The notes beneath the pieces are model-generated. The model was given only the letters and a program-made list of their open reading frames with translations, ran no database searches and was not told the origin of the DNA. Shown here piece after piece: positions 1 to 64,000 of a stretch of DNA of 64,000 nt (positions are counted from its first letter, which is position 1; each line of letters begins with the position of its first letter). The stretch lies in NCBI GenBank assembly GCA_012517905.1, contig JAAYUE010000033.1, forward strand, positions 1 to 64,000. Direction: 5' to 3'. Made by a program: the position numbers and the translations under genes. This DNA is from Clostridiales bacterium. GTDB lineage: Bacteria; Bacillota; Clostridia; Christensenellales; CAG-138.

Positions 1-1
1 A

Positions 2-163
2 GCAGATGTAAAATCCGGTCTTGCTCCCAGCGATCAAACCACTACGCAGAAGTATTATCGCGTCCAGCTCGGCGCATTCTCCGTCAAGGCAAACGCCGAC
101 GCCATGCTCAAAAAGGTCAAAGCGGCTGGCTTCACCGATGCATTCATAAAATATTCTGAATAA
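2..163 (+). CDS. C-terminal fragment of a SPOR-domain protein, probably an endolysin/N-acetylmuramoyl-L-alanine amidase (5' truncated by window edge)
   Basis: Open frame from the window edge: ADVKSGLAPSDQTTTQKYYRVQLGAFSVKANADAMLKKVKAAGFTDAFIKYSE*, a SPOR repeat motif (YRVQLGAFS..NA..ML.K.KAAGF) typical of Firmicutes phage endolysin tails. Confidence 0.7.
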   Translation, partial: ADVKSGLAPSDQTTTQKYYRVQLGAFSVKANADAMLKKVKAAGFTDAFIKYSE

Positions 164-248
164 GCATAGCTTTCACTACGGATTTTCCTCTCTCGCTGTC
201 CTCTCGATAGTGAAGGGAGTTTTGTCCCTTCGGATGGGAGGCTTCATC

Positions 249-458
249 ATGAAAGCAAAGAATACAACCGAAACACGAATAGGCAACGTCACCTATATCG
301 TCACATCCGAGTGCTCGCCCACTGCTACGGAGACGGTGGAAAAGAAGCTGGAACGCCTGATATTACGGCATATTTCGGACAAGGAATGTTCTCCGTTTTG
401 TATCAATAAACCTCTTGCTATGTGTGAAAATAAGAGCGAATATGGTACCTACAATTAA
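249..458 (+). CDS. TnpW-like transposon-encoded small protein
   Basis: MKAKNTTETRIGNVTYIVTSECSPTATETVEKKLERLILRHI; short ORF directly upstream of a large serine recombinase, as in TnpW/TnpX-type elements. Confidence 0.6.
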   Translation: MKAKNTTETRIGNVTYIVTSECSPTATETVEKKLERLILRHISDKECSPFCINKPLAMCENKSEYGTYN

Positions 459-2135
<1,677 letters not shown>

Positions 2136-2136
2136 C

Positions 2137-2177
2137 GGCGTGTGACTATAATAAATGCAGCACACGCCGATTTTTTA
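2137..2177 (+). terminator. Rho-independent terminator after the recombinase
   Basis: CGGCGTGTG / CACACGCCG stem followed by ATTTTTTA. Confidence 0.75.
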
Positions 2178-2245
2178 GGCATTGGGGAATTGTCCATAGC
2201 GCGTTTCTTCTGATGATCGAATTTCAGCATCGCATCTGCCTCCCG

Positions 2246-2274
2246 CTCCCGCGCGCCCCGCGGGTTTTTCTTTT
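2246..2274 (+). terminator. Orphan terminator hairpin CCCGCG-cgccc-CGCGGG-TTTTTCTTTT
   Basis: Short GC stem followed by a T tract with no adjacent + strand gene end of its own. Confidence 0.5.
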
Positions 2275-2360
2275 AACGGACGATGGGAAAAAGAATTGGG
2301 ATATGACATCCCCTTTGAATCATCGCAATCATATCCCTTGGGCCTGCGTGAGCGTGCGCC

Positions 2361-2576
2361 GATGTAATGAAACCGGTTTGAAATGATATGAACTCCATCG
2401 CTTCGCAGCATGGCGTCTTCTTAGAAACTTGCCAAAAGGGTTCAATATCCACATCGTTACAATGTATAGATGCAATGAAACCGGCTTGAAATGATAGGAA
2501 CGCCGTCGCTTCGCGGCACGGCGTCTTCTTAGAAACTTGCCAAAAGGGTTCAATATCCACATCATTACAATGTATA
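2361..2576. repeat. Two tandem copies of a 108-bp unit
   Basis: GATG(T/C)AATGAAACCGG(T/C)TTGAAATGATA...CAAAAGGGTTCAATATCCACATC(G/A)TTACAATGTATA at 2361-2468 and 2469-2576; about 90% identical by eye. Confidence 0.93.
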
Positions 2577-2801
2577 ATAGAAGCGACGCCTGTGTCGGCG
2601 GAGCGGGCCGCCGCCTTGCGGCGCGCGGCGCGAGCCCGGCGCAACGTCGGTTCTTGACAAATAAAACGCGTTTCATGACATATTCCATCGGAAAGGTGTG
2701 AAAGTGGATATCATGCAAAATAAGGCAGACTGTGTGCGCAAAACGGTGAACCAAACGCCGTCCATGCGGGGTGCCGGCGAAAGGACGGAGCATAACAAGG
2801 G

Positions 2802-3509
2802 ATGAACATCTTCATCTGCGACGACAGCGCGGCGCATTCGTCGCTCTGCAAAAAAACGCTCCTTCGCCTCTCGCAGCGGCACGACGTTCATGTGAAAATC
2901 AGGACTTTCCCGTCCGGCGAAGCGCTGCTCTTCGAGGCCGAGGACGCGTTTGCATCCGTGGATCTCGTCTATCTCGACATCCGCATGCCCGGGCCGGACG
3001 GACTGGAGACCGCAAAGCGCCTGCGGGACATGGGGTACGTCGGAGACATCGTCTTCTTCACCGTCACGCCGGACTTCGCCATCGCAGGCTACGACGTGAG
3101 CGCGCTGCACTATGTGGTCAAGGACCAGACCTCCGCCGAGAAATTCGAGGAGATCTTCCTGCGCGCCTTGGCGCGCAAGCAGCGTCGCGAGAGCGAGGTG
3201 CTCGTGCTCACCTGCGCGGGCGAGAGCCGTTGCGTACCGCTTGAATCCATCCGCTATTTCGAGATTCAGCAGCGCATCGTCACGGTGTATTACGACGAGG
3301 AACAGTTTGAGTTTTATTCCACCATGATGCGCATGGAGGAGCAGCTCTTCAACAAAGGCTTTGTGCGCACGCACAAGTCCTTTCTGGTGAGCAAACGCTA
3401 CATCCGCTCCATCGACAGCGCGAGGGTGCTCCTCGATACCGGCGAGGAACTGCCCGTCGGCAAGCGCTACTATGCCGAGAGCCTGAAGAGCATTGGCGCG
3501 GCGAGCTGA
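2802..3509 (+). CDS. LytTR-family response regulator
   Basis: N-terminal receiver (IFICDDS, VYLDIRMPGPDG) plus C-terminal LytTR domain (IRYFEIQQRIVTVYY...FVRTHKSFLVSKRYI). Confidence 0.9.
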   Translation: MNIFICDDSAAHSSLCKKTLLRLSQRHDVHVKIRTFPSGEALLFEAEDAFASVDLVYLDIRMPGPDGLETAKRLRDMGYVGDIVFFTVTPDFAIAGYDVSALHYVVKDQTSAEKFEEIFLRALARKQRRESEVLVLTCAGESRCVPLESIRYFEIQQRIVTVYYDEEQFEFYSTMMRMEEQLFNKGFVRTHKSFLVSKRYIRSIDSARVLLDTGEELPVGKRYYAESLKSIGAAS

Positions 3510-3565
3510 CAAGCGCCGCCAACCCTTTTTCCATTTCGCCGGCGAGCGGCACAGATGCGAGGAAT

Positions 3566-4804
3566 ATGATGAACAGACGGTCAAACCCCATTCCACCGAC
3601 CGCGGCTTTGCTGGCGCTGCTGCTGGCTTGCCTTCTCATTCCCCTGACGGCGCTTGCGGCGACCTCCCTCGGCAACGACAACCATACGGACACGGACGAC
3701 TACTGTCTGCGTGCGCACGACGTGCGAATCGGGCTGAGCGAGTTTTCAACCAGGACGCGAACGCAACTGGAGGCCGACATCGTCTCCGCCTCCGCATTTG
3801 AGTTTTACTATCGCAGCGACTGGAGCAGCGTCACCTCCGGCTACAGCGTAGATTTTTCCAACCTTGTCGACGCGGTCAGTTCAACCGGCTATCCAGTCAC
3901 TGTGACGCTGGACCCCGTTTCGATGAGCGTATCTTCGTATGTCACGTTTCGCGTGTTCGTCGTGGACGACACGCCGACCCCGACGCCCTCCTATCCCGTA
4001 ACGTACCAGTTTATCAGCGCGACGCCCGGGCACGACCTGCCCGAGGGCGTTCTCTCCCAGCTGCCCGCGGATACGGTCGCAGGCATCGGAGAAACCGTCG
4101 CGCCCTCGTTTTTGATGGACGCGGTACGCGACGGCGCGGGCGAGTGGACGTTTTCCGGATGGACGCCCGCAGATCAGTTCGCCATCGGTCCGGGCGTCGC
4201 GTTCACCGGTTCCTGGACCTGGACGGCGCTGCCCGTGTATTCGGTGGAATACGTCTTCGTCAGCAGTTCGAGCGGGCGCGCGCTGCCCGACAAAGTGCTC
4301 GATCAGCTGCCCGCCGGCTCGTTCGGCGTGGAGGGGGATGTATTCACCGCGCCGGGTTCCTGCCATTCCGTCCGCATCGGCGGCGGCGTCTGGCGCTTTA
4401 AGGGCTGGAGCGCCGCCAGCCTGACCATTACGGACGGAGATCTCACGTTCACCGGCACATGGCGCTGGTATACCGACCATACGTCGGCGGCGGCCACGTC
4501 GGAGCCCACGCCCGCCGCGTCTCCAACCGCGGCGCCCACGCCGGAGATCACCCCGCCGCCCACCGTACCGCCCGAGACGCCGCAGCCGACCGCCTCGGCC
4601 TCCCCTGCGATGCAGGTGCTCGAACAGACAAACAGCAATACGCCCGCGCCGCCGACAGGCAGCGCGAAGGGAGGAGCCGCCCAAATGATGATCGCAACGG
4701 TGCTGACCGCCCTTGTCGCAACGCAGGCGTTCGCCGTCGCATCCGACCTGAAGGTGCTCAAATGGTACGACGCCAGAAAAGCGGCGCGGAGGACGAACGC
4801 ATGA
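3566..4804 (+). CDS. Secreted/surface protein with two SHIRT-like repeats, Pro/Thr-rich stalk and C-terminal TM segment
   Basis: Signal peptide (LLALLLACLLIPLTALAA); repeats YPVTYQFISATPGHDLPEGVLSQLPADT...GEWTFSGWTP and YSVEYVFVSSSSGRALPDKVLDQLPAGS...GVWRFKGWSA; TPAASPTAAPTPEITPPPTVPPETPQPTAS linker; C-terminal hydrophobic helix. Confidence 0.75.
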   Translation: MMNRRSNPIPPTAALLALLLACLLIPLTALAATSLGNDNHTDTDDYCLRAHDVRIGLSEFSTRTRTQLEADIVSASAFEFYYRSDWSSVTSGYSVDFSNLVDAVSSTGYPVTVTLDPVSMSVSSYVTFRVFVVDDTPTPTPSYPVTYQFISATPGHDLPEGVLSQLPADTVAGIGETVAPSFLMDAVRDGAGEWTFSGWTPADQFAIGPGVAFTGSWTWTALPVYSVEYVFVSSSSGRALPDKVLDQLPAGSFGVEGDVFTAPGSCHSVRIGGGVWRFKGWSAASLTITDGDLTFTGTWRWYTDHTSAAATSEPTPAASPTAAPTPEITPPPTVPPETPQPTASASPAMQVLEQTNSNTPAPPTGSAKGGAAQMMIATVLTALVATQAFAVASDLKVLKWYDARKAARRTNA

Positions 4805-4998
4805 GCTGGCTGGTCAACGTTCTCATCGGCGTATTGGCCGTGGCGCTCGTCGCGCTGGTCGTCATTCGCATACGTCTTAAGCGCCGCCTCGACAGCATAG
4901 ACGGCATGGTCGGCGTCACCAGACGCGGCGGATATGACGGCAAGATCGTCGGCGGTGAATTTACAAAAGTCTACAAACACAAGCAATCGCAGCGTTGA
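4801..4998 (+). CDS. Small single-pass membrane protein (65 aa)
   Basis: ATGA overlap with the upstream CDS; MSWLVNVLIGVLAVALVALVVIRIRLKRRLDS... Confidence 0.65.
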   Translation: MSWLVNVLIGVLAVALVALVVIRIRLKRRLDSIDGMVGVTRRGGYDGKIVGGEFTKVYKHKQSQR

Positions 4999-5018
4999 GC
5001 TGCGCGATTCCGTTCTCC

Positions 5019-5046
5019 TCACGCCCCGCCCCGCGCGGGGCTTTTT
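5019..5046 (+). terminator. Terminator after the SHIRT-protein operon
   Basis: CCCCGCCCCGCGCGGGGCTTTTT hairpin plus T tract. Confidence 0.65.
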
Positions 5047-5196
5047 GATCTATGTGCCGGGATTTCCAATAAAAAAAAGAAAAATGTGCGTCTTGTCACA
5101 GTCAAACCGACCGCGGCAAGTTATAATCATCATGAAGATTTCTGCGGTTCCATGTCCATTCAGGCGGACATCCCGCTCGGGAAGGAGAGATGCCTG

Positions 5197-7662
<2,466 letters not shown>

Positions 7663-7700
7663 CCGCCTTTCTCATGGCGTCTGCTCGAATATGTATGCGC

Positions 7701-7732
7701 GAACGGCGCCCGTCGTACGACGGGCGCCGTTC
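7701..7732. terminator. Perfect 32-bp palindrome, possible terminator downstream of copA
   Basis: GAACGGCGCCCGTCGT|ACGACGGGCGCCGTTC, 16-bp arms with no spacer; no strong T tract follows. Confidence 0.55.
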
Positions 7733-7880
7733 CGTACCACGCATGGTAATCCTCTTTTGCAAAAAGGAACCGCCCCGAGTCCTGCATTTGTCGATCAGAA
7801 ATTTACCCCATGTGGTATTTTTCTTTGCCGTTCAAAACCAAGCGTCTTTTTTCGTTTGCAGGACGCACGATTTGTCCGTA

Positions 7881-7889
7881 TGCTATAAT
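7881..7889 (+). promoter_or_regulatory. Extended -10 promoter for the DUF523 gene
   Basis: TGCTATAAT 36 bp upstream of the ATG. Confidence 0.5.
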
Positions 7890-7924
7890 CATTTCATCAT
7901 CCGGTGCAAAAGGAGCTTTTCGCA

Positions 7925-8368
7925 ATGTCAAGCCGTTCCCCCGTCCTCGTGAGCGCCTGTCTGCTCGGCCTCTGCTGCCGCTACGACGGCAAGGCGCAGG
8001 CAAACGAACGCGTGCTCGCGCTCGCAGCATCGCGCCCGGCCATTCCCGTCTGCCCGGAGCAGCTCGGCGGCCTGGCTACGCCGCGCTCGCCCGCGGAGCG
8101 AAGCGAGGCGCGCGTGGTCACGCGCGGCGGCGAGGACGTGACGGAGGCGTTCGCCCGCGGAGCGCGGGAATCCCTCCGGCTGGCGCGCCTGTTCGGCTGC
8201 CGGGCCGCCGTGCTCAAGGCCAATAGCCCCTCCTGCGGCAGCGGACAGATTTACGACGGCAGCTTTTCCGGCAGGCTCGTACCCGGCGACGGGCTGACAG
8301 CGGCGCTGCTGAAGGAAAACGGAATCGCCGTGTTCACCGAAGCGGACGATTTCGACGCGCTTTTGTAA
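7925..8368 (+). CDS. DUF523-family protein
   Basis: VLVSACLLGLCCRYDG, CPEQLGGL.TPR, AVLKANSPSCG; ATG 7925 with RBS AAAAGGAGC. Confidence 0.88.
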   Translation: MSSRSPVLVSACLLGLCCRYDGKAQANERVLALAASRPAIPVCPEQLGGLATPRSPAERSEARVVTRGGEDVTEAFARGARESLRLARLFGCRAAVLKANSPSCGSGQIYDGSFSGRLVPGDGLTAALLKENGIAVFTEADDFDALL

Positions 8369-8424
8369 ACTTATTTTTTTCAGAATTTCCCTGCGTATTT
8401 TTCATATAATTGCAACATGTCCCA

Positions 8425-8452
8425 AACAGCCGGAATCTGTGGCTGTTTTCTT
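8425..8452 (+). terminator. Terminator after the DUF523 gene
   Basis: AACAGCC/GGCTGTT stem with T-rich tail. Confidence 0.65.
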
Positions 8453-8661
8453 ATCTCCCGCCCGATTCACCCCGGGCGGACCTCGATTTTATGCGGTTTT
8501 ACGGCATTGCGATTCCCCATATCTTGTGCTAGTATGAATTTGAAATACTATCTGTTGCGTTTCGCGGCAGACTTTTGATACAACAAAGGCGATACACGGC
8601 CCGTCTGAGCCGGCGGGCCGCTTCTCACGACCAGTATGGATAAGGGGCGCGGTAAAAGGAC

Positions 8662-11184
8662 ATGATGGAAATCATCAAACGCAGCGGGTTGGCGGAAGCC
8701 TACGACCGCAATAAGATCACAAACGCCATACGAAAAGCTTTCGTCAGCACGAACACCGAGGTGCCGGAGGCGACGCTGGAGGCGATCACCGCCGCCGTCG
8801 AGGCGCGCATCCCCCTGCTGCCGCCGCCGGTGCAGGTGGAGCAGATTCAGGATCTCGTGGAAGAGACGCTCATGCTCAAGGGGTATTTTGCCCAGAGCAA
8901 GAGCTACATCCTCTACCGCAGCGAGCGCACGCGCATGCGCGGGCAGCGAAAGAGCATCTGCTCGATGCTTGCGGACGGCGAGCGGCTCGAGCGCATCCTC
9001 GCCAAGATACAGAAGGACTATCCGCAGGAGGCATACGAGCTCTCGCGGCTGGACGAGAAGTTTCGCTCCTTCCTCAAGCCCGAGATGGGCGAGGGCGCAA
9101 AACGCGCCGCGCTCATCCGCGCCGCCGCCGAGCTGACCACGCAGGAAGCGCCGCACTGGGAGTTCATCGCCGCACGGATTTTAATGTACGATTTTCAGGC
9201 CGAGCTGACACGCTCGCTCGAAGAGCTGGGTCTGGGCGGGTTTTATGAAAAGGTGCGGTATCTGACCGAGAGCGGACTCTATGGCGCATACATTCTGGAG
9301 CACTATACAAAAGAAGAGCTCGACGAAGCGGAGCGTTATCTCAACCCCGGCAACGACGAAAAGCTCACCTATTCCGGCCTCGAGCTGCTGCTTCGGCGCT
9401 ATGTCATCCGGAGCCACCAGGGTCAGCCGCTGGAGACGCCGCAGGAGATGTATCTCGGCATCGCGCTGCATCTGGCCATGCCGGAGCGGCAGGACCGCCT
9501 CCTCTGGGTGCGCCGCTTTTACGAAATGCTCAGCTCGCTGAAGGTGACCATGGCGACGCCGACGCTCGCCAACGCGAGAAAGCCGTTTCACCAGCTCTCG
9601 AGCTGCTTCATCGACACCGTGCCGGACAGCCTGACGGGCATCTACCGCAGCATCGACAACTTTGCGCAGGTGAGCAAGTACGGCGGCGGCATGGGTCTGT
9701 ATTTCGGCAAGGTGCGCGCAAAGGGCAGCACCATCCGCGGCTTCGAGGGGGCGGCGGGCGGCGTCATCCGCTGGATTCGCCTCGCCAACGACACCGCCGT
9801 GGCGGTGGACCAGCTCGGCGTGCGCCAGGGCGCGGTGGCCGTCTACCTCGACGTCTGGCACAAGGATTTGCCGGAGTTTCTGCAGCTTCGCACCAACAAC
9901 GGCGACGACCGCATGAAGGCGCACGACGTGTTTCCCGCCGTGTGCTATCCCGATCTGTTCTGGAAGACCGTTCGCGACAACATAGAGGGCAACTGGTATC
10001 TCATGTGCCCGCACGACATCCTGGCCGTCAAGGGATACTGTCTCGAAGATTTCTGGGGCGAGGCGTGGGAGAGCCGCTATCGCGACTGCGTGGCGGACTC
10101 CCGCATTGAAAAGCGCGTCATCCCGATCAAGGAGCTCGTGCGCCTGATCCTCAAGAGCGCGGTGGAGACCGGCACGCCGTTCGTCTTCAACCGGGACGCG
10201 GTCAACCGCGCAAACCCGAACCACCACACGGGCATGGTCTATTGCAGCAACCTCTGCACGGAGATCGCGCAGAACATGAGCGGCATACAGGACGTGAGCC
10301 AGGAGATCGTGACCGTGGGCGGCGAAACGGTGGTCGTCAACACCACAAAGCCCGGCGATTTCGTGGTCTGTAACCTTGCGAGCCTGTCGTTGGGTCAGAT
10401 CGACCTGACCGGCGACGAGCTGGAGACGCTTGCCGGGCACGTCGTGCGCGCGCTGGATAACGTCATCGACCTCAACTTCTTCCCCGTGCCGTACGCTAAG
10501 GTGAACAACCTGCGCTATCGCCCGATCGGCCTCGGGGTGAGCGGATATCACCATATGCTGGCCAAAAACCACATCGGCTGGGAGAGCGAGGAGCACCTGA
10601 AATTTGTGGATCAGGTGTTTGAGCGCATCAACTACGCCGCCATCTCGGCGAGCGCGGATATCGCCGCCGACAAGGGGCGCTATGAATACTTCGACGGCAG
10701 CGACTGGCAGACGGGCGCCTATTTCCACAAGCGCGGCTACAAAAGCGCGCGCTGGCAGGAGCTTGCGGAAAAAGTTGTCAAACAGGGCATGCGAAACGGC
10801 TGGCTGCTCGCCATCGCGCCGACGAGCAGCACCAGCATCATCGCCGGAACGACGGCGGGCATCGACCCCGTGATGAACCGCTACTTCCTCGAGGAGAAGA
10901 AAAACGGGCTCATCCCGCGCGTCGCGCCCGATCTCTCGCCGGAGACCTACTGGTACTATAAGAGCGCGCATCTGATCGACCAGACCTGGTCCATCCGCGC
11001 GGCGGGCGTGCGCCAGCGGCATATCGACCAGTCCCAGAGCATGAACCTCTACATCACAAACGACTTCACCTTCCGCAAGGTGCTGAACCTGTATATCCTC
11101 GCCTTCGAGCACGGGATCAAGACCGTTTACTATGTGCGCAGCAAGAGCCTCGAGGTGGAGGACTGCTCCGCCTGCTCGTCCTAA
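8662..11184 (+). CDS. nrdA: Class I ribonucleoside-diphosphate reductase alpha subunit (ATP-cone)
   Basis: N-terminal ATP-cone (IIKRSGLAEAYDRNKITNAIRKAF), R1 core motifs, C-terminal SKSLEVEDCSACSS redox tail. Confidence 0.94.
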   Translation: MMEIIKRSGLAEAYDRNKITNAIRKAFVSTNTEVPEATLEAITAAVEARIPLLPPPVQVEQIQDLVEETLMLKGYFAQSKSYILYRSERTRMRGQRKSICSMLADGERLERILAKIQKDYPQEAYELSRLDEKFRSFLKPEMGEGAKRAALIRAAAELTTQEAPHWEFIAARILMYDFQAELTRSLEELGLGGFYEKVRYLTESGLYGAYILEHYTKEELDEAERYLNPGNDEKLTYSGLELLLRRYVIRSHQGQPLETPQEMYLGIALHLAMPERQDRLLWVRRFYEMLSSLKVTMATPTLANARKPFHQLSSCFIDTVPDSLTGIYRSIDNFAQVSKYGGGMGLYFGKVRAKGSTIRGFEGAAGGVIRWIRLANDTAVAVDQLGVRQGAVAVYLDVWHKDLPEFLQLRTNNGDDRMKAHDVFPAVCYPDLFWKTVRDNIEGNWYLMCPHDILAVKGYCLEDFWGEAWESRYRDCVADSRIEKRVIPIKELVRLILKSAVETGTPFVFNRDAVNRANPNHHTGMVYCSNLCTEIAQNMSGIQDVSQEIVTVGGETVVVNTTKPGDFVVCNLASLSLGQIDLTGDELETLAGHVVRALDNVIDLNFFPVPYAKVNNLRYRPIGLGVSGYHHMLAKNHIGWESEEHLKFVDQVFERINYAAISASADIAADKGRYEYFDGSDWQTGAYFHKRGYKSARWQELAEKVVKQGMRNGWLLAIAPTSSTSIIAGTTAGIDPVMNRYFLEEKKNGLIPRVAPDLSPETYWYYKSAHLIDQTWSIRAAGVRQRHIDQSQSMNLYITNDFTFRKVLNLYILAFEHGIKTVYYVRSKSLEVEDCSACSS

Positions 11185-11227
11185 GCGGCGCGCAAGGCAA
11201 AAATTTTTCACAACGGGAGCGTAACCG

Positions 11228-12271
11228 ATGGAAATCCTCAAGCAAAAGCCGCTGTTCAACCCGAACGGCAGCACCGACCTCGCCCAGCGCCGCATGATCG
11301 CGGGCGACACGACGAACCTCAACGACTTCAACAACCTCAAATACGGCTGGTCGCACGACTGGTACCGCCAGGCGATGAACAACTTCTGGATCCCCGAAGA
11401 GGTCAACCTCTCCACGGATGTGAAGGACTATCCCTGCCTGCCCGCCGCCGAACGCCGCGCCTATGATAAGATTCTGTCGTTTCTGATCTTTCTGGACAGC
11501 ATTCAGACCGCGAACCTCCCCGCCGTCGGCGAATACATCACGGCCAACGAGGTCAACCTCTGCATCGACATCCAGACCTATCAGGAGGCCGTCCACAGCC
11601 AGAGCTACAGCTACATGCTGGACACCATCTGCGAGCCGCAGGTGCGCAACGAAGTGCTCTACCAGTGGAAGACGGACGAAAACCTCCTTGCGCGCAACAC
11701 GTTCATCGGCGACGCGTACAATCATTTTTACCGGGAGCGCACGGCGGAAAACCTCATGCGCACCATCGTGGCCAACTACATCCTCGAGGGCGTCTATTTC
11801 TACAGCGGGTTTATGTTCTTCTATAACCTCGGCCGCAACAACCTCATGCCCGGCTCGGTGCAGGTCATCCGCTACATCAACCGGGACGAAAACACGCATC
11901 TCTGGCTGTTTCGCAGCATCCTGCTCGAGCTCAAGCAGGAGAATCCGGAGCTGTTTACACCGGAAAAGGTGGCGCTTTACCGCGCCATGATCCGCGAAGG
12001 CTGCGAGCAGGAGATCGCCTGGGGGCATTATGTGATTGGGGACGACGTCGCGGGGCTGACGAAAGAGATGATCACGGACTATGTGCAGTATCTGGGAAAC
12101 CTGCGTTGCACGAACCTCGGCTTTGAGAAGCTCTACGACGGGCACGACGCCGAGCCGGAAAATCTCACCTGGGTGAGCCAGTACAGCAACGCGAACACGA
12201 TCAAGACGGACTTTTTCGAGGCGCGCAGCACCGCCTATGCCAAGAGCGGCGCGCTGGTGGACGACCTGTAA
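11228..12271 (+). CDS. nrdB: Class I ribonucleoside-diphosphate reductase beta subunit
   Basis: FLDSIQ, EAVHSQSYSY (E, H and radical Tyr spacing), YWE.F-type helices; follows nrdA. Confidence 0.94.
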   Translation: MEILKQKPLFNPNGSTDLAQRRMIAGDTTNLNDFNNLKYGWSHDWYRQAMNNFWIPEEVNLSTDVKDYPCLPAAERRAYDKILSFLIFLDSIQTANLPAVGEYITANEVNLCIDIQTYQEAVHSQSYSYMLDTICEPQVRNEVLYQWKTDENLLARNTFIGDAYNHFYRERTAENLMRTIVANYILEGVYFYSGFMFFYNLGRNNLMPGSVQVIRYINRDENTHLWLFRSILLELKQENPELFTPEKVALYRAMIREGCEQEIAWGHYVIGDDVAGLTKEMITDYVQYLGNLRCTNLGFEKLYDGHDAEPENLTWVSQYSNANTIKTDFFEARSTAYAKSGALVDDL

Positions 12272-12304
12272 GTTTTTTTATCGTTCAGTACGTCGTTTCA
12301 ATAC

Positions 12305-12337
12305 AAAACCCCGCGGAAATCCGCGGGGTTTGTTTTG
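12305..12337. terminator. Terminator between nrdB and the convergent ABC exporter
   Basis: AAACCCCGCGGAAATCCGCGGGGTTTGTTTT hairpin. Confidence 0.75.
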
Positions 12338-12357
12338 CTCCGCATGTTCTCGCTGCG

Positions 12358-14130
12358 TTACGACGGGGCGAACTGGCTGTGATAAAGATGCGCGTAGAAG
12401 CCGTTTTGCGCGAGCAACTCTTCGTGCTTTCCGCGCTCGACGATCGCGCCGTCCCGCATGACGAGGATCACGTCCGCCTCACGGATGGTCGAAAGCCGGT
12501 GCGCCACGACGATGCTCGTCCTGCCCTCCATGAGCCGCGAAAACGCCGCCTGCACCTGCTGCTCCGTGCGCGTGTCGATGGAACTCGTCGCCTCGTCCAG
12601 CATCAGCACCGGCGGCAGACGCAGCATCACGCGCGCGATGCACAAAAGCTGCCGTTGCCCCTGCGAGAGGTTCCCGCCGTCCTCGCCGATCTCGGTGTCG
12701 TAGCCTTCCGGCAGCCGCTTGATGAAGCTATGCGCGTGCGCGGCCTTCGCCGCGGCGACGATCTCTTCCTCCGTCGCGTCCGGTTTGCCGAGCGTGATGT
12801 TCTCGCGGATGGTGCCCGCCTTAAGCCAGGTGTCCTGCAGCACCATGCCGCAGCTGTTTCGCAGGCTCTGGCGCGTCACGCACCGGATATCCCGCCCCTC
12901 CACCAGGATCGCGCCGCCGTCCACGTCGTAAAAGCGCATCAACAGATTGATCACCGTGGTCTTGCCGCAGCCGGTCGGTCCGACGATGGCGACGCGCTGG
13001 CCGGGCTTTGCCCAGAAGCGCATCCGCTCGATGAACGGCCGGTCCGGCGCATAGGAAAACGAAACGTCGTTCAGCTCGATATCGCCTTGGACCTGCTCCA
13101 GCACGATCGCGTCCGCCGCATCCGGCGGCTGCGGCGCCTCGTCGATGAGCGCGAAGATGCGCCCCGCGCAGGCGAGCGCATTCTGCAGCTCCGCCACCAC
13201 GCCGGAGATCTCGTTGAACGGCTTGGTATACTGCGCGGCATAGCTCAAAAACACGGACAGCTGCCCGATCGAGAACGCGCCGCCCGTCGCGACGACGCTC
13301 AGCGCGCCGACGAGCGCCACGCCGGCGTAGACCAGCGCGTTGACAAAGCGCGTGCTTGGATTCGTGATGGAGGAATAGAACGTCGCCTTGAGATAGCTGC
13401 CCGCGAGCCGCTCGTTGATCTCATCGAATTGTTCCTGCGCCTGCCGTTCATGGGAAAACGCCTGCACGACCTTCTGGTTTTTGATCATCTCGTCGAGAAA
13501 ACCCGTCTGTTCGGCGCGGATGTCCGACTGCGCGCGAAACATGCGATAGGTGCGCCGCGCGATCACGCGCGCGGTGACGAGCGAAAGCGGCGTGAGCAGG
13601 AGTACCACAAGGCCGATCTTCCAGTCGATGGCGAGCATGAACGACAGCGTGCCGAAAATCGTGATCACGCCCGTAAACAGCTGCGAAAAGCCCAGCAGCA
13701 ACCCGTCGGCAAACTGGTCCACATCCGCGATGACGCGGCTGACGATCTCGCCGTGCGCATGCGAATCGATATACTTGAGCGGCAGAATTTCGATCTGGTG
13801 AAACGCGGCGGTGCGAAGATCCCGAATCACCCGAAACGTCACGCGGTTGTTGAGCGCGCCCATGAGCCACTGCAGCAGCGCGGTGCCCGCCGCGATGACC
13901 CCCACCTGCAAGAGGATGCGCAGGATCGCGGAAAACTGCACCTGCCCTTTCCCCGCGATGAGGTCGATCGCGCGGCCGATCAGAATCGGCACATACAGCG
14001 TCGCCGCGACGACCGCGACGGCAAGCAGCAGCGAAAGCGCGAGCAACGCCCGGTGCGGCGCAAGCATGCGCAGCACCCGCCGAAGCGTTCCGCCCCCCGC
14101 GCGGACATGTGTTCCGGCTCTTTTACGCAT
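12358..14130 (-). CDS. ABC exporter half-transporter (TMD-NBD), canonical catalytic site
   Basis: GPTGCGKTT Walker A, LSQGQRQLL signature, VLMLDEATSSID, IVVAHRLST; start MRKRAGTHV overlaps the upstream partner by 8 bp. Confidence 0.9.
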   Translation of the reverse strand: MRKRAGTHVRAGGGTLRRVLRMLAPHRALLALSLLLAVAVVAATLYVPILIGRAIDLIAGKGQVQFSAILRILLQVGVIAAGTALLQWLMGALNNRVTFRVIRDLRTAAFHQIEILPLKYIDSHAHGEIVSRVIADVDQFADGLLLGFSQLFTGVITIFGTLSFMLAIDWKIGLVVLLLTPLSLVTARVIARRTYRMFRAQSDIRAEQTGFLDEMIKNQKVVQAFSHERQAQEQFDEINERLAGSYLKATFYSSITNPSTRFVNALVYAGVALVGALSVVATGGAFSIGQLSVFLSYAAQYTKPFNEISGVVAELQNALACAGRIFALIDEAPQPPDAADAIVLEQVQGDIELNDVSFSYAPDRPFIERMRFWAKPGQRVAIVGPTGCGKTTVINLLMRFYDVDGGAILVEGRDIRCVTRQSLRNSCGMVLQDTWLKAGTIRENITLGKPDATEEEIVAAAKAAHAHSFIKRLPEGYDTEIGEDGGNLSQGQRQLLCIARVMLRLPPVLMLDEATSSIDTRTEQQVQAAFSRLMEGRTSIVVAHRLSTIREADVILVMRDGAIVERGKHEELLAQNGFYAHLYHSQFAPS

Positions 14131-15850
14131 GCGCCGCCTCCCGCTCGAACTGTGTTTCGTAGATCTCCCGATAGATCGGGCAGGTTCGAAGCAGTTCCTC
14201 GCTTGTTCCGATGCCGACGGGCTTTCCGTCGTCGAGCACGACGATGCTGTCCGCATAGAGCACGGACGACGCGCGCTGGGACACGATGAATACCGTTGGC
14301 GCGCCTTCCATGGCGCGGATTGCGCGGCGCAGCGCCGCGTCGGTCGCGTAGTCCAGCGCGGATGCGCTGTCGTCGAGAATCAGTATCTCCGGCCTTCGCA
14401 CGAGCGCCCGCGCGATGGTCAGCCGCTGCCGCTGCCCGCCGGAGAGGTTTTTGCCGCCCTGCGCGACCACGAAGTCCAGCCCGCCCTTTTCGTCTACGAC
14501 GTCCAGCACCTGGGCCGTCTTCAGCGCCGCCCGGATCTCGCCGTCCGTCGCGTCCTCTTTGCCCCAGCTCATGTTTTCGCGCACCGTGCCGGAGAAGAGC
14601 GCCGCGTTCTGCGGCACAACGCCGATTTTGCCGCGCAGTTCGCCGAGCGGATAGTCTTTTACGTCCGCGCCGAGCACGCGCACCACGCCTTCGCTCGCAT
14701 CGTAAAAGCGCGGAATCAAGCCGACGAGCGAGCTCTTGCCCGCGCCGGTGCCGCCGATGACGCCGACGGTCTCCCCGCGCCGCGCGGTGAAGGTAACGCC
14801 CGAGAGCGCCTCGTCCGCGCACGCGTGGTAACGCAGACCGACGCCAAAAAACTCCACCGCGGGGGCGGTTGCATCCGGCGCGGGCGAACCTGCCGGCGCC
14901 GTCATGGAGGGAGACATTTCAAGCACGTCCCGAATGCGGTTGCCGCTGGCGACGGCTTTGGTCACGGTGATGATCAGACTTGCCAGCTTGACCAGCTCCA
15001 CCAGAATCTGCCCCATGTAGTTATACAGCGCGACCACGCCGCCCTGCGTGAGCAGGCCGGCGTTCACGCGGAGCGCGCCGCTCCAGATCAGTGCCGCGAT
15101 GGCGAGATTGATCACGACATAGGTCGCGGGGTTGAGCAGCGCCGAGAGGCGGCCGACGCGATTTTGCATGCGCATCAGCGCGTCGTTTTCCCGCTCGAAA
15201 GAAGCGACCTCGTTCGATTCGAGGTTAAACGCGCGCACCACGCGCGCGCCGGCGAGGTTTTGCCGCGTCGCGCCGAGGATGCGGTCCAGCCGCCCCTGCA
15301 CCGCGCGGTAGAGCGGAACGCTGATGAGCATGACCGCGAATATGATCGCCGCGAGCACGGGAATCGCCGCGGCGAACACAAGCGCGGCCCTCGCGTCCAC
15401 CGTAAACGCCATGATCGCCGCGCCGAACACGATAAACGGCGAACGAAGCAGCAGCCGCAGCGTGAGGTTGACGCCGGTCTGCGCCTGGTTGGAATCGCTC
15501 GTGAGCCGGGTCTCCAGCGTGGAGACGCCGACGGTGTCCAGATCGGAAAACGAAAGCGATTGCACCTTGGCAAACAGCGCGCGGCGGACCTCCTTTCCAA
15601 ACCCGGCGGCGGCCTTTGCCGCGAAATACTGCGCCGTGATGGAGCTGACGAGCCCCGCCAGCGCGAGGCCCGCGAGCAGCAGGCACATGCGGACGATGAA
15701 GCCGCTCTCGCCGGCCGTGATGCCGCGGTCGATCAGCGCCGCCATCACGAGCGGCACGGTCAGCTCCAGCCCCGCTTCAAAGAGCTTGAACAGCGGGCTG
15801 AGAACGGTTTCTTTTCGATATCCTTTTAAATAGATCAAAAGTGATTTCAA
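14123..15850 (-). CDS. ABC exporter half-transporter (TMD-NBD), degenerate catalytic site
   Basis: GGTGAGKSS Walker A, LSGGQRQRL, ILILDDSASALD (D for catalytic E), FIVSQRAS (Q for H-loop His). Confidence 0.9.
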   Translation of the reverse strand: MKSLLIYLKGYRKETVLSPLFKLFEAGLELTVPLVMAALIDRGITAGESGFIVRMCLLLAGLALAGLVSSITAQYFAAKAAAGFGKEVRRALFAKVQSLSFSDLDTVGVSTLETRLTSDSNQAQTGVNLTLRLLLRSPFIVFGAAIMAFTVDARAALVFAAAIPVLAAIIFAVMLISVPLYRAVQGRLDRILGATRQNLAGARVVRAFNLESNEVASFERENDALMRMQNRVGRLSALLNPATYVVINLAIAALIWSGALRVNAGLLTQGGVVALYNYMGQILVELVKLASLIITVTKAVASGNRIRDVLEMSPSMTAPAGSPAPDATAPAVEFFGVGLRYHACADEALSGVTFTARRGETVGVIGGTGAGKSSLVGLIPRFYDASEGVVRVLGADVKDYPLGELRGKIGVVPQNAALFSGTVRENMSWGKEDATDGEIRAALKTAQVLDVVDEKGGLDFVVAQGGKNLSGGQRQRLTIARALVRRPEILILDDSASALDYATDAALRRAIRAMEGAPTVFIVSQRASSVLYADSIVVLDDGKPVGIGTSEELLRTCPIYREIYETQFEREAAHA

Positions 15851-16032
15851 GCGCGTATCCTGTTCCCTCCGCCGCTCGCATGCGGCGGCGAAGAGCGTTT
15901 CATTCGACTGCTATTATACCATCGCTTCGCCCGTTTGCCACGCGCCGGTTCGGTTTTACCCTCGCGCCATGCGCGCCGTCGCCGCCGGATGGCGCATAGA
16001 AGGGGGGCGTCGCTTCATGTCCTATTGTTTTC

Positions 16033-16060
16033 TTGACAAATCCGCGAAATCGGATATAAC
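16033..16060 (+). promoter_or_regulatory. Sigma-A type promoter of the atp operon
   Basis: TTGACA-N16-TATAAC. Confidence 0.6.
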
Positions 16061-16287
16061 GGTACTGATCCGTCGATATTGAAAAAACGGGCGCTCGCTG
16101 TGTTGAGATGCTTTACAGATTTGTCCCACTGCTGTAAAATAATTTTATCTATATCCTGTCTTTGGCGTCGCAGCCGGATCCGTCCTTCATTTCTGCGGAT
16201 CACGGGCGCACCTTCGCTGAGCAGGATTTTTCTCATGACGGCGGGCGATATGCGTCGCCCATACCGAATGAAACGGGAGGGGAACCC

Positions 16288-16557
16288 ATGACCGGCTTTC
16301 TGATTGGACTTGTCTGCGGGGCGGGAGAGCTCTTTCTGCTCACGCGTCTGACGAAGTCCCTTCAGGCGGGCGACTCCCTCAAAATCCTCGGCATTGTGTT
16401 TGGAAAAGTGCTGCTCTTTGCGGCCGCGCTGGTGCCCGTCGCGCTGCTTTTTCAGCGCGATCTGATCTGGTGCGGCGTTGGAATCTCTTCCGTTCTCGTC
16501 GTCGGCGCGTTCGTCATCAACGTGCTCATGCGAAGAGGCGGGAAAGGAGACAGATAA
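16288..16557 (+). CDS. AtpI-like membrane protein of the ATP synthase operon
   Basis: Small multi-TM protein (MTGFLIGLVCGAGELFLLTRL...) at the head of the atp operon; ATG 16288 with RBS GGGAGGGG. Confidence 0.6.
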   Translation: MTGFLIGLVCGAGELFLLTRLTKSLQAGDSLKILGIVFGKVLLFAAALVPVALLFQRDLIWCGVGISSVLVVGAFVINVLMRRGGKGDR

Positions 16558-17460
16558 ATGCAGTTTATCATGCCGTCCGTCGGCAAATGGATCGCCATCG
16601 GGCTTTCGCTGATCATCGGCGCCGCGGCGCTGTATCTGCGCGCGCGCATCGCAACGCCCGAAAAGAGCGACGAAGGGTATAAGGCCGCCAAGAAAAAGCG
16701 GAACCTTCTGATGATGGCGGGCGTGCTCGCGCTCTGGCTTTGCTCGGGACTCGTCCTCGGCTGCTTCAGTCTGGGTTCGCGCGTATTCGAGGTCGCCATC
16801 AGTCCAACGCGCATGGATATTCTCGGTTTTTCGGTGAGCTCCACCGTGTTCATCGCCTGGGTCGTCATCGCGGTGCTCGTGGTCGCGGCGGCGCTGATCC
16901 GCATCTTCGCCATCCCGCGCTTCAAGGAAACGCCGCGCGGACTGCAGCTGCTGCTTGAGACGGCGGTCGGCGCCATTTCGAACCTGACAAAGGAAAAATA
17001 CGGCCACAAAAACGAAGGCCTCGCGTCCTATTTCTTCGCGCTGGCCGCGCTGATGGTCGGCTCGGCCATCGTCGAACTCTTCGGCGTCCGCCCGCCGACG
17101 ACGGATCTGAGCATGACGTTTTCCTACGCGCTTGTGACGTTCGTGCTCATCAACGTTTACGGCATCCACAAAAAAGGCGTCAAGGGGCGGCTGCAGAGCT
17201 TCACCAAGCCAAACGCGGTCATCGCGCCGTTTAAGCTGCTCTCCGACCTCGCGGTGCCGATTTCGCTGGCCTGCCGACTCTTTGGCAACATGCTCGGCGG
17301 CATGATCGTGGTCGAGCTCATCTATTATGCGCTCGGCGCGTTCTCGGTCGGCGTTCCGGCGGTGCTCGGGCTTTACTTCAACGCCTTCCACCCGCTGATC
17401 CAGTTCTTCATCTTCATCAATCTGTCCCTGACGTTCATCGGCGAGGCTGTGGAAGAATGA
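16558..17460 (+). CDS. atpB: F1Fo ATP synthase subunit a
   Basis: SLACRLFGNMLGGMIVVELIY and C-terminal FIFINLSLTFIGEAVEE. Confidence 0.94.
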   Translation: MQFIMPSVGKWIAIGLSLIIGAAALYLRARIATPEKSDEGYKAAKKKRNLLMMAGVLALWLCSGLVLGCFSLGSRVFEVAISPTRMDILGFSVSSTVFIAWVVIAVLVVAAALIRIFAIPRFKETPRGLQLLLETAVGAISNLTKEKYGHKNEGLASYFFALAALMVGSAIVELFGVRPPTTDLSMTFSYALVTFVLINVYGIHKKGVKGRLQSFTKPNAVIAPFKLLSDLAVPISLACRLFGNMLGGMIVVELIYYALGAFSVGVPAVLGLYFNAFHPLIQFFIFINLSLTFIGEAVEE

Positions 17461-17545
17461 TCGCACCAAACAACTGCCGCTGACCCCAATTGGAGAAGCG
17501 GCGAAAGAAGACATGCAAAGCCATCCGGCGAAGCCGAAGCATTAA

Positions 17546-17818
<273 letters not shown>

Positions 17819-17840
17819 CGTCACCAAAGAAGGGGTATCC

Positions 17841-18317
17841 ATGGAATTTCACCTGATCGATTTCATCGAGCACGCGCTCAACCTGCTGATCCTCTTCCTC
17901 TTGCTGCGCACCTTCCTCTACAAACCGGTGAGCAAGTTCATGGCGGAGCGGGAGGCGAAGTTTGCGAGCGAGCGGGAGCAGATCGACGCAAGCCGCGACG
18001 AGGCGAACGTGCTCAAGGCGAAGTATGAAACCTCGATGAAAAACGCGCGGCTCGACGCGGAGCACCTCGCCGAGGAGCGCCGCAAGGCCGCGGAACGCGA
18101 GGCGGACGATCTGCGCAAAAAAGCCAAGCAGGACGCGCAGGGCATCCTGAGCGACGCCATGACCCAGGCCGTCGCCGAGCGCGAGGGCATGCTCAACGAT
18201 CTCAAGGCGCAGACCGCCGAACTCGCGGTGGATATCGCGGGCAAGATCCTCGAGCGCGAGGTCACGCAGGAGGATCACCAGCGCATCATCGACTGCTTTT
18301 TCGACAAAGTCGGCTGA
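17841..18317 (+). CDS. atpF: F1Fo ATP synthase subunit b
   Basis: N-terminal TM, long Ala/Glu/Lys coiled coil, ELAVDIAGKILEREV. Confidence 0.92.
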   Translation: MEFHLIDFIEHALNLLILFLLLRTFLYKPVSKFMAEREAKFASEREQIDASRDEANVLKAKYETSMKNARLDAEHLAEERRKAAEREADDLRKKAKQDAQGILSDAMTQAVAEREGMLNDLKAQTAELAVDIAGKILEREVTQEDHQRIIDCFFDKVG

Positions 18318-18408
18318 ACGTTCGGGCGGCTGACGGGATTTGCGCGCCGTTTTGCCCGCAGGGCGCGGGCGGCGGCCTCGACTAGTTTGATAGGAAAGTG
18401 AACGCAGT

Positions 18409-20202
<1,794 letters not shown>

Positions 20203-20247
20203 CGCTTTAAACGCAACCGCAGTTTTTCCGGAAAGGAGGCCCGGCCT

Positions 20248-22580
<2,333 letters not shown>

Positions 22581-22606
22581 CCACGCGTCACTGGAGTTGA
22601 TCGATC

Positions 22607-23038
22607 ATGGCAAAAACATTCAACCTCATGGTGCTCACGCCCGAGCGCGAGTTTTACAACGGCGAGGCCGTGTATGTCAGCGTGCAGACCATCGCCGGCT
22701 CCATCGGCGTGCTGGCCGGGCATGTGCCCATGGTTTCCGCGCTTGGCGTCGGCGAGCTGATCATCCATCCGGACGAGAATACTTCCCGCATGGCGTTTCA
22801 CTCAGAGGGGTTTATCGAGGTGCGTCCGGAGTGCGTCTACATTCTCTCCCAGGCCTGCGAATGGCCGGAGGAAATCGACGAAAAGCGTGCGCTCGAGGCC
22901 GAGCAGCGCGCGCAGGAGCGCCTGGAGCAGGAGCGCACGGGCGACGATCTCGGTACCATGGGCCACAGCAAAGTCGCGCTCATGCGCGCCATGACGCGGC
23001 GGCGCATCAAGTCCCTCTCCTCGCAGAACATGAAATAA
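22607..23038 (+). CDS. atpC: F1Fo ATP synthase subunit epsilon
   Basis: FNLMVLTPEREFYNGEAVYVSV...GSIGVLAGHVPMVSAL. Confidence 0.94.
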   Translation: MAKTFNLMVLTPEREFYNGEAVYVSVQTIAGSIGVLAGHVPMVSALGVGELIIHPDENTSRMAFHSEGFIEVRPECVYILSQACEWPEEIDEKRALEAEQRAQERLEQERTGDDLGTMGHSKVALMRAMTRRRIKSLSSQNMK

Positions 23039-23056
23039 TCATTATGTCGCACGATC

Positions 23057-23090
23057 CGCGCGCTCCGTCGAACCGGGGCGCGTTTTTTCG
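23057..23090 (+). terminator. Terminator of the atp operon
   Basis: CGCGCTCCGTCGAACCGGGGCGCGTTTTTT. Confidence 0.65.
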
Positions 23091-23169
23091 ACGATTGCGC
23101 GCGCGCGCGGCTTTTCATATAATAAAGGCAGCGTACATTTGCCGAATTTACGAAGGGGAGGCGGACCAC

Positions 23170-24645
23170 ATGCATCATCGGCGCATCGCAAAACCGGTTG
23201 TCGGCGCGTTTTTCGCCGTGCTCGTGCTCTGCGCGGCGCTCTCCGCCTATATCGAATACGGCAGGCGCGCGCGCGAGGACGACCAGATGCGCTTTATCGC
23301 CAGCACCGTCAGCGCGCAGGCATACGAGGTGCTCTCTGCCCAGCTCAACAAGGCAAAGACGCTCGAAGCCTTCGTCGTGCAGAACGAAGGCGGAACGGAA
23401 GGGTTCGAGCGCGTTGCAAGGCTGCTCGTAACCGACAGCAGCGTGCGAAACGTGCTGCTCGCGCCCGGCGGCGTGGTCAGCGACGTATACCCGCTCAAGG
23501 GCAACGAGAGCGTGCTCGGCCACGATCTCACCGGCGTCAAGGCGGGCGACAAGGAAGCGCAGACCGCCATCGACCGCGGAACGATGATCATGGCGGGGCC
23601 TTTCACCCTCGTGCAGGGCGGCCTCGGCATCGCGGGCCGTCTGCCGGTCTATCTCGACGGGACCTTCTGGGGCATCGTCTCCGTCACGCTCAACTATCCG
23701 GACGCGCTGAGCGGACTGACCGCGCCGGACACCGTTGCGGCGCAGGGCTTTGCCTGCCGCATCTGGCGGATCAATCCGGACACGGGCATCGAGCAGACCA
23801 TCACGCAGTCCGGCGAGGGAATCGGGAGCCGCGCGTTCGATTACGCGTTTCCGATCTATAACTCCGAGTGGCACGTGACGGTCGCGCCCATCCAGCCCTG
23901 GTACACCAACGCAAGCGTGCTCTTTTCCGCGCTGGTGAGCGTGCTGTTGAGCTTCTCCGTCGCCGCGGGCGTTTCCAACACGAGCACCATCCGCCGCATG
24001 GAGCAGGAGGCCGCCGAAAGCCGCATCCTGGGCCTGCAGAAGCAGCTGGAATACGACCGCACGAACGTGCTGCTGACGCAGATCAGCTCGCACTTTTTCT
24101 ATCACACGCTCAACGCCATTCAGGCGCTGATCGTGCTCGACCCCGACGCGGCCTATAAGATGACGGAGGATTTCTCGCGCTTTCTGCGCTTTAAGGTGGA
24201 CAGCGTGAGCGCCGAAAACGGACTGGTGCCGTTTCGCGAGGAACTGCGTACCGTCCGCGCCTACGCGGAGATCAACCGCATCCAGCTGCAGGGCAGGCTC
24301 GCGATGGAATACGACGTGTTCGACGCGGACTTCCTCATCCCCGTGCTCACGGTGCAGCCCGTGGTGGAAAACGCCATCATCCACGGCATCAAACCCAAGG
24401 TCGGCGGCGGGACCGTGCGCGTGAGCCTCAGCCGCGAGGAAGGCTTCTATGTCGTCCGCGTCAGCGACGACGGCGTAGGGTATACGCCCGGCGGGGAGAC
24501 CAGCGACCACTCCGTGGGCATTTCAAACATCCGCGCGCGCATGAACAGCTTTCCCGGCTGCACCGTGGAGGTGGAGAGCGAGCCGGGCCGCGGCACGGCC
24601 GTGTCCCTTCGCTACGCGGACAATCTCGGAAAGGAATCGACATGA
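23170..24645 (+). CDS. CHASE-domain sensor histidine kinase (LytS/His_kinase-type)
   Basis: N-terminal TM, extracellular CHASE-like segment (GPFTLVQGGLGIAGRLPVYLDGTFWGIVSVTLNYP), QISSHFFYHTLNAIQ, HATPase VVENAIIHGI...DDGVGY; ATG 23170 with RBS. Confidence 0.87.
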   Translation: MHHRRIAKPVVGAFFAVLVLCAALSAYIEYGRRAREDDQMRFIASTVSAQAYEVLSAQLNKAKTLEAFVVQNEGGTEGFERVARLLVTDSSVRNVLLAPGGVVSDVYPLKGNESVLGHDLTGVKAGDKEAQTAIDRGTMIMAGPFTLVQGGLGIAGRLPVYLDGTFWGIVSVTLNYPDALSGLTAPDTVAAQGFACRIWRINPDTGIEQTITQSGEGIGSRAFDYAFPIYNSEWHVTVAPIQPWYTNASVLFSALVSVLLSFSVAAGVSNTSTIRRMEQEAAESRILGLQKQLEYDRTNVLLTQISSHFFYHTLNAIQALIVLDPDAAYKMTEDFSRFLRFKVDSVSAENGLVPFREELRTVRAYAEINRIQLQGRLAMEYDVFDADFLIPVLTVQPVVENAIIHGIKPKVGGGTVRVSLSREEGFYVVRVSDDGVGYTPGGETSDHSVGISNIRARMNSFPGCTVEVESEPGRGTAVSLRYADNLGKEST

Positions 24646-25439
24646 AGACGATACTCGTGGACGATATGGCGCTGGATATGCAGCTGCTCGAACTCAAATG
24701 CGCGGACATGCCGGAGATCGAAATCGTCGGCAAGTTCACCGTTCCCGAAGAGGCGATCGCCTACGCCGCGTCCCACGACGTGGAGTTCGCCATGCTGGAC
24801 ATCGATATGCCCGGCATGAACGGCATCGAACTCGCCATGCGCCTGCGGGAGTTGCGGCGCGACGTGATCATCGTGTTCATCACCGCGCATCCGCGCTTTG
24901 CCGTGCAGGCGTTTCAGATGAAGGCGGACTACATGGTCTTCAAGCCCTTCGACCGGGACGACATTCTGGACGTGCTCGAGCGCGCGCGGCTGCTGCAGAG
25001 CCGCCAGAAAAAGCGCGTGCACTTCCACACCTTCGGCAGCTTCGAGATGCTCGTGGACGGCAAGCCCGTGCGCTTTCACTCCGCCAAGGCAAAGGAACTC
25101 ATGGCGCTCTGCGTCTTCTACGAAGGGCGCAGCGTGGGCATCTACGACATCATCGAGCACCTCTGCGAAGGCAGCGAAAACAAGACTGCCGAAAACACCG
25201 GCTACCGCCGCACGATCAAGGAGCTCAACGACACGCTCAAAGCCTGCGGCGCGGAGGAGATCTTCGTGCGCGAGCGCGGCAGCTGCCGCATCCGGCGCGA
25301 ACTCGTCTCCTGCGACTACTATGATTTCTGGGCGGGCCGGCCGGACGCCGTCTCCCGCTTCGACGGGCGGTTTATGAGCGACTACGCCTGGGCGGAGTCC
25401 GCCATCTATCGCATGTGCGAGAAAAAAGGGCTGTCCTGA
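24642..25439 (+). CDS. Response regulator with SARP/OmpR-like winged-helix output domain
   Basis: ILVDDMALDMQ, AMLDIDMPGMNGIEL, VFKPF receiver; HFHTFGSFEMLVDGKPVRFHSAKAKELMAL output domain; ATGA overlap with the kinase. Confidence 0.87.
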   Translation: MKTILVDDMALDMQLLELKCADMPEIEIVGKFTVPEEAIAYAASHDVEFAMLDIDMPGMNGIELAMRLRELRRDVIIVFITAHPRFAVQAFQMKADYMVFKPFDRDDILDVLERARLLQSRQKKRVHFHTFGSFEMLVDGKPVRFHSAKAKELMALCVFYEGRSVGIYDIIEHLCEGSENKTAENTGYRRTIKELNDTLKACGAEEIFVRERGSCRIRRELVSCDYYDFWAGRPDAVSRFDGRFMSDYAWAESAIYRMCEKKGLS

Positions 25440-25469
25440 ACGCAGTTTTTTCGCCGAACCTCCAAAATC

Positions 25470-25502
25470 CGTACGGTTCTCGTACGGTTGATATGATATA
25501 TT
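25470..25502 (+). promoter_or_regulatory. Promoter copy 1 with 11-bp-period direct repeat
   Basis: CGTACGGTT-CT-CGTACGGTT (25470-25489), 7 bp, TATATT (25497-25502). Confidence 0.65.
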
Positions 25503-25607
25503 ATCTGGTAAATAAGTTTTCGGGACGCGTTTGACCAAGCGGAGGCGTTCGGGGACGGAAGAAAAAATTGCACATGCACGCCTGACAGCGGCGAAACAAA
25601 GACGTTT

Positions 25608-25640
25608 CGTACGGTTTTCGTACGGAACGTTTGTTATATT
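25608..25640 (+). promoter_or_regulatory. Promoter copy 2 with 11-bp-period direct repeat
   Basis: CGTACGGTT-TT-CGTACGGAA (25608-25627), 7 bp, TATATT (25635-25640). Confidence 0.65.
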
Positions 25641-25803
25641 GCTTGTAGATTCGATTACAGATTACCGATTGACAGGCAATCACCCAACAGCCTGCATTGC
25701 GCAGTCAGGATTCATTCCGTCTGAACGCTTCAAACAACACAACGATATATGTCAAGCGGGCAGCCATCCCGCAGCCGCCGGAAATGGGAAGGGGACGTGG
25801 TTT

Positions 25804-27312
<1,509 letters not shown>

Positions 27313-27327
27313 GAAGGGAGCGAGACG

Positions 27328-28383
27328 ATGCAGAAAACAAAGCTTCTCAATGTTCTGATCCCGGTGCTCTCCATCCTGCTGGCGTTTGTCATCGGCATGC
27401 TCATCATCCTCGCGCTGGGTAAAAATCCCGCCGAAGCGATCGGCTATCTCATGAAGGGCGCGTTCGGCTCCAAGACAAACCTCGCCAACACCGTCGTGCG
27501 CGCCATGCCGCTGATCTTCACGGGACTCAGCACCTGCTTTGCCTACCGCTGCGGCGTGTTCAACCTCGGCGGCGAGGGGCAGTTTCTCGCGGGCTCCATG
27601 GCGGCCATCACGGTGACGCTGCTCATCGGCCACGAGGGCTGGTGGGTCACCATCGTCGCCGTACTCGCCGGCACGCTCATGGGCGGCATCTGGGGCCTTC
27701 TGCCGGGCATTCTCAAGACCTGGCGCGGGCTGAACGAGATGATCACAACGATCATGTTCAACTACGTCGCCACGCTGTTTATGGGATATCTCTACACGAC
27801 CGCGCTGCGCGAAGGCAGCGTGCCGCAGACCGCGCCCGTGCCGGACACGACGAAGATCGGCCGCATCATACCGGACCTTCGCATCACCTGGGGCATCGTC
27901 GTCGCGATTCTGCTCGGCGTGGCCATCTGGTATTTTCTCTTCTACACCTCGAAGGGCTTCCAGCTCCGCGCCGTCGGCTTTAACCCCGTCGCGAGCAGTT
28001 ACAACGGCCTTTCGGTCAAGCGCTATATGCTCACGGCGTTCATCGTCTCCGGTGCGATCGCGGGCCTTGGCGGCGCGTGCGACATCCTGGGCACGCAGTT
28101 TCGGCTCATCAGCGGCTACGGCGGCGGCTACGGCTTCGACGGCGTGGCGCTGGCGCTGATTGCGCAGCTGCACCCGCTGGCGACGATGGCGGTGGCATAC
28201 TTCTTCGCGGTGCTCCGCGTCGGCAGCACGACCATGCAGGTCGGCACCGGCGTGCCCACGAGCGTGATCGACATCATCCAGGCGCTCGTCATCATCTTTG
28301 CCGTCGCCGGCTCTTCCATGATGTATCTGCCGAAGGTTCGAAAGTTTGTCATGAACCTCTTCGAGAAAAAGGAGGCCGTCTGA
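27328..28383 (+). CDS. ABC transporter permease (BMP/nucleoside type)
   Basis: FNLGGEGQFLAGSMAA, TWRGLNEMITTIMFNYVA, GFDGVALALIAQLHPL. Confidence 0.92.
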   Translation: MQKTKLLNVLIPVLSILLAFVIGMLIILALGKNPAEAIGYLMKGAFGSKTNLANTVVRAMPLIFTGLSTCFAYRCGVFNLGGEGQFLAGSMAAITVTLLIGHEGWWVTIVAVLAGTLMGGIWGLLPGILKTWRGLNEMITTIMFNYVATLFMGYLYTTALREGSVPQTAPVPDTTKIGRIIPDLRITWGIVVAILLGVAIWYFLFYTSKGFQLRAVGFNPVASSYNGLSVKRYMLTAFIVSGAIAGLGGACDILGTQFRLISGYGGGYGFDGVALALIAQLHPLATMAVAYFFAVLRVGSTTMQVGTGVPTSVIDIIQALVIIFAVAGSSMMYLPKVRKFVMNLFEKKEAV

Positions 28384-28385
28384 TT

Positions 28386-29315
28386 ATGAACTGGAATCTG
28401 CTTTCCGAAGTGCTCATCTCCGCCGTGCGCATGGCGACGCCGCTGCTGTTCGTGGCGCTCGCCGAGCTCTATTCCGAGCGCGCGGGCCTCGTCAACATCG
28501 GCCTCGACGGCATCATGGCGTTCGGTTCGCTGGTCGGCTTTCTCGTTTGCTTCTGGACGGGCAACCCGTTCCTGGGCGTACTCTGCGGCGCGCTCGGCGG
28601 CGTGCTGGTCAACATGGTATACGCGTTTTGCACCGTCACCCTTGCGGGACAGCAGATCGTCTACGGCATGGCGCTGAATATCTTCGCCCCCGCGCTGGCG
28701 TCGTTTATCTACCGCGTGGTGTTCGGCGTGAGCTCCACGCTCGCGCAGGCGACGCTGATGAAGACCGTCTCCATCCCGGTGCTCAAGGACGTCCCCTTCC
28801 TCGGCAAGCTGCTCTTCGACCAGACGCCGATGGTCTACGGCGTGTATCTGCTCGTCATCGTGACGGCGATCTATTTCAACCGCACGAAGTCCGGCCTCAA
28901 CTACAAGGCCGTCGGCGAATACCCCAAGGCGGCCGAGACCATGGGCATCAACGTGGTGCTGCATAAGTACATCGCCTGCATCCTCTGCGGCTTTCTCGCA
29001 GGCATGGGCGGCGCATACCTGACCACCTGCTATGTCAACACCTATTCGGACGGCATCGTCGCAGGGCGCGGCTTCATCGCGCTGGCGGCGGTCATCTTCG
29101 GCCGCTGGTCGGCCTCCGGCGTGCTGCTCGCCTGCCTGCTCTTCGGCTTCTTCGACGCCATGCAGCTGCGTCTGCAGGTCGGCACGGATCTGATTCCGTA
29201 CCAGCTCTTCCAGATGATTCCCTATGTGATGACGCTGATTGCGCTGACCATCTTCGGCAGCAAGATCGCGGGCCCGAAGAGCAAGGGCAAACCCTACTAC
29301 CGCGAGGAGCGGTAG
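28386..29315 (+). CDS. ABC transporter permease (BMP/nucleoside type)
   Basis: ATPLLFVALAELYSERAGLVNIGLDGIM, GRGFIALAAVIFGRW. Confidence 0.92.
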   Translation: MNWNLLSEVLISAVRMATPLLFVALAELYSERAGLVNIGLDGIMAFGSLVGFLVCFWTGNPFLGVLCGALGGVLVNMVYAFCTVTLAGQQIVYGMALNIFAPALASFIYRVVFGVSSTLAQATLMKTVSIPVLKDVPFLGKLLFDQTPMVYGVYLLVIVTAIYFNRTKSGLNYKAVGEYPKAAETMGINVVLHKYIACILCGFLAGMGGAYLTTCYVNTYSDGIVAGRGFIALAAVIFGRWSASGVLLACLLFGFFDAMQLRLQVGTDLIPYQLFQMIPYVMTLIALTIFGSKIAGPKSKGKPYYREER

Positions 29316-29408
29316 GCCGTACCGCGGCGTTCCGGCCGCAGCCTGATCCGGTAATTACGGTTCACGCCGTATTACATACAAAATTCTTTTGGAGGAAAGA
29401 GGAACACT

Positions 29409-30395
29409 ATGAAGAAGATTCTTGCTATCGCTCTCGTTCTCTGCCTGGCCGTCGGCATGCTCGCCGGCTGCGCCAAAGAAGCCGCTCCCGCCGCGGAGAA
29501 GACATTCAAAGTCGCCATGATCTGCGATTCCAGCATTTCGGACGGCGGCTGGGGCGCCGCCTGCTACAACGGCATGACCGCCGCCGCGGAAAGCCGCGGC
29601 TGGGAAACCGCCTACACCGACGCCATCGACCAGTCCGCCTATGCCGACACCATGATCAGCTACTGCGACCTCGGCTATGACATGATCTTCGCGCCGGGCA
29701 ACCAGTACAGCGACGCCGTCGTGCAGGTCGCCGCGGATTACCCGAACGTCGCGTTCGCGGTGCTCAACGGCTCCACCGAACTGCCGACCGCCAACATCAT
29801 GAGCATCCTGCCCAACGCCGACCAGATCGGCTCCATCGCGGGCATCATCGCGGGCCTGATGAGCAAGACCAACGTCATCGGCTTCATCGGCGGCATGGAA
29901 CTCGACACCACGAAGTCCAAGCTCGCGCACTTCACCTCCGCCGCGCAGGCGATCAACCCGGACATCAAGGTCGTCTCCGCCTACGCCGGTTCGTTCAACG
30001 ACACCGCCAAGGGCATGGAGCTCGCAGCGTCCATGATCAATGAAGGCGCCGACGTGTTCTTTGGCGACGCCTCCGCCGTCGACTCCGGCGCGCGCCAGGC
30101 CATCGACCAGGCCAACGGCGACAATGTGACCATCGTCGACATCGGCCAGCCCGCCGACCTGCTCGGCCAGAACCCCTGCGTCGTGAGCAGCGTCGTCACC
30201 GACAACGCCGCCATGATCGCCATCTGCCTTGAAAAGGTCGAAACCGGCACCTTCGGCAACGAAGTGGTCTTCGGCTCGCTCGAGAACGGCGCAGTCTACC
30301 TCGGCAAGTTCAACGACGCCCTGGTGGACGCCGACATGCAGACCAAGGTTGCCGACTATATCAAGCAGCTGCAGGACGGCACCTTCGGTAACTGA
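29409..30395 (+). CDS. BMP-family substrate-binding lipoprotein
   Basis: Lipobox LAVGMLAGC; FKVAMICDSSISDGGWGAACYNGM, YDMIFAPGNQYSDAVVQVA. Confidence 0.92.
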   Translation: MKKILAIALVLCLAVGMLAGCAKEAAPAAEKTFKVAMICDSSISDGGWGAACYNGMTAAAESRGWETAYTDAIDQSAYADTMISYCDLGYDMIFAPGNQYSDAVVQVAADYPNVAFAVLNGSTELPTANIMSILPNADQIGSIAGIIAGLMSKTNVIGFIGGMELDTTKSKLAHFTSAAQAINPDIKVVSAYAGSFNDTAKGMELAASMINEGADVFFGDASAVDSGARQAIDQANGDNVTIVDIGQPADLLGQNPCVVSSVVTDNAAMIAICLEKVETGTFGNEVVFGSLENGAVYLGKFNDALVDADMQTKVADYIKQLQDGTFGN

Positions 30396-30422
30396 TCCGC
30401 TCAAATCGCAACAGCAACAACA

Positions 30423-30452
30423 ACAGACGCCCGGCCTTGCGCCGGGCGTCTG
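30423..30452 (+). terminator. Terminator after the BMP operon
   Basis: CAGACGCCCGGCCTTGCGCCGGGCGTCTG hairpin. Confidence 0.65.
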
Positions 30453-30546
30453 TCCGTCCCGCCTCCAAAGCGATTGCGTTTCGGCGGGTCCGGCTTTATA
30501 CTGAACTGTGGAAATCGCCATATAGGCGGAAAGGAAGTGAACTCGC

Positions 30547-30774
30547 ATGACGAAGTTTCTCACGCGGGAAAAGATGGGCAAGCGCAAAAGACGCGCGCTC
30601 GACAGGACAAAGCACGGCAGCTGGGAGGGCGTGATTCCCGTGACGCGAACCATCGAAAACAAAAAACGCTACAACAGAAAAAAATCCCCGCACCGGTACG
30701 ATGACGACGGCGCGGGGATTTTTATTCAGTCAGCATATCATTGCCGCAGCCGGTCCTCCTGCGGAAGCTTGTAG
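30547..30774 (+). CDS. Small basic conserved-type hypothetical protein (C-terminus uncertain)
   Basis: MTKFLTREKMGKRKRRALDRTKHGSWEGVIPVTRTIENKKRYNRKKSPH; RBS GGAAAGGAAG upstream; 3' part overlaps a terminator stem and the convergent gene. Confidence 0.5.
   Translation: MTKFLTREKMGKRKRRALDRTKHGSWEGVIPVTRTIENKKRYNRKKSPHRYDDDGAGIFIQSAYHCRSRSSCGSL
30684..30726. terminator. Terminator between the small ORF and the GPH transporter gene
   Basis: AAATCCCCGC...GCGGGGATTTTTATT. Confidence 0.65.
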
Positions 30775-32069
30775 AGCAAAAACGGCACGATAGAGACAAG
30801 ACAGCTCAGCGCGGGGATGATCGTGATGGAGAGAAACACGGTGTTCTGCATCTGCGGCGTGACGACAATGCCGCTTTCGTAGCCGGTGAACGAGAGCATC
30901 ATGCCAAACACGAGCACGGCCAGAGAGCCCATGAGCTTACTCACAAACGTGAGGCTCGAAAACGACAGCCCGTCGTTGCGCACGCCGGTCTCGCGCTCCA
31001 CGCTGTCCACCGCGTCCGCGATCATCGTCGTCTGCACCACGGAGAAGACGCCGAGCGTCACGCCGGTGAGAAAGATCATGCCCATCATGGCGTAGAGATT
31101 TGCAAAGCCGACGAAATACATCGCCGCATAGACCGCGCTGGCAAAGAGCGTGCTGGCGATCATCAGCGTCCTTGCGGGCATCCTCCGAAGCAGCAGCGGA
31201 GAGAGGAACGAAGCCGCAACCATGCCGAGGATGATCGACGCGCCGATGAGCGTGAAATATCCCTCGTCGTGATAGGCGATCAGCGCAAATACCGCGCCGC
31301 CCGCCTGCACGATATCCCGCCCGAAGCCAAGGATGGACCCGAGCAGCACGAGGTAGAGCGGCTTGTTTTTGAAAAACGTCGCAAACAGCGTTTTGAGGCT
31401 CACGCCTTCCTCGGGCGGCAGGTGCCGCTCCCGCGTGTTGAAAAACGCGAGCAGAAACATCGACATGCCGACGATGCAGATCACGATCGCCGCGCGGCTC
31501 CAGCCGGCCGCCGTGGTGTCGGCGGAGAAGCTGAGCAGCTTTGCCAGCCACGGCCCGCCGAGCGTCGCAAGGCCCAGCGCAATTGCGCCGAACGCGCGCA
31601 CATACGAAATCACGCGCGTGCGCTCCTCGCTTTCAAACGCCGCGCCGATAAGCCCCCAGAAAGGCACGTCGCAGGCGGTGTACGCCGCATCCCAGAAGAG
31701 CAGGCAAACGGCGAAGAACACGAGCTTAAACGTCTCGCCGCTGTTCGGCAGGCAGAAGAGGATCGCCGAGAAAAACGCCACCGGCAGCGCAGAAAAGAGG
31801 ATATACGGCCTGAGCTTTCCCCAGCGGGAGCGCGTTTTGTCCACAAACACGCCCATCACGGGGTCGTTGACCGCGTCGAACACCTTTGCCGCCGCGAGGA
31901 TGACGGAGACGACAGCAAGCCCGGCGTTGCTGATCTTTGCATACTCCGTCAGATAGAGCAGAAGAAACGTGCTGACAAACGTAAGCACCATGTTTTGCCC
32001 GAATCCGGCGATCACGATGGACGTTCGCTGGAGCCGGGGCGAGGGCGCGCGGTCGGCGCGGTCGATCAT
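30738..32069 (-). CDS. GPH-family (MelB-like) MFS sugar:cation symporter
   Basis: FDAVNDPVMGVFVDKTRSRWGKLRPYILFSALP. Confidence 0.9.
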   Translation of the reverse strand: MIDRADRAPSPRLQRTSIVIAGFGQNMVLTFVSTFLLLYLTEYAKISNAGLAVVSVILAAAKVFDAVNDPVMGVFVDKTRSRWGKLRPYILFSALPVAFFSAILFCLPNSGETFKLVFFAVCLLFWDAAYTACDVPFWGLIGAAFESEERTRVISYVRAFGAIALGLATLGGPWLAKLLSFSADTTAAGWSRAAIVICIVGMSMFLLAFFNTRERHLPPEEGVSLKTLFATFFKNKPLYLVLLGSILGFGRDIVQAGGAVFALIAYHDEGYFTLIGASIILGMVAASFLSPLLLRRMPARTLMIASTLFASAVYAAMYFVGFANLYAMMGMIFLTGVTLGVFSVVQTTMIADAVDSVERETGVRNDGLSFSSLTFVSKLMGSLAVLVFGMMLSFTGYESGIVVTPQMQNTVFLSITIIPALSCLVSIVPFLLYKLPQEDRLRQ

Positions 32070-34966
32070 AAGAGCATTCCTCCTTCAAGCCGGATGGTGC
32101 AGATCTGATACGGGCGCAGGCGGATATCGTTCAGGTCCGCCCCGCCGAGCGGCCGCTCGAGCAGGTCGCAATAGGCCGCCCTGTCATAAGCAAAGCGCGC
32201 GGCAAGGCTCGTCTGCGTCTCTCGCCCCAGCGACTCGTAGAGCCGCAGCACGATCGCCGCGCCGTCTTCGCTGCGCTTGATCGTTTCCAGCACCACGCCG
32301 GGGTCGAATACGCGCGCGAGACTCTCCTGCGGCCGGTAACGCCCGACAAGCAGCGGATGGTTCAGGCGATACCCTTCCTCCACCGCGCGCGCGTTGTCCG
32401 CGCCGAGCGGACAAAACGCGTAGGTGAAGCAATGCGCCCCGCGGTCCGCGGTCTTGTCCGGATACACCGGCGCGCGCAGGAGGTTGAGGCTGATGAGCCC
32501 GTTTTTCGCGCGGTGGCCGTATTTTCCATCGTTGAGCAGCGCAAATCCCCTGCCGTCCTTGTGTACGCTCGCCCACTTATGCCCGCAGACCTCGAACTGC
32601 GCGCGTTCGACGGAGGTCCGCTCCGTCGTCGCGCGCTTCATCGCGCCGAACTGGATTTCAAACTCCGCCTCGTCTCCATAGTCCGCAGGAAAGAACTCCG
32701 CGCGCAGCATCTTCAGCCGCTCGTGCCAGTCCACGCGCGTTTCAAAGCGCACGCAGTCGCTGCCCGCCTCCAGAATCACGCGCTGGACGATCTCGCTTTT
32801 TCCGAAACGGTACGTCTGCTCCCGCACAAGGCGCGGGCCGTCGAGCATCGTCTTTTGGTCCCGGGCGCGGAGCCTGCGGGGCGGTTTCTTATAATAGTTC
32901 TGGTCGATGTCCCACGCGTCGAACGGAATCGTGAGCCGGTCGCGATAGAGCGCGAGCCGGTTGAGCGGGCCCACGGCAAGCTCGCGCCCGTCGCTCGTTC
33001 GGCAGGAGACGATCTCGCCGGACTCGTCGAACGTCAGACGCAGAAGACCGTTGTCCATCGCGTCGTCCGAAAACGACAGTCCCGCTCCCTCGTCTGCCGG
33101 TTCCAGCGCGGCGGCGGCGTATGGCGCGACGCGCGCGCGATGCCAGGCACCCTCGAAAAACACGGCCTCGTCCCGCGCAAACGAGGTCAGGTTCACGCAG
33201 GCGGGCGCGTCCCCTGCGGGCAGCGCGGTTTCGATCGCCCCGTTCACGCGCGCTTTCAGGCGCGCATACGCCTGCGCGGTTTCGCGATAGACGCGCGAGA
33301 TGCACGTGCCGGGCAGGATGTCGTGGAACTGGTAGAGCAAAACTTCCTTCCAGATTTCTTCAAAGACCGCGTGCGGATACGCTTGCTTCGGCATAAACGC
33401 GGCGGCGAGCGCCTCCGCGTCGTGCAGCAGCCGCTCCATCAGGCGATTGTCCCGCTTGTTCGCCGCCTGCACCGTCAGCGTGCCCTGATGCGTCTCGAGA
33501 TAGAGCTCGCCCGCGTGCAAGTGCGCAATCGGCTTTTCGCTAAGCGCGTCGAAACAGCGAATCGCGCTGCCGAGGCGCACGCGCGGCAGACCGTCAAGGT
33601 TTTGTTCGCGCGCGAGCAGCTCGAGGTGGTTTTCCCGCGGACCGCCGCCGCCGTCCCCCGCGCCGTAGACCAGCAGTCCGGCGTTCAGGTCTTTCTCGGG
33701 ATAGCGCTTCAGGGCGTTGAGGATGTTATGCGCGCCCGCGGAGCTGTTATAGTCCCCCTCCGGCGGCATATGCGCGAGCACGCGCGTGCCGTCCACGCCC
33801 TGCCACGCGAAGGTGCGGTAAGGGAACGCGTTCACTTTATTCCAGGCGAGCTTGATCGTCGAAAAATACTCCATGCCGCAGAGCTTGAGAATCTGCGGAA
33901 GATTGCCGTTGAAGCCGAACGCGTCCGGCAGCCAGCAGATGCGCATGTCCTGCCCGAATTCCTCCATCGCAAAGCGCTTGCCGTAGATCGCCTGCCGCAC
34001 GAGCGATTCCCCGCCGGTGAGGTTTGAGTCGCACTCCGTCCAGAATCCGCCCTGCAGCTCGATGCGCCCGGCCAGTATCGCCGCCCTGATCCGCGCGTAC
34101 AGCGCGGGGTGCTCGCCCTTGATCCACTGCAGCTGCTGCGGCTGGCTCGTGCCGTAGACATAATCCGGATAGCGTTCCATGTTTCTCAGCGCCATGGCGT
34201 AGGTGCGCGCGGCCTTGCGCTTCGACTCGCGCACGGGCCACATCCAGGCGAGGTCGAGATGTCCGTGCCCCACGGCGTCGAAGACAAATTCGCTGTCCGA
34301 AGGCGCGGCAAGCAAGGGCGCAAGCGCGCTTCTTGCGCCGGCCGCGTCGCCGCGCGAAAAGAGCGCGTAGGCGCGCGACAGCGCGCGGGAAATCTCCTCC
34401 CGCCGGTCAACACGCCCGGTGCCGCTCATCAGCAGCGCGAGCGCGAGATAGTCGTAATACAGCCCGAACGCGACGTCGTCCCGCTCGGCCAGGTACGCCC
34501 CGCCAAACCGCCCGCGACCCACGTCGTTGAGCAGAAAGCCGTTGTAGCCGCAGTCGACATAGTATTCGACCGCGCCGCTTGCGCCCTGCGGCAGTTCGAA
34601 TACGGTGCGCTTTCCGCCCGTGCGCGGCAGATCGCCAAACGCGTATACGGCGGTCAGTCCGTCGATAATTTCGCCGTCCGGCGCGTACACCAGCCCTTCG
34701 CCGGTATTTTCGATCAGCAGGACCGGATGGCAAAGCCCCTCCGGCACGGTTGCGCGCAGCCGCAGCCATACGCAGCTGAGCTTTCGCCCCCAGTCGACGG
34801 CGTGCGGCGCGTCGACCAACGCGCGCTGGTCCAGTTCGCCGAAGGGAATCGGTTCCGCGCTTTTGCAGACGGCGGCGTCCATGCGTAAGACGACGCGGTA
34901 CACGCGCGCGCGGATGCGGTTCAGCCGCGCGTAAACGACCGGGTTTTTCAATTGAAATCTGATCAT
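32066..34966 (-). CDS. GH38 alpha-mannosidase
   Basis: GHGHLDLAWMWPVRESKRKAART, GGFWTECDSNLTGGESLVRQAIYGKRF, LPDAFGFNGNLPQIL. Confidence 0.93.
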   Translation of the reverse strand: MIRFQLKNPVVYARLNRIRARVYRVVLRMDAAVCKSAEPIPFGELDQRALVDAPHAVDWGRKLSCVWLRLRATVPEGLCHPVLLIENTGEGLVYAPDGEIIDGLTAVYAFGDLPRTGGKRTVFELPQGASGAVEYYVDCGYNGFLLNDVGRGRFGGAYLAERDDVAFGLYYDYLALALLMSGTGRVDRREEISRALSRAYALFSRGDAAGARSALAPLLAAPSDSEFVFDAVGHGHLDLAWMWPVRESKRKAARTYAMALRNMERYPDYVYGTSQPQQLQWIKGEHPALYARIRAAILAGRIELQGGFWTECDSNLTGGESLVRQAIYGKRFAMEEFGQDMRICWLPDAFGFNGNLPQILKLCGMEYFSTIKLAWNKVNAFPYRTFAWQGVDGTRVLAHMPPEGDYNSSAGAHNILNALKRYPEKDLNAGLLVYGAGDGGGGPRENHLELLAREQNLDGLPRVRLGSAIRCFDALSEKPIAHLHAGELYLETHQGTLTVQAANKRDNRLMERLLHDAEALAAAFMPKQAYPHAVFEEIWKEVLLYQFHDILPGTCISRVYRETAQAYARLKARVNGAIETALPAGDAPACVNLTSFARDEAVFFEGAWHRARVAPYAAAALEPADEGAGLSFSDDAMDNGLLRLTFDESGEIVSCRTSDGRELAVGPLNRLALYRDRLTIPFDAWDIDQNYYKKPPRRLRARDQKTMLDGPRLVREQTYRFGKSEIVQRVILEAGSDCVRFETRVDWHERLKMLRAEFFPADYGDEAEFEIQFGAMKRATTERTSVERAQFEVCGHKWASVHKDGRGFALLNDGKYGHRAKNGLISLNLLRAPVYPDKTADRGAHCFTYAFCPLGADNARAVEEGYRLNHPLLVGRYRPQESLARVFDPGVVLETIKRSEDGAAIVLRLYESLGRETQTSLAARFAYDRAAYCDLLERPLGGADLNDIRLRPYQICTIRLEGGMLL

Positions 34967-35009
34967 GCGCCCCTCAAATCATCGTGACAGGATCGGTTCA
35001 CTACCCGCA

Positions 35010-35038
35010 TGCTAACACAGCAAAATCCGCTCTGTCAA
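35010..35038 (-). promoter_or_regulatory. Promoter of the mannosidase/GPH operon
   Basis: Minus strand TTGACA-N17-TTAGCA. Confidence 0.5.
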
Positions 35039-35105
35039 CGCGGGCGGACGCGAAAACGCGGCGGAACATCCGCCGCATCTGTTCAGCCGCCGATCGGCAG
35101 GCTTC

Positions 35106-35873
35106 TTATCTGCGCTTCGCCTTCCCAGCGATATCCCTGACGACCTCTCCCGCGAGGATGAGCCCCGCGGCGGGCGGCACAAACGACACGCTGCCCGGCG
35201 TCTGCCGCTTGGCCGGCCGAACGAGCGCCTCGCCCTGCGAAGCGCCGCAATCCATCCCGTCGCCGTCCGCCGTCTCCGGCGCCGGCTTGATCGCCTCCTC
35301 GCGGGAATAAACCACCTTGAGCGCAGGGATGCCGCGGGATTTGAGCTCTTTTCGCATCACGCGGGCGAGCGGACAAACGGAGGTCTTGTAGATATCCGCA
35401 ACCTCCAACCGCGTGGGATCGAGCTTATTGCCCGCGCCCATGCTGCTGATGACCGGCACGCTGGCGGCAAACGCGCGCTCGATGAGCAGAAGCTTGCTCG
35501 AGACAGTGTCGATGGCGTCCACGATATAGTCGTATCGGGACAGATCGAATTGATCCGCATTGTCCGCGCAGTAGAAGCAGACATGCGCGGCGACGCTGCA
35601 GCGCGGGTTGATGTCGAGGATGCGCGCGCGCATGACCTCGGCCTTGTTTTGCCCGACGGTCGAGTGCAGCGCAATGATCTGGCGGTTGATGTTGGAGACG
35701 CAGACCACGTCCCCGTCGAACACGTCGATGGCGCCGACGCCCGCGCGCGCGAGCGCCTCCGCGGCGGACCCGCCGACCCCGCCGACGCCGAACACCGCCA
35801 CGCGCGCGCGCGAAAGCGCGCGCATCGCGTCCTCGCCAAGCAGCATTTTTGCGCGGGAAAACTCGTCGCTCAT
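35106..35873 (-). CDS. tcdA: tRNA threonylcarbamoyladenosine dehydratase (ThiF/E1-like)
   Basis: RARVAVFGVGGVGGSAAEALARAGVGAIDVFDGDVVCVSNINRQIIAL; CPLARVMRKELKSRGI. Confidence 0.9.
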   Translation of the reverse strand: MSDEFSRAKMLLGEDAMRALSRARVAVFGVGGVGGSAAEALARAGVGAIDVFDGDVVCVSNINRQIIALHSTVGQNKAEVMRARILDINPRCSVAAHVCFYCADNADQFDLSRYDYIVDAIDTVSSKLLLIERAFAASVPVISSMGAGNKLDPTRLEVADIYKTSVCPLARVMRKELKSRGIPALKVVYSREEAIKPAPETADGDGMDCGASQGEALVRPAKRQTPGSVSFVPPAAGLILAGEVVRDIAGKAKRR

Positions 35874-35991
35874 GTAAAAAAGCCCTTCCGTTCCGGCATG
35901 CCCGCCGGTTCATCGGAATCATACCGCCAAACGCGGACGCCGTCAACCAAAGCTCGTTTGGTGAAAAATAATATATGAAATTACGCGGAAT

Positions 35992-36025
35992 CGCTTGACA
36001 AGCGCGTCGTTGCCCCATATCATAA
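35992..36025 (+). promoter_or_regulatory. rrf2 promoter with CGCTTGACAAGCG palindrome over the -35 box
   Basis: CGCTTGACAAGCG 35992-36004; TATCAT-type -10 downstream at about 17-bp spacing. Confidence 0.55.
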
Positions 36026-36063
36026 AACATACTGATTTTATAGGAGAAGGAGAGCCCGACCGT

Positions 36064-36510
36064 ATGCGTATTTCCGCGAAAGGGCGCTATGCGCTCGCAG
36101 CCGTCATCAGCATGGCGCAGCAGCACCACAACGGCGAGTTCATTACGCTCATCAGCATATCCGACAAACTCGGCATTTCGAAGATCTACCTCGAGCAGGT
36201 CTTTTCCCTGCTGAAGCGCGGCGGGCTCGTCACCTCGATCAAGGGCGCGCAGGGCGGCTATCAGCTCGCCCGCATCCCGCGCCAGATCACCGCGCTGGAC
36301 GTGCTCATGGCGGTGGAAACCGCGCTTTTCGACAAGACCGAGGACACGGTGCCGGAGAAGGCGCCCGAGATTGAGTATGCCATGCGCTCCGGCGCGTTCG
36401 ACCTGCTCGACGGCACGGTCGCGGACACGCTCAATCAGATGACCATCGAAGACCTCGCCAACGCCGCGGAGCGGCACAGGCGGGACGGCGCGGTGATGTT
36501 CTATATCTGA
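36064..36510 (+). CDS. Rrf2-family transcriptional regulator (CymR-like, no cysteine cluster)
   Basis: MRISAKGRYALAAVISMAQQ...ISDKLGISKIYLEQVFSLLKRGGLVTSIKGAQGGYQLAR; no Cys residues. Confidence 0.92.
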   Translation: MRISAKGRYALAAVISMAQQHHNGEFITLISISDKLGISKIYLEQVFSLLKRGGLVTSIKGAQGGYQLARIPRQITALDVLMAVETALFDKTEDTVPEKAPEIEYAMRSGAFDLLDGTVADTLNQMTIEDLANAAERHRRDGAVMFYI

Positions 36511-36536
36511 TCCGGCCGCAGATTCGTTCCACAGCT

Positions 36537-36572
36537 CGCAAAAAAAGCCGCTTTCGCGGCTTTTTTGTTGTT
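36537..36572. terminator. Bidirectional terminator between rrf2 and cysK
   Basis: AAAAAAAGCCGCTTTCGCGGCTTTTTT. Confidence 0.8.
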
Positions 36573-36580
36573 TGAACGGC

Positions 36581-37522
36581 TCAGTCCGCCAAATCGGCGA
36601 ACAGCGGCGTGGTCAGATATCGCTCGCCCGTGTCCGGCAGCACGACAACGATGGTTTTGCCTGCGTTCTCCGGCCTTTCGGCAAGCTGCGTCGCCGCCCA
36701 TACCGCCGCGCCGGACGAAATGCCGACAAGCAGACCCTCCGTTTTTGCGAGCTCCCGGCTCGCCGCAAACGCGTCCTCGTTTTGCACGGCGATGATCTCG
36801 TCGTATACCGCCGTGTTCAGCACGCCGGGGACAAACCCCGCGCCGATTCCCTGAATCTTATGCGGTCCGGCCTGTCCGCCGGATAGCACCGGGGACCCCG
36901 CGGGTTCGACCACCGCGATTTTAACATTTGGATTCTTGCTCCTGAGGTATTCGCCGACGCCGGTCACCGTTCCGCCCGTGCCCGCGCCGGCAACGAAGAG
37001 ATCCACCTTGCCGTCGGTATCCGCCCAGATCTCCGGGCCGGTGGTCGCGCGGTGAATCGCCGGATTGGCGGGGTTGGTAAACTGCCCGGGAATGAACGAG
37101 CTCGGCGTCTGCGCCGCGAGCTCATTCGCCTTTTCAATTGCGCCGCGCATGCCCTTCGCGCCCTCCGTGAGCACGAGCTCCGCGCCATATGCGCGCATGA
37201 GCACGCGCCGCTCCACGCTCATCGTCTCCGGCATGGTCAGTATCACGCGATAGCCGCGCGCCGCCGCGACGGAGGCAAGGCCGATGCCCGTGTTTCCGCT
37301 GGTCGGCTCGATGATGACCCCGCCCGGCTTCAGCGCGCCGCACCGCTCCGCGTCCTCGATCATCGCCAGCGCGATGCGGTCCTTAACGCTGCCCGCGGGG
37401 TTGAAATATTCGAGTTTTGCGACGATTTTCGCGCCCAGGTTGTGCTTTTTATCGTAGTTGGAGAGCTCCAGAAGCGGCGTCTTGCCGATCAGCTCCGTCA
37501 GGCTCTTTGCAATCTTTGTCAT
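36581..37522 (-). CDS. cysK: Cysteine synthase A
   Basis: [57 protein letters not shown]; start taken at MTKIAKS, with ATG 37531 as an alternative. Confidence 0.94.
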
Positions 37523-37542
37523 AGCGGGCATCTCCTTTGCTT

Positions 37543-37608
37543 AATACATATATTTATTATATGTTTTTATGTATTTACTGTACATCGCATTTTCGCGCTT
37601 GTCAAGCG
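37543..37608 (-). promoter_or_regulatory. cysK promoter region with CGCTTGACAAGCG palindrome over -35 and an AT-rich dyad downstream
   Basis: Minus strand TTGACA-N17-TACAGT; palindrome at 37596-37608; dyad ACATATA-TTTAT-TATATGT at 37546-37564. Confidence 0.6.
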
Positions 37609-37661
37609 TTTTTGTCCAAAGCAAAACAGCCGGACGGTTCCGGCTGCCATACGCGTCCTGC

Positions 37662-38582
37662 CTATTCTTCTGAAAAGCGTTCGATCCATACCTTCATGCG
37701 CCCGCCGCAGACCATGCCCTCCTCCTCGGCGACGTCGTTGCTCATGTCGAGCGTAACGAGCCGCGCCCGCCCCGTGCGCAGGGTCTCGAGCGCATGGTTG
37801 AGGATTTCGTGCTCGCCGCAGCCGCCGCCGACGGTGCCGACGATGCTTCCGTATTGGTTCACCGCCATGATCGCGCCGGTGGGCACGGGCGTGGAGCCGC
37901 TCTTTTCCACGACGACGGCCAGCGCGCAGGGTTCTTTTTTCGAAAGCAGATAGCCAAGCAGTTCCGGTTCGTGAGAAGTCAGCGCAAGGCGCTCCGCCTC
38001 CCGCGCCGCGCTGCGGCTGCTGCGCTGCTGAATCAGCTCGGCAAGGATGGAGACGGCGATCTCTTTCGGCGTCTCCGCGCCGATGGGCAGCCCGATCGGC
38101 GTATGCACCATGTCGATCTTTCGGCGGTCGAAGCCCTCTTCCTCCAGCAGGTTAAAGAGTTCAATCGTGCGCCGCCGAGACCCGATCAGGCCCAGATAAC
38201 GCGGCATTTCGCCGGCGAGCAGCTGCCGCAGGCAGACGGCGTCATAGCGGTGCCCGCGCGTGATCACGCAGACAAAGTCGTAGCGCGTCACAAAAAGTTC
38301 CTGCAGCGCTTTGGGAAACGCGTCGCAGACCACCTTGCCCGCCTCGGGGAATCGGGCGGCGTTGGCAAAGCTCGGCCGGTCGTCCACAACGGTTACGTCA
38401 AACGCCAGATCCGCGGCATAGCGGCAGAGCGGCTGGGACACATGCCCGCCGCCGAGCAGGATGAGCCGCTGCGGGGGCAGAAACGCGCGGGTGTAGACCG
38501 CCTCGCGTCCCGCTTCGTCCCGCGTGGCGAGCACCAGCTCCGCCGGCGCGCCGTCCTGCATGGCAAGGTTGACAAATCGCAT
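37662..38582 (-). CDS. XdhC/CoxI-family protein with domains in Rossmann-first order
   Basis: N-terminal LILLGGGHVSQPLCRYAADLAFDVTVVDDRPSFAN (XdhC Rossmann); C-terminal GSTPVPTGAIMAVNQYGSIVGTVGGGCGE (XdhC_CoxI). Confidence 0.87.
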   Translation of the reverse strand: MRFVNLAMQDGAPAELVLATRDEAGREAVYTRAFLPPQRLILLGGGHVSQPLCRYAADLAFDVTVVDDRPSFANAARFPEAGKVVCDAFPKALQELFVTRYDFVCVITRGHRYDAVCLRQLLAGEMPRYLGLIGSRRRTIELFNLLEEEGFDRRKIDMVHTPIGLPIGAETPKEIAVSILAELIQQRSSRSAAREAERLALTSHEPELLGYLLSKKEPCALAVVVEKSGSTPVPTGAIMAVNQYGSIVGTVGGGCGEHEILNHALETLRTGRARLVTLDMSNDVAEEEGMVCGGRMKVWIERFSEE

Positions 38583-38646
38583 CGATGCTCCCTCCCGCTG
38601 CCGCCTTTGTTTGCGGCGGCCCGCATAAATCCAGTGTCGCTCGCGC

Positions 38647-40797
38647 CTATTTCGCCTGTTTCATGGAAAGCGAAATCCGCTTTTTCTGTACGTCCACCCC
38701 AAGCACCAGCACTTGGACGACGTCCCCGATGGACACCACCTCGGACGGATGCTTGACAAAGCGGTCGGCAATCTCGGAAATATGCACCAGCCCGTCCTGA
38801 TGCACGCCGATGTCGACGAACACCCCGAAGTCGATCACGTTTCGCACCGTACCGGTGAGGACCATGCCGGGCACGATGTCCTCGATGTCCAGCACGTCCG
38901 TGCGCAGAACGGGTTTGGGCAGCTCGTCGCGCGGGTCGCGCCCGGGCTTGACGAGCTCCTTCACCACGTCCCGCAGGGTCGGCAGACCCACGCCGCATTC
39001 GGCGGCGAGCCTGCTTTCACCGTATTGCTTGGCGCGCTCCGGCAAATCGGAAATCCGGCCCGCGGACACGTCGGACAGCGCATATCCCGTCAAATTCAGC
39101 AGTTTTTCCGCCGCGGCGTAGCTTTCGGGATGCACGCCGGTGTTGTCGAACACCAGCTTGCTTTCCGGCACGCGCAGAAAGCCCGCGCACTGCTCAAACG
39201 CCTTGGGACCCATCTTGGGCACCTTCATGAGCTGCTTCCGGCCCGAAAACGCGCCGTTTTCCTCGCGGTAGGCGACGATGTTTTTGGCGAGCGTTTCGTT
39301 CAGGCCCGCGACCTGCCGAAGCAGCGAGGGCGACGCGGTGTTCACGTCCACGCCGACCGCGTTGACGCAGTCCTCCACCACGCCTTCGAGCGTTTCGCTG
39401 AGCCGCTTTTGCGGCATGTCGTGCTGATATTGGCCCACGCCGATGGCCTTGGGATCGATCTTGACCAGCTCCGCCAGCGGGTCCTGCAGACGCCGCGCGA
39501 TGGACACCGCCGAGCGCAGATTGACGTCGTACTGCGGAAATTCCTCCGCCGCGAGCTTGCTGGCGGAGTAGACGGAGGCGCCCGCCTCGTTGACGATCAT
39601 ATAGCTCACGCGCTTGTTGCGCGCGATGAGCTCCACGGTCATCTGCTCCGTTTCGCGCGAAGCGGTGCCGTTGCCGATGGCGATGTGCTCGACGGCATGT
39701 TTTTTAACCAACGTCTCGAGTCTTTCGATGGCTTCTTCCTTCTGTCGCTCGCCAAAGGTGGGATAGACCACCGTGGTGTCGAGCACCTTGCCCGTACCGC
39801 TGACGACGGCGACCTTGCAGCCGTTGCGGTAGCCGGGGTCCAGCCCCATGGTCACGTGGCCCTTGACGGGCGGCTGCATGAGCAGGGGTTTTAAGTTCAG
39901 CGCGAAGTTATGGATCGCGCCCTCGTTGGCAAGGTCCGTCAGCGCGGCGCGCGTCTCGCGCTCCACGGAGGGGAAGATCAGCCGGTCGTAGGCATCCTCC
40001 GCGGCGGCTTCGACAAACCGGCCCGCGGCGGAATTCGTCCGCACGACCGAGCGCTTGACGGCGCCGAGCGCGAGCTCGCGGTCAAGGTCGAGCTTCACCT
40101 TGAGATAGCCCTCCTTTTCCCCGCGGTTGATCGCGAGGATCTGATGGCCGGAGAGCCTGCTCAGCGGCTGGTCGAACTGATAATACAGCCGGTAGACGGA
40201 GTCCTCCTCCTTTGCGGCGGCGGACCCGACTCTGGCGTTTTTCGAAACCGCGTCCCGCAGCTTCTGGCGGATGGCCGCGTCGTCGGACACCGCCTCGGCG
40301 ATGATGTCCGACGCGCCCGCCAGCGCGTCCTCCACCGACTCCACGCCCTTTTGCGCGTCTACGAACCGCTCGGCAAGCTGCTCCAGCGGCGGCAGGTCTT
40401 TGCCCTGCGCAAAAATCTGGTCCGCCAGCGGTTCCAAGCCCTTTTCCTTTGCGATGGTCGCGCGCGTACGGCGCTTTTGCTTATAGGGGCGATAGATATC
40501 CTCGAGAACCGCGAGCGTCTTCGCCTCGTCGATCTGCTTTGCCAGCTCGTCCCTGAGTTTATCCTGCGCGGCGATCGCTTTTTTGATCTCCTCGCGCCGT
40601 TCGGCCAGGTTTCGAAGGTAGCTCAGCCGGTCGGCAAGGTCGCGCAGCGTGGTGTCGTCCATCGTGCCGTGCAGCTCCTTGCGGTAGCGCGCGATGAACG
40701 GAATAGTGTATCCCTCGTCGATGAGGTCCACGACGTTTTTCACGTGCGTCTCGTTCTTGTTGAATTCCCGCGCGAGGATTTGAATTTGTGTTTCCAT
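38647..40797 (-). CDS. tex: Tex-family S1 RNA-binding transcription accessory protein
   Basis: FIARYRKELHGTMDDTTLRDL, GLDPGYRNGCKVAVVS, C-terminal S1 domain GMVLTGTVRNVIDFGVFVDIGVHQDGLVHISE. Confidence 0.94.
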   Translation of the reverse strand: METQIQILAREFNKNETHVKNVVDLIDEGYTIPFIARYRKELHGTMDDTTLRDLADRLSYLRNLAERREEIKKAIAAQDKLRDELAKQIDEAKTLAVLEDIYRPYKQKRRTRATIAKEKGLEPLADQIFAQGKDLPPLEQLAERFVDAQKGVESVEDALAGASDIIAEAVSDDAAIRQKLRDAVSKNARVGSAAAKEEDSVYRLYYQFDQPLSRLSGHQILAINRGEKEGYLKVKLDLDRELALGAVKRSVVRTNSAAGRFVEAAAEDAYDRLIFPSVERETRAALTDLANEGAIHNFALNLKPLLMQPPVKGHVTMGLDPGYRNGCKVAVVSGTGKVLDTTVVYPTFGERQKEEAIERLETLVKKHAVEHIAIGNGTASRETEQMTVELIARNKRVSYMIVNEAGASVYSASKLAAEEFPQYDVNLRSAVSIARRLQDPLAELVKIDPKAIGVGQYQHDMPQKRLSETLEGVVEDCVNAVGVDVNTASPSLLRQVAGLNETLAKNIVAYREENGAFSGRKQLMKVPKMGPKAFEQCAGFLRVPESKLVFDNTGVHPESYAAAEKLLNLTGYALSDVSAGRISDLPERAKQYGESRLAAECGVGLPTLRDVVKELVKPGRDPRDELPKPVLRTDVLDIEDIVPGMVLTGTVRNVIDFGVFVDIGVHQDGLVHISEIADRFVKHPSEVVSIGDVVQVLVLGVDVQKKRISLSMKQAK

Positions 40798-41034
40798 GTT
40801 TTCTCCATGTTCTTCGCGACGGCGTTTTCCCCTCTCGGGAAAGGCCGCGCGGTCTGCTGCCCGCATGATAAAGAGGGTGTACGGTTATTTTACCACAAAG
40901 ATACCGGCGGACGGAATATGCATTGCCGCACGAACCGGCCCGCCGAAAGATCCGCCGTTGTATTCCCGCGTCCAAGCGGATATGATAAAAACAGATTCAC
41001 AGGATCGCTCAATCATCGTCGGGAGAATCTGCCC

Positions 41035-42015
41035 ATGATCAGCCGAACAAAATTTGAAATCGACGAAGCGTCCGTCCTGCGTCTCTTCGAGGCGGCGGGC
41101 ATTGCGGGCGTGACCCGTTCCGAGCCGTTGGGCGACGGCGAGTTCAACGCGGTGTTTCTCGCCGCTTCGCCGGAACGCAGCTATGTGCTCAAAATCGCTC
41201 CGCCGGACGGCGCGCCCGTGATGACATACGAACGGGACATGATGCGCAGCGAGGTCTTCTGGTACGACGTCATGCGAAAGCGGACGTCCATCCGCGTGCC
41301 GGAGGTATACGCCGCGGATTTTTCGCGCACGCGCCTGCCCGTGCCGTATTTCATCATGGAGCATCTGCGCGGAGAGCCGCTGAACAAAGCGCGGCTGAAC
41401 GAGGCGGAGCGCGCGGAAGCGGATGCGGCGCTTGCGAGGATGGCCGCCGAACTGCACGCCGTGAAAAGCGAACGCTTTGGCTACGAGCAATGCGGGCTGT
41501 ACGAAAACTGGTATGAGGCCGTTTCCGCGTTTGTGCGGCAGACGCTGGACGACTGCGCGCATAAGCGCCGCCGCTCGCGGCGCGGCGAGCGGTTGCTTCG
41601 GCTCATCGAGCGGCACCGCGACGCGCTTTCGGCGGCGGAGAGCTGCATGGTCAACTTCGATATCTGGCCCGCAAACATCATCGTTTCGCGGGAAACCGGC
41701 GCCGTCCGCCTCGCCTGGATCGATCCGGAACGCAGTTTCTGGGGCGATAAAATGCTTGATTTCGTGTGTTTTGCGTTCCACCGGCCGCTCGCGTCGAAGC
41801 GGGCCGTCCTCGCGGCATACAACGCCGCGGCGGAACAGGCGGTGGCGCCGACGCACGGGGAGGAAATCCGCTTCGCCGTCGGGCAGGCGTATCTTGCGCT
41901 CATCATGGAGACGGAGAAATACTATCGCTATTCGCCGCTGCGGTTTGGGTGGTGGCGAAACGTCCTCGCCGCGCGCATGCTCTACCGCGCCGCGTTTTCG
42001 GCGCTGGAAGCATGA
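41035..42015 (+). CDS. Aminoglycoside-phosphotransferase-fold kinase family protein
   Basis: YVLKIAPP, YFIMEHLRGEPLN, CMVNFDIWPANIIV, WIDPERSFWGD. Confidence 0.78.
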   Translation: MISRTKFEIDEASVLRLFEAAGIAGVTRSEPLGDGEFNAVFLAASPERSYVLKIAPPDGAPVMTYERDMMRSEVFWYDVMRKRTSIRVPEVYAADFSRTRLPVPYFIMEHLRGEPLNKARLNEAERAEADAALARMAAELHAVKSERFGYEQCGLYENWYEAVSAFVRQTLDDCAHKRRRSRRGERLLRLIERHRDALSAAESCMVNFDIWPANIIVSRETGAVRLAWIDPERSFWGDKMLDFVCFAFHRPLASKRAVLAAYNAAAEQAVAPTHGEEIRFAVGQAYLALIMETEKYYRYSPLRFGWWRNVLAARMLYRAAFSALEA

Positions 42016-42059
42016 AAATCCGTCCGTGTCCCATCCGCCCCGCCTCCGCGGGGCTTTTT

Positions 42060-43433
42060 TTACCGCGCAGGTTCCGATTCCCGCGGGCGGGCGCGCCGCT
42101 TCAGCGCCTCCATGAGCGGCACGAGAAACGCCGCCACGATGCCCGCCGAAAAGCCGGTGTTGTAGAGGTTCATGCCGCCGTGCAAAACGCCCGAGCAGAG
42201 CGCGACCGAGGAGTTGAGAAATCCGGCCGCGACGCCCCACGCCCAGCCGTAATGCCCCGCGATGGGCGCAAGGCATGTGCCGAACAGCGCCGCGAGCAGC
42301 ACGGAGGGATCGTTGATGTTCCAGACCTTCGTCAGGCTGCCGAGCACCACGCCAAAGAGGATCGGGATGATGTTTCTGGCGTGCTTCCCGCCCGCGCCGA
42401 AGCCCGCTATGGTCAGGATGCCGCCGATGGTCGGGCCGTTGAGCGGACCACGCACCAATAGGACGTATGCCGTGGCGATCAGACCGTTGAGCCCCATGTT
42501 GACCAGCGCCGCGCCGACGCCGCCGATTGCGGCGAAGTCCTCGCAGGACTGCCCCGTCTCGGCGAAGATCGCCCGCAGGGATTGGATCGTTCCGTGCGAG
42601 GAAGCAATTCCAAGAAGCATCAGAAACGCAAACAGCAGCGCCAGAAATCCCAGAAAGAGTGCGTCGTTTCCCGTGCTCCAGATGAGATTGAACCCCGTCT
42701 GATACCCGTAGGACTTGAGCAGCGATACGATCACGGTACCGAGGATGCCCGCCGTGAACCCGACGTTATAGAGGCTGAATCCCTTGTGCACATTTTTCAG
42801 GTGCGCAGCAAGCGGCGCGATAACAAGCCCCACGACGAGCCCGACAACCATGCCGAGCGGTATGCCGACCCGGCCCGGCAGATGCAGCACAAATGCGCAC
42901 TCCGTCACGACGGGCGCGAGGCTCGTTGCAAACAGCGCGGTGTGGATGTGCTCCCTGAACGGCTCGCGGTTTAGGCGCGCGTAGAGCCACGCGCCGAATA
43001 TGATCGGCCAGACGTTGAATATGTTTTTTCCGAAGAGGCCGAAGCTGCCCATCAGGAAAATCGCAATGGTAGAAAGCCCCCGAAACCGCGCGTGAAACAA
43101 CAGCAGCAGCCACACGGAGACAAGCATCAAAAGCCCCGCGTTGACAAACGCGGGGCCGACGCCGCCAAGCGCGACGTAATCCGTAATCAAAACACCGGAA
43201 GAGCGGACGATGCGCCAAAGCCCCGCGATCAGTTCGCCGAGCGTCGTCTGCGTCAGTCCAAAAGCGATCAGCAGCAGCGAAACGCACGCCATCGCGCCGT
43301 AAGCAAAGGCGTCGGCGTATCGTCCGGGAATGGTCATTACAGAATGTTGGGTGCGTCCGCCGCGGAATCCGGCGGGCGAGCGATCCGAGGTGTGGTCCGG
43401 AGCAGCTCGGCGAGGGCGTGTCAGCCTGGTCAT
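42060..43433 (-). CDS. DUF1576-type multi-pass membrane protein with internal duplication
   Basis: Two related halves (DYVALGGVGPAFVNAGL/DFAAIGGVGAALVNMGL; SLYNVGFTAGILG/NLYNTGFSAGIVA); start at 43433 has RBS AGGAGGG. Confidence 0.75.
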   Translation of the reverse strand: MTRLTRPRRAAPDHTSDRSPAGFRGGRTQHSVMTIPGRYADAFAYGAMACVSLLLIAFGLTQTTLGELIAGLWRIVRSSGVLITDYVALGGVGPAFVNAGLLMLVSVWLLLLFHARFRGLSTIAIFLMGSFGLFGKNIFNVWPIIFGAWLYARLNREPFREHIHTALFATSLAPVVTECAFVLHLPGRVGIPLGMVVGLVVGLVIAPLAAHLKNVHKGFSLYNVGFTAGILGTVIVSLLKSYGYQTGFNLIWSTGNDALFLGFLALLFAFLMLLGIASSHGTIQSLRAIFAETGQSCEDFAAIGGVGAALVNMGLNGLIATAYVLLVRGPLNGPTIGGILTIAGFGAGGKHARNIIPILFGVVLGSLTKVWNINDPSVLLAALFGTCLAPIAGHYGWAWGVAAGFLNSSVALCSGVLHGGMNLYNTGFSAGIVAAFLVPLMEALKRRARPRESEPAR

Positions 43434-43647
43434 GGTATCCCTCCTGTCGGTTCGACGGGATATCAGCACGGGTTGCATCAGTCAGATTCAGCGGCGGGAC
43501 CGCAGCCGGAAGGGCAGCGGTCCGCATGGAATTTTGTCGTTGAGTTTGACCCGCTCGTTCGTCATGGGTTGTTCCGATATGAAGTTGTCGGGGACCTCTG
43601 ATTTGATCATACCATGCCGCGCGGGCGGCGCGCCAGAGAAATATACA

Positions 43648-43683
43648 TAAAAAAACCGGAGGCCCGCCAACGGGTGCTCCGGT
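43648..43683 (-). terminator. Terminator of the sigI-rsgI operon
   Basis: Minus strand ACCGGAGCACCCGTTGGCGGGCCTCCGGTTTTTTT. Confidence 0.75.
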
Positions 43684-43705
43684 GTGATCGGGCACTGTTC
43701 CATTC

Positions 43706-44608
43706 TTACGGCGCCTTGGGACCGCCGCCCTGCCCTTGCTGCGGCTGGGACCCGCTTTGTCCGCCGCCGTTTGCCGGCAAGCCGGCGCCGTTGCCGTCCG
43801 CGTCGTCGTTTTGCTTCGCGGGGTTCGTCTGTTCCTTTGGCTTTCCGTCATCGCCGTTGTTCGTTTTCTCTTTGTCGGACTTCCCCTTCGTCAGGGCGAT
43901 GATCTCGCGCACGGGTCGGTCGACCCAGTCTTCGGGATCAAACGCGGTTCCTTCGCCGGACGCCTCGCCAAGCCGCTCGATGAGATAGAGCTTGCCCGCG
44001 CTGGTGCCGAGCGCATGCGCGGCGTCCACGTCCCCGCGGGTCACGGACGCGGAATACACCGTCAGCCCGTTTTGCAGGCTTACCTGCGCGCTCAGCCGCT
44101 TCGTCAGTTGCTCGGCATGCTGCGCGCTGTAAGCCGCCGCGGAGAGCATCACGTCGTTTTCCGTCGCCTCCGCCAGATAGCCGCTCTCGCGCAGCGCCGA
44201 AATCGTCGCCTCCACCGCCTCGTCCACGGGACGGTAACGCAGCGATGGCAGATCCATCCGCGCCAGTATTTGCCCGCCGTCGTCGTTGACGGCGGTCACG
44301 TTCAGCACGCGGTCGTAGCAGTTGATCGCGTATTCGATCGATGGGTTCACGTCCAGACTCACCACGCCGGAGGGGGTCATGTAGCTCGTGAACCCGCCGA
44401 GCAGCAGCAGCAAAAACCCCGCCGCCATGGAGGCAAGCGCGGTGATCCGCGCCCGCCGGCGCGCAGGCGCCGCCGACTCCGGCAAGCGGATTTCCTGTCC
44501 GAGTTCGTAGCCGTTGTTTGGAACGCGCACAAACGCGCCGCCGCTCGTCAGCGCCGCGGCCGACGCACCGCGAATTTCCACGATGATTGCGCGGCTTCGC
44601 TCCTTCAT
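43706..44608 (-). CDS. rsgI: RsgI-type anti-sigma factor
   Basis: N-terminal cytoplasmic domain, single TM, GVVSLDVNPSIEYAINCYDRVLNVTAVNDDG, low-complexity C-terminal tail. Confidence 0.85.
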   Translation of the reverse strand: MKERSRAIIVEIRGASAAALTSGGAFVRVPNNGYELGQEIRLPESAAPARRRARITALASMAAGFLLLLLGGFTSYMTPSGVVSLDVNPSIEYAINCYDRVLNVTAVNDDGGQILARMDLPSLRYRPVDEAVEATISALRESGYLAEATENDVMLSAAAYSAQHAEQLTKRLSAQVSLQNGLTVYSASVTRGDVDAAHALGTSAGKLYLIERLGEASGEGTAFDPEDWVDRPVREIIALTKGKSDKEKTNNGDDGKPKEQTNPAKQNDDADGNGAGLPANGGGQSGSQPQQGQGGGPKAP

Positions 44609-45363
44609 TCTTCATTCCCCCGAACGCCGCGGATGTAGTTCTTCAGCACGGGGTAATCCCCCGAACGAATCACAACCGTTGCGATGATGTACTTTCTGTA
44701 TCGCTCCATCAGCTTTTTAGGCAGGCCGTCTTCCTCCGTCAGCCGCTTGATCGGCAGCTGGCGCGTGCGCCGGAGCTGGCGCAGGGTTTCCTCGCGCGCG
44801 AGAACCGCTTCCGCCGCCGCCATACAGGAGCAGCGGGCGCTTTCCCGGCCCGGCGAGCAGTCCGTCAGATCGAAAAAGCTGAATCCATATCGCTTCAACT
44901 CCACGTTGGCGGCGAGAATTTCGTCCCGAAGCGACCGGTCCGAAAGCCGGATGCTCTTCTGCGTCACCGCGGCGAGCACCGCGCTCTGCGCGTCGTCCTC
45001 CGCGCCGCCCTCGAATGCCTCCGGCGGGACGGAGAGTTCCTGCGCGCGCTTTGCCTCCGCGCGGTATGCGTCGATGAGGCTTCGTCGGATCAGCGTTTCG
45101 GCATACGGCAGGAATGCGCCTCTTCCCGGCCGGTAGGTGTCGATCGCGCGCGAAAAAGCGCACAAAGCAATCGACCATTCGTCGTCGCTCTTCGTCACAA
45201 AGCGATGCTTTGCGCGGGAAGCGATTCTGAGAATGTTCTTCTCCTGCCGGATGATGAGTTCTTCACGCGCCCGTTCGTCCTTCGCCGCGAGAAGGGCGAG
45301 CGCCGAGTCGTCGTGCCCCATGCCGTTTGGTCGGTTCGTCTCCTCTTTATCGTTTGTCCGCAT
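44605..45363 (-). CDS. sigI: SigI-family RNA polymerase sigma factor
   Basis: DDEWSIALCAFSRAIDTYRPGRGAFLPYAETLIRRSLIDAYR; 4-bp overlap with rsgI. Confidence 0.87.
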   Translation of the reverse strand: MRTNDKEETNRPNGMGHDDSALALLAAKDERAREELIIRQEKNILRIASRAKHRFVTKSDDEWSIALCAFSRAIDTYRPGRGAFLPYAETLIRRSLIDAYRAEAKRAQELSVPPEAFEGGAEDDAQSAVLAAVTQKSIRLSDRSLRDEILAANVELKRYGFSFFDLTDCSPGRESARCSCMAAAEAVLAREETLRQLRRTRQLPIKRLTEEDGLPKKLMERYRKYIIATVVIRSGDYPVLKNYIRGVRGNEE

Positions 45364-45377
45364 GATCGGATTCCGGC

Positions 45378-45399
45378 TGCGGGGACATTTGCCCCCGCA
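45378..45399. terminator. Hairpin between the repeat-protein gene and sigI
   Basis: TGCGGGG/CCCCGCA arms. Confidence 0.4.
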
Positions 45400-45423
45400 A
45401 CCTATCGTATCACGAGCCCGCGA

Positions 45424-46572
45424 TCATTGAAAGAGCGAGCCGAGCCATTGCCAGAACGAGGCGAACAGCCCGCCGGCCGCTTCGGAGGCGCTGCCGTTCT
45501 CATCCGTGATGATGCGCATCTGGTATTCCTCGCCGCCCTGCTGCTGGTTTTGCGTCGGCACATCAAGACCGGCGTTTTCCAGCGCGTCCATCAGCGCCTT
45601 CTCTGCGGCCTTCGTCGCGTCGCTCAGAGCGCCGAGTTCCTCTTCGGTCAGCGCGGACGCATCCGCGCCCTGCTCGGCGGCAAACGCAGCCTGATAAGCT
45701 TCCATCAGCTGCGTCAACACGGCTTTGTTGGCGTCCGCATCGTCCAGCCCTGCGATCTGCGCGGCGATCGCCTCCATGTTCAGCACGGCGTTGCCATAAG
45801 CATAGCCGTTAACAAACTGTCCGCGGCCAACCCCACCGGTTACGCCGGCGGCTTTCGTCGCCTCGAGTAGCGCCTGCTCGGCGGCCTTCGTCGCGTCGCT
45901 CAGCGCCTTGAGTTCATCCTGCGTCAGGGAGCCGTCCGCATTCTGCTCGGCGGCCAGCGCGGCCTGGTATGCGCTCAGCAGTTCGGTGAGGCTCGCCTTT
46001 GCGTCCTCATCCGTCAGCGCGGCGATGGCCGCGGCAATCTCGTCCGTATCGAGCGCCGGTTTGTTGCTGTTGATGCGGCCGGTGCCGTCGTTAGCTTCCT
46101 CGGGTACGCCGTAAAGCGTGTCGGTCGAAATGCCGGCCGCCTCCAGCGCGGCGTCCAGCGCGGCTTTCGCCGTCGCCATGGCTTCTGCCAGATCGTTCAA
46201 CTCGTCGGTTTCTTTTGCCTCCACCGCCGCCTGCCGCGCATCGAACGCGGCTATATAGGCGTTCAGCAGCTCGGTGAGACTCGCCTTTGCGTCCTCGTCC
46301 GTCAGCGCGGCGATGGCTTCCTCGATCTTATCGACATTCAGGCCGGTCATCTCCGCGTTGCGGTTGCCATAGCGGTTGCCGGGCTTGGTGTCGGAGGTCG
46401 TCTTGTCGCTCTGGCCGGGACGTTCGCCCGGCGTGCCGTCGTTTTTGCCGTTGTCCGCAAGCGCGGTCGCGCTGAGCGCGAGCGTGAGGATGAGCGCGAT
46501 CACAATCGCAAGGGTTCTCCGGGCACGTCTGCGCAGTCCGCCCGCGCGCCGATGGGTTCGATGTTCCTTCAT
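45424..46572 (-). CDS. Secreted protein with three Ala/Glu-rich helical repeats
   Basis: Signal peptide TLAIVIALILTLALSATALA; repeats I..AIAALTDEDAKASLTELLNAYIAAF...AAEKALMDALENAGL. Confidence 0.72.
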   Translation of the reverse strand: MKEHRTHRRAGGLRRRARRTLAIVIALILTLALSATALADNGKNDGTPGERPGQSDKTTSDTKPGNRYGNRNAEMTGLNVDKIEEAIAALTDEDAKASLTELLNAYIAAFDARQAAVEAKETDELNDLAEAMATAKAALDAALEAAGISTDTLYGVPEEANDGTGRINSNKPALDTDEIAAAIAALTDEDAKASLTELLSAYQAALAAEQNADGSLTQDELKALSDATKAAEQALLEATKAAGVTGGVGRGQFVNGYAYGNAVLNMEAIAAQIAGLDDADANKAVLTQLMEAYQAAFAAEQGADASALTEEELGALSDATKAAEKALMDALENAGLDVPTQNQQQGGEEYQMRIITDENGSASEAAGGLFASFWQWLGSLFQ

Positions 46573-46776
46573 GCTATGTAATCTCCTAACTTCATGATGG
46601 CGCCGGAAAGTTTCCGGACATTACTCTTCTACGAAACAGACGCCGGAAAAACGGGGGTCGAATCCGAAATAACGGGATTCTTCATTTTATTTTCACATTT
46701 GATCTTCGCATTCGATCTTCGCATTCCGAAAAACGATCCGGTGCTAAAAAGAAGTTTCCCTTTTTATGTACAAAAA

Positions 46777-46805
46777 AACTCCGGCTGATGAAAGCCGGAG
46801 TTTGA
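46777..46805 (-). terminator. Terminator of the minus-strand sugar operon
   Basis: Minus strand AACTCCGGCTTTCATCAGCCGGAGTTTTTTT. Confidence 0.75.
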
Positions 46806-46825
46806 TCTGTGATCGTCCTGAATCT

Positions 46826-48418
46826 TCAGATGCTCTCCACCGCCGCTTTTTCGGCGGCAAGGCCGCTCAAGTAAGCCTTGAGAAACACGCTGAATCCCGC
46901 CATGCCCGCCTCGTCCGGCGAAACGGTCGAAATATCCGCGCCCGCGAATACGCGCTGCTCAAGATACGCATCCAGGCTTTCGCCCTCGCGCTTCCAGATT
47001 CGATACGCCGCGAGGATGGCCATGCCGTGCGGCCCGCCCTCGCCCGCCGTCGCCATCACGGAGACGGGGATGCCCATCGCGTCCGCCATGTATTTCTGCC
47101 CGACATATTCGGTTTTAAAGAGGCCGCCGTGCCCCATGAGCCGGTCGAGCTTCGCCCCTTCCCGATAGAGGATCTCCATGCCGACGCGCAGGGACGCAAG
47201 CGTGGAATAGAGGCTTGCGCGGAGGAAATTCGCCAGCGTAAACTGCGCCTCCGGCCGGCGCACCACCATCGGCCGCCCTTCTGAAAGGCCCGTGACCGGC
47301 TCGCCGGAGAGGTAGTTGTAGGTGAGCACGCCCGCGCAGTCCGCCGCGCCCTCGAGGCTTTTTTGATAGAGCTTGTCATAGAGCTCCGGCGTGGCGGGAT
47401 TCGCCCCGAAGAGCGCCGCCGTTTCTTTCAGCACCCGGACCCACGCGTCCCAGTCCGAGGTGCAGTTGTTGCAGTGCGCCATCGCCACGGGGCGGCCGGC
47501 AGGCGTCGTCACCATGTCAATCTCGGGATACATACGGCTCAGCGGCCGCTCCAGCACCAGCATGGCGAAGATGGACGTGCCCGCCGAGACGTTTCCCGTG
47601 CGCACGGCGACGGAGTCGGTCGCGATCATTCCCGTGCCCGCGTCGCCTTCCGGCGGCGCCATGGGGATGCCGTCTTTGAGGCTTCCACTCGGGTCGAGGA
47701 GTATGGCGCCCTCCCGCGTCAGCCGCCCAGCAGGCTGCCCGGCGACAAGGACTTTCGGCAAAATATCCCTGAGCGTCCAGCCAAACCCGTACGGTTTTGC
47801 CAGCCTGTCAAACGCCGAGAGCATCGTCTCGTCGTAGTCGTTCGTCTCCGAATCGATGGGAAACATACCGCTTGCCTCGCCAACGCCGAGGACGCGCTCG
47901 CCCGTGAGCCTCCAATGGACGTATCCCGCCAGTGTGGTGAGAAAACCGACGTCTGTAACATGCGCCTCTGTATCGAGCATCGCCTGATACAGATGCGAAA
48001 CGCTCCAGCGAATCGGGATATTGAAGTTCAGCTTTTCGCTGAGCGCCTTTGCCGCGCGCTCCGCGTTGGTGTTTCGCCAGGTGCGAAACGCCGCAAGCTG
48101 CTTTCCCGCAGCGTCAAACGGCAGATAGCCGTGCATCATGCCCGAAATGCCGATTGCGCCGACGCTCGCCAGGCTCTCTCCGTATTTTGACAAAACGTCC
48201 TCTTTCAGCGCGCGGTAGCTCGCCTGAAGCCCGCGCTCCGCCTCCGAAAGATCGTATGTCCAGTAGCCGTTTTTCAGTTGGTTTTCCCAGGCAAAGCTGC
48301 CGGAAGCGATGGGATGATGCGCTTCGTCGATGAGCACGGCCTTGATGCGCGTGGAGCCAAGCTCGATGCCGAGCGCGGTTCTCCCCTCCCGAATGGCAGT
48401 GGCGGCGGGTTCGATCAT
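46826..48418 (-). CDS. FGGY-family carbohydrate kinase
   Basis: LGIELGSTRIKAVLIDEAHHPIASGSF, GISGMMHGYLPFDAAGKQLAAFRTWRNT, GHGGLFKTEYVGQKYMADAMGIPV. Confidence 0.86.
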   Translation of the reverse strand: MIEPAATAIREGRTALGIELGSTRIKAVLIDEAHHPIASGSFAWENQLKNGYWTYDLSEAERGLQASYRALKEDVLSKYGESLASVGAIGISGMMHGYLPFDAAGKQLAAFRTWRNTNAERAAKALSEKLNFNIPIRWSVSHLYQAMLDTEAHVTDVGFLTTLAGYVHWRLTGERVLGVGEASGMFPIDSETNDYDETMLSAFDRLAKPYGFGWTLRDILPKVLVAGQPAGRLTREGAILLDPSGSLKDGIPMAPPEGDAGTGMIATDSVAVRTGNVSAGTSIFAMLVLERPLSRMYPEIDMVTTPAGRPVAMAHCNNCTSDWDAWVRVLKETAALFGANPATPELYDKLYQKSLEGAADCAGVLTYNYLSGEPVTGLSEGRPMVVRRPEAQFTLANFLRASLYSTLASLRVGMEILYREGAKLDRLMGHGGLFKTEYVGQKYMADAMGIPVSVMATAGEGGPHGMAILAAYRIWKREGESLDAYLEQRVFAGADISTVSPDEAGMAGFSVFLKAYLSGLAAEKAAVESI

Positions 48419-48507
48419 GGATGCGTCCTCCGTAATCTTGTTTCGTTATCGTTTCAATTATAACAGATCCGGCGGACAACACCTGCCCGCCGGAAACGTT
48501 CAGTCCC

Positions 48508-49767
48508 TCATTTTTGCCGTTTTTCCAGCAGATAGTGCTCCGCCTCGGCATTCCAGAGCCCGTTGTGTGCCGTGACGATGTTGTCCAGCTCGGCAAACAG
48601 CGGTTCGGTCTTTCCCTTTTCGGCAAAGTCCGCAATCGCGGTCAGCGGCAGGTCGATCTGCGTATAGATCAGCTTTTTGCCGCCGGGGATCTTCGGCAGG
48701 TTCGTCGTCGTCTCCACCACGCAGTCCAGGCCGCCGATGTGCGTGATCATCGCCGCGGGGTTTAACAGCCCCTTGTTCATCATGGCGATCGCCTCGCGCA
48801 TGTCGTCCGTGTTGCCGTGGTTCGTCGCCGCCACGTGCGTGCGGCCGTAGTGCACGTTGTAAAAGTTCACCGTGGCGGAAAACTGCGTGTCCGAAGGGCC
48901 CGCAAAGAAGTTCAGACACCCATCCACCGCCAGAATCGCGTCCCCCTGCTCAACCACCGGCTTCACCGGCGCAAAGCAGATCACGTCGTCATAGCCCGTT
49001 CCGCCGGTGAGTTCCCGCAGCGTTTCGGCGGGATGCTCCGCCTTGCCGGTGTTGACGTAGTGCAGCTCGACGCCGCACGCCTTCGCGTGCTCGACCGTAT
49101 AGATGCTCTCCGCCCGCGCAAGACGCGCGTCGTCGATGTCCGTCACGACGAGCAGGCTCGGCTTTCTGTCGCAGTGCAGCGCGTAGTCGATCGCGCCGAG
49201 CCCCATCGGTCCTACGCCCGCGAGCAGCGCCATCTTGCCGCCTTCCACAATGCCCATGTCGTGCACGTATTCGCCGTCTCTGGTGTGATACATCGCGTGA
49301 AACGTCGCGATAATGCAGCTCATGGGCTCGGCCAGCGAGCCGTAGAAGTAGACGTCGCTGTTGTAGGGCAGGAGGCAGTCCATATGCAGCGTTTCCCAGG
49401 GGATGTTGACATACGTCGCGTCCCCGCCGCACTCACGAAAGGAGTACCCCGGCGCGGTCAGAGAGCCCTGATACATGTGCGCGGGCTGGATGACGAACCC
49501 GTCGCCCTTTTTGAACTTGTGCGCCCAGTTCCTGCCCACCTCGTCCACGATTCCGCAGAACTCGTGCCTGATGATCGTGGGGTTTGTCGCCACGTCGTCC
49601 GGCACGCGCTTGTGCGCCGCGCCCTGCTGCAGCGCCTTGTAGGTGGACATGCAGATGCTGTCCGAGATCACCTTGCACCGCACGCCGTCGTCACCGACGG
49701 GGCTCAGTTCAAACTCCTCCAGCCGGATATCGTGCGCGCCGTAGAGGCGCACCGCTCTCGTCTTCAT
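48508..49767 (-). CDS. L-sorbose-1-phosphate reductase-like zinc alcohol dehydrogenase (SorE family)
   Basis: ISDSICMSTYKALQQGAAHKRVPDDVATNPTIIRHEFCGIVDEVG, APGYSFRECGGDATYV, GCLNFFAGPSDTQFSATVNFYNVHY...NTDDM. Confidence 0.82.
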   Translation of the reverse strand: MKTRAVRLYGAHDIRLEEFELSPVGDDGVRCKVISDSICMSTYKALQQGAAHKRVPDDVATNPTIIRHEFCGIVDEVGRNWAHKFKKGDGFVIQPAHMYQGSLTAPGYSFRECGGDATYVNIPWETLHMDCLLPYNSDVYFYGSLAEPMSCIIATFHAMYHTRDGEYVHDMGIVEGGKMALLAGVGPMGLGAIDYALHCDRKPSLLVVTDIDDARLARAESIYTVEHAKACGVELHYVNTGKAEHPAETLRELTGGTGYDDVICFAPVKPVVEQGDAILAVDGCLNFFAGPSDTQFSATVNFYNVHYGRTHVAATNHGNTDDMREAIAMMNKGLLNPAAMITHIGGLDCVVETTTNLPKIPGGKKLIYTQIDLPLTAIADFAEKGKTEPLFAELDNIVTAHNGLWNAEAEHYLLEKRQK

Positions 49768-49771
49768 GTGG

Positions 49772-50890
49772 TTACTCCCTTTCTCCGTTTTCATGCCGGA
49801 TCAAATGCCATGTGCTTTCTATCAAATTCGAGAATTGTTCTTCCCGCATTTTTTCAATCGTGAATCTCTGCCGCGGCGAGTTGATGTCCTCGCCGCTGAT
49901 CTGAAGCATGCCGTATCGGTCGCAAAGCTTCCGCAGCCGCTCAATCTGCGCCTGCGTGTTGCGCGTCGGCATATACGTCACCGCATGCACGCCCGCCGTA
50001 TCGAGGATTTCAAACAGCTCGTCGAGGTAGTCGTCCTCGAACTTCTGCGCCTTCTTGTCCCCGGTCACGCTGTTTGTCACGTCGCCGAGATACGCATACG
50101 CAAGGATGCCGCCGGAGGATTGCGCGAAACGCACAAACTCGCGCAAACTCGGGCACTCGTTTGTCGCGTCGATGTACACCTTCGGGATACAGTCCTTCTT
50201 CAGCGCGCCGACCAGATCGTATTCCGCGAGCATCCGCTCCTTTTCGCCCGCGCCTTCCGGCAGGCTCGCCTTGCCCAGCGCGATGAGCTGCCGCGCGAGC
50301 GCGAGCATGAGGTGCCGTTCGGTGACGCTTCCGCCGTCCGCAAACTGCGAAAGCGGCAGCACGTCCCGCTCGAAGTCGAGCGACACGCCGTCGTTTTTGT
50401 ACAGCGCATTGATCCGCGCCACCATCTGCCGGTTTCTTTCGTTTCTTCTTTCCCGCAGCGGCGCGAAATACGCCTGCACCTTGCCGATGGTTTCGTGCGG
50501 CACGGCGTGCAGCGCCACATAGCTCACGCCGGTCTGGTCGGGGTTGTTCGTGCACCGGTCCTTGAGCGATGTTTCGGCAAACGACACGCGCGCCTCGACG
50601 CCGACCGTCGTCGGGATGCCGACGATCTTACCCGCCTCGATGAACTCCTCCGCCCCGCCCATGCTGTCGTGGTCCACGATCCCGCAGGTGGCCAAGCCCT
50701 CCGCGCGCGCGGCGTACACCGCCGCCGACGGCGAGTAGGGCGAAAACGAATAGGTCGTGTGGATGTGGTTGTTCACCATGCGCGGATCGACGGGCGGAAA
50801 ATCCGCCGCTTCGACCGCGCGCCTGAGCGCGGACAGTCGTTCGTCTCTTGTTTCCGCGTTGAGTTTTTGGAGCAACCCGAGATCGATCAT
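49772..50890 (-). CDS. PHP-domain protein (predicted metal-dependent phosphoesterase)
   Basis: NNHIHTTYSFSPYSPSAAVYAARAEGLATCGIVDHDSMGGAEEF; ATGA overlap with the SDR stop. Confidence 0.82.
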   Translation of the reverse strand: MIDLGLLQKLNAETRDERLSALRRAVEAADFPPVDPRMVNNHIHTTYSFSPYSPSAAVYAARAEGLATCGIVDHDSMGGAEEFIEAGKIVGIPTTVGVEARVSFAETSLKDRCTNNPDQTGVSYVALHAVPHETIGKVQAYFAPLRERRNERNRQMVARINALYKNDGVSLDFERDVLPLSQFADGGSVTERHLMLALARQLIALGKASLPEGAGEKERMLAEYDLVGALKKDCIPKVYIDATNECPSLREFVRFAQSSGGILAYAYLGDVTNSVTGDKKAQKFEDDYLDELFEILDTAGVHAVTYMPTRNTQAQIERLRKLCDRYGMLQISGEDINSPRQRFTIEKMREEQFSNLIESTWHLIRHENGERE

Positions 50891-51762
50891 CTGAGCATCA
50901 CCTGTCCGCCGGTCACCGGAATCGCCTGCCCCGTTTCGTAGGTCTGCTCCACGGCGTAGAAGATCGCCTTTGCCACGTCCGACGGCAGACAGCCGCGCTT
51001 GATCAGCGACTTGCCCAGATAAAACTGTTTCACATCCTCGATGGTCTGCGCGCCCGGCACCTTGCCCGCGCGCAGATACTGCACGAACAAGCCGCGCTCG
51101 GGATCGCTCCACAGCGGGCCGTCGTAGTAGTTGCCGGGGCAGATGGCGTTGACCTTGATGTTGTAAGGCGCAAGCTCCAGCGCGAAGCTCTGCACGAGCC
51201 CGATGCCGCCGAACTTGCCGCCCGCGTAGGCAAAGTTTTTGTTGCTGCCCTCGAGACCCGACTTGCTGTTTACTTCGATGATGTCGCCCATCCACGAAGG
51301 ATCCGCCGCGAACTGCGCGCGCATGATCCGCTGGGCGTATTTCACGCAGGTGAAGAACGCCGTGTAGTTGATGGCGGTGACAAACTCGAAGTCCTTCTTC
51401 TCCATCTCGTCCAAAGAACCCGCTTTCAATACGCCCGCGTTGCTGACGAACAGGTCCAGCCCGCCGAACAACTCCACGCACGCGGCGATCATGCCCGCGA
51501 CGCTCTCCTCGCTCGAGACGTCCGCCTGTACCGCCACCGCGCGCTCGCCGAGCGACGCCGCGACCGTCTTTGCCAGCGGTTCGTTCAAATCGGCGATCAC
51601 CACGCTCGCGCCCTCGCGATAGAGTTCCTCGGCGATGCCTTTGCCGAACCCCTGCGCGCTGCCGGTTACGATCGCGATCCTGCCGCCAAGCCGGCCCGCG
51701 ACTTTCTTTCTGTTGCGTACCTGTTCGGAAGCGATCCGCTCCCATTTCGCTAGATCGATCAT
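50887..51762 (-). CDS. SDR-family dehydrogenase, sorbitol-6-phosphate 2-dehydrogenase (SrlD)-like
   Basis: AIVTGSAQGFGKGIAEEL, IIEVNSKSGLEGSNKNFAYAGGKFGGIGLVQSFALELA, GQAIPVTGGQVMLR. Confidence 0.85.
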   Translation of the reverse strand: MIDLAKWERIASEQVRNRKKVAGRLGGRIAIVTGSAQGFGKGIAEELYREGASVVIADLNEPLAKTVAASLGERAVAVQADVSSEESVAGMIAACVELFGGLDLFVSNAGVLKAGSLDEMEKKDFEFVTAINYTAFFTCVKYAQRIMRAQFAADPSWMGDIIEVNSKSGLEGSNKNFAYAGGKFGGIGLVQSFALELAPYNIKVNAICPGNYYDGPLWSDPERGLFVQYLRAGKVPGAQTIEDVKQFYLGKSLIKRGCLPSDVAKAIFYAVEQTYETGQAIPVTGGQVMLR

Positions 51763-53237
51763 TTCTTATCTCTCTCCATGTACCCCATGAGCCGTCCGTA
51801 CGCGTCTTCCCATGCCTGCGTGCGGCGGCTTTCGTAGCATTCGGTGGCAAACGACGCGCGGACGACCGCACGCGCATCCTCCACGCCGCCGAGTTCGCCG
51901 AGCGCGACCGCCTGCATCAAGAGATTGCCCACGCAGGCGCTCTCCACGGGGCCGGCGATCACGGTTCTGCCGGTCGCATCCGCCGCAAGCTGGTTCATGA
52001 GCTTGTTCTTCGTGCCGCCGCCAACGATGTTGAGCCGCTCGATGCGCGCGCCGCGATATCCTTCCAGCGCCTCCAGCGCAAAGCGGTATTTCAGCGCAAG
52101 GCTGTCATAGATGCAGCGCGCGACTTCGCCCACCGTCTCGGGCACGGGCTGATGCGTCCGCTCACAGAATGCCTGAATCTTTTTCTGCATGCCGCCCGCG
52201 GCATAGAAGCTCGTATCGTCGGTATCAATAATGCTCACAAGCCCCTTGCTCGCGCGCGCCTGTTCGTCGATTTCATCATAGCTGTAAAAACGGCCCTGCT
52301 TCTGCCAGTCCCGGCGGCATTCCTGCACAAGCCAGAGCCCCATGATGTTCTTCAGCAGACGAAAGTTTCCCTGCACGGTGCCCTCGTTGGAAAAGTTCGC
52401 GTCAAACACCGCGTCCGTCCGGACCGGCCGCTCGACCTCCACCCCGAAGAGCGACCACGTACCGCTCGAACAGAATGCGAAACTGCCTTCGCCCGGGATG
52501 GCGGCGACCGCCGACGCCGTGTCGTGCGAGCCCACAGCCGCAAACGGCACGCGAGAGATGCCGAGCTCCTCCGCCACGGCGGCGCGGATGCTGCCGCGCA
52601 GCGTGCCGGCCAGGTCCACATCCGTAAACACGCCCTCGGGGATGCCGAGCGCGCGCATGGTTTCGCCGTCCCAGCGGCGGTGTTCGCCGTCGTAGAGCAT
52701 GCTTGTGGTGGCGATGGTATACTCCGTGCCCCGCTCGCCGGTGAAAAAATAGCCGTACAGATCGGGCGAGAAGAGCAGCGTCTCTGCGCTCGCAAGCGCC
52801 GGGTCGTGTTCCCGGACGCGCGAATACAGCTGATAGACCGTGTTAAACGGCATGCTCGCGATGCCCGTGCGCGAAAACAGCGTCTTCTGCGGCACGAGCG
52901 CATGCACGCTTGCCATCTCCGCCTCGGTGCCGTTTCGATAGCAGCGGGGATTGCCCAGCAGCGCGCCGTTTTTATCGATGAGGCCGAAATCCACGCCCCA
53001 GGTATCGATGCCGAAGCAGTCCGCCTCGAGTCCCTCGTGCTTAAGCTTGAGAAACGATTCCTTGAGCTGGCGGTAGAGGCCGAGCGCATCCCAGTAATAC
53101 AGGCCGTTCTGCTCGACCATGGGGTTGTCGAAGCGGTGCACCTCGGTCAGACCGACGCGCTCGCCATCGAACGCGCCGAGCACGGCGCGCCCGTTCGACG
53201 CGCCGAGGTCAAACGCGAGAAGCCGCTTCGCCATCAT
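51759..53237 (-). CDS. Rhamnulokinase/fuculokinase-type FGGY kinase
   Basis: LAFDLGASNGRAVLG, DCFGIDTWGVDFGLID, SSGTWSLFGVE, LNIVGGGTKNKLMNQLAADATGRTVIAGPVESACVGN. Confidence 0.9.
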   Translation of the reverse strand: MMAKRLLAFDLGASNGRAVLGAFDGERVGLTEVHRFDNPMVEQNGLYYWDALGLYRQLKESFLKLKHEGLEADCFGIDTWGVDFGLIDKNGALLGNPRCYRNGTEAEMASVHALVPQKTLFSRTGIASMPFNTVYQLYSRVREHDPALASAETLLFSPDLYGYFFTGERGTEYTIATTSMLYDGEHRRWDGETMRALGIPEGVFTDVDLAGTLRGSIRAAVAEELGISRVPFAAVGSHDTASAVAAIPGEGSFAFCSSGTWSLFGVEVERPVRTDAVFDANFSNEGTVQGNFRLLKNIMGLWLVQECRRDWQKQGRFYSYDEIDEQARASKGLVSIIDTDDTSFYAAGGMQKKIQAFCERTHQPVPETVGEVARCIYDSLALKYRFALEALEGYRGARIERLNIVGGGTKNKLMNQLAADATGRTVIAGPVESACVGNLLMQAVALGELGGVEDARAVVRASFATECYESRRTQAWEDAYGRLMGYMERDKK

Positions 53238-53680
53238 TTGATCACGCCCTTTTGCAGGATGATGTTGGCATAGACCGCCTCTTCACCGGTCTGTACGATC
53301 ACGGCGCAGGCATCCGCCTTGTCGTAGAAGGCATAGCGCTCATACTGCGCGACGGCCTGCCCGCCGCGCGCGTCGTGCTTTGCGACGATCGCGCGGTATT
53401 CGTCGTGAATCGGAATTTTCATGCCCTTGTCGCGCACGTCCACGTCCATCACCATCGCCGGCTCGTCCGTATACGCATCGAGCGGCATGAGCTGCAAAAT
53501 GGCCTCGAGCAGCGCGGGCACGCCCAGCCCGTCCGCGCGGACGAAGACGGCGCCGCAGCGCTTGGCCGCGCTCTGTCCGGGATAGTTCGCGTCCGCAAGC
53601 AAAATCTTATCGCCGTGCCCCATCTCGCAGAGCGCCTTGATCAGGTCCGGAGAGAGCAACTTGGGAATGTTGAGCAGCAT
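53234..53680 (-). CDS. fucU: L-fucose mutarotase (RbsD/FucU family)
   Basis: LLNIPKLLSPDLIKALCEMGHGDKILLADANYPGQS. Confidence 0.92.
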   Translation of the reverse strand: MLLNIPKLLSPDLIKALCEMGHGDKILLADANYPGQSAAKRCGAVFVRADGLGVPALLEAILQLMPLDAYTDEPAMVMDVDVRDKGMKIPIHDEYRAIVAKHDARGGQAVAQYERYAFYDKADACAVIVQTGEEAVYANIILQKGVIK

Positions 53681-53705
53681 AACCGTTTCTCCTTATAAAA
53701 CGCAA

Positions 53706-53746
53706 TTCGCGCTGTCGGCTGCTTGCGCAAGAACCGGCAGCGCGAA
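53706..53746. other. Long hairpin in the fucI-fucU intercistronic gap
   Basis: TTCGCGCTGTCGG / CCGGCAGCGCGAA, 13-bp stem including one G-U, 15-nt loop. Confidence 0.75.
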
Positions 53747-53816
53747 CGCATATTTTCTGTGATTTCTTCTGTCGATTGGAGGGGGACGGAACGTCCCTTT
53801 CTCAGGTCAGGCTACG

Positions 53817-55604
53817 TTACCGATAGAGCGGGCCGTAGGCGGTGCAGGCGCGGTAATCCGCACCCTCGAGATCGTCGGTTCCAAACGCGACCCATGTGGC
53901 GGGCCGGAAGACGCGCTCACTCGACACGTTGTGCATGGAGACCGGAACGCGCAGCATGGACGCCATGGTGATCAGCAGATCTCCGATGTGCCCATAGCAG
54001 AACGCGCCGTGGTTCGCGCCCCAGTTGGCCATGACGCTGTATACGTCCGTAAACGCGCCTTTGCCGGTCAGAATCGGGGCGAACCAGGTCGTCGGCCACG
54101 TCTTATCCGTGCGCTCGTCCAGCGTCTTATGCACCTGCGGGTCCAGCTCGCAGGTATAGCCTTCGGCAAGCTGCAGCACGGGGCCGAGGCCCTTGACGAT
54201 GTTCAGGCGCGCCATGGTGACGGGCATGCCGCCGCGCGTGCCGCTGATGTAATGCGAAGAATAGCCGCCCCCGCGGAAGTAGAACTGGTCCGCCGCGCAC
54301 CAGTCGGTCGCCTTGAGGCAGGCGTCCGCGTCCGCCGCGGTCATGTCATAAAACGGCTTGATGACGGGGGTGCCCGTCTCGTCGGAAACGGCGCCGGTTC
54401 CGTCGAGCGAGGCTGCGCCGGAGTTGATCAGATGGATGATGCCGTCTTTGGCATAGCCCGTGAGCGCCTTGCCGGTGACACGCTTGACCGCCTCCGGGCT
54501 CCAATAGGTGCGCACGTCCGCAAAGATGCCGGGGGTGTCGGACAAGAGGTGCTCAAAGAGCATCGTCATGGCGTTGAGCGTGTCGTTTTCGGTGCCGATC
54601 ACGAACGCTTCCCGCAGTCCGTTCCAGTCGAACTGGCTGTTGAGCATCGCCTCTAAAAAGTCGAAGTTCGGTTTGTAGTCCGTCCACTGCCGCTGGCCCT
54701 GAATGCCGCCGACGATGGCGTTGTGTCCGCAGGATTCTTCGACGAAGCCGAGCTCGGCCAGACGCGGGTTGCCGATCATCAGATCGCGGACGATCATCAT
54801 ACTCTTGACCACAAACGCCCATTGCTCTTCTTTTTCTTCGCGCGAAAACTTCATGTCGTCGGGGTTTTTGTCGACGCCCTCGTGGCAGTTTTCCTTGGTC
54901 CACTTCAGCGCGCGCTCAAACTCTTCGTGGTCGTAGATGCCCTTGTCGATGCGGCGGAGGATCTCCGTTTCGTCCACGCTCTCGCTGCGCAGGCCGAAGT
55001 ATTCGTAAATCGTCTGCTGATCCAGAATGCTGCCCGCGATGCCCATGCACATGGAGCCGATCTGCAGATAGCTGTTCTGGCGCATGCCCTTCGCCGCGAG
55101 CGCCGCTTTTGCAAAGAGCAGGATCTTTTCCGCCACGTCCTCGGGAACGGACGTGTCCGTCGCGTCCTTGACGTCCCGGCCATAGATGCCGAAGGCGGGC
55201 AGCCCCTTCTGGGAATGCGCCGCGAGCACCGCCGCAAGAAACACCGCGCCGGGACGCTCCGTGCCGTTGAAGCCCCAGACCGCCTTGATCGTGTGCGGAT
55301 CAAAGTCCATGACCTCCGTGGAATAACACCAGCAGGGCGAAACCGTCAGCGTGACGGCGACGCCCGATTTTTCAAACTTCGCCTGGCAGGCGGCCGCTTC
55401 CTTCACCCCGCCGATGGTCGTATCCGCAATGACGATCTCGACCGGATCGCCGTTGGGATAGCGCAGGTTGTCGGTAATCAGCCTGGCCGCAGCCTTCGCC
55501 ATATTCATGGTTTGGTCTTCCAGGCCCTCGCGCACGCCGTTCCGCCGCCCGTCGATGCAGGGGCGGATGCCGATCTTCGGCAGGTCAATCGCATAACGGT
55601 TCAT
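53817..55604 (-). CDS. fucI: L-fucose/D-arabinose isomerase
   Basis: [92 protein letters not shown]. Confidence 0.95.
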
Positions 55605-55679
55605 AACAATCTCTCCTTCTGTTTGTTTCAATCTATCCTGTTACCGTCCCGGCCGGCGCCGGTCGGCGTTGTTCCGTCC

Positions 55680-56717
55680 TTACTTCTGCTCCTGATAGAT
55701 GCGGTTGTGCAGATAACTCTTGAGGCGGATCACCTGCGGGTGCGGCAGGGTCTCGCCCGCCATGCGCTTGAGCAGGATCTCGCCCGCCTTTTGCCCCATC
55801 AGCTGCGTCGGCTGTTCGACGATGGAGAGCGGGGGCGAAACGATTCGGCAGAGGTCCACCGCGTCGAAGCCCACGAAGCCGATATCCTTGCCGAGGATGA
55901 CGTTGCGCTCGTGAGCGGCGGTAACCGCGCCCATGGTCATGTCGTAGTTAGTCACGCACAGCGCCGTCGGCGGTTTTTTCATATCCATGAAGTGGTTGAA
56001 CTGCCGATAGCCGGACTCGAAGTCATACCGGCCGATCTGGATGAGATCCTCCTGCGCGCCGCCTTTGCCATGCAGGCCGCTCGAAATCTCGATGCCGTAA
56101 TCTTCGAGCGCGCGACGGTAGCCGACCATGCGCTCGTTTGCCGTAGAGATGTCCAGCGGCCCCACGATGATGCCGATATGCCGGTGTCCGGCGTTGATGA
56201 GCTGCTCCACCGCGCCGTAGGTCGCGTTGAGGTTGTCGATGACGATGCTGTCGCAGACAAAGCCGGAAATCGTCCGGTCCACGAGCACCATAGGCATCTC
56301 GCTGCCGCGGGAATTGCGAATCTCGTTGAGCTCTCTTGCGGAGACGTGCTGCGCGGCAAGCACGATGCCGTCCACATTGTTGTTGCACAAAACCCGCAGT
56401 TTCTCGAGCTCGAGATCGCGGTCAAAATCATAGCTGCAGACAAACGACGTATACCCCGCCTCGCGCAGCGTCTGGTCGAGCGAAGAGAGCACGCTGCCGA
56501 AAAACGGCACGGACAGCGTAGGCATCACGACGCCGACCGTCATGGTTCGATTCGTCTTGAGGCTTCTGGCGTTTCGGTTGACCCGATACCCCAGCGCCGT
56601 CACCGCCTCGTCGATGCGCTGCCGGTTCTCGTCGCGGACATTGCCGCCGTTGAGATATTTCGAGATCGTCGCAAGCGATAATCCCGAGAATTTTGATACG
56701 TCCTTGATTGTTGACAA
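55680..56717 (-). CDS. LacI-family transcriptional regulator (TTG start proposed; ORF extends to ATG 56867)
   Basis: TIKDVSKFSGLSLATISKYLNGGNVRDENRQRI HTH, periplasmic-binding-like domain. TTG at 56717 has an upstream purine-rich stretch and gives 345 aa; ATG 56867 has no evident RBS. Confidence 0.88.
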   Translation of the reverse strand: MSTIKDVSKFSGLSLATISKYLNGGNVRDENRQRIDEAVTALGYRVNRNARSLKTNRTMTVGVVMPTLSVPFFGSVLSSLDQTLREAGYTSFVCSYDFDRDLELEKLRVLCNNNVDGIVLAAQHVSARELNEIRNSRGSEMPMVLVDRTISGFVCDSIVIDNLNATYGAVEQLINAGHRHIGIIVGPLDISTANERMVGYRRALEDYGIEISSGLHGKGGAQEDLIQIGRYDFESGYRQFNHFMDMKKPPTALCVTNYDMTMGAVTAAHERNVILGKDIGFVGFDAVDLCRIVSPPLSIVEQPTQLMGQKAGEILLKRMAGETLPHPQVIRLKSYLHNRIYQEQK

Positions 56718-56895
56718 AGTGATTACCTGCCGTACCGCCGTAGGCGGCGTTTCTACCGGTTTTTTCCGCTTGGGATGCGTCGGTGCGTGAAAATGCCCTG
56801 AAAACGGCTGCTTTTCGCTTGTTTCGCTCTGCTGTTCTGGTGAAAAATGCGTATTTCCGTCGGACATTTTCGAGTACTATTAAGGAAAGGAATAT

Positions 56896-56949
56896 AGCGA
56901 AACGTTTTAGTTTCGGTTCATTCTAGCATTCCCCCAAGCGCCGTGTCAA
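56896..56949 (-). promoter_or_regulatory. lacI-operon promoter with operator
   Basis: Minus strand TTGACA (56944-56949)-N18-TAGAAT (56920-56925), then AAACGTTTCGCT operator core (56896-56907). Confidence 0.65.
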
Positions 56950-57046
56950 GCAGAATCTACACGCCCTGTTGGGAATTCGTCGCCGAAACACGCGTTATTC
57001 CAGTTATTTGTAGTATTTTGCCGCTGCCGAACGTTGAAATTAGGGC

Positions 57047-57098
57047 TTGACTTCAATTGCGGCAAGTGTTACAATGCAAAAAGATGAAACGTTTCGCT
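57047..57098 (+). promoter_or_regulatory. rbs-type ABC operon promoter with operator
   Basis: TTGACT-N17-TACAAT (57047-57075), then AAACGTTTCGCT (57087-57098) containing palindrome GAAACGTTTC (57086-57095). Confidence 0.7.
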
Positions 57099-57417
57099 TT
57101 CGTCTTTCCAATCGGCTCCACGCGAGCAAACCAGTCAAATCACGAGAAATCGCAAAGATTCTCCGAACCAGAATCGGCCGCCGGCCGCACGCCTCCGAAC
57201 CCCGTTTGCACACGACCCCCTTATATGAAAAGGAACCGGAGCGCCAAATCGCCGAGCCAGCCGAACGTATGATGATCCAACCAGAAAAAATCCCAAGGGA
57301 GCAAGGATTCGATCCGCCAAGCGCAGCGCCAGATGGTTTCTTTTTCGTCCGAAAAATCCCGGCGGCAGCGGGGCCGAACGCCGTCCCATCGCGATACCAA
57401 AAGGATGAGGTGATACT

Positions 57418-58917
57418 TTGTCGGAACCCATATTGAAAATGACAGGGATTCAGAAGTTCTTCCCTGGCGTGCATGCGCTCGACGGTGTGGATCTGGAGCT
57501 GTACGCGGGCGAGGTGCTCGCGCTCGTCGGCGAAAACGGCGCGGGAAAATCCACGCTGATGAAGATTCTGACGGGCATCTACGCCAAGGACGGCGGAACG
57601 ATCGAACTCTTTGGCAAGGAAGTGGAAATCCACTCGCCGGCCGAAGCGCAATCCCTCGGCATCAGCATCATCCATCAGGAGCTGAACCTGCTTAAGGACC
57701 TCACGGTCGCCGAAAATATCTTCATCGGGCGCGAGTCCATGCACGGCGTCTTTTTGAATAAGAAGGAACAGAACAAAAAAGCGCAGGCGCTGCTCGACTC
57801 GCTCAACCTCAGGCTGGACGCGACCACGCCGATCAAGCGCCTCACCGTCGCCAAGCAGCAGATGGTGGAGATCGCCAAGGCGCTCTCGTTTCCAAGCACG
57901 CGCATCATGATCATGGACGAACCCTCCGCCCCGCTGACGGACGCGGAGATTCAGGAACTGTTTACGTTCATCCGCCAGCTCAAGGAAAAGGGCGTCGGCA
58001 TCGTATACATTTCGCACCGCATGGACGAGCTCAAACAGATTTCGGACCGCATCACCGTCATGCGCGACGGGCATACCGTCGGCACCGTAGGCACGGAGGA
58101 GGCGACGCTGGACCAGATCATCAAGATGATGGTCGGGCGCGTCATCTACGAAACCCCCAAGTCGAAATCCAACGTTTCGGACGACAGCGAAATCGTGCTC
58201 GAGGTGAAAAACCTCCGTTCGGACGACGTCAAGAACGTCTCCTTCAATCTGCGCAGAGGCGAAATCCTCGGCTTTGCGGGCCTCATGGGCGCGGGCAGAA
58301 CCGAGACCGTGCGCCTGCTCTTCGGGGCGGATAAGCGCGACGGCGGCGAAATCCTCATCAAAGGCAAGCCCGTGCGCATCAATTCGCCCGTGGACGCGGT
58401 CAAGGCCGGCATCGGCTACCTCTCCGAGGACCGCAAGCAGTTCGGCCTCTGCCTCGGCCTCTCGGTTTGCGACAACACGGTGCTGCCCACGCTGGAAACC
58501 TTCAGCAAAGGCCCGTTTGTCAACGACCGCGCCGCCGTGCGCGCAACGGCGGACTATGTGGACAAAATCGGCGTCAAGACGCCCTCCGTCTCCACGTTGA
58601 TCAAGTCCCTCTCCGGCGGCAATCAGCAGAAAGTCGTCATTTCCAAATGGCTGCTGCGCAACTGCGACATCCTGATCTTCGACGAACCGACCCGCGGCAT
58701 CGACGTCGGCGCGAAGAGCGAAATCTACAAGCTGATGAACCAACTGGTAACGCAGGGCAAGTCGATCATCATGATTTCCTCGGAACTTCCGGAGCTGCTG
58801 CGCATGAGCGACCGCATCGCGGTCATGAGCGAAGGGCGCCTCGTCGGCGAGCTCATGATTGAGAACGCGAATCAGGAAAACATCATGTCATACGCAACCA
58901 TGCGGGAAATGGAGTAA
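57418..58917 (+). CDS. Sugar ABC transporter ATP-binding protein (RbsA/MglA type), TTG start
   Basis: LVGENGAGKSTLMKILTGIYAKDGG, second NBD LSGGNQQKVVISKWLLRNCDILIFDEPTRGIDVGAKSEIYKLMN. Confidence 0.93.
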   Translation: MSEPILKMTGIQKFFPGVHALDGVDLELYAGEVLALVGENGAGKSTLMKILTGIYAKDGGTIELFGKEVEIHSPAEAQSLGISIIHQELNLLKDLTVAENIFIGRESMHGVFLNKKEQNKKAQALLDSLNLRLDATTPIKRLTVAKQQMVEIAKALSFPSTRIMIMDEPSAPLTDAEIQELFTFIRQLKEKGVGIVYISHRMDELKQISDRITVMRDGHTVGTVGTEEATLDQIIKMMVGRVIYETPKSKSNVSDDSEIVLEVKNLRSDDVKNVSFNLRRGEILGFAGLMGAGRTETVRLLFGADKRDGGEILIKGKPVRINSPVDAVKAGIGYLSEDRKQFGLCLGLSVCDNTVLPTLETFSKGPFVNDRAAVRATADYVDKIGVKTPSVSTLIKSLSGGNQQKVVISKWLLRNCDILIFDEPTRGIDVGAKSEIYKLMNQLVTQGKSIIMISSELPELLRMSDRIAVMSEGRLVGELMIENANQENIMSYATMREME

Positions 58918-58922
58918 TAGCA

Positions 58923-59930
58923 ATGGAATCTATGGCGAAAAAGAAGTGGAACCTGCAGGCGCTGCTCGCGCCGCTCGCGCTGGTCATTCTTTACGTATTC
59001 TTTTCGATCTTCGGCAACAACTTCTTCTCCGTCGATATGTTCAAGAACATTCTGGAGTCGAGCTACTACATCGGCTTCATGGCCTTCGGCGTAACGTTCG
59101 TCATCATCACGGGCGGCATCGATCTTTCGATCGGCACAGTCATGATGTGTTCGGCGCTGCTCGGCGCGTTTGTGTTCAAACAACACCAGTGGCCGCTGGC
59201 GCTGGCGCTGCTGCTCACCGTCGCCGTCGGCGCAACGTTCGGCCTAGCCAACGGCCTGCTCGTCGCCAAGCTCCGGCTGCCGCCGTTCATCGCGACGCTC
59301 GGCACGATGATGATGTCCCAGGGCGTCGGCTCCATCATCACCAAGGTGCAGTCCCAGACCTGGCCGACCGCGACGGCGGACGTCGGCGCATGGTTTAAAA
59401 AGGTCTTCATCCGCAACACGTTCTATCTGGGGGATACGAAGATCTCCGGCTTCCCCGTCGGCGCGCTGTGGCTCATCGCGTTCTTCATCATCGCGGCGCT
59501 CCTGCTGCACAAGACCAAATTCGGGCGTTACAACTTCGCCGTCGGTTCCAACGAAGAGGCCGCGCGCCTCTCGGGCATCGACGTCAGCAAGTGGAAAGTG
59601 CTCATCTATACGGTCTGCGGCCTGTTCGCGGGGCTCGGCGGCATTTTCTACGCCGCGGCCTACACCACCATCACCCCGGGCACCGGCAACGGCCAGGAGC
59701 TCAACGCCATCGCGGGCGTCGTCATCGGTGGCACGTCCATGAGCGGCGGCTCGGGCACCATGGTCGGCACCCTCATCGGCGTATTCATCATGAGCGTGCT
59801 CAAAAACGGTCTCTCCGCCTGCGGATTGCAGGCGCCCTGGCAAACGTTCTTCACCGGCGCGGTGGTCATCGGCGCGGTGCTGCTCGACATCCAGCGCACC
59901 AAGGCCGCAAACCGCGTGAAGAAGAGCTGA
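58923..59930 (+). CDS. Sugar ABC transporter permease (RbsC type)
   Basis: GVTFVIITGGIDLSIGTVMMCSAL, VGSNEEAARLSGIDV, GVVIGGTSMSGGSGTMVGTLIG. Confidence 0.93.
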   Translation: MESMAKKKWNLQALLAPLALVILYVFFSIFGNNFFSVDMFKNILESSYYIGFMAFGVTFVIITGGIDLSIGTVMMCSALLGAFVFKQHQWPLALALLLTVAVGATFGLANGLLVAKLRLPPFIATLGTMMMSQGVGSIITKVQSQTWPTATADVGAWFKKVFIRNTFYLGDTKISGFPVGALWLIAFFIIAALLLHKTKFGRYNFAVGSNEEAARLSGIDVSKWKVLIYTVCGLFAGLGGIFYAAAYTTITPGTGNGQELNAIAGVVIGGTSMSGGSGTMVGTLIGVFIMSVLKNGLSACGLQAPWQTFFTGAVVIGAVLLDIQRTKAANRVKKS

Positions 59931-59994
59931 GTATTTTTTGATCGACGGCTATGCCGCACACCCCGATTTTTCGGATTAGCGGCATCGCGCCGCA

Positions 59995-60205
59995 CTGAAT
60001 CTCCCTGATGGAGCGGCTTTGCCACTGTATCTATCCACGAAAGCTGATGGCGCATCGCGTCGCGCTGAATCCCCCGATAGAACGGCCTCGCCGCTGTATC
60101 CATCCACGAAAGCTGACGGCATTTCTGCCGCGCTGAATCCCCCGATAGAGCGGCCCCGCCGCTGTATCCATCCACGAAAGCTGACGGCATTTCTGCCGCG
60201 CTGAA
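59995..60205. repeat. Three tandem copies of a 68-70 bp unit between permease and binding-protein genes
   Basis: CTGAAT...GATAGA(G/A)CGGCC(C/T)CGCCGCTGTATCCATCCACGAAAGCTGACGGCATTTCTGCCGCG; CTGAAT starts at 59995, 60065, 60133 and 60201; a degenerate partial copy precedes. Confidence 0.93.
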
Positions 60206-60225
60206 TAAAAAAAGGAGGAACATTC

Positions 60226-61368
60226 ATGAAGAAACTGGTCGTTATTCTACTGACGCTCGGCATGGTGCTCAGCATGTTCGCATGCGCGGCTCCCGCCACC
60301 ACCACCACCGAGGAACCCGCCGCCGCGGAAGCAACTCAGGCGCCCGCCGCGGAAGAACCCGCTGCGGAAGACACCGCGCCGATGTACATCCCCGTCATGG
60401 CGAAGGGCTTCCAGCACCAGTTCTGGCAAGCCGTTAAGACCGGCGCAGAAGCCGCCGCGAAAGACTACGGCGTAGAGATCTACTTTGACGGCCCGGCTTC
60501 CGAAACGGAAATCGACGCGCAGGTCAACATGGTCAAAAACGAACTGACAAAGAACCCGAAGGCGCTTGCGCTTGCCGCTCTCTCCACCGAGGCCGTCACC
60601 GAGATCCTCGAAGAGTGCGCCGAGAAGGGCATCCCGGTCATCGGCTTTGACTCCGGCGTGCCGGACGACAAGACCGGCGCCGTGAAAGCCACCGCCTCCA
60701 CGAACAACGAAAACGCCGCCGCTCTGGCCGCCGAGAAGTTCAACGAGAACGCCGAACTCGTCGCCAAGATGCAGGCCGCAACCCCCGAGAACCCGGTCGT
60801 CATCGGCTGCCTGAGCCAGGATGCGGTCTCCGCCTCCGTCACCGGCCGCACCACGGGCTTCGTCAACAAGATGAAGGAAATCGCCGAAACCTACCAGCCG
60901 GGCATGGTCTCCGTGGAAGGCCACACCAAGTGGGAAAGCAAGGTTGACAACGCGGCCATCATCATCAAGGTCGAAGTCGCCGCCACCACCGAAGCGACCT
61001 CCCTGCAGACCTCCGCGAATGCGCTGCTCGCAACGCCGGGCATCGCGGCCATCTTCTGCTCCAACGAAGGCGCAGTCGTCGGCTTCCTCGCGGCCACGTC
61101 CGATGGCGAAGACCTCGCCGACGGCGGCAAATATGCCGACCTCGTCGTCGCCGGTTTCGACGCCGGCAGCGCGCAGAAGAACGCCATTCGCAATGGCTGG
61201 TTCTACGGCTCGGTCACCCAGGACCCGTACCAGATCGGCTACAAGGCCGTCGAGCTGGCGTACAAAGCCGCGATGGGCGAACCCGTTGCGGATGTTGACA
61301 CCGGCGCGCAGTGGTACAACGCTGAGAACATCGACGATCCGGACATCGCTCTGCTCGTCTATGATTGA
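60226..61368 (+). CDS. Sugar-binding lipoprotein (RbsB type)
   Basis: Lipobox LSMFAC, TTTTEEPAAAEATQAPAAEEPAAED linker, FWQAVKTGAEAAAKDYGVEIYFDGPASETEID. Confidence 0.92.
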   Translation: MKKLVVILLTLGMVLSMFACAAPATTTTEEPAAAEATQAPAAEEPAAEDTAPMYIPVMAKGFQHQFWQAVKTGAEAAAKDYGVEIYFDGPASETEIDAQVNMVKNELTKNPKALALAALSTEAVTEILEECAEKGIPVIGFDSGVPDDKTGAVKATASTNNENAAALAAEKFNENAELVAKMQAATPENPVVIGCLSQDAVSASVTGRTTGFVNKMKEIAETYQPGMVSVEGHTKWESKVDNAAIIIKVEVAATTEATSLQTSANALLATPGIAAIFCSNEGAVVGFLAATSDGEDLADGGKYADLVVAGFDAGSAQKNAIRNGWFYGSVTQDPYQIGYKAVELAYKAAMGEPVADVDTGAQWYNAENIDDPDIALLVYD

Positions 61369-61404
61369 TGCTCCTGACTCCTTAACCCAATTCTGACCCA
61401 TGCG

Positions 61405-61438
61405 GAAACGGAGGGCGTACCCCCTCCGTTTTCCTTTT
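61405..61438 (+). terminator. Terminator of the rbs-type operon
   Basis: AACGGAGGG-CGTACC-CCCTCCGTT-TTCCTTTT. Confidence 0.75.
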
Positions 61439-61635
61439 GTCCCATCGTTTTCGGCGGATCGAATCTTCCGAAACAGCCGCGGTTCGCCGGCAAAGCGCGC
61501 AGCCTCCTCAGATGAATTCCGCCCGCATCGCGGCTGCAGCCAGGCTCGACGCCGCGTCAACGCCCCGGCGCGGCGGGCCGCGTGAAAAATGGCGCGTTTC
61601 CCACGGTTTTTTTCGCCGATTTCCCGCTGAAACGT

Positions 61636-61817
61636 TTGCCAACCTTGAAAAATGGGTGTATCATATATTTGGTGAAGATTGCGCGCGACACGTCGCCGCG
61701 ACGGGAAAATTGCAGCAAATCGGCATATGCTTTGGGTATGGCTTCCATACAGCGGCCGATATAAAGCCGCAAATATACCGAAAAACCTGCTGTTTCGACT
61801 CCGTTTTTGCAGTTTTT
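61636..61817 (+). ncRNA. Candidate orphan transcription unit (promoter plus terminator-like hairpin) upstream of pckG
   Basis: TTGCCA-N17-TATCAT (61636-61664); AAAAACCTGC...GCAGTTTTT hairpin 61781-61817; no convincing ORF between. Confidence 0.3.
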
Positions 61818-61854
61818 CGCCCCATGCCCGTCAAATCCGCCGGCTGTGATAGGG

Positions 61855-61884
61855 TTGACTTGCCAAAGTTGATTCTTATATGAT
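61855..61884 (+). promoter_or_regulatory. pckG promoter
   Basis: TTGACT-N18-TATGAT. Confidence 0.5.
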
Positions 61885-61943
61885 ATTTGCGCATAGCAAT
61901 GTGATAAACGCAGTTTCAATTGAAGAAGAAAGGTGCCGAAACT

Positions 61944-63740
61944 ATGACAAACAACAAAAAGCTGCTCGCCTGGGTCAAAGAAGTCCAGGACATGTGCGAA
62001 CCCGACCAGGTTTACTGGTGCGACGGTTCTCAGGGAGAAAACGACCGCCTGCTCGCCGAAATGGTGGCCAGCGGCGCCGCCACGGCGCTGAATCCGGAAA
62101 AACGCCCCGGATGCGTTCTCTTCCGCAGCGATCCTTCGGACGTTGCGCGCGTTGAGAACAGAACGTTCATCGCGAGCGTAAAGGAAGAAGATGCGGGCCC
62201 GACCAACAACTGGATCGACCCCGCCGAGCTGAAGAAAACCATGGGCGCGCTTTATAAAGGCTGCATGCACGGCCGCACGATGTACGTCATCCCGTTCTCG
62301 ATGGGCCCCATCGGCTCGCCCATCTCCAAGATCGGCGTTGAAATCACGGACAGCGCGTATGTCGTAACCAACATGCGCATCATGACCCGCATGGGCTCCA
62401 AGGTTCTCGAAACGCTTGGCGACGGCGAGTTCGTCCCCTGCCTCCATTCCGTCGGCGCGCCGCTGGAAAAGGGCGAAACGGACGTCCCGTGGCCCTGCGC
62501 TCCGATCGAGCAGAAATACATCAGCCACTTCCCCGAAGAGCGCCTGATCTGGTCCTACGGCTCCGGCTACGGCGGAAACGCGCTGCTGGGCAAGAAGTGC
62601 TTCGCGCTGCGCATCGCCTCCGTGCAGGCGCGCGACGAGGGCTGGCTGGCCGAGCATATGCTCATCCTCCGCCTCACCGATCCCGAAGGCAACAAGACCT
62701 ACATCACCGGCGCGTTCCCGAGCGCCTGCGGCAAGACCAACCTGGCCATGTTGATTCCGACCATCCCGGGCTGGAAGGTCGAAACCATTGGCGACGACAT
62801 CGCCTGGATGAAGTACGGCAAGGACGGCCGCCTCTATGCCATCAACCCCGAGTACGGCTTCTTCGGCGTCGCGCCGGGCACCTCGGACAGCTCCAACTAC
62901 AACGCGATGCGCAGCATAGACAAGAACTCCATCTTCACCAACGTTGCGCTGACGGACGACGGAGACGTGTGGTGGGAAGGCATCGGCCACGACGCGCCCA
63001 AGCACCTCATCGACTGGAAGGGCAAGGACTGGTCGCCCGATACCGCCGAAGCGCCCGCCGCCCATCCCAACGCCCGCTTCACCGCGCCCGCCGGGCAGTG
63101 CCCGAGCATCGCGCCTGAATGGGAAGATCCCGCCGGCGTGCCGATTTCCGCCATCCTGATCGGCGGACGCCGCCCGCACACCATCCCGCTGGTGCACGAG
63201 AGCTTTGACTGGACGCACGGCATCTTCTCCGGCTCCATCATGGGTTCCGAGATCACCGCCGCCGCCATCTCCGCCAAGATCGGCCAGGTGCGCCGCGATC
63301 CGTTCGCCATGCTGCCGTTCATCGGCTACAACGTGTGCGACTATCTGCAGCACTGGCTCGACGTCGGCGCCAAGACCTCGCCGGACAAGCTGCCGAAGAT
63401 CTTCTACGTCAACTGGTTCCGCAAGAGCGACGAAGGCAAGTTCCTCTGGCCGGGCTTCGGCGAGAACAGCCGCGTCCTCAAGTGGATCGTCGAGCGCGTC
63501 AGCGGCAAAGTGGACGCGGTCAAGAGCGCCATCGGCTACCTGCCCAAGAAGGAAGACCTCTACCTCGACGGCCTCAACGTCTCCGACGCGGCCATGGACG
63601 AGCTCTTTCATCTCGAGAAGGCGGAGTGGCAGGCGGAAGTCGAGTCCATCAAGGCGCACTACGCCAACTATGGCCCGAAGATGCCCAAAGAGCTCGTCGA
63701 GCAGCTCAAGGCCCTCGAAGAGCGCGTCAACGCGATGTAA
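61944..63740 (+). CDS. pckG: Phosphoenolpyruvate carboxykinase (GTP)
   Basis: [64 protein letters not shown]. Confidence 0.95.
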
Positions 63741-63761
63741 GTCACGCATACGCACCTGCTC

Positions 63762-63799
63762 AAAGAGCGCATGCCCAAACGGGCACGCGCTCTTTTTTT
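63762..63799 (+). terminator. Terminator of pckG
   Basis: AAAGAGCGCATGCCCAAACGGGCACGCGCTCTTTTTTT. Confidence 0.85.
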
Positions 63800-63868
63800 G
63801 CATAAAAAGCCTGTTTCTGCAGGGTTTTGCTTGTATATGCAAATGAAAAAATAGTTGAAACAAAATAA

Positions 63869-63897
63869 TTGACAGCCGATTTTCTTTGTGATATATT
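63869..63897 (+). promoter_or_regulatory. Promoter reading toward a gene beyond the window
   Basis: TTGACA-N17-TATATT. Confidence 0.6.
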
Positions 63898-64000
63898 CAT
63901 GCGGTATTCAAAATAATTGCTTTGACCGCACATGCATGCCGTTCATCCGTTATTTGATGATCGTGTGCATGTGTTTTTTGATAAAACCGCCAAGGCGCGA

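Follow-up and report, generated by a model that had tools for sequence, protein, structure and literature searches.

Two tandem repeats lying between a two-component system and an ABC transporter operon are very probably the operators of the SARP-like response regulator encoded at 24642-25439. This assignment is a comparative one. It is made because the same site tracks the regulator from genome to genome, even after the genes have been separated, and because relatives of the regulator carry their own versions of the site. The window, that is, the whole stretch of DNA analysed, comprises the first 64,000 nucleotides of contig JAAYUE010000033.1 from a Clostridiales bacterium. Its relevant features are the following:

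23170..24645, + strand: sensor histidine kinase with CHASE, LytS/YesM-type His_kinase (PF06580) and HATPase_c domains (Pfam)
24642..25439, + strand: response regulator with LytTR-type receiver and SARP-like winged-helix output
25008..25436, + strand: SARP-like output domain, an OmpR-type winged helix followed by the first helices of a BTAD-like region
25203..25244, + strand: predicted recognition helix GYRRTIKEL-DTL
25470..25487, + strand: putative operator 1, CGTACGGTTCTCGTACGG (CGTACGG TTCT CGTACGG), an 11-bp direct repeat; copy limited to its own genus
25494..25502, + strand: predicted promoter 1, extended -10, TGA TATATT
25602..25630, + strand: inverted arms around putative operator 2, ACGTTTCGTACG / CGTACGGAACGT; predicted hairpin, terminator-like
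25608..25625, + strand: putative operator 2, CGTACGGTTTTCGTACGG (CGTACGG TTTT CGTACGG); apparently the ancestral copy, common to other genera
25632..25640, + strand: predicted promoter 2, extended -10, TGT TATATT
25804..27312, + strand: ABC transporter ATPase, first gene of the proposed target operon
27328..28383, + strand: permease 1 (BPD_transp_2)
28377..29315, + strand: permease 2 (BPD_transp_2), start codon approximate
29409..30395, + strand: BMP/PnrA-like substrate-binding lipoprotein; aromatic sandwich kept, ribose contacts lost

The tandem site CGTACGGTTNNCGTACGG is present in two copies with starts at 25470 and 25608, 138 bp from start to start: CGTACGGTTCTCGTACGGTT occupies 25470-25489 and CGTACGGTTTTCGTACGGAA occupies 25608-25627. 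The preliminary description had placed both 11-bp-period repeats correctly. Exactly seven bases separate the end of each 20-bp copy from TATATT (25497-25502 and 25635-25640); if the heptamer CGTACGG is taken as the boundary, both sites have a 9-bp gap. A TGN triplet, absent from that description, directly precedes each TATATT and forms an extended -10. A promoter scan detected no sigma-70-like -35/-10 pair in 25430-25810, which rules out an ordinary sigma-70 promoter at the sites. The genome-wide motif search proposed earlier as a check revealed no random scatter: apart from the two copies in the window, the draft genome (2.99 Mb, 93.8% complete) contains no match with zero or one mismatch, and at two or three mismatches the motif is no commoner than a reversed-pattern control. 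A dispersed regulon was also rejected, as a rule one motif locus being found per genome.

Within the genus, the five further species searched have orthologues of the regulator (90-93% identical). In four of these, the pair of sites precedes the orthologous transporter with a spacing of 138 bp (three species) or 136 bp (one species). In the fifth, whose genome is 59% complete, a single site was detected near a contig end. The pair is kept within the genus and is therefore not a chance repeat. In two of these species (G002 and G003), the two-component genes are on another contig than the transporter and the sites remain with the transporter, which would require the regulator to act in trans. In the alignment, site 1 is restricted to the genus, whereas site 2 also occurs in two genomes from outside it; on this evidence, site 2 is taken to be ancestral and site 1 to be a genus-specific second copy.

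A regulator-profile scan of 84,980 genomes yielded 80 loci. The site is within the locus in 22 of the 25 cases where the regulator is at least 60% identical and, even allowing three mismatches, in none of the 55 where identity is 51% or less (Fisher p 8e-17, a value that ignores the relatedness of the loci). Twenty-five genomes were reached via the loci: 24 with a close regulator, together with the genome of L146, which has a 51% regulator. A site with TA at the right distance occurs in 24 of them, nearly always at one locus, and the only siteless genome is that of L146. Where the two-component genes have no adjoining site (L122, L123 and L125), one is found elsewhere in the same genome. By comparison, in 25 relatives that encode no regulator at 60% identity or above, five site matches stood against twelve control matches, which is the chance level. 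One-mismatch matches in other families of the order were likewise taken as chance, control matches being about as numerous.

The site tracks the regulator through four gene arrangements, one of them being the separation of the two-component genes from the transporter described above. In relatives of the window, it lies between regulator and transporter. In the Oscillospiraceae (Oscillibacter, Dysosmobacter), it lies between the kinase and the regulator, which is there the first gene of the transporter operon, and this position implies autoregulation. In L130, the BMP operon that the site precedes is non-orthologous, with 27-45% identity and another gene order. The L140 and L141 copies stand before a regulator gene whose downstream neighbours encode an oxidoreductase and an NCS2 xanthine-type permease. 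Neither G018 nor G030 has a close regulator, and their orthologues of the transporter (74% and 66%, respectively) have no site. Co-occurrence, the uniqueness of the motif and its tracking of the regulator strongly support the original proposal that the 24642-25439 regulator has its operator in these repeats.

Some features of the neighbourhood can be added. An ATP synthase operon (atpA, G, D, C; 18409-23038) is located directly upstream of the kinase, and the two-component genes begin about 130 bp after atpC. The oxidoreductase of the systems with the same operator at L140:5943-12004 and L141:2090-5896 is FAD-dependent in type, and L140 also contains GltD-like and hydrogenase/formate-dehydrogenase-like genes. 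Genome G425 harbours both a xanthine-permease-linked system and a BMP system.

All 30 aligned sites share an 11-bp period, a 9-bp gap and invariant TG and TAnnnT elements (30/30 for TG and TAnnnT), and their core, CGTACGGTTYYCGTACG[G/C], hardly varies. The geometry of the pho box resembles that of these sites, and PhoB promoters are activator-dependent. SARP activators as a rule use direct repeats spaced by 11 or 22 bp, of which the 3' one lies 8 bp from the -10 (PMC10936776); heptamers with 4-bp spacers are also documented (PMC5930380). The sites described here agree with this spacing, the distance to the -10 being taken as approximate.

The window kinase combines a CHASE sensor with a LytS/YesM-type catalytic core, and the eight related kinases tested all have both. 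The receiver of the regulator is closest to LytTR-type receivers, and its Asp53 and Lys101 are invariant in 14 sequences. The regulator has no match to the LytTR DNA-binding domain and a winged-helix fold in its place; a receiver with phospho-acceptor Asp and Lys thus accompanies a winged-helix output, as in OmpR/PhoB regulators. With a cutoff of E <= 0.1, Pfam Trans_reg_C matched 26 of 59 members, the window's protein not being among them. An AlphaFold model of the output domain, built with 59 relatives (pLDDT 92.9), gave AfsR (8hvr, 8.7e-7) and EmbR (2ff4, 1.4e-6) as best Foldseek matches, with OmpR/PhoB domains far behind (about 1e-2 versus about 1e-6). In hmmsearch with the sequence profile, EmbR again came first (2.1e-6). 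The domain is therefore an OmpR-type winged helix at SARP-like similarity. However, only about 40 residues, modelled as three helices, follow the winged helix, and BTAD (PF03704) was detected in none of the 59 members. Because of this BTAD stub and the lack of PF03704, the regulator is called SARP-like and not a SARP. The SARP-type output initially ascribed to it thus holds for the fold and for the 11-bp geometry but not for a complete BTAD. By analogy with the OmpR/SARP fold, the helix predicted at 25203-25244 would take part in base recognition; it is nearly constant among regulators from genomes with CGTACGG sites.

A probable mechanism can be outlined by analogy with AfsR. Each heptamer would be occupied by one regulator molecule; the two neighbouring molecules would share a face of the helix at the place of the -35 and would recruit RNA polymerase to the extended -10 nine bp downstream. 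The phosphorylated regulator would turn on the ABC/permease/permease/BMP operon, with site 1 contributing a second transcription start. The CHASE domain of the kinase would sense an extracellular ligand, probably the transported compound or a relative, which would thereby induce its own uptake. In this scheme we infer direct binding, activation over repression, phosphorylation dependence and the identity of the ligand. Since the modelled regulator has a BTAD stub only, the AfsR mechanism may carry over incompletely.

As to the ligand, the preliminary description holds only in part. It had proposed that the CHASE kinase senses a ligand related to the transported, nucleoside-like substrate. The coupling of kinase, regulator and transporter is indeed kept, which suggests a relation between the compound that is sensed and the one that is imported, and two sister systems adjoin a xanthine-type permease. 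The Bmp domain and the BPD_transp_2 permeases place the transporter with the BMP/PnrA systems. The nucleoside part of the proposal fits less well. The BmpA pocket is composed of two aromatics together with Asp98, Asp225 and Lys242, which hold the ribose (PMC13325309). In a low-identity sequence alignment, the BMP protein of the window retains the sandwich (Trp, Phe), but the three polar residues are replaced by Asn, Gly/Ala and Val, so that this alignment does not reproduce the full nucleoside pocket. With the ribose contacts lost, a free base or similar heterocycle would suit the protein better than a nucleoside.

It may be, in particular, that purine nucleobases (xanthine- or guanine-like) and not nucleosides are sensed and imported, a reading that falls slightly short of an even chance and leaves the operator assignment unaffected. 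In its favour are the NCS2 xanthine-type permease adjoining the regulator in L140 and L141 under the same operator, the aromatic sandwich without the ribose contacts of BmpA, and the related protein AtzT, found among relatives from the same search as the BMP protein, which binds free guanine at 110 nM (PMC6834077). However, the residue mapping comes from an alignment at low identity, the nearest NCBIfam models are for a 'putative B6' transporter and all score under cutoff, and no riboswitch or purine enzyme was found adjoining the transporter. A screen of the window and 13 related loci gave neither a riboswitch nor another known RNA apart from a tRNA. The purine-sensor motif of dCache domains (PMC11245519) was set aside, dCache being a different domain family from CHASE.

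The sites have a second symmetry. CGTACG is self-complementary and site 2 forms an imperfect inverted repeat as well, so that direct-repeat and dyad readings coexist. The arms around operator 2 give an RNA z of -5.5. Outside CGTACG, 79 of 132 flanking positions are complementary, compared with 49 +/- 5 when shuffled overall and 61 +/- 4 when shuffled within clades, and the arm sequences of operator 2 and of the equivalent flanks in L126-L143 vary by species (AAAG/CTTT, GAAG/CTTC and AACGCTC/GAGCGTT). The sites could accordingly be inverted repeats bound head-to-head by the same regulator or another dimer, or partly nucleic-acid hairpins, with an upstream-gene terminator carrying the operator in its stem. 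This explanation seems unlikely, although several signals favour it: the complementarity exceeds shuffles even within clades and in differing sequences, six of nine sites have an RNA hairpin with z between about -5 and -8.6, the site is often 20-40 bp past the upstream stop codon, and the hairpin of L132 has a T6 tail. However, the flanking arms are weak or missing at site 1, L130 and L131, and the hairpin is therefore not essential. In addition, the core mismatch CGAACG of L128/L129 is uncompensated, the almost invariant central GTT is asymmetric, and a terminator has no need of a fixed spacing to the -10. In a covariation test for + strand RNA, A-C mismatches in the arms were commoner than G-U, contrary to a selected + strand stem, and no RNA claim is made. 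The hairpin may reflect either a terminator that overlaps the operator or contacts of dyad symmetry.

Direct repeats occupied by an activator remain the preferred reading. The direction of control is unreadable from sequence, and a dimer that covers the -35 region can obstruct polymerase, so that the regulator might repress from these sites instead of activating. This is quite improbable. The lack of a usable -35, together with the conserved extended -10 and the fixed spacing, agrees with activator-dependent SARP promoters (PMC10936776). The agreement extends to PhoB promoters, which also depend on an activator. The notion that the repeats serve a different, unlinked regulator of the transporter, the response regulator being a bystander, could appeal to the two-component genes not adjoining the transporter in G002 and G003. 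It is hardly credible, given that both genomes still encode the response regulator, that the regulator-less G018 and G030 lack the site, and that copies of the site stand before the non-orthologous BMP operon of L130 and the regulator/xanthine-permease clusters of L140 and L141.

More distant regulators (34-46% identity) are accompanied by different repeats, which in most cases lie immediately 3' of the regulator gene. These include GTTGCAC, GTAACAG, GTTGGAC and TTCCATT; their period is likewise 11 bp, and TAnnnT follows after about 9 bp. Across 55 such loci, period 11 yields exact 7/7 repeats in 5-7 (gaps 8-10), whereas each of seven other periods yields them in 0-1; at many of the loci with paralogous regulators, no repeat was obtained. 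On the regulator tree, heptamer class requires six changes, the minimum possible, compared with a shuffled mean of 24.4, the classes having been assigned by eye and the clustering being inflated by close relatives. The predicted recognition helix differs among heptamer classes. This pattern of clade heptamer and recognition helix is, on sequence evidence, a strong lead and not a proven code. It is possible, though doubtful as a whole, that gut and anaerobic Clostridia contain a large unstudied two-component family with LytTR-type receiver and pared-down SARP output, in which each clade has its own heptamer at the 11-bp/9-bp geometry, yielding a recognition code readable from genomes, and in which the CGTACGG operator also lies in a hairpin that perhaps ends upstream transcription.

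Among the paralogous loci L146-L200, clade-specific heptamers (GTTGCAC, GTAACAG, GTTGGAC and TTTGGAC) follow right after the regulator gene, for example at L162:4277, L156:5716, L195:6887 and L191:6851. In Mediterraneibacter (L149:7053-8518 and L154:7007-8354), a GTAACAG operator lies upstream of PqqD-like and radical SAM-like genes, then a small protein. As judged from the translations only, these genes are possibly a peptide-modification cluster.

A regulator, an operator and a target operon can now be assigned to an uncharacterised two-component system ranging from Christensenellales to Oscillibacter. No published description of the system was found in the open-access literature, most subscription journals lying outside this scope. 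The operator sequences supplied are directly testable. Moreover, the shared geometry, the clade heptamers and the matching recognition helices provide a data set for the choice of DNA by SARP/OmpR-type winged helices. The results suggest that SARP-type activation is not limited to Actinomycetota, and a BTAD stub may suffice for it.

Like the SARP activators AfsR, ActII-ORF4 and EmbR, the window system has heptamers at 11-bp intervals over a missing -35, 8-9 bp from the -10, and AfsR and EmbR are the top structural matches of its output domain. Unlike these, the regulator has a receiver and is driven by a sensor kinase, its BTAD is cut to the first helices, it belongs to Bacillota and not Actinomycetota, and its target is a transporter and not antibiotic synthesis. 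The PhoB/OmpR regulators and the pho box share with it a receiver joined to a winged helix and 7-bp repeats that, separated by 4-bp spacers (an 11-bp period), take the place of the -35. However, the kinase of the window is of LytS/YesM type with CHASE, the receiver is LytTR-like and the output is nearer to SARPs. The LytS/LytTR and YesM/YesN systems have the same kinase class (PF06580) and receiver type, whereas the output domain here is SARP-like, neither LytTR nor AraC. Finally, the transporter resembles the BMP/PnrA nucleoside ABC transporters in its ATPase, two BPD_transp_2 permeases and BMP lipoprotein, and differs from them in the replacement of the residues that contact ribose.
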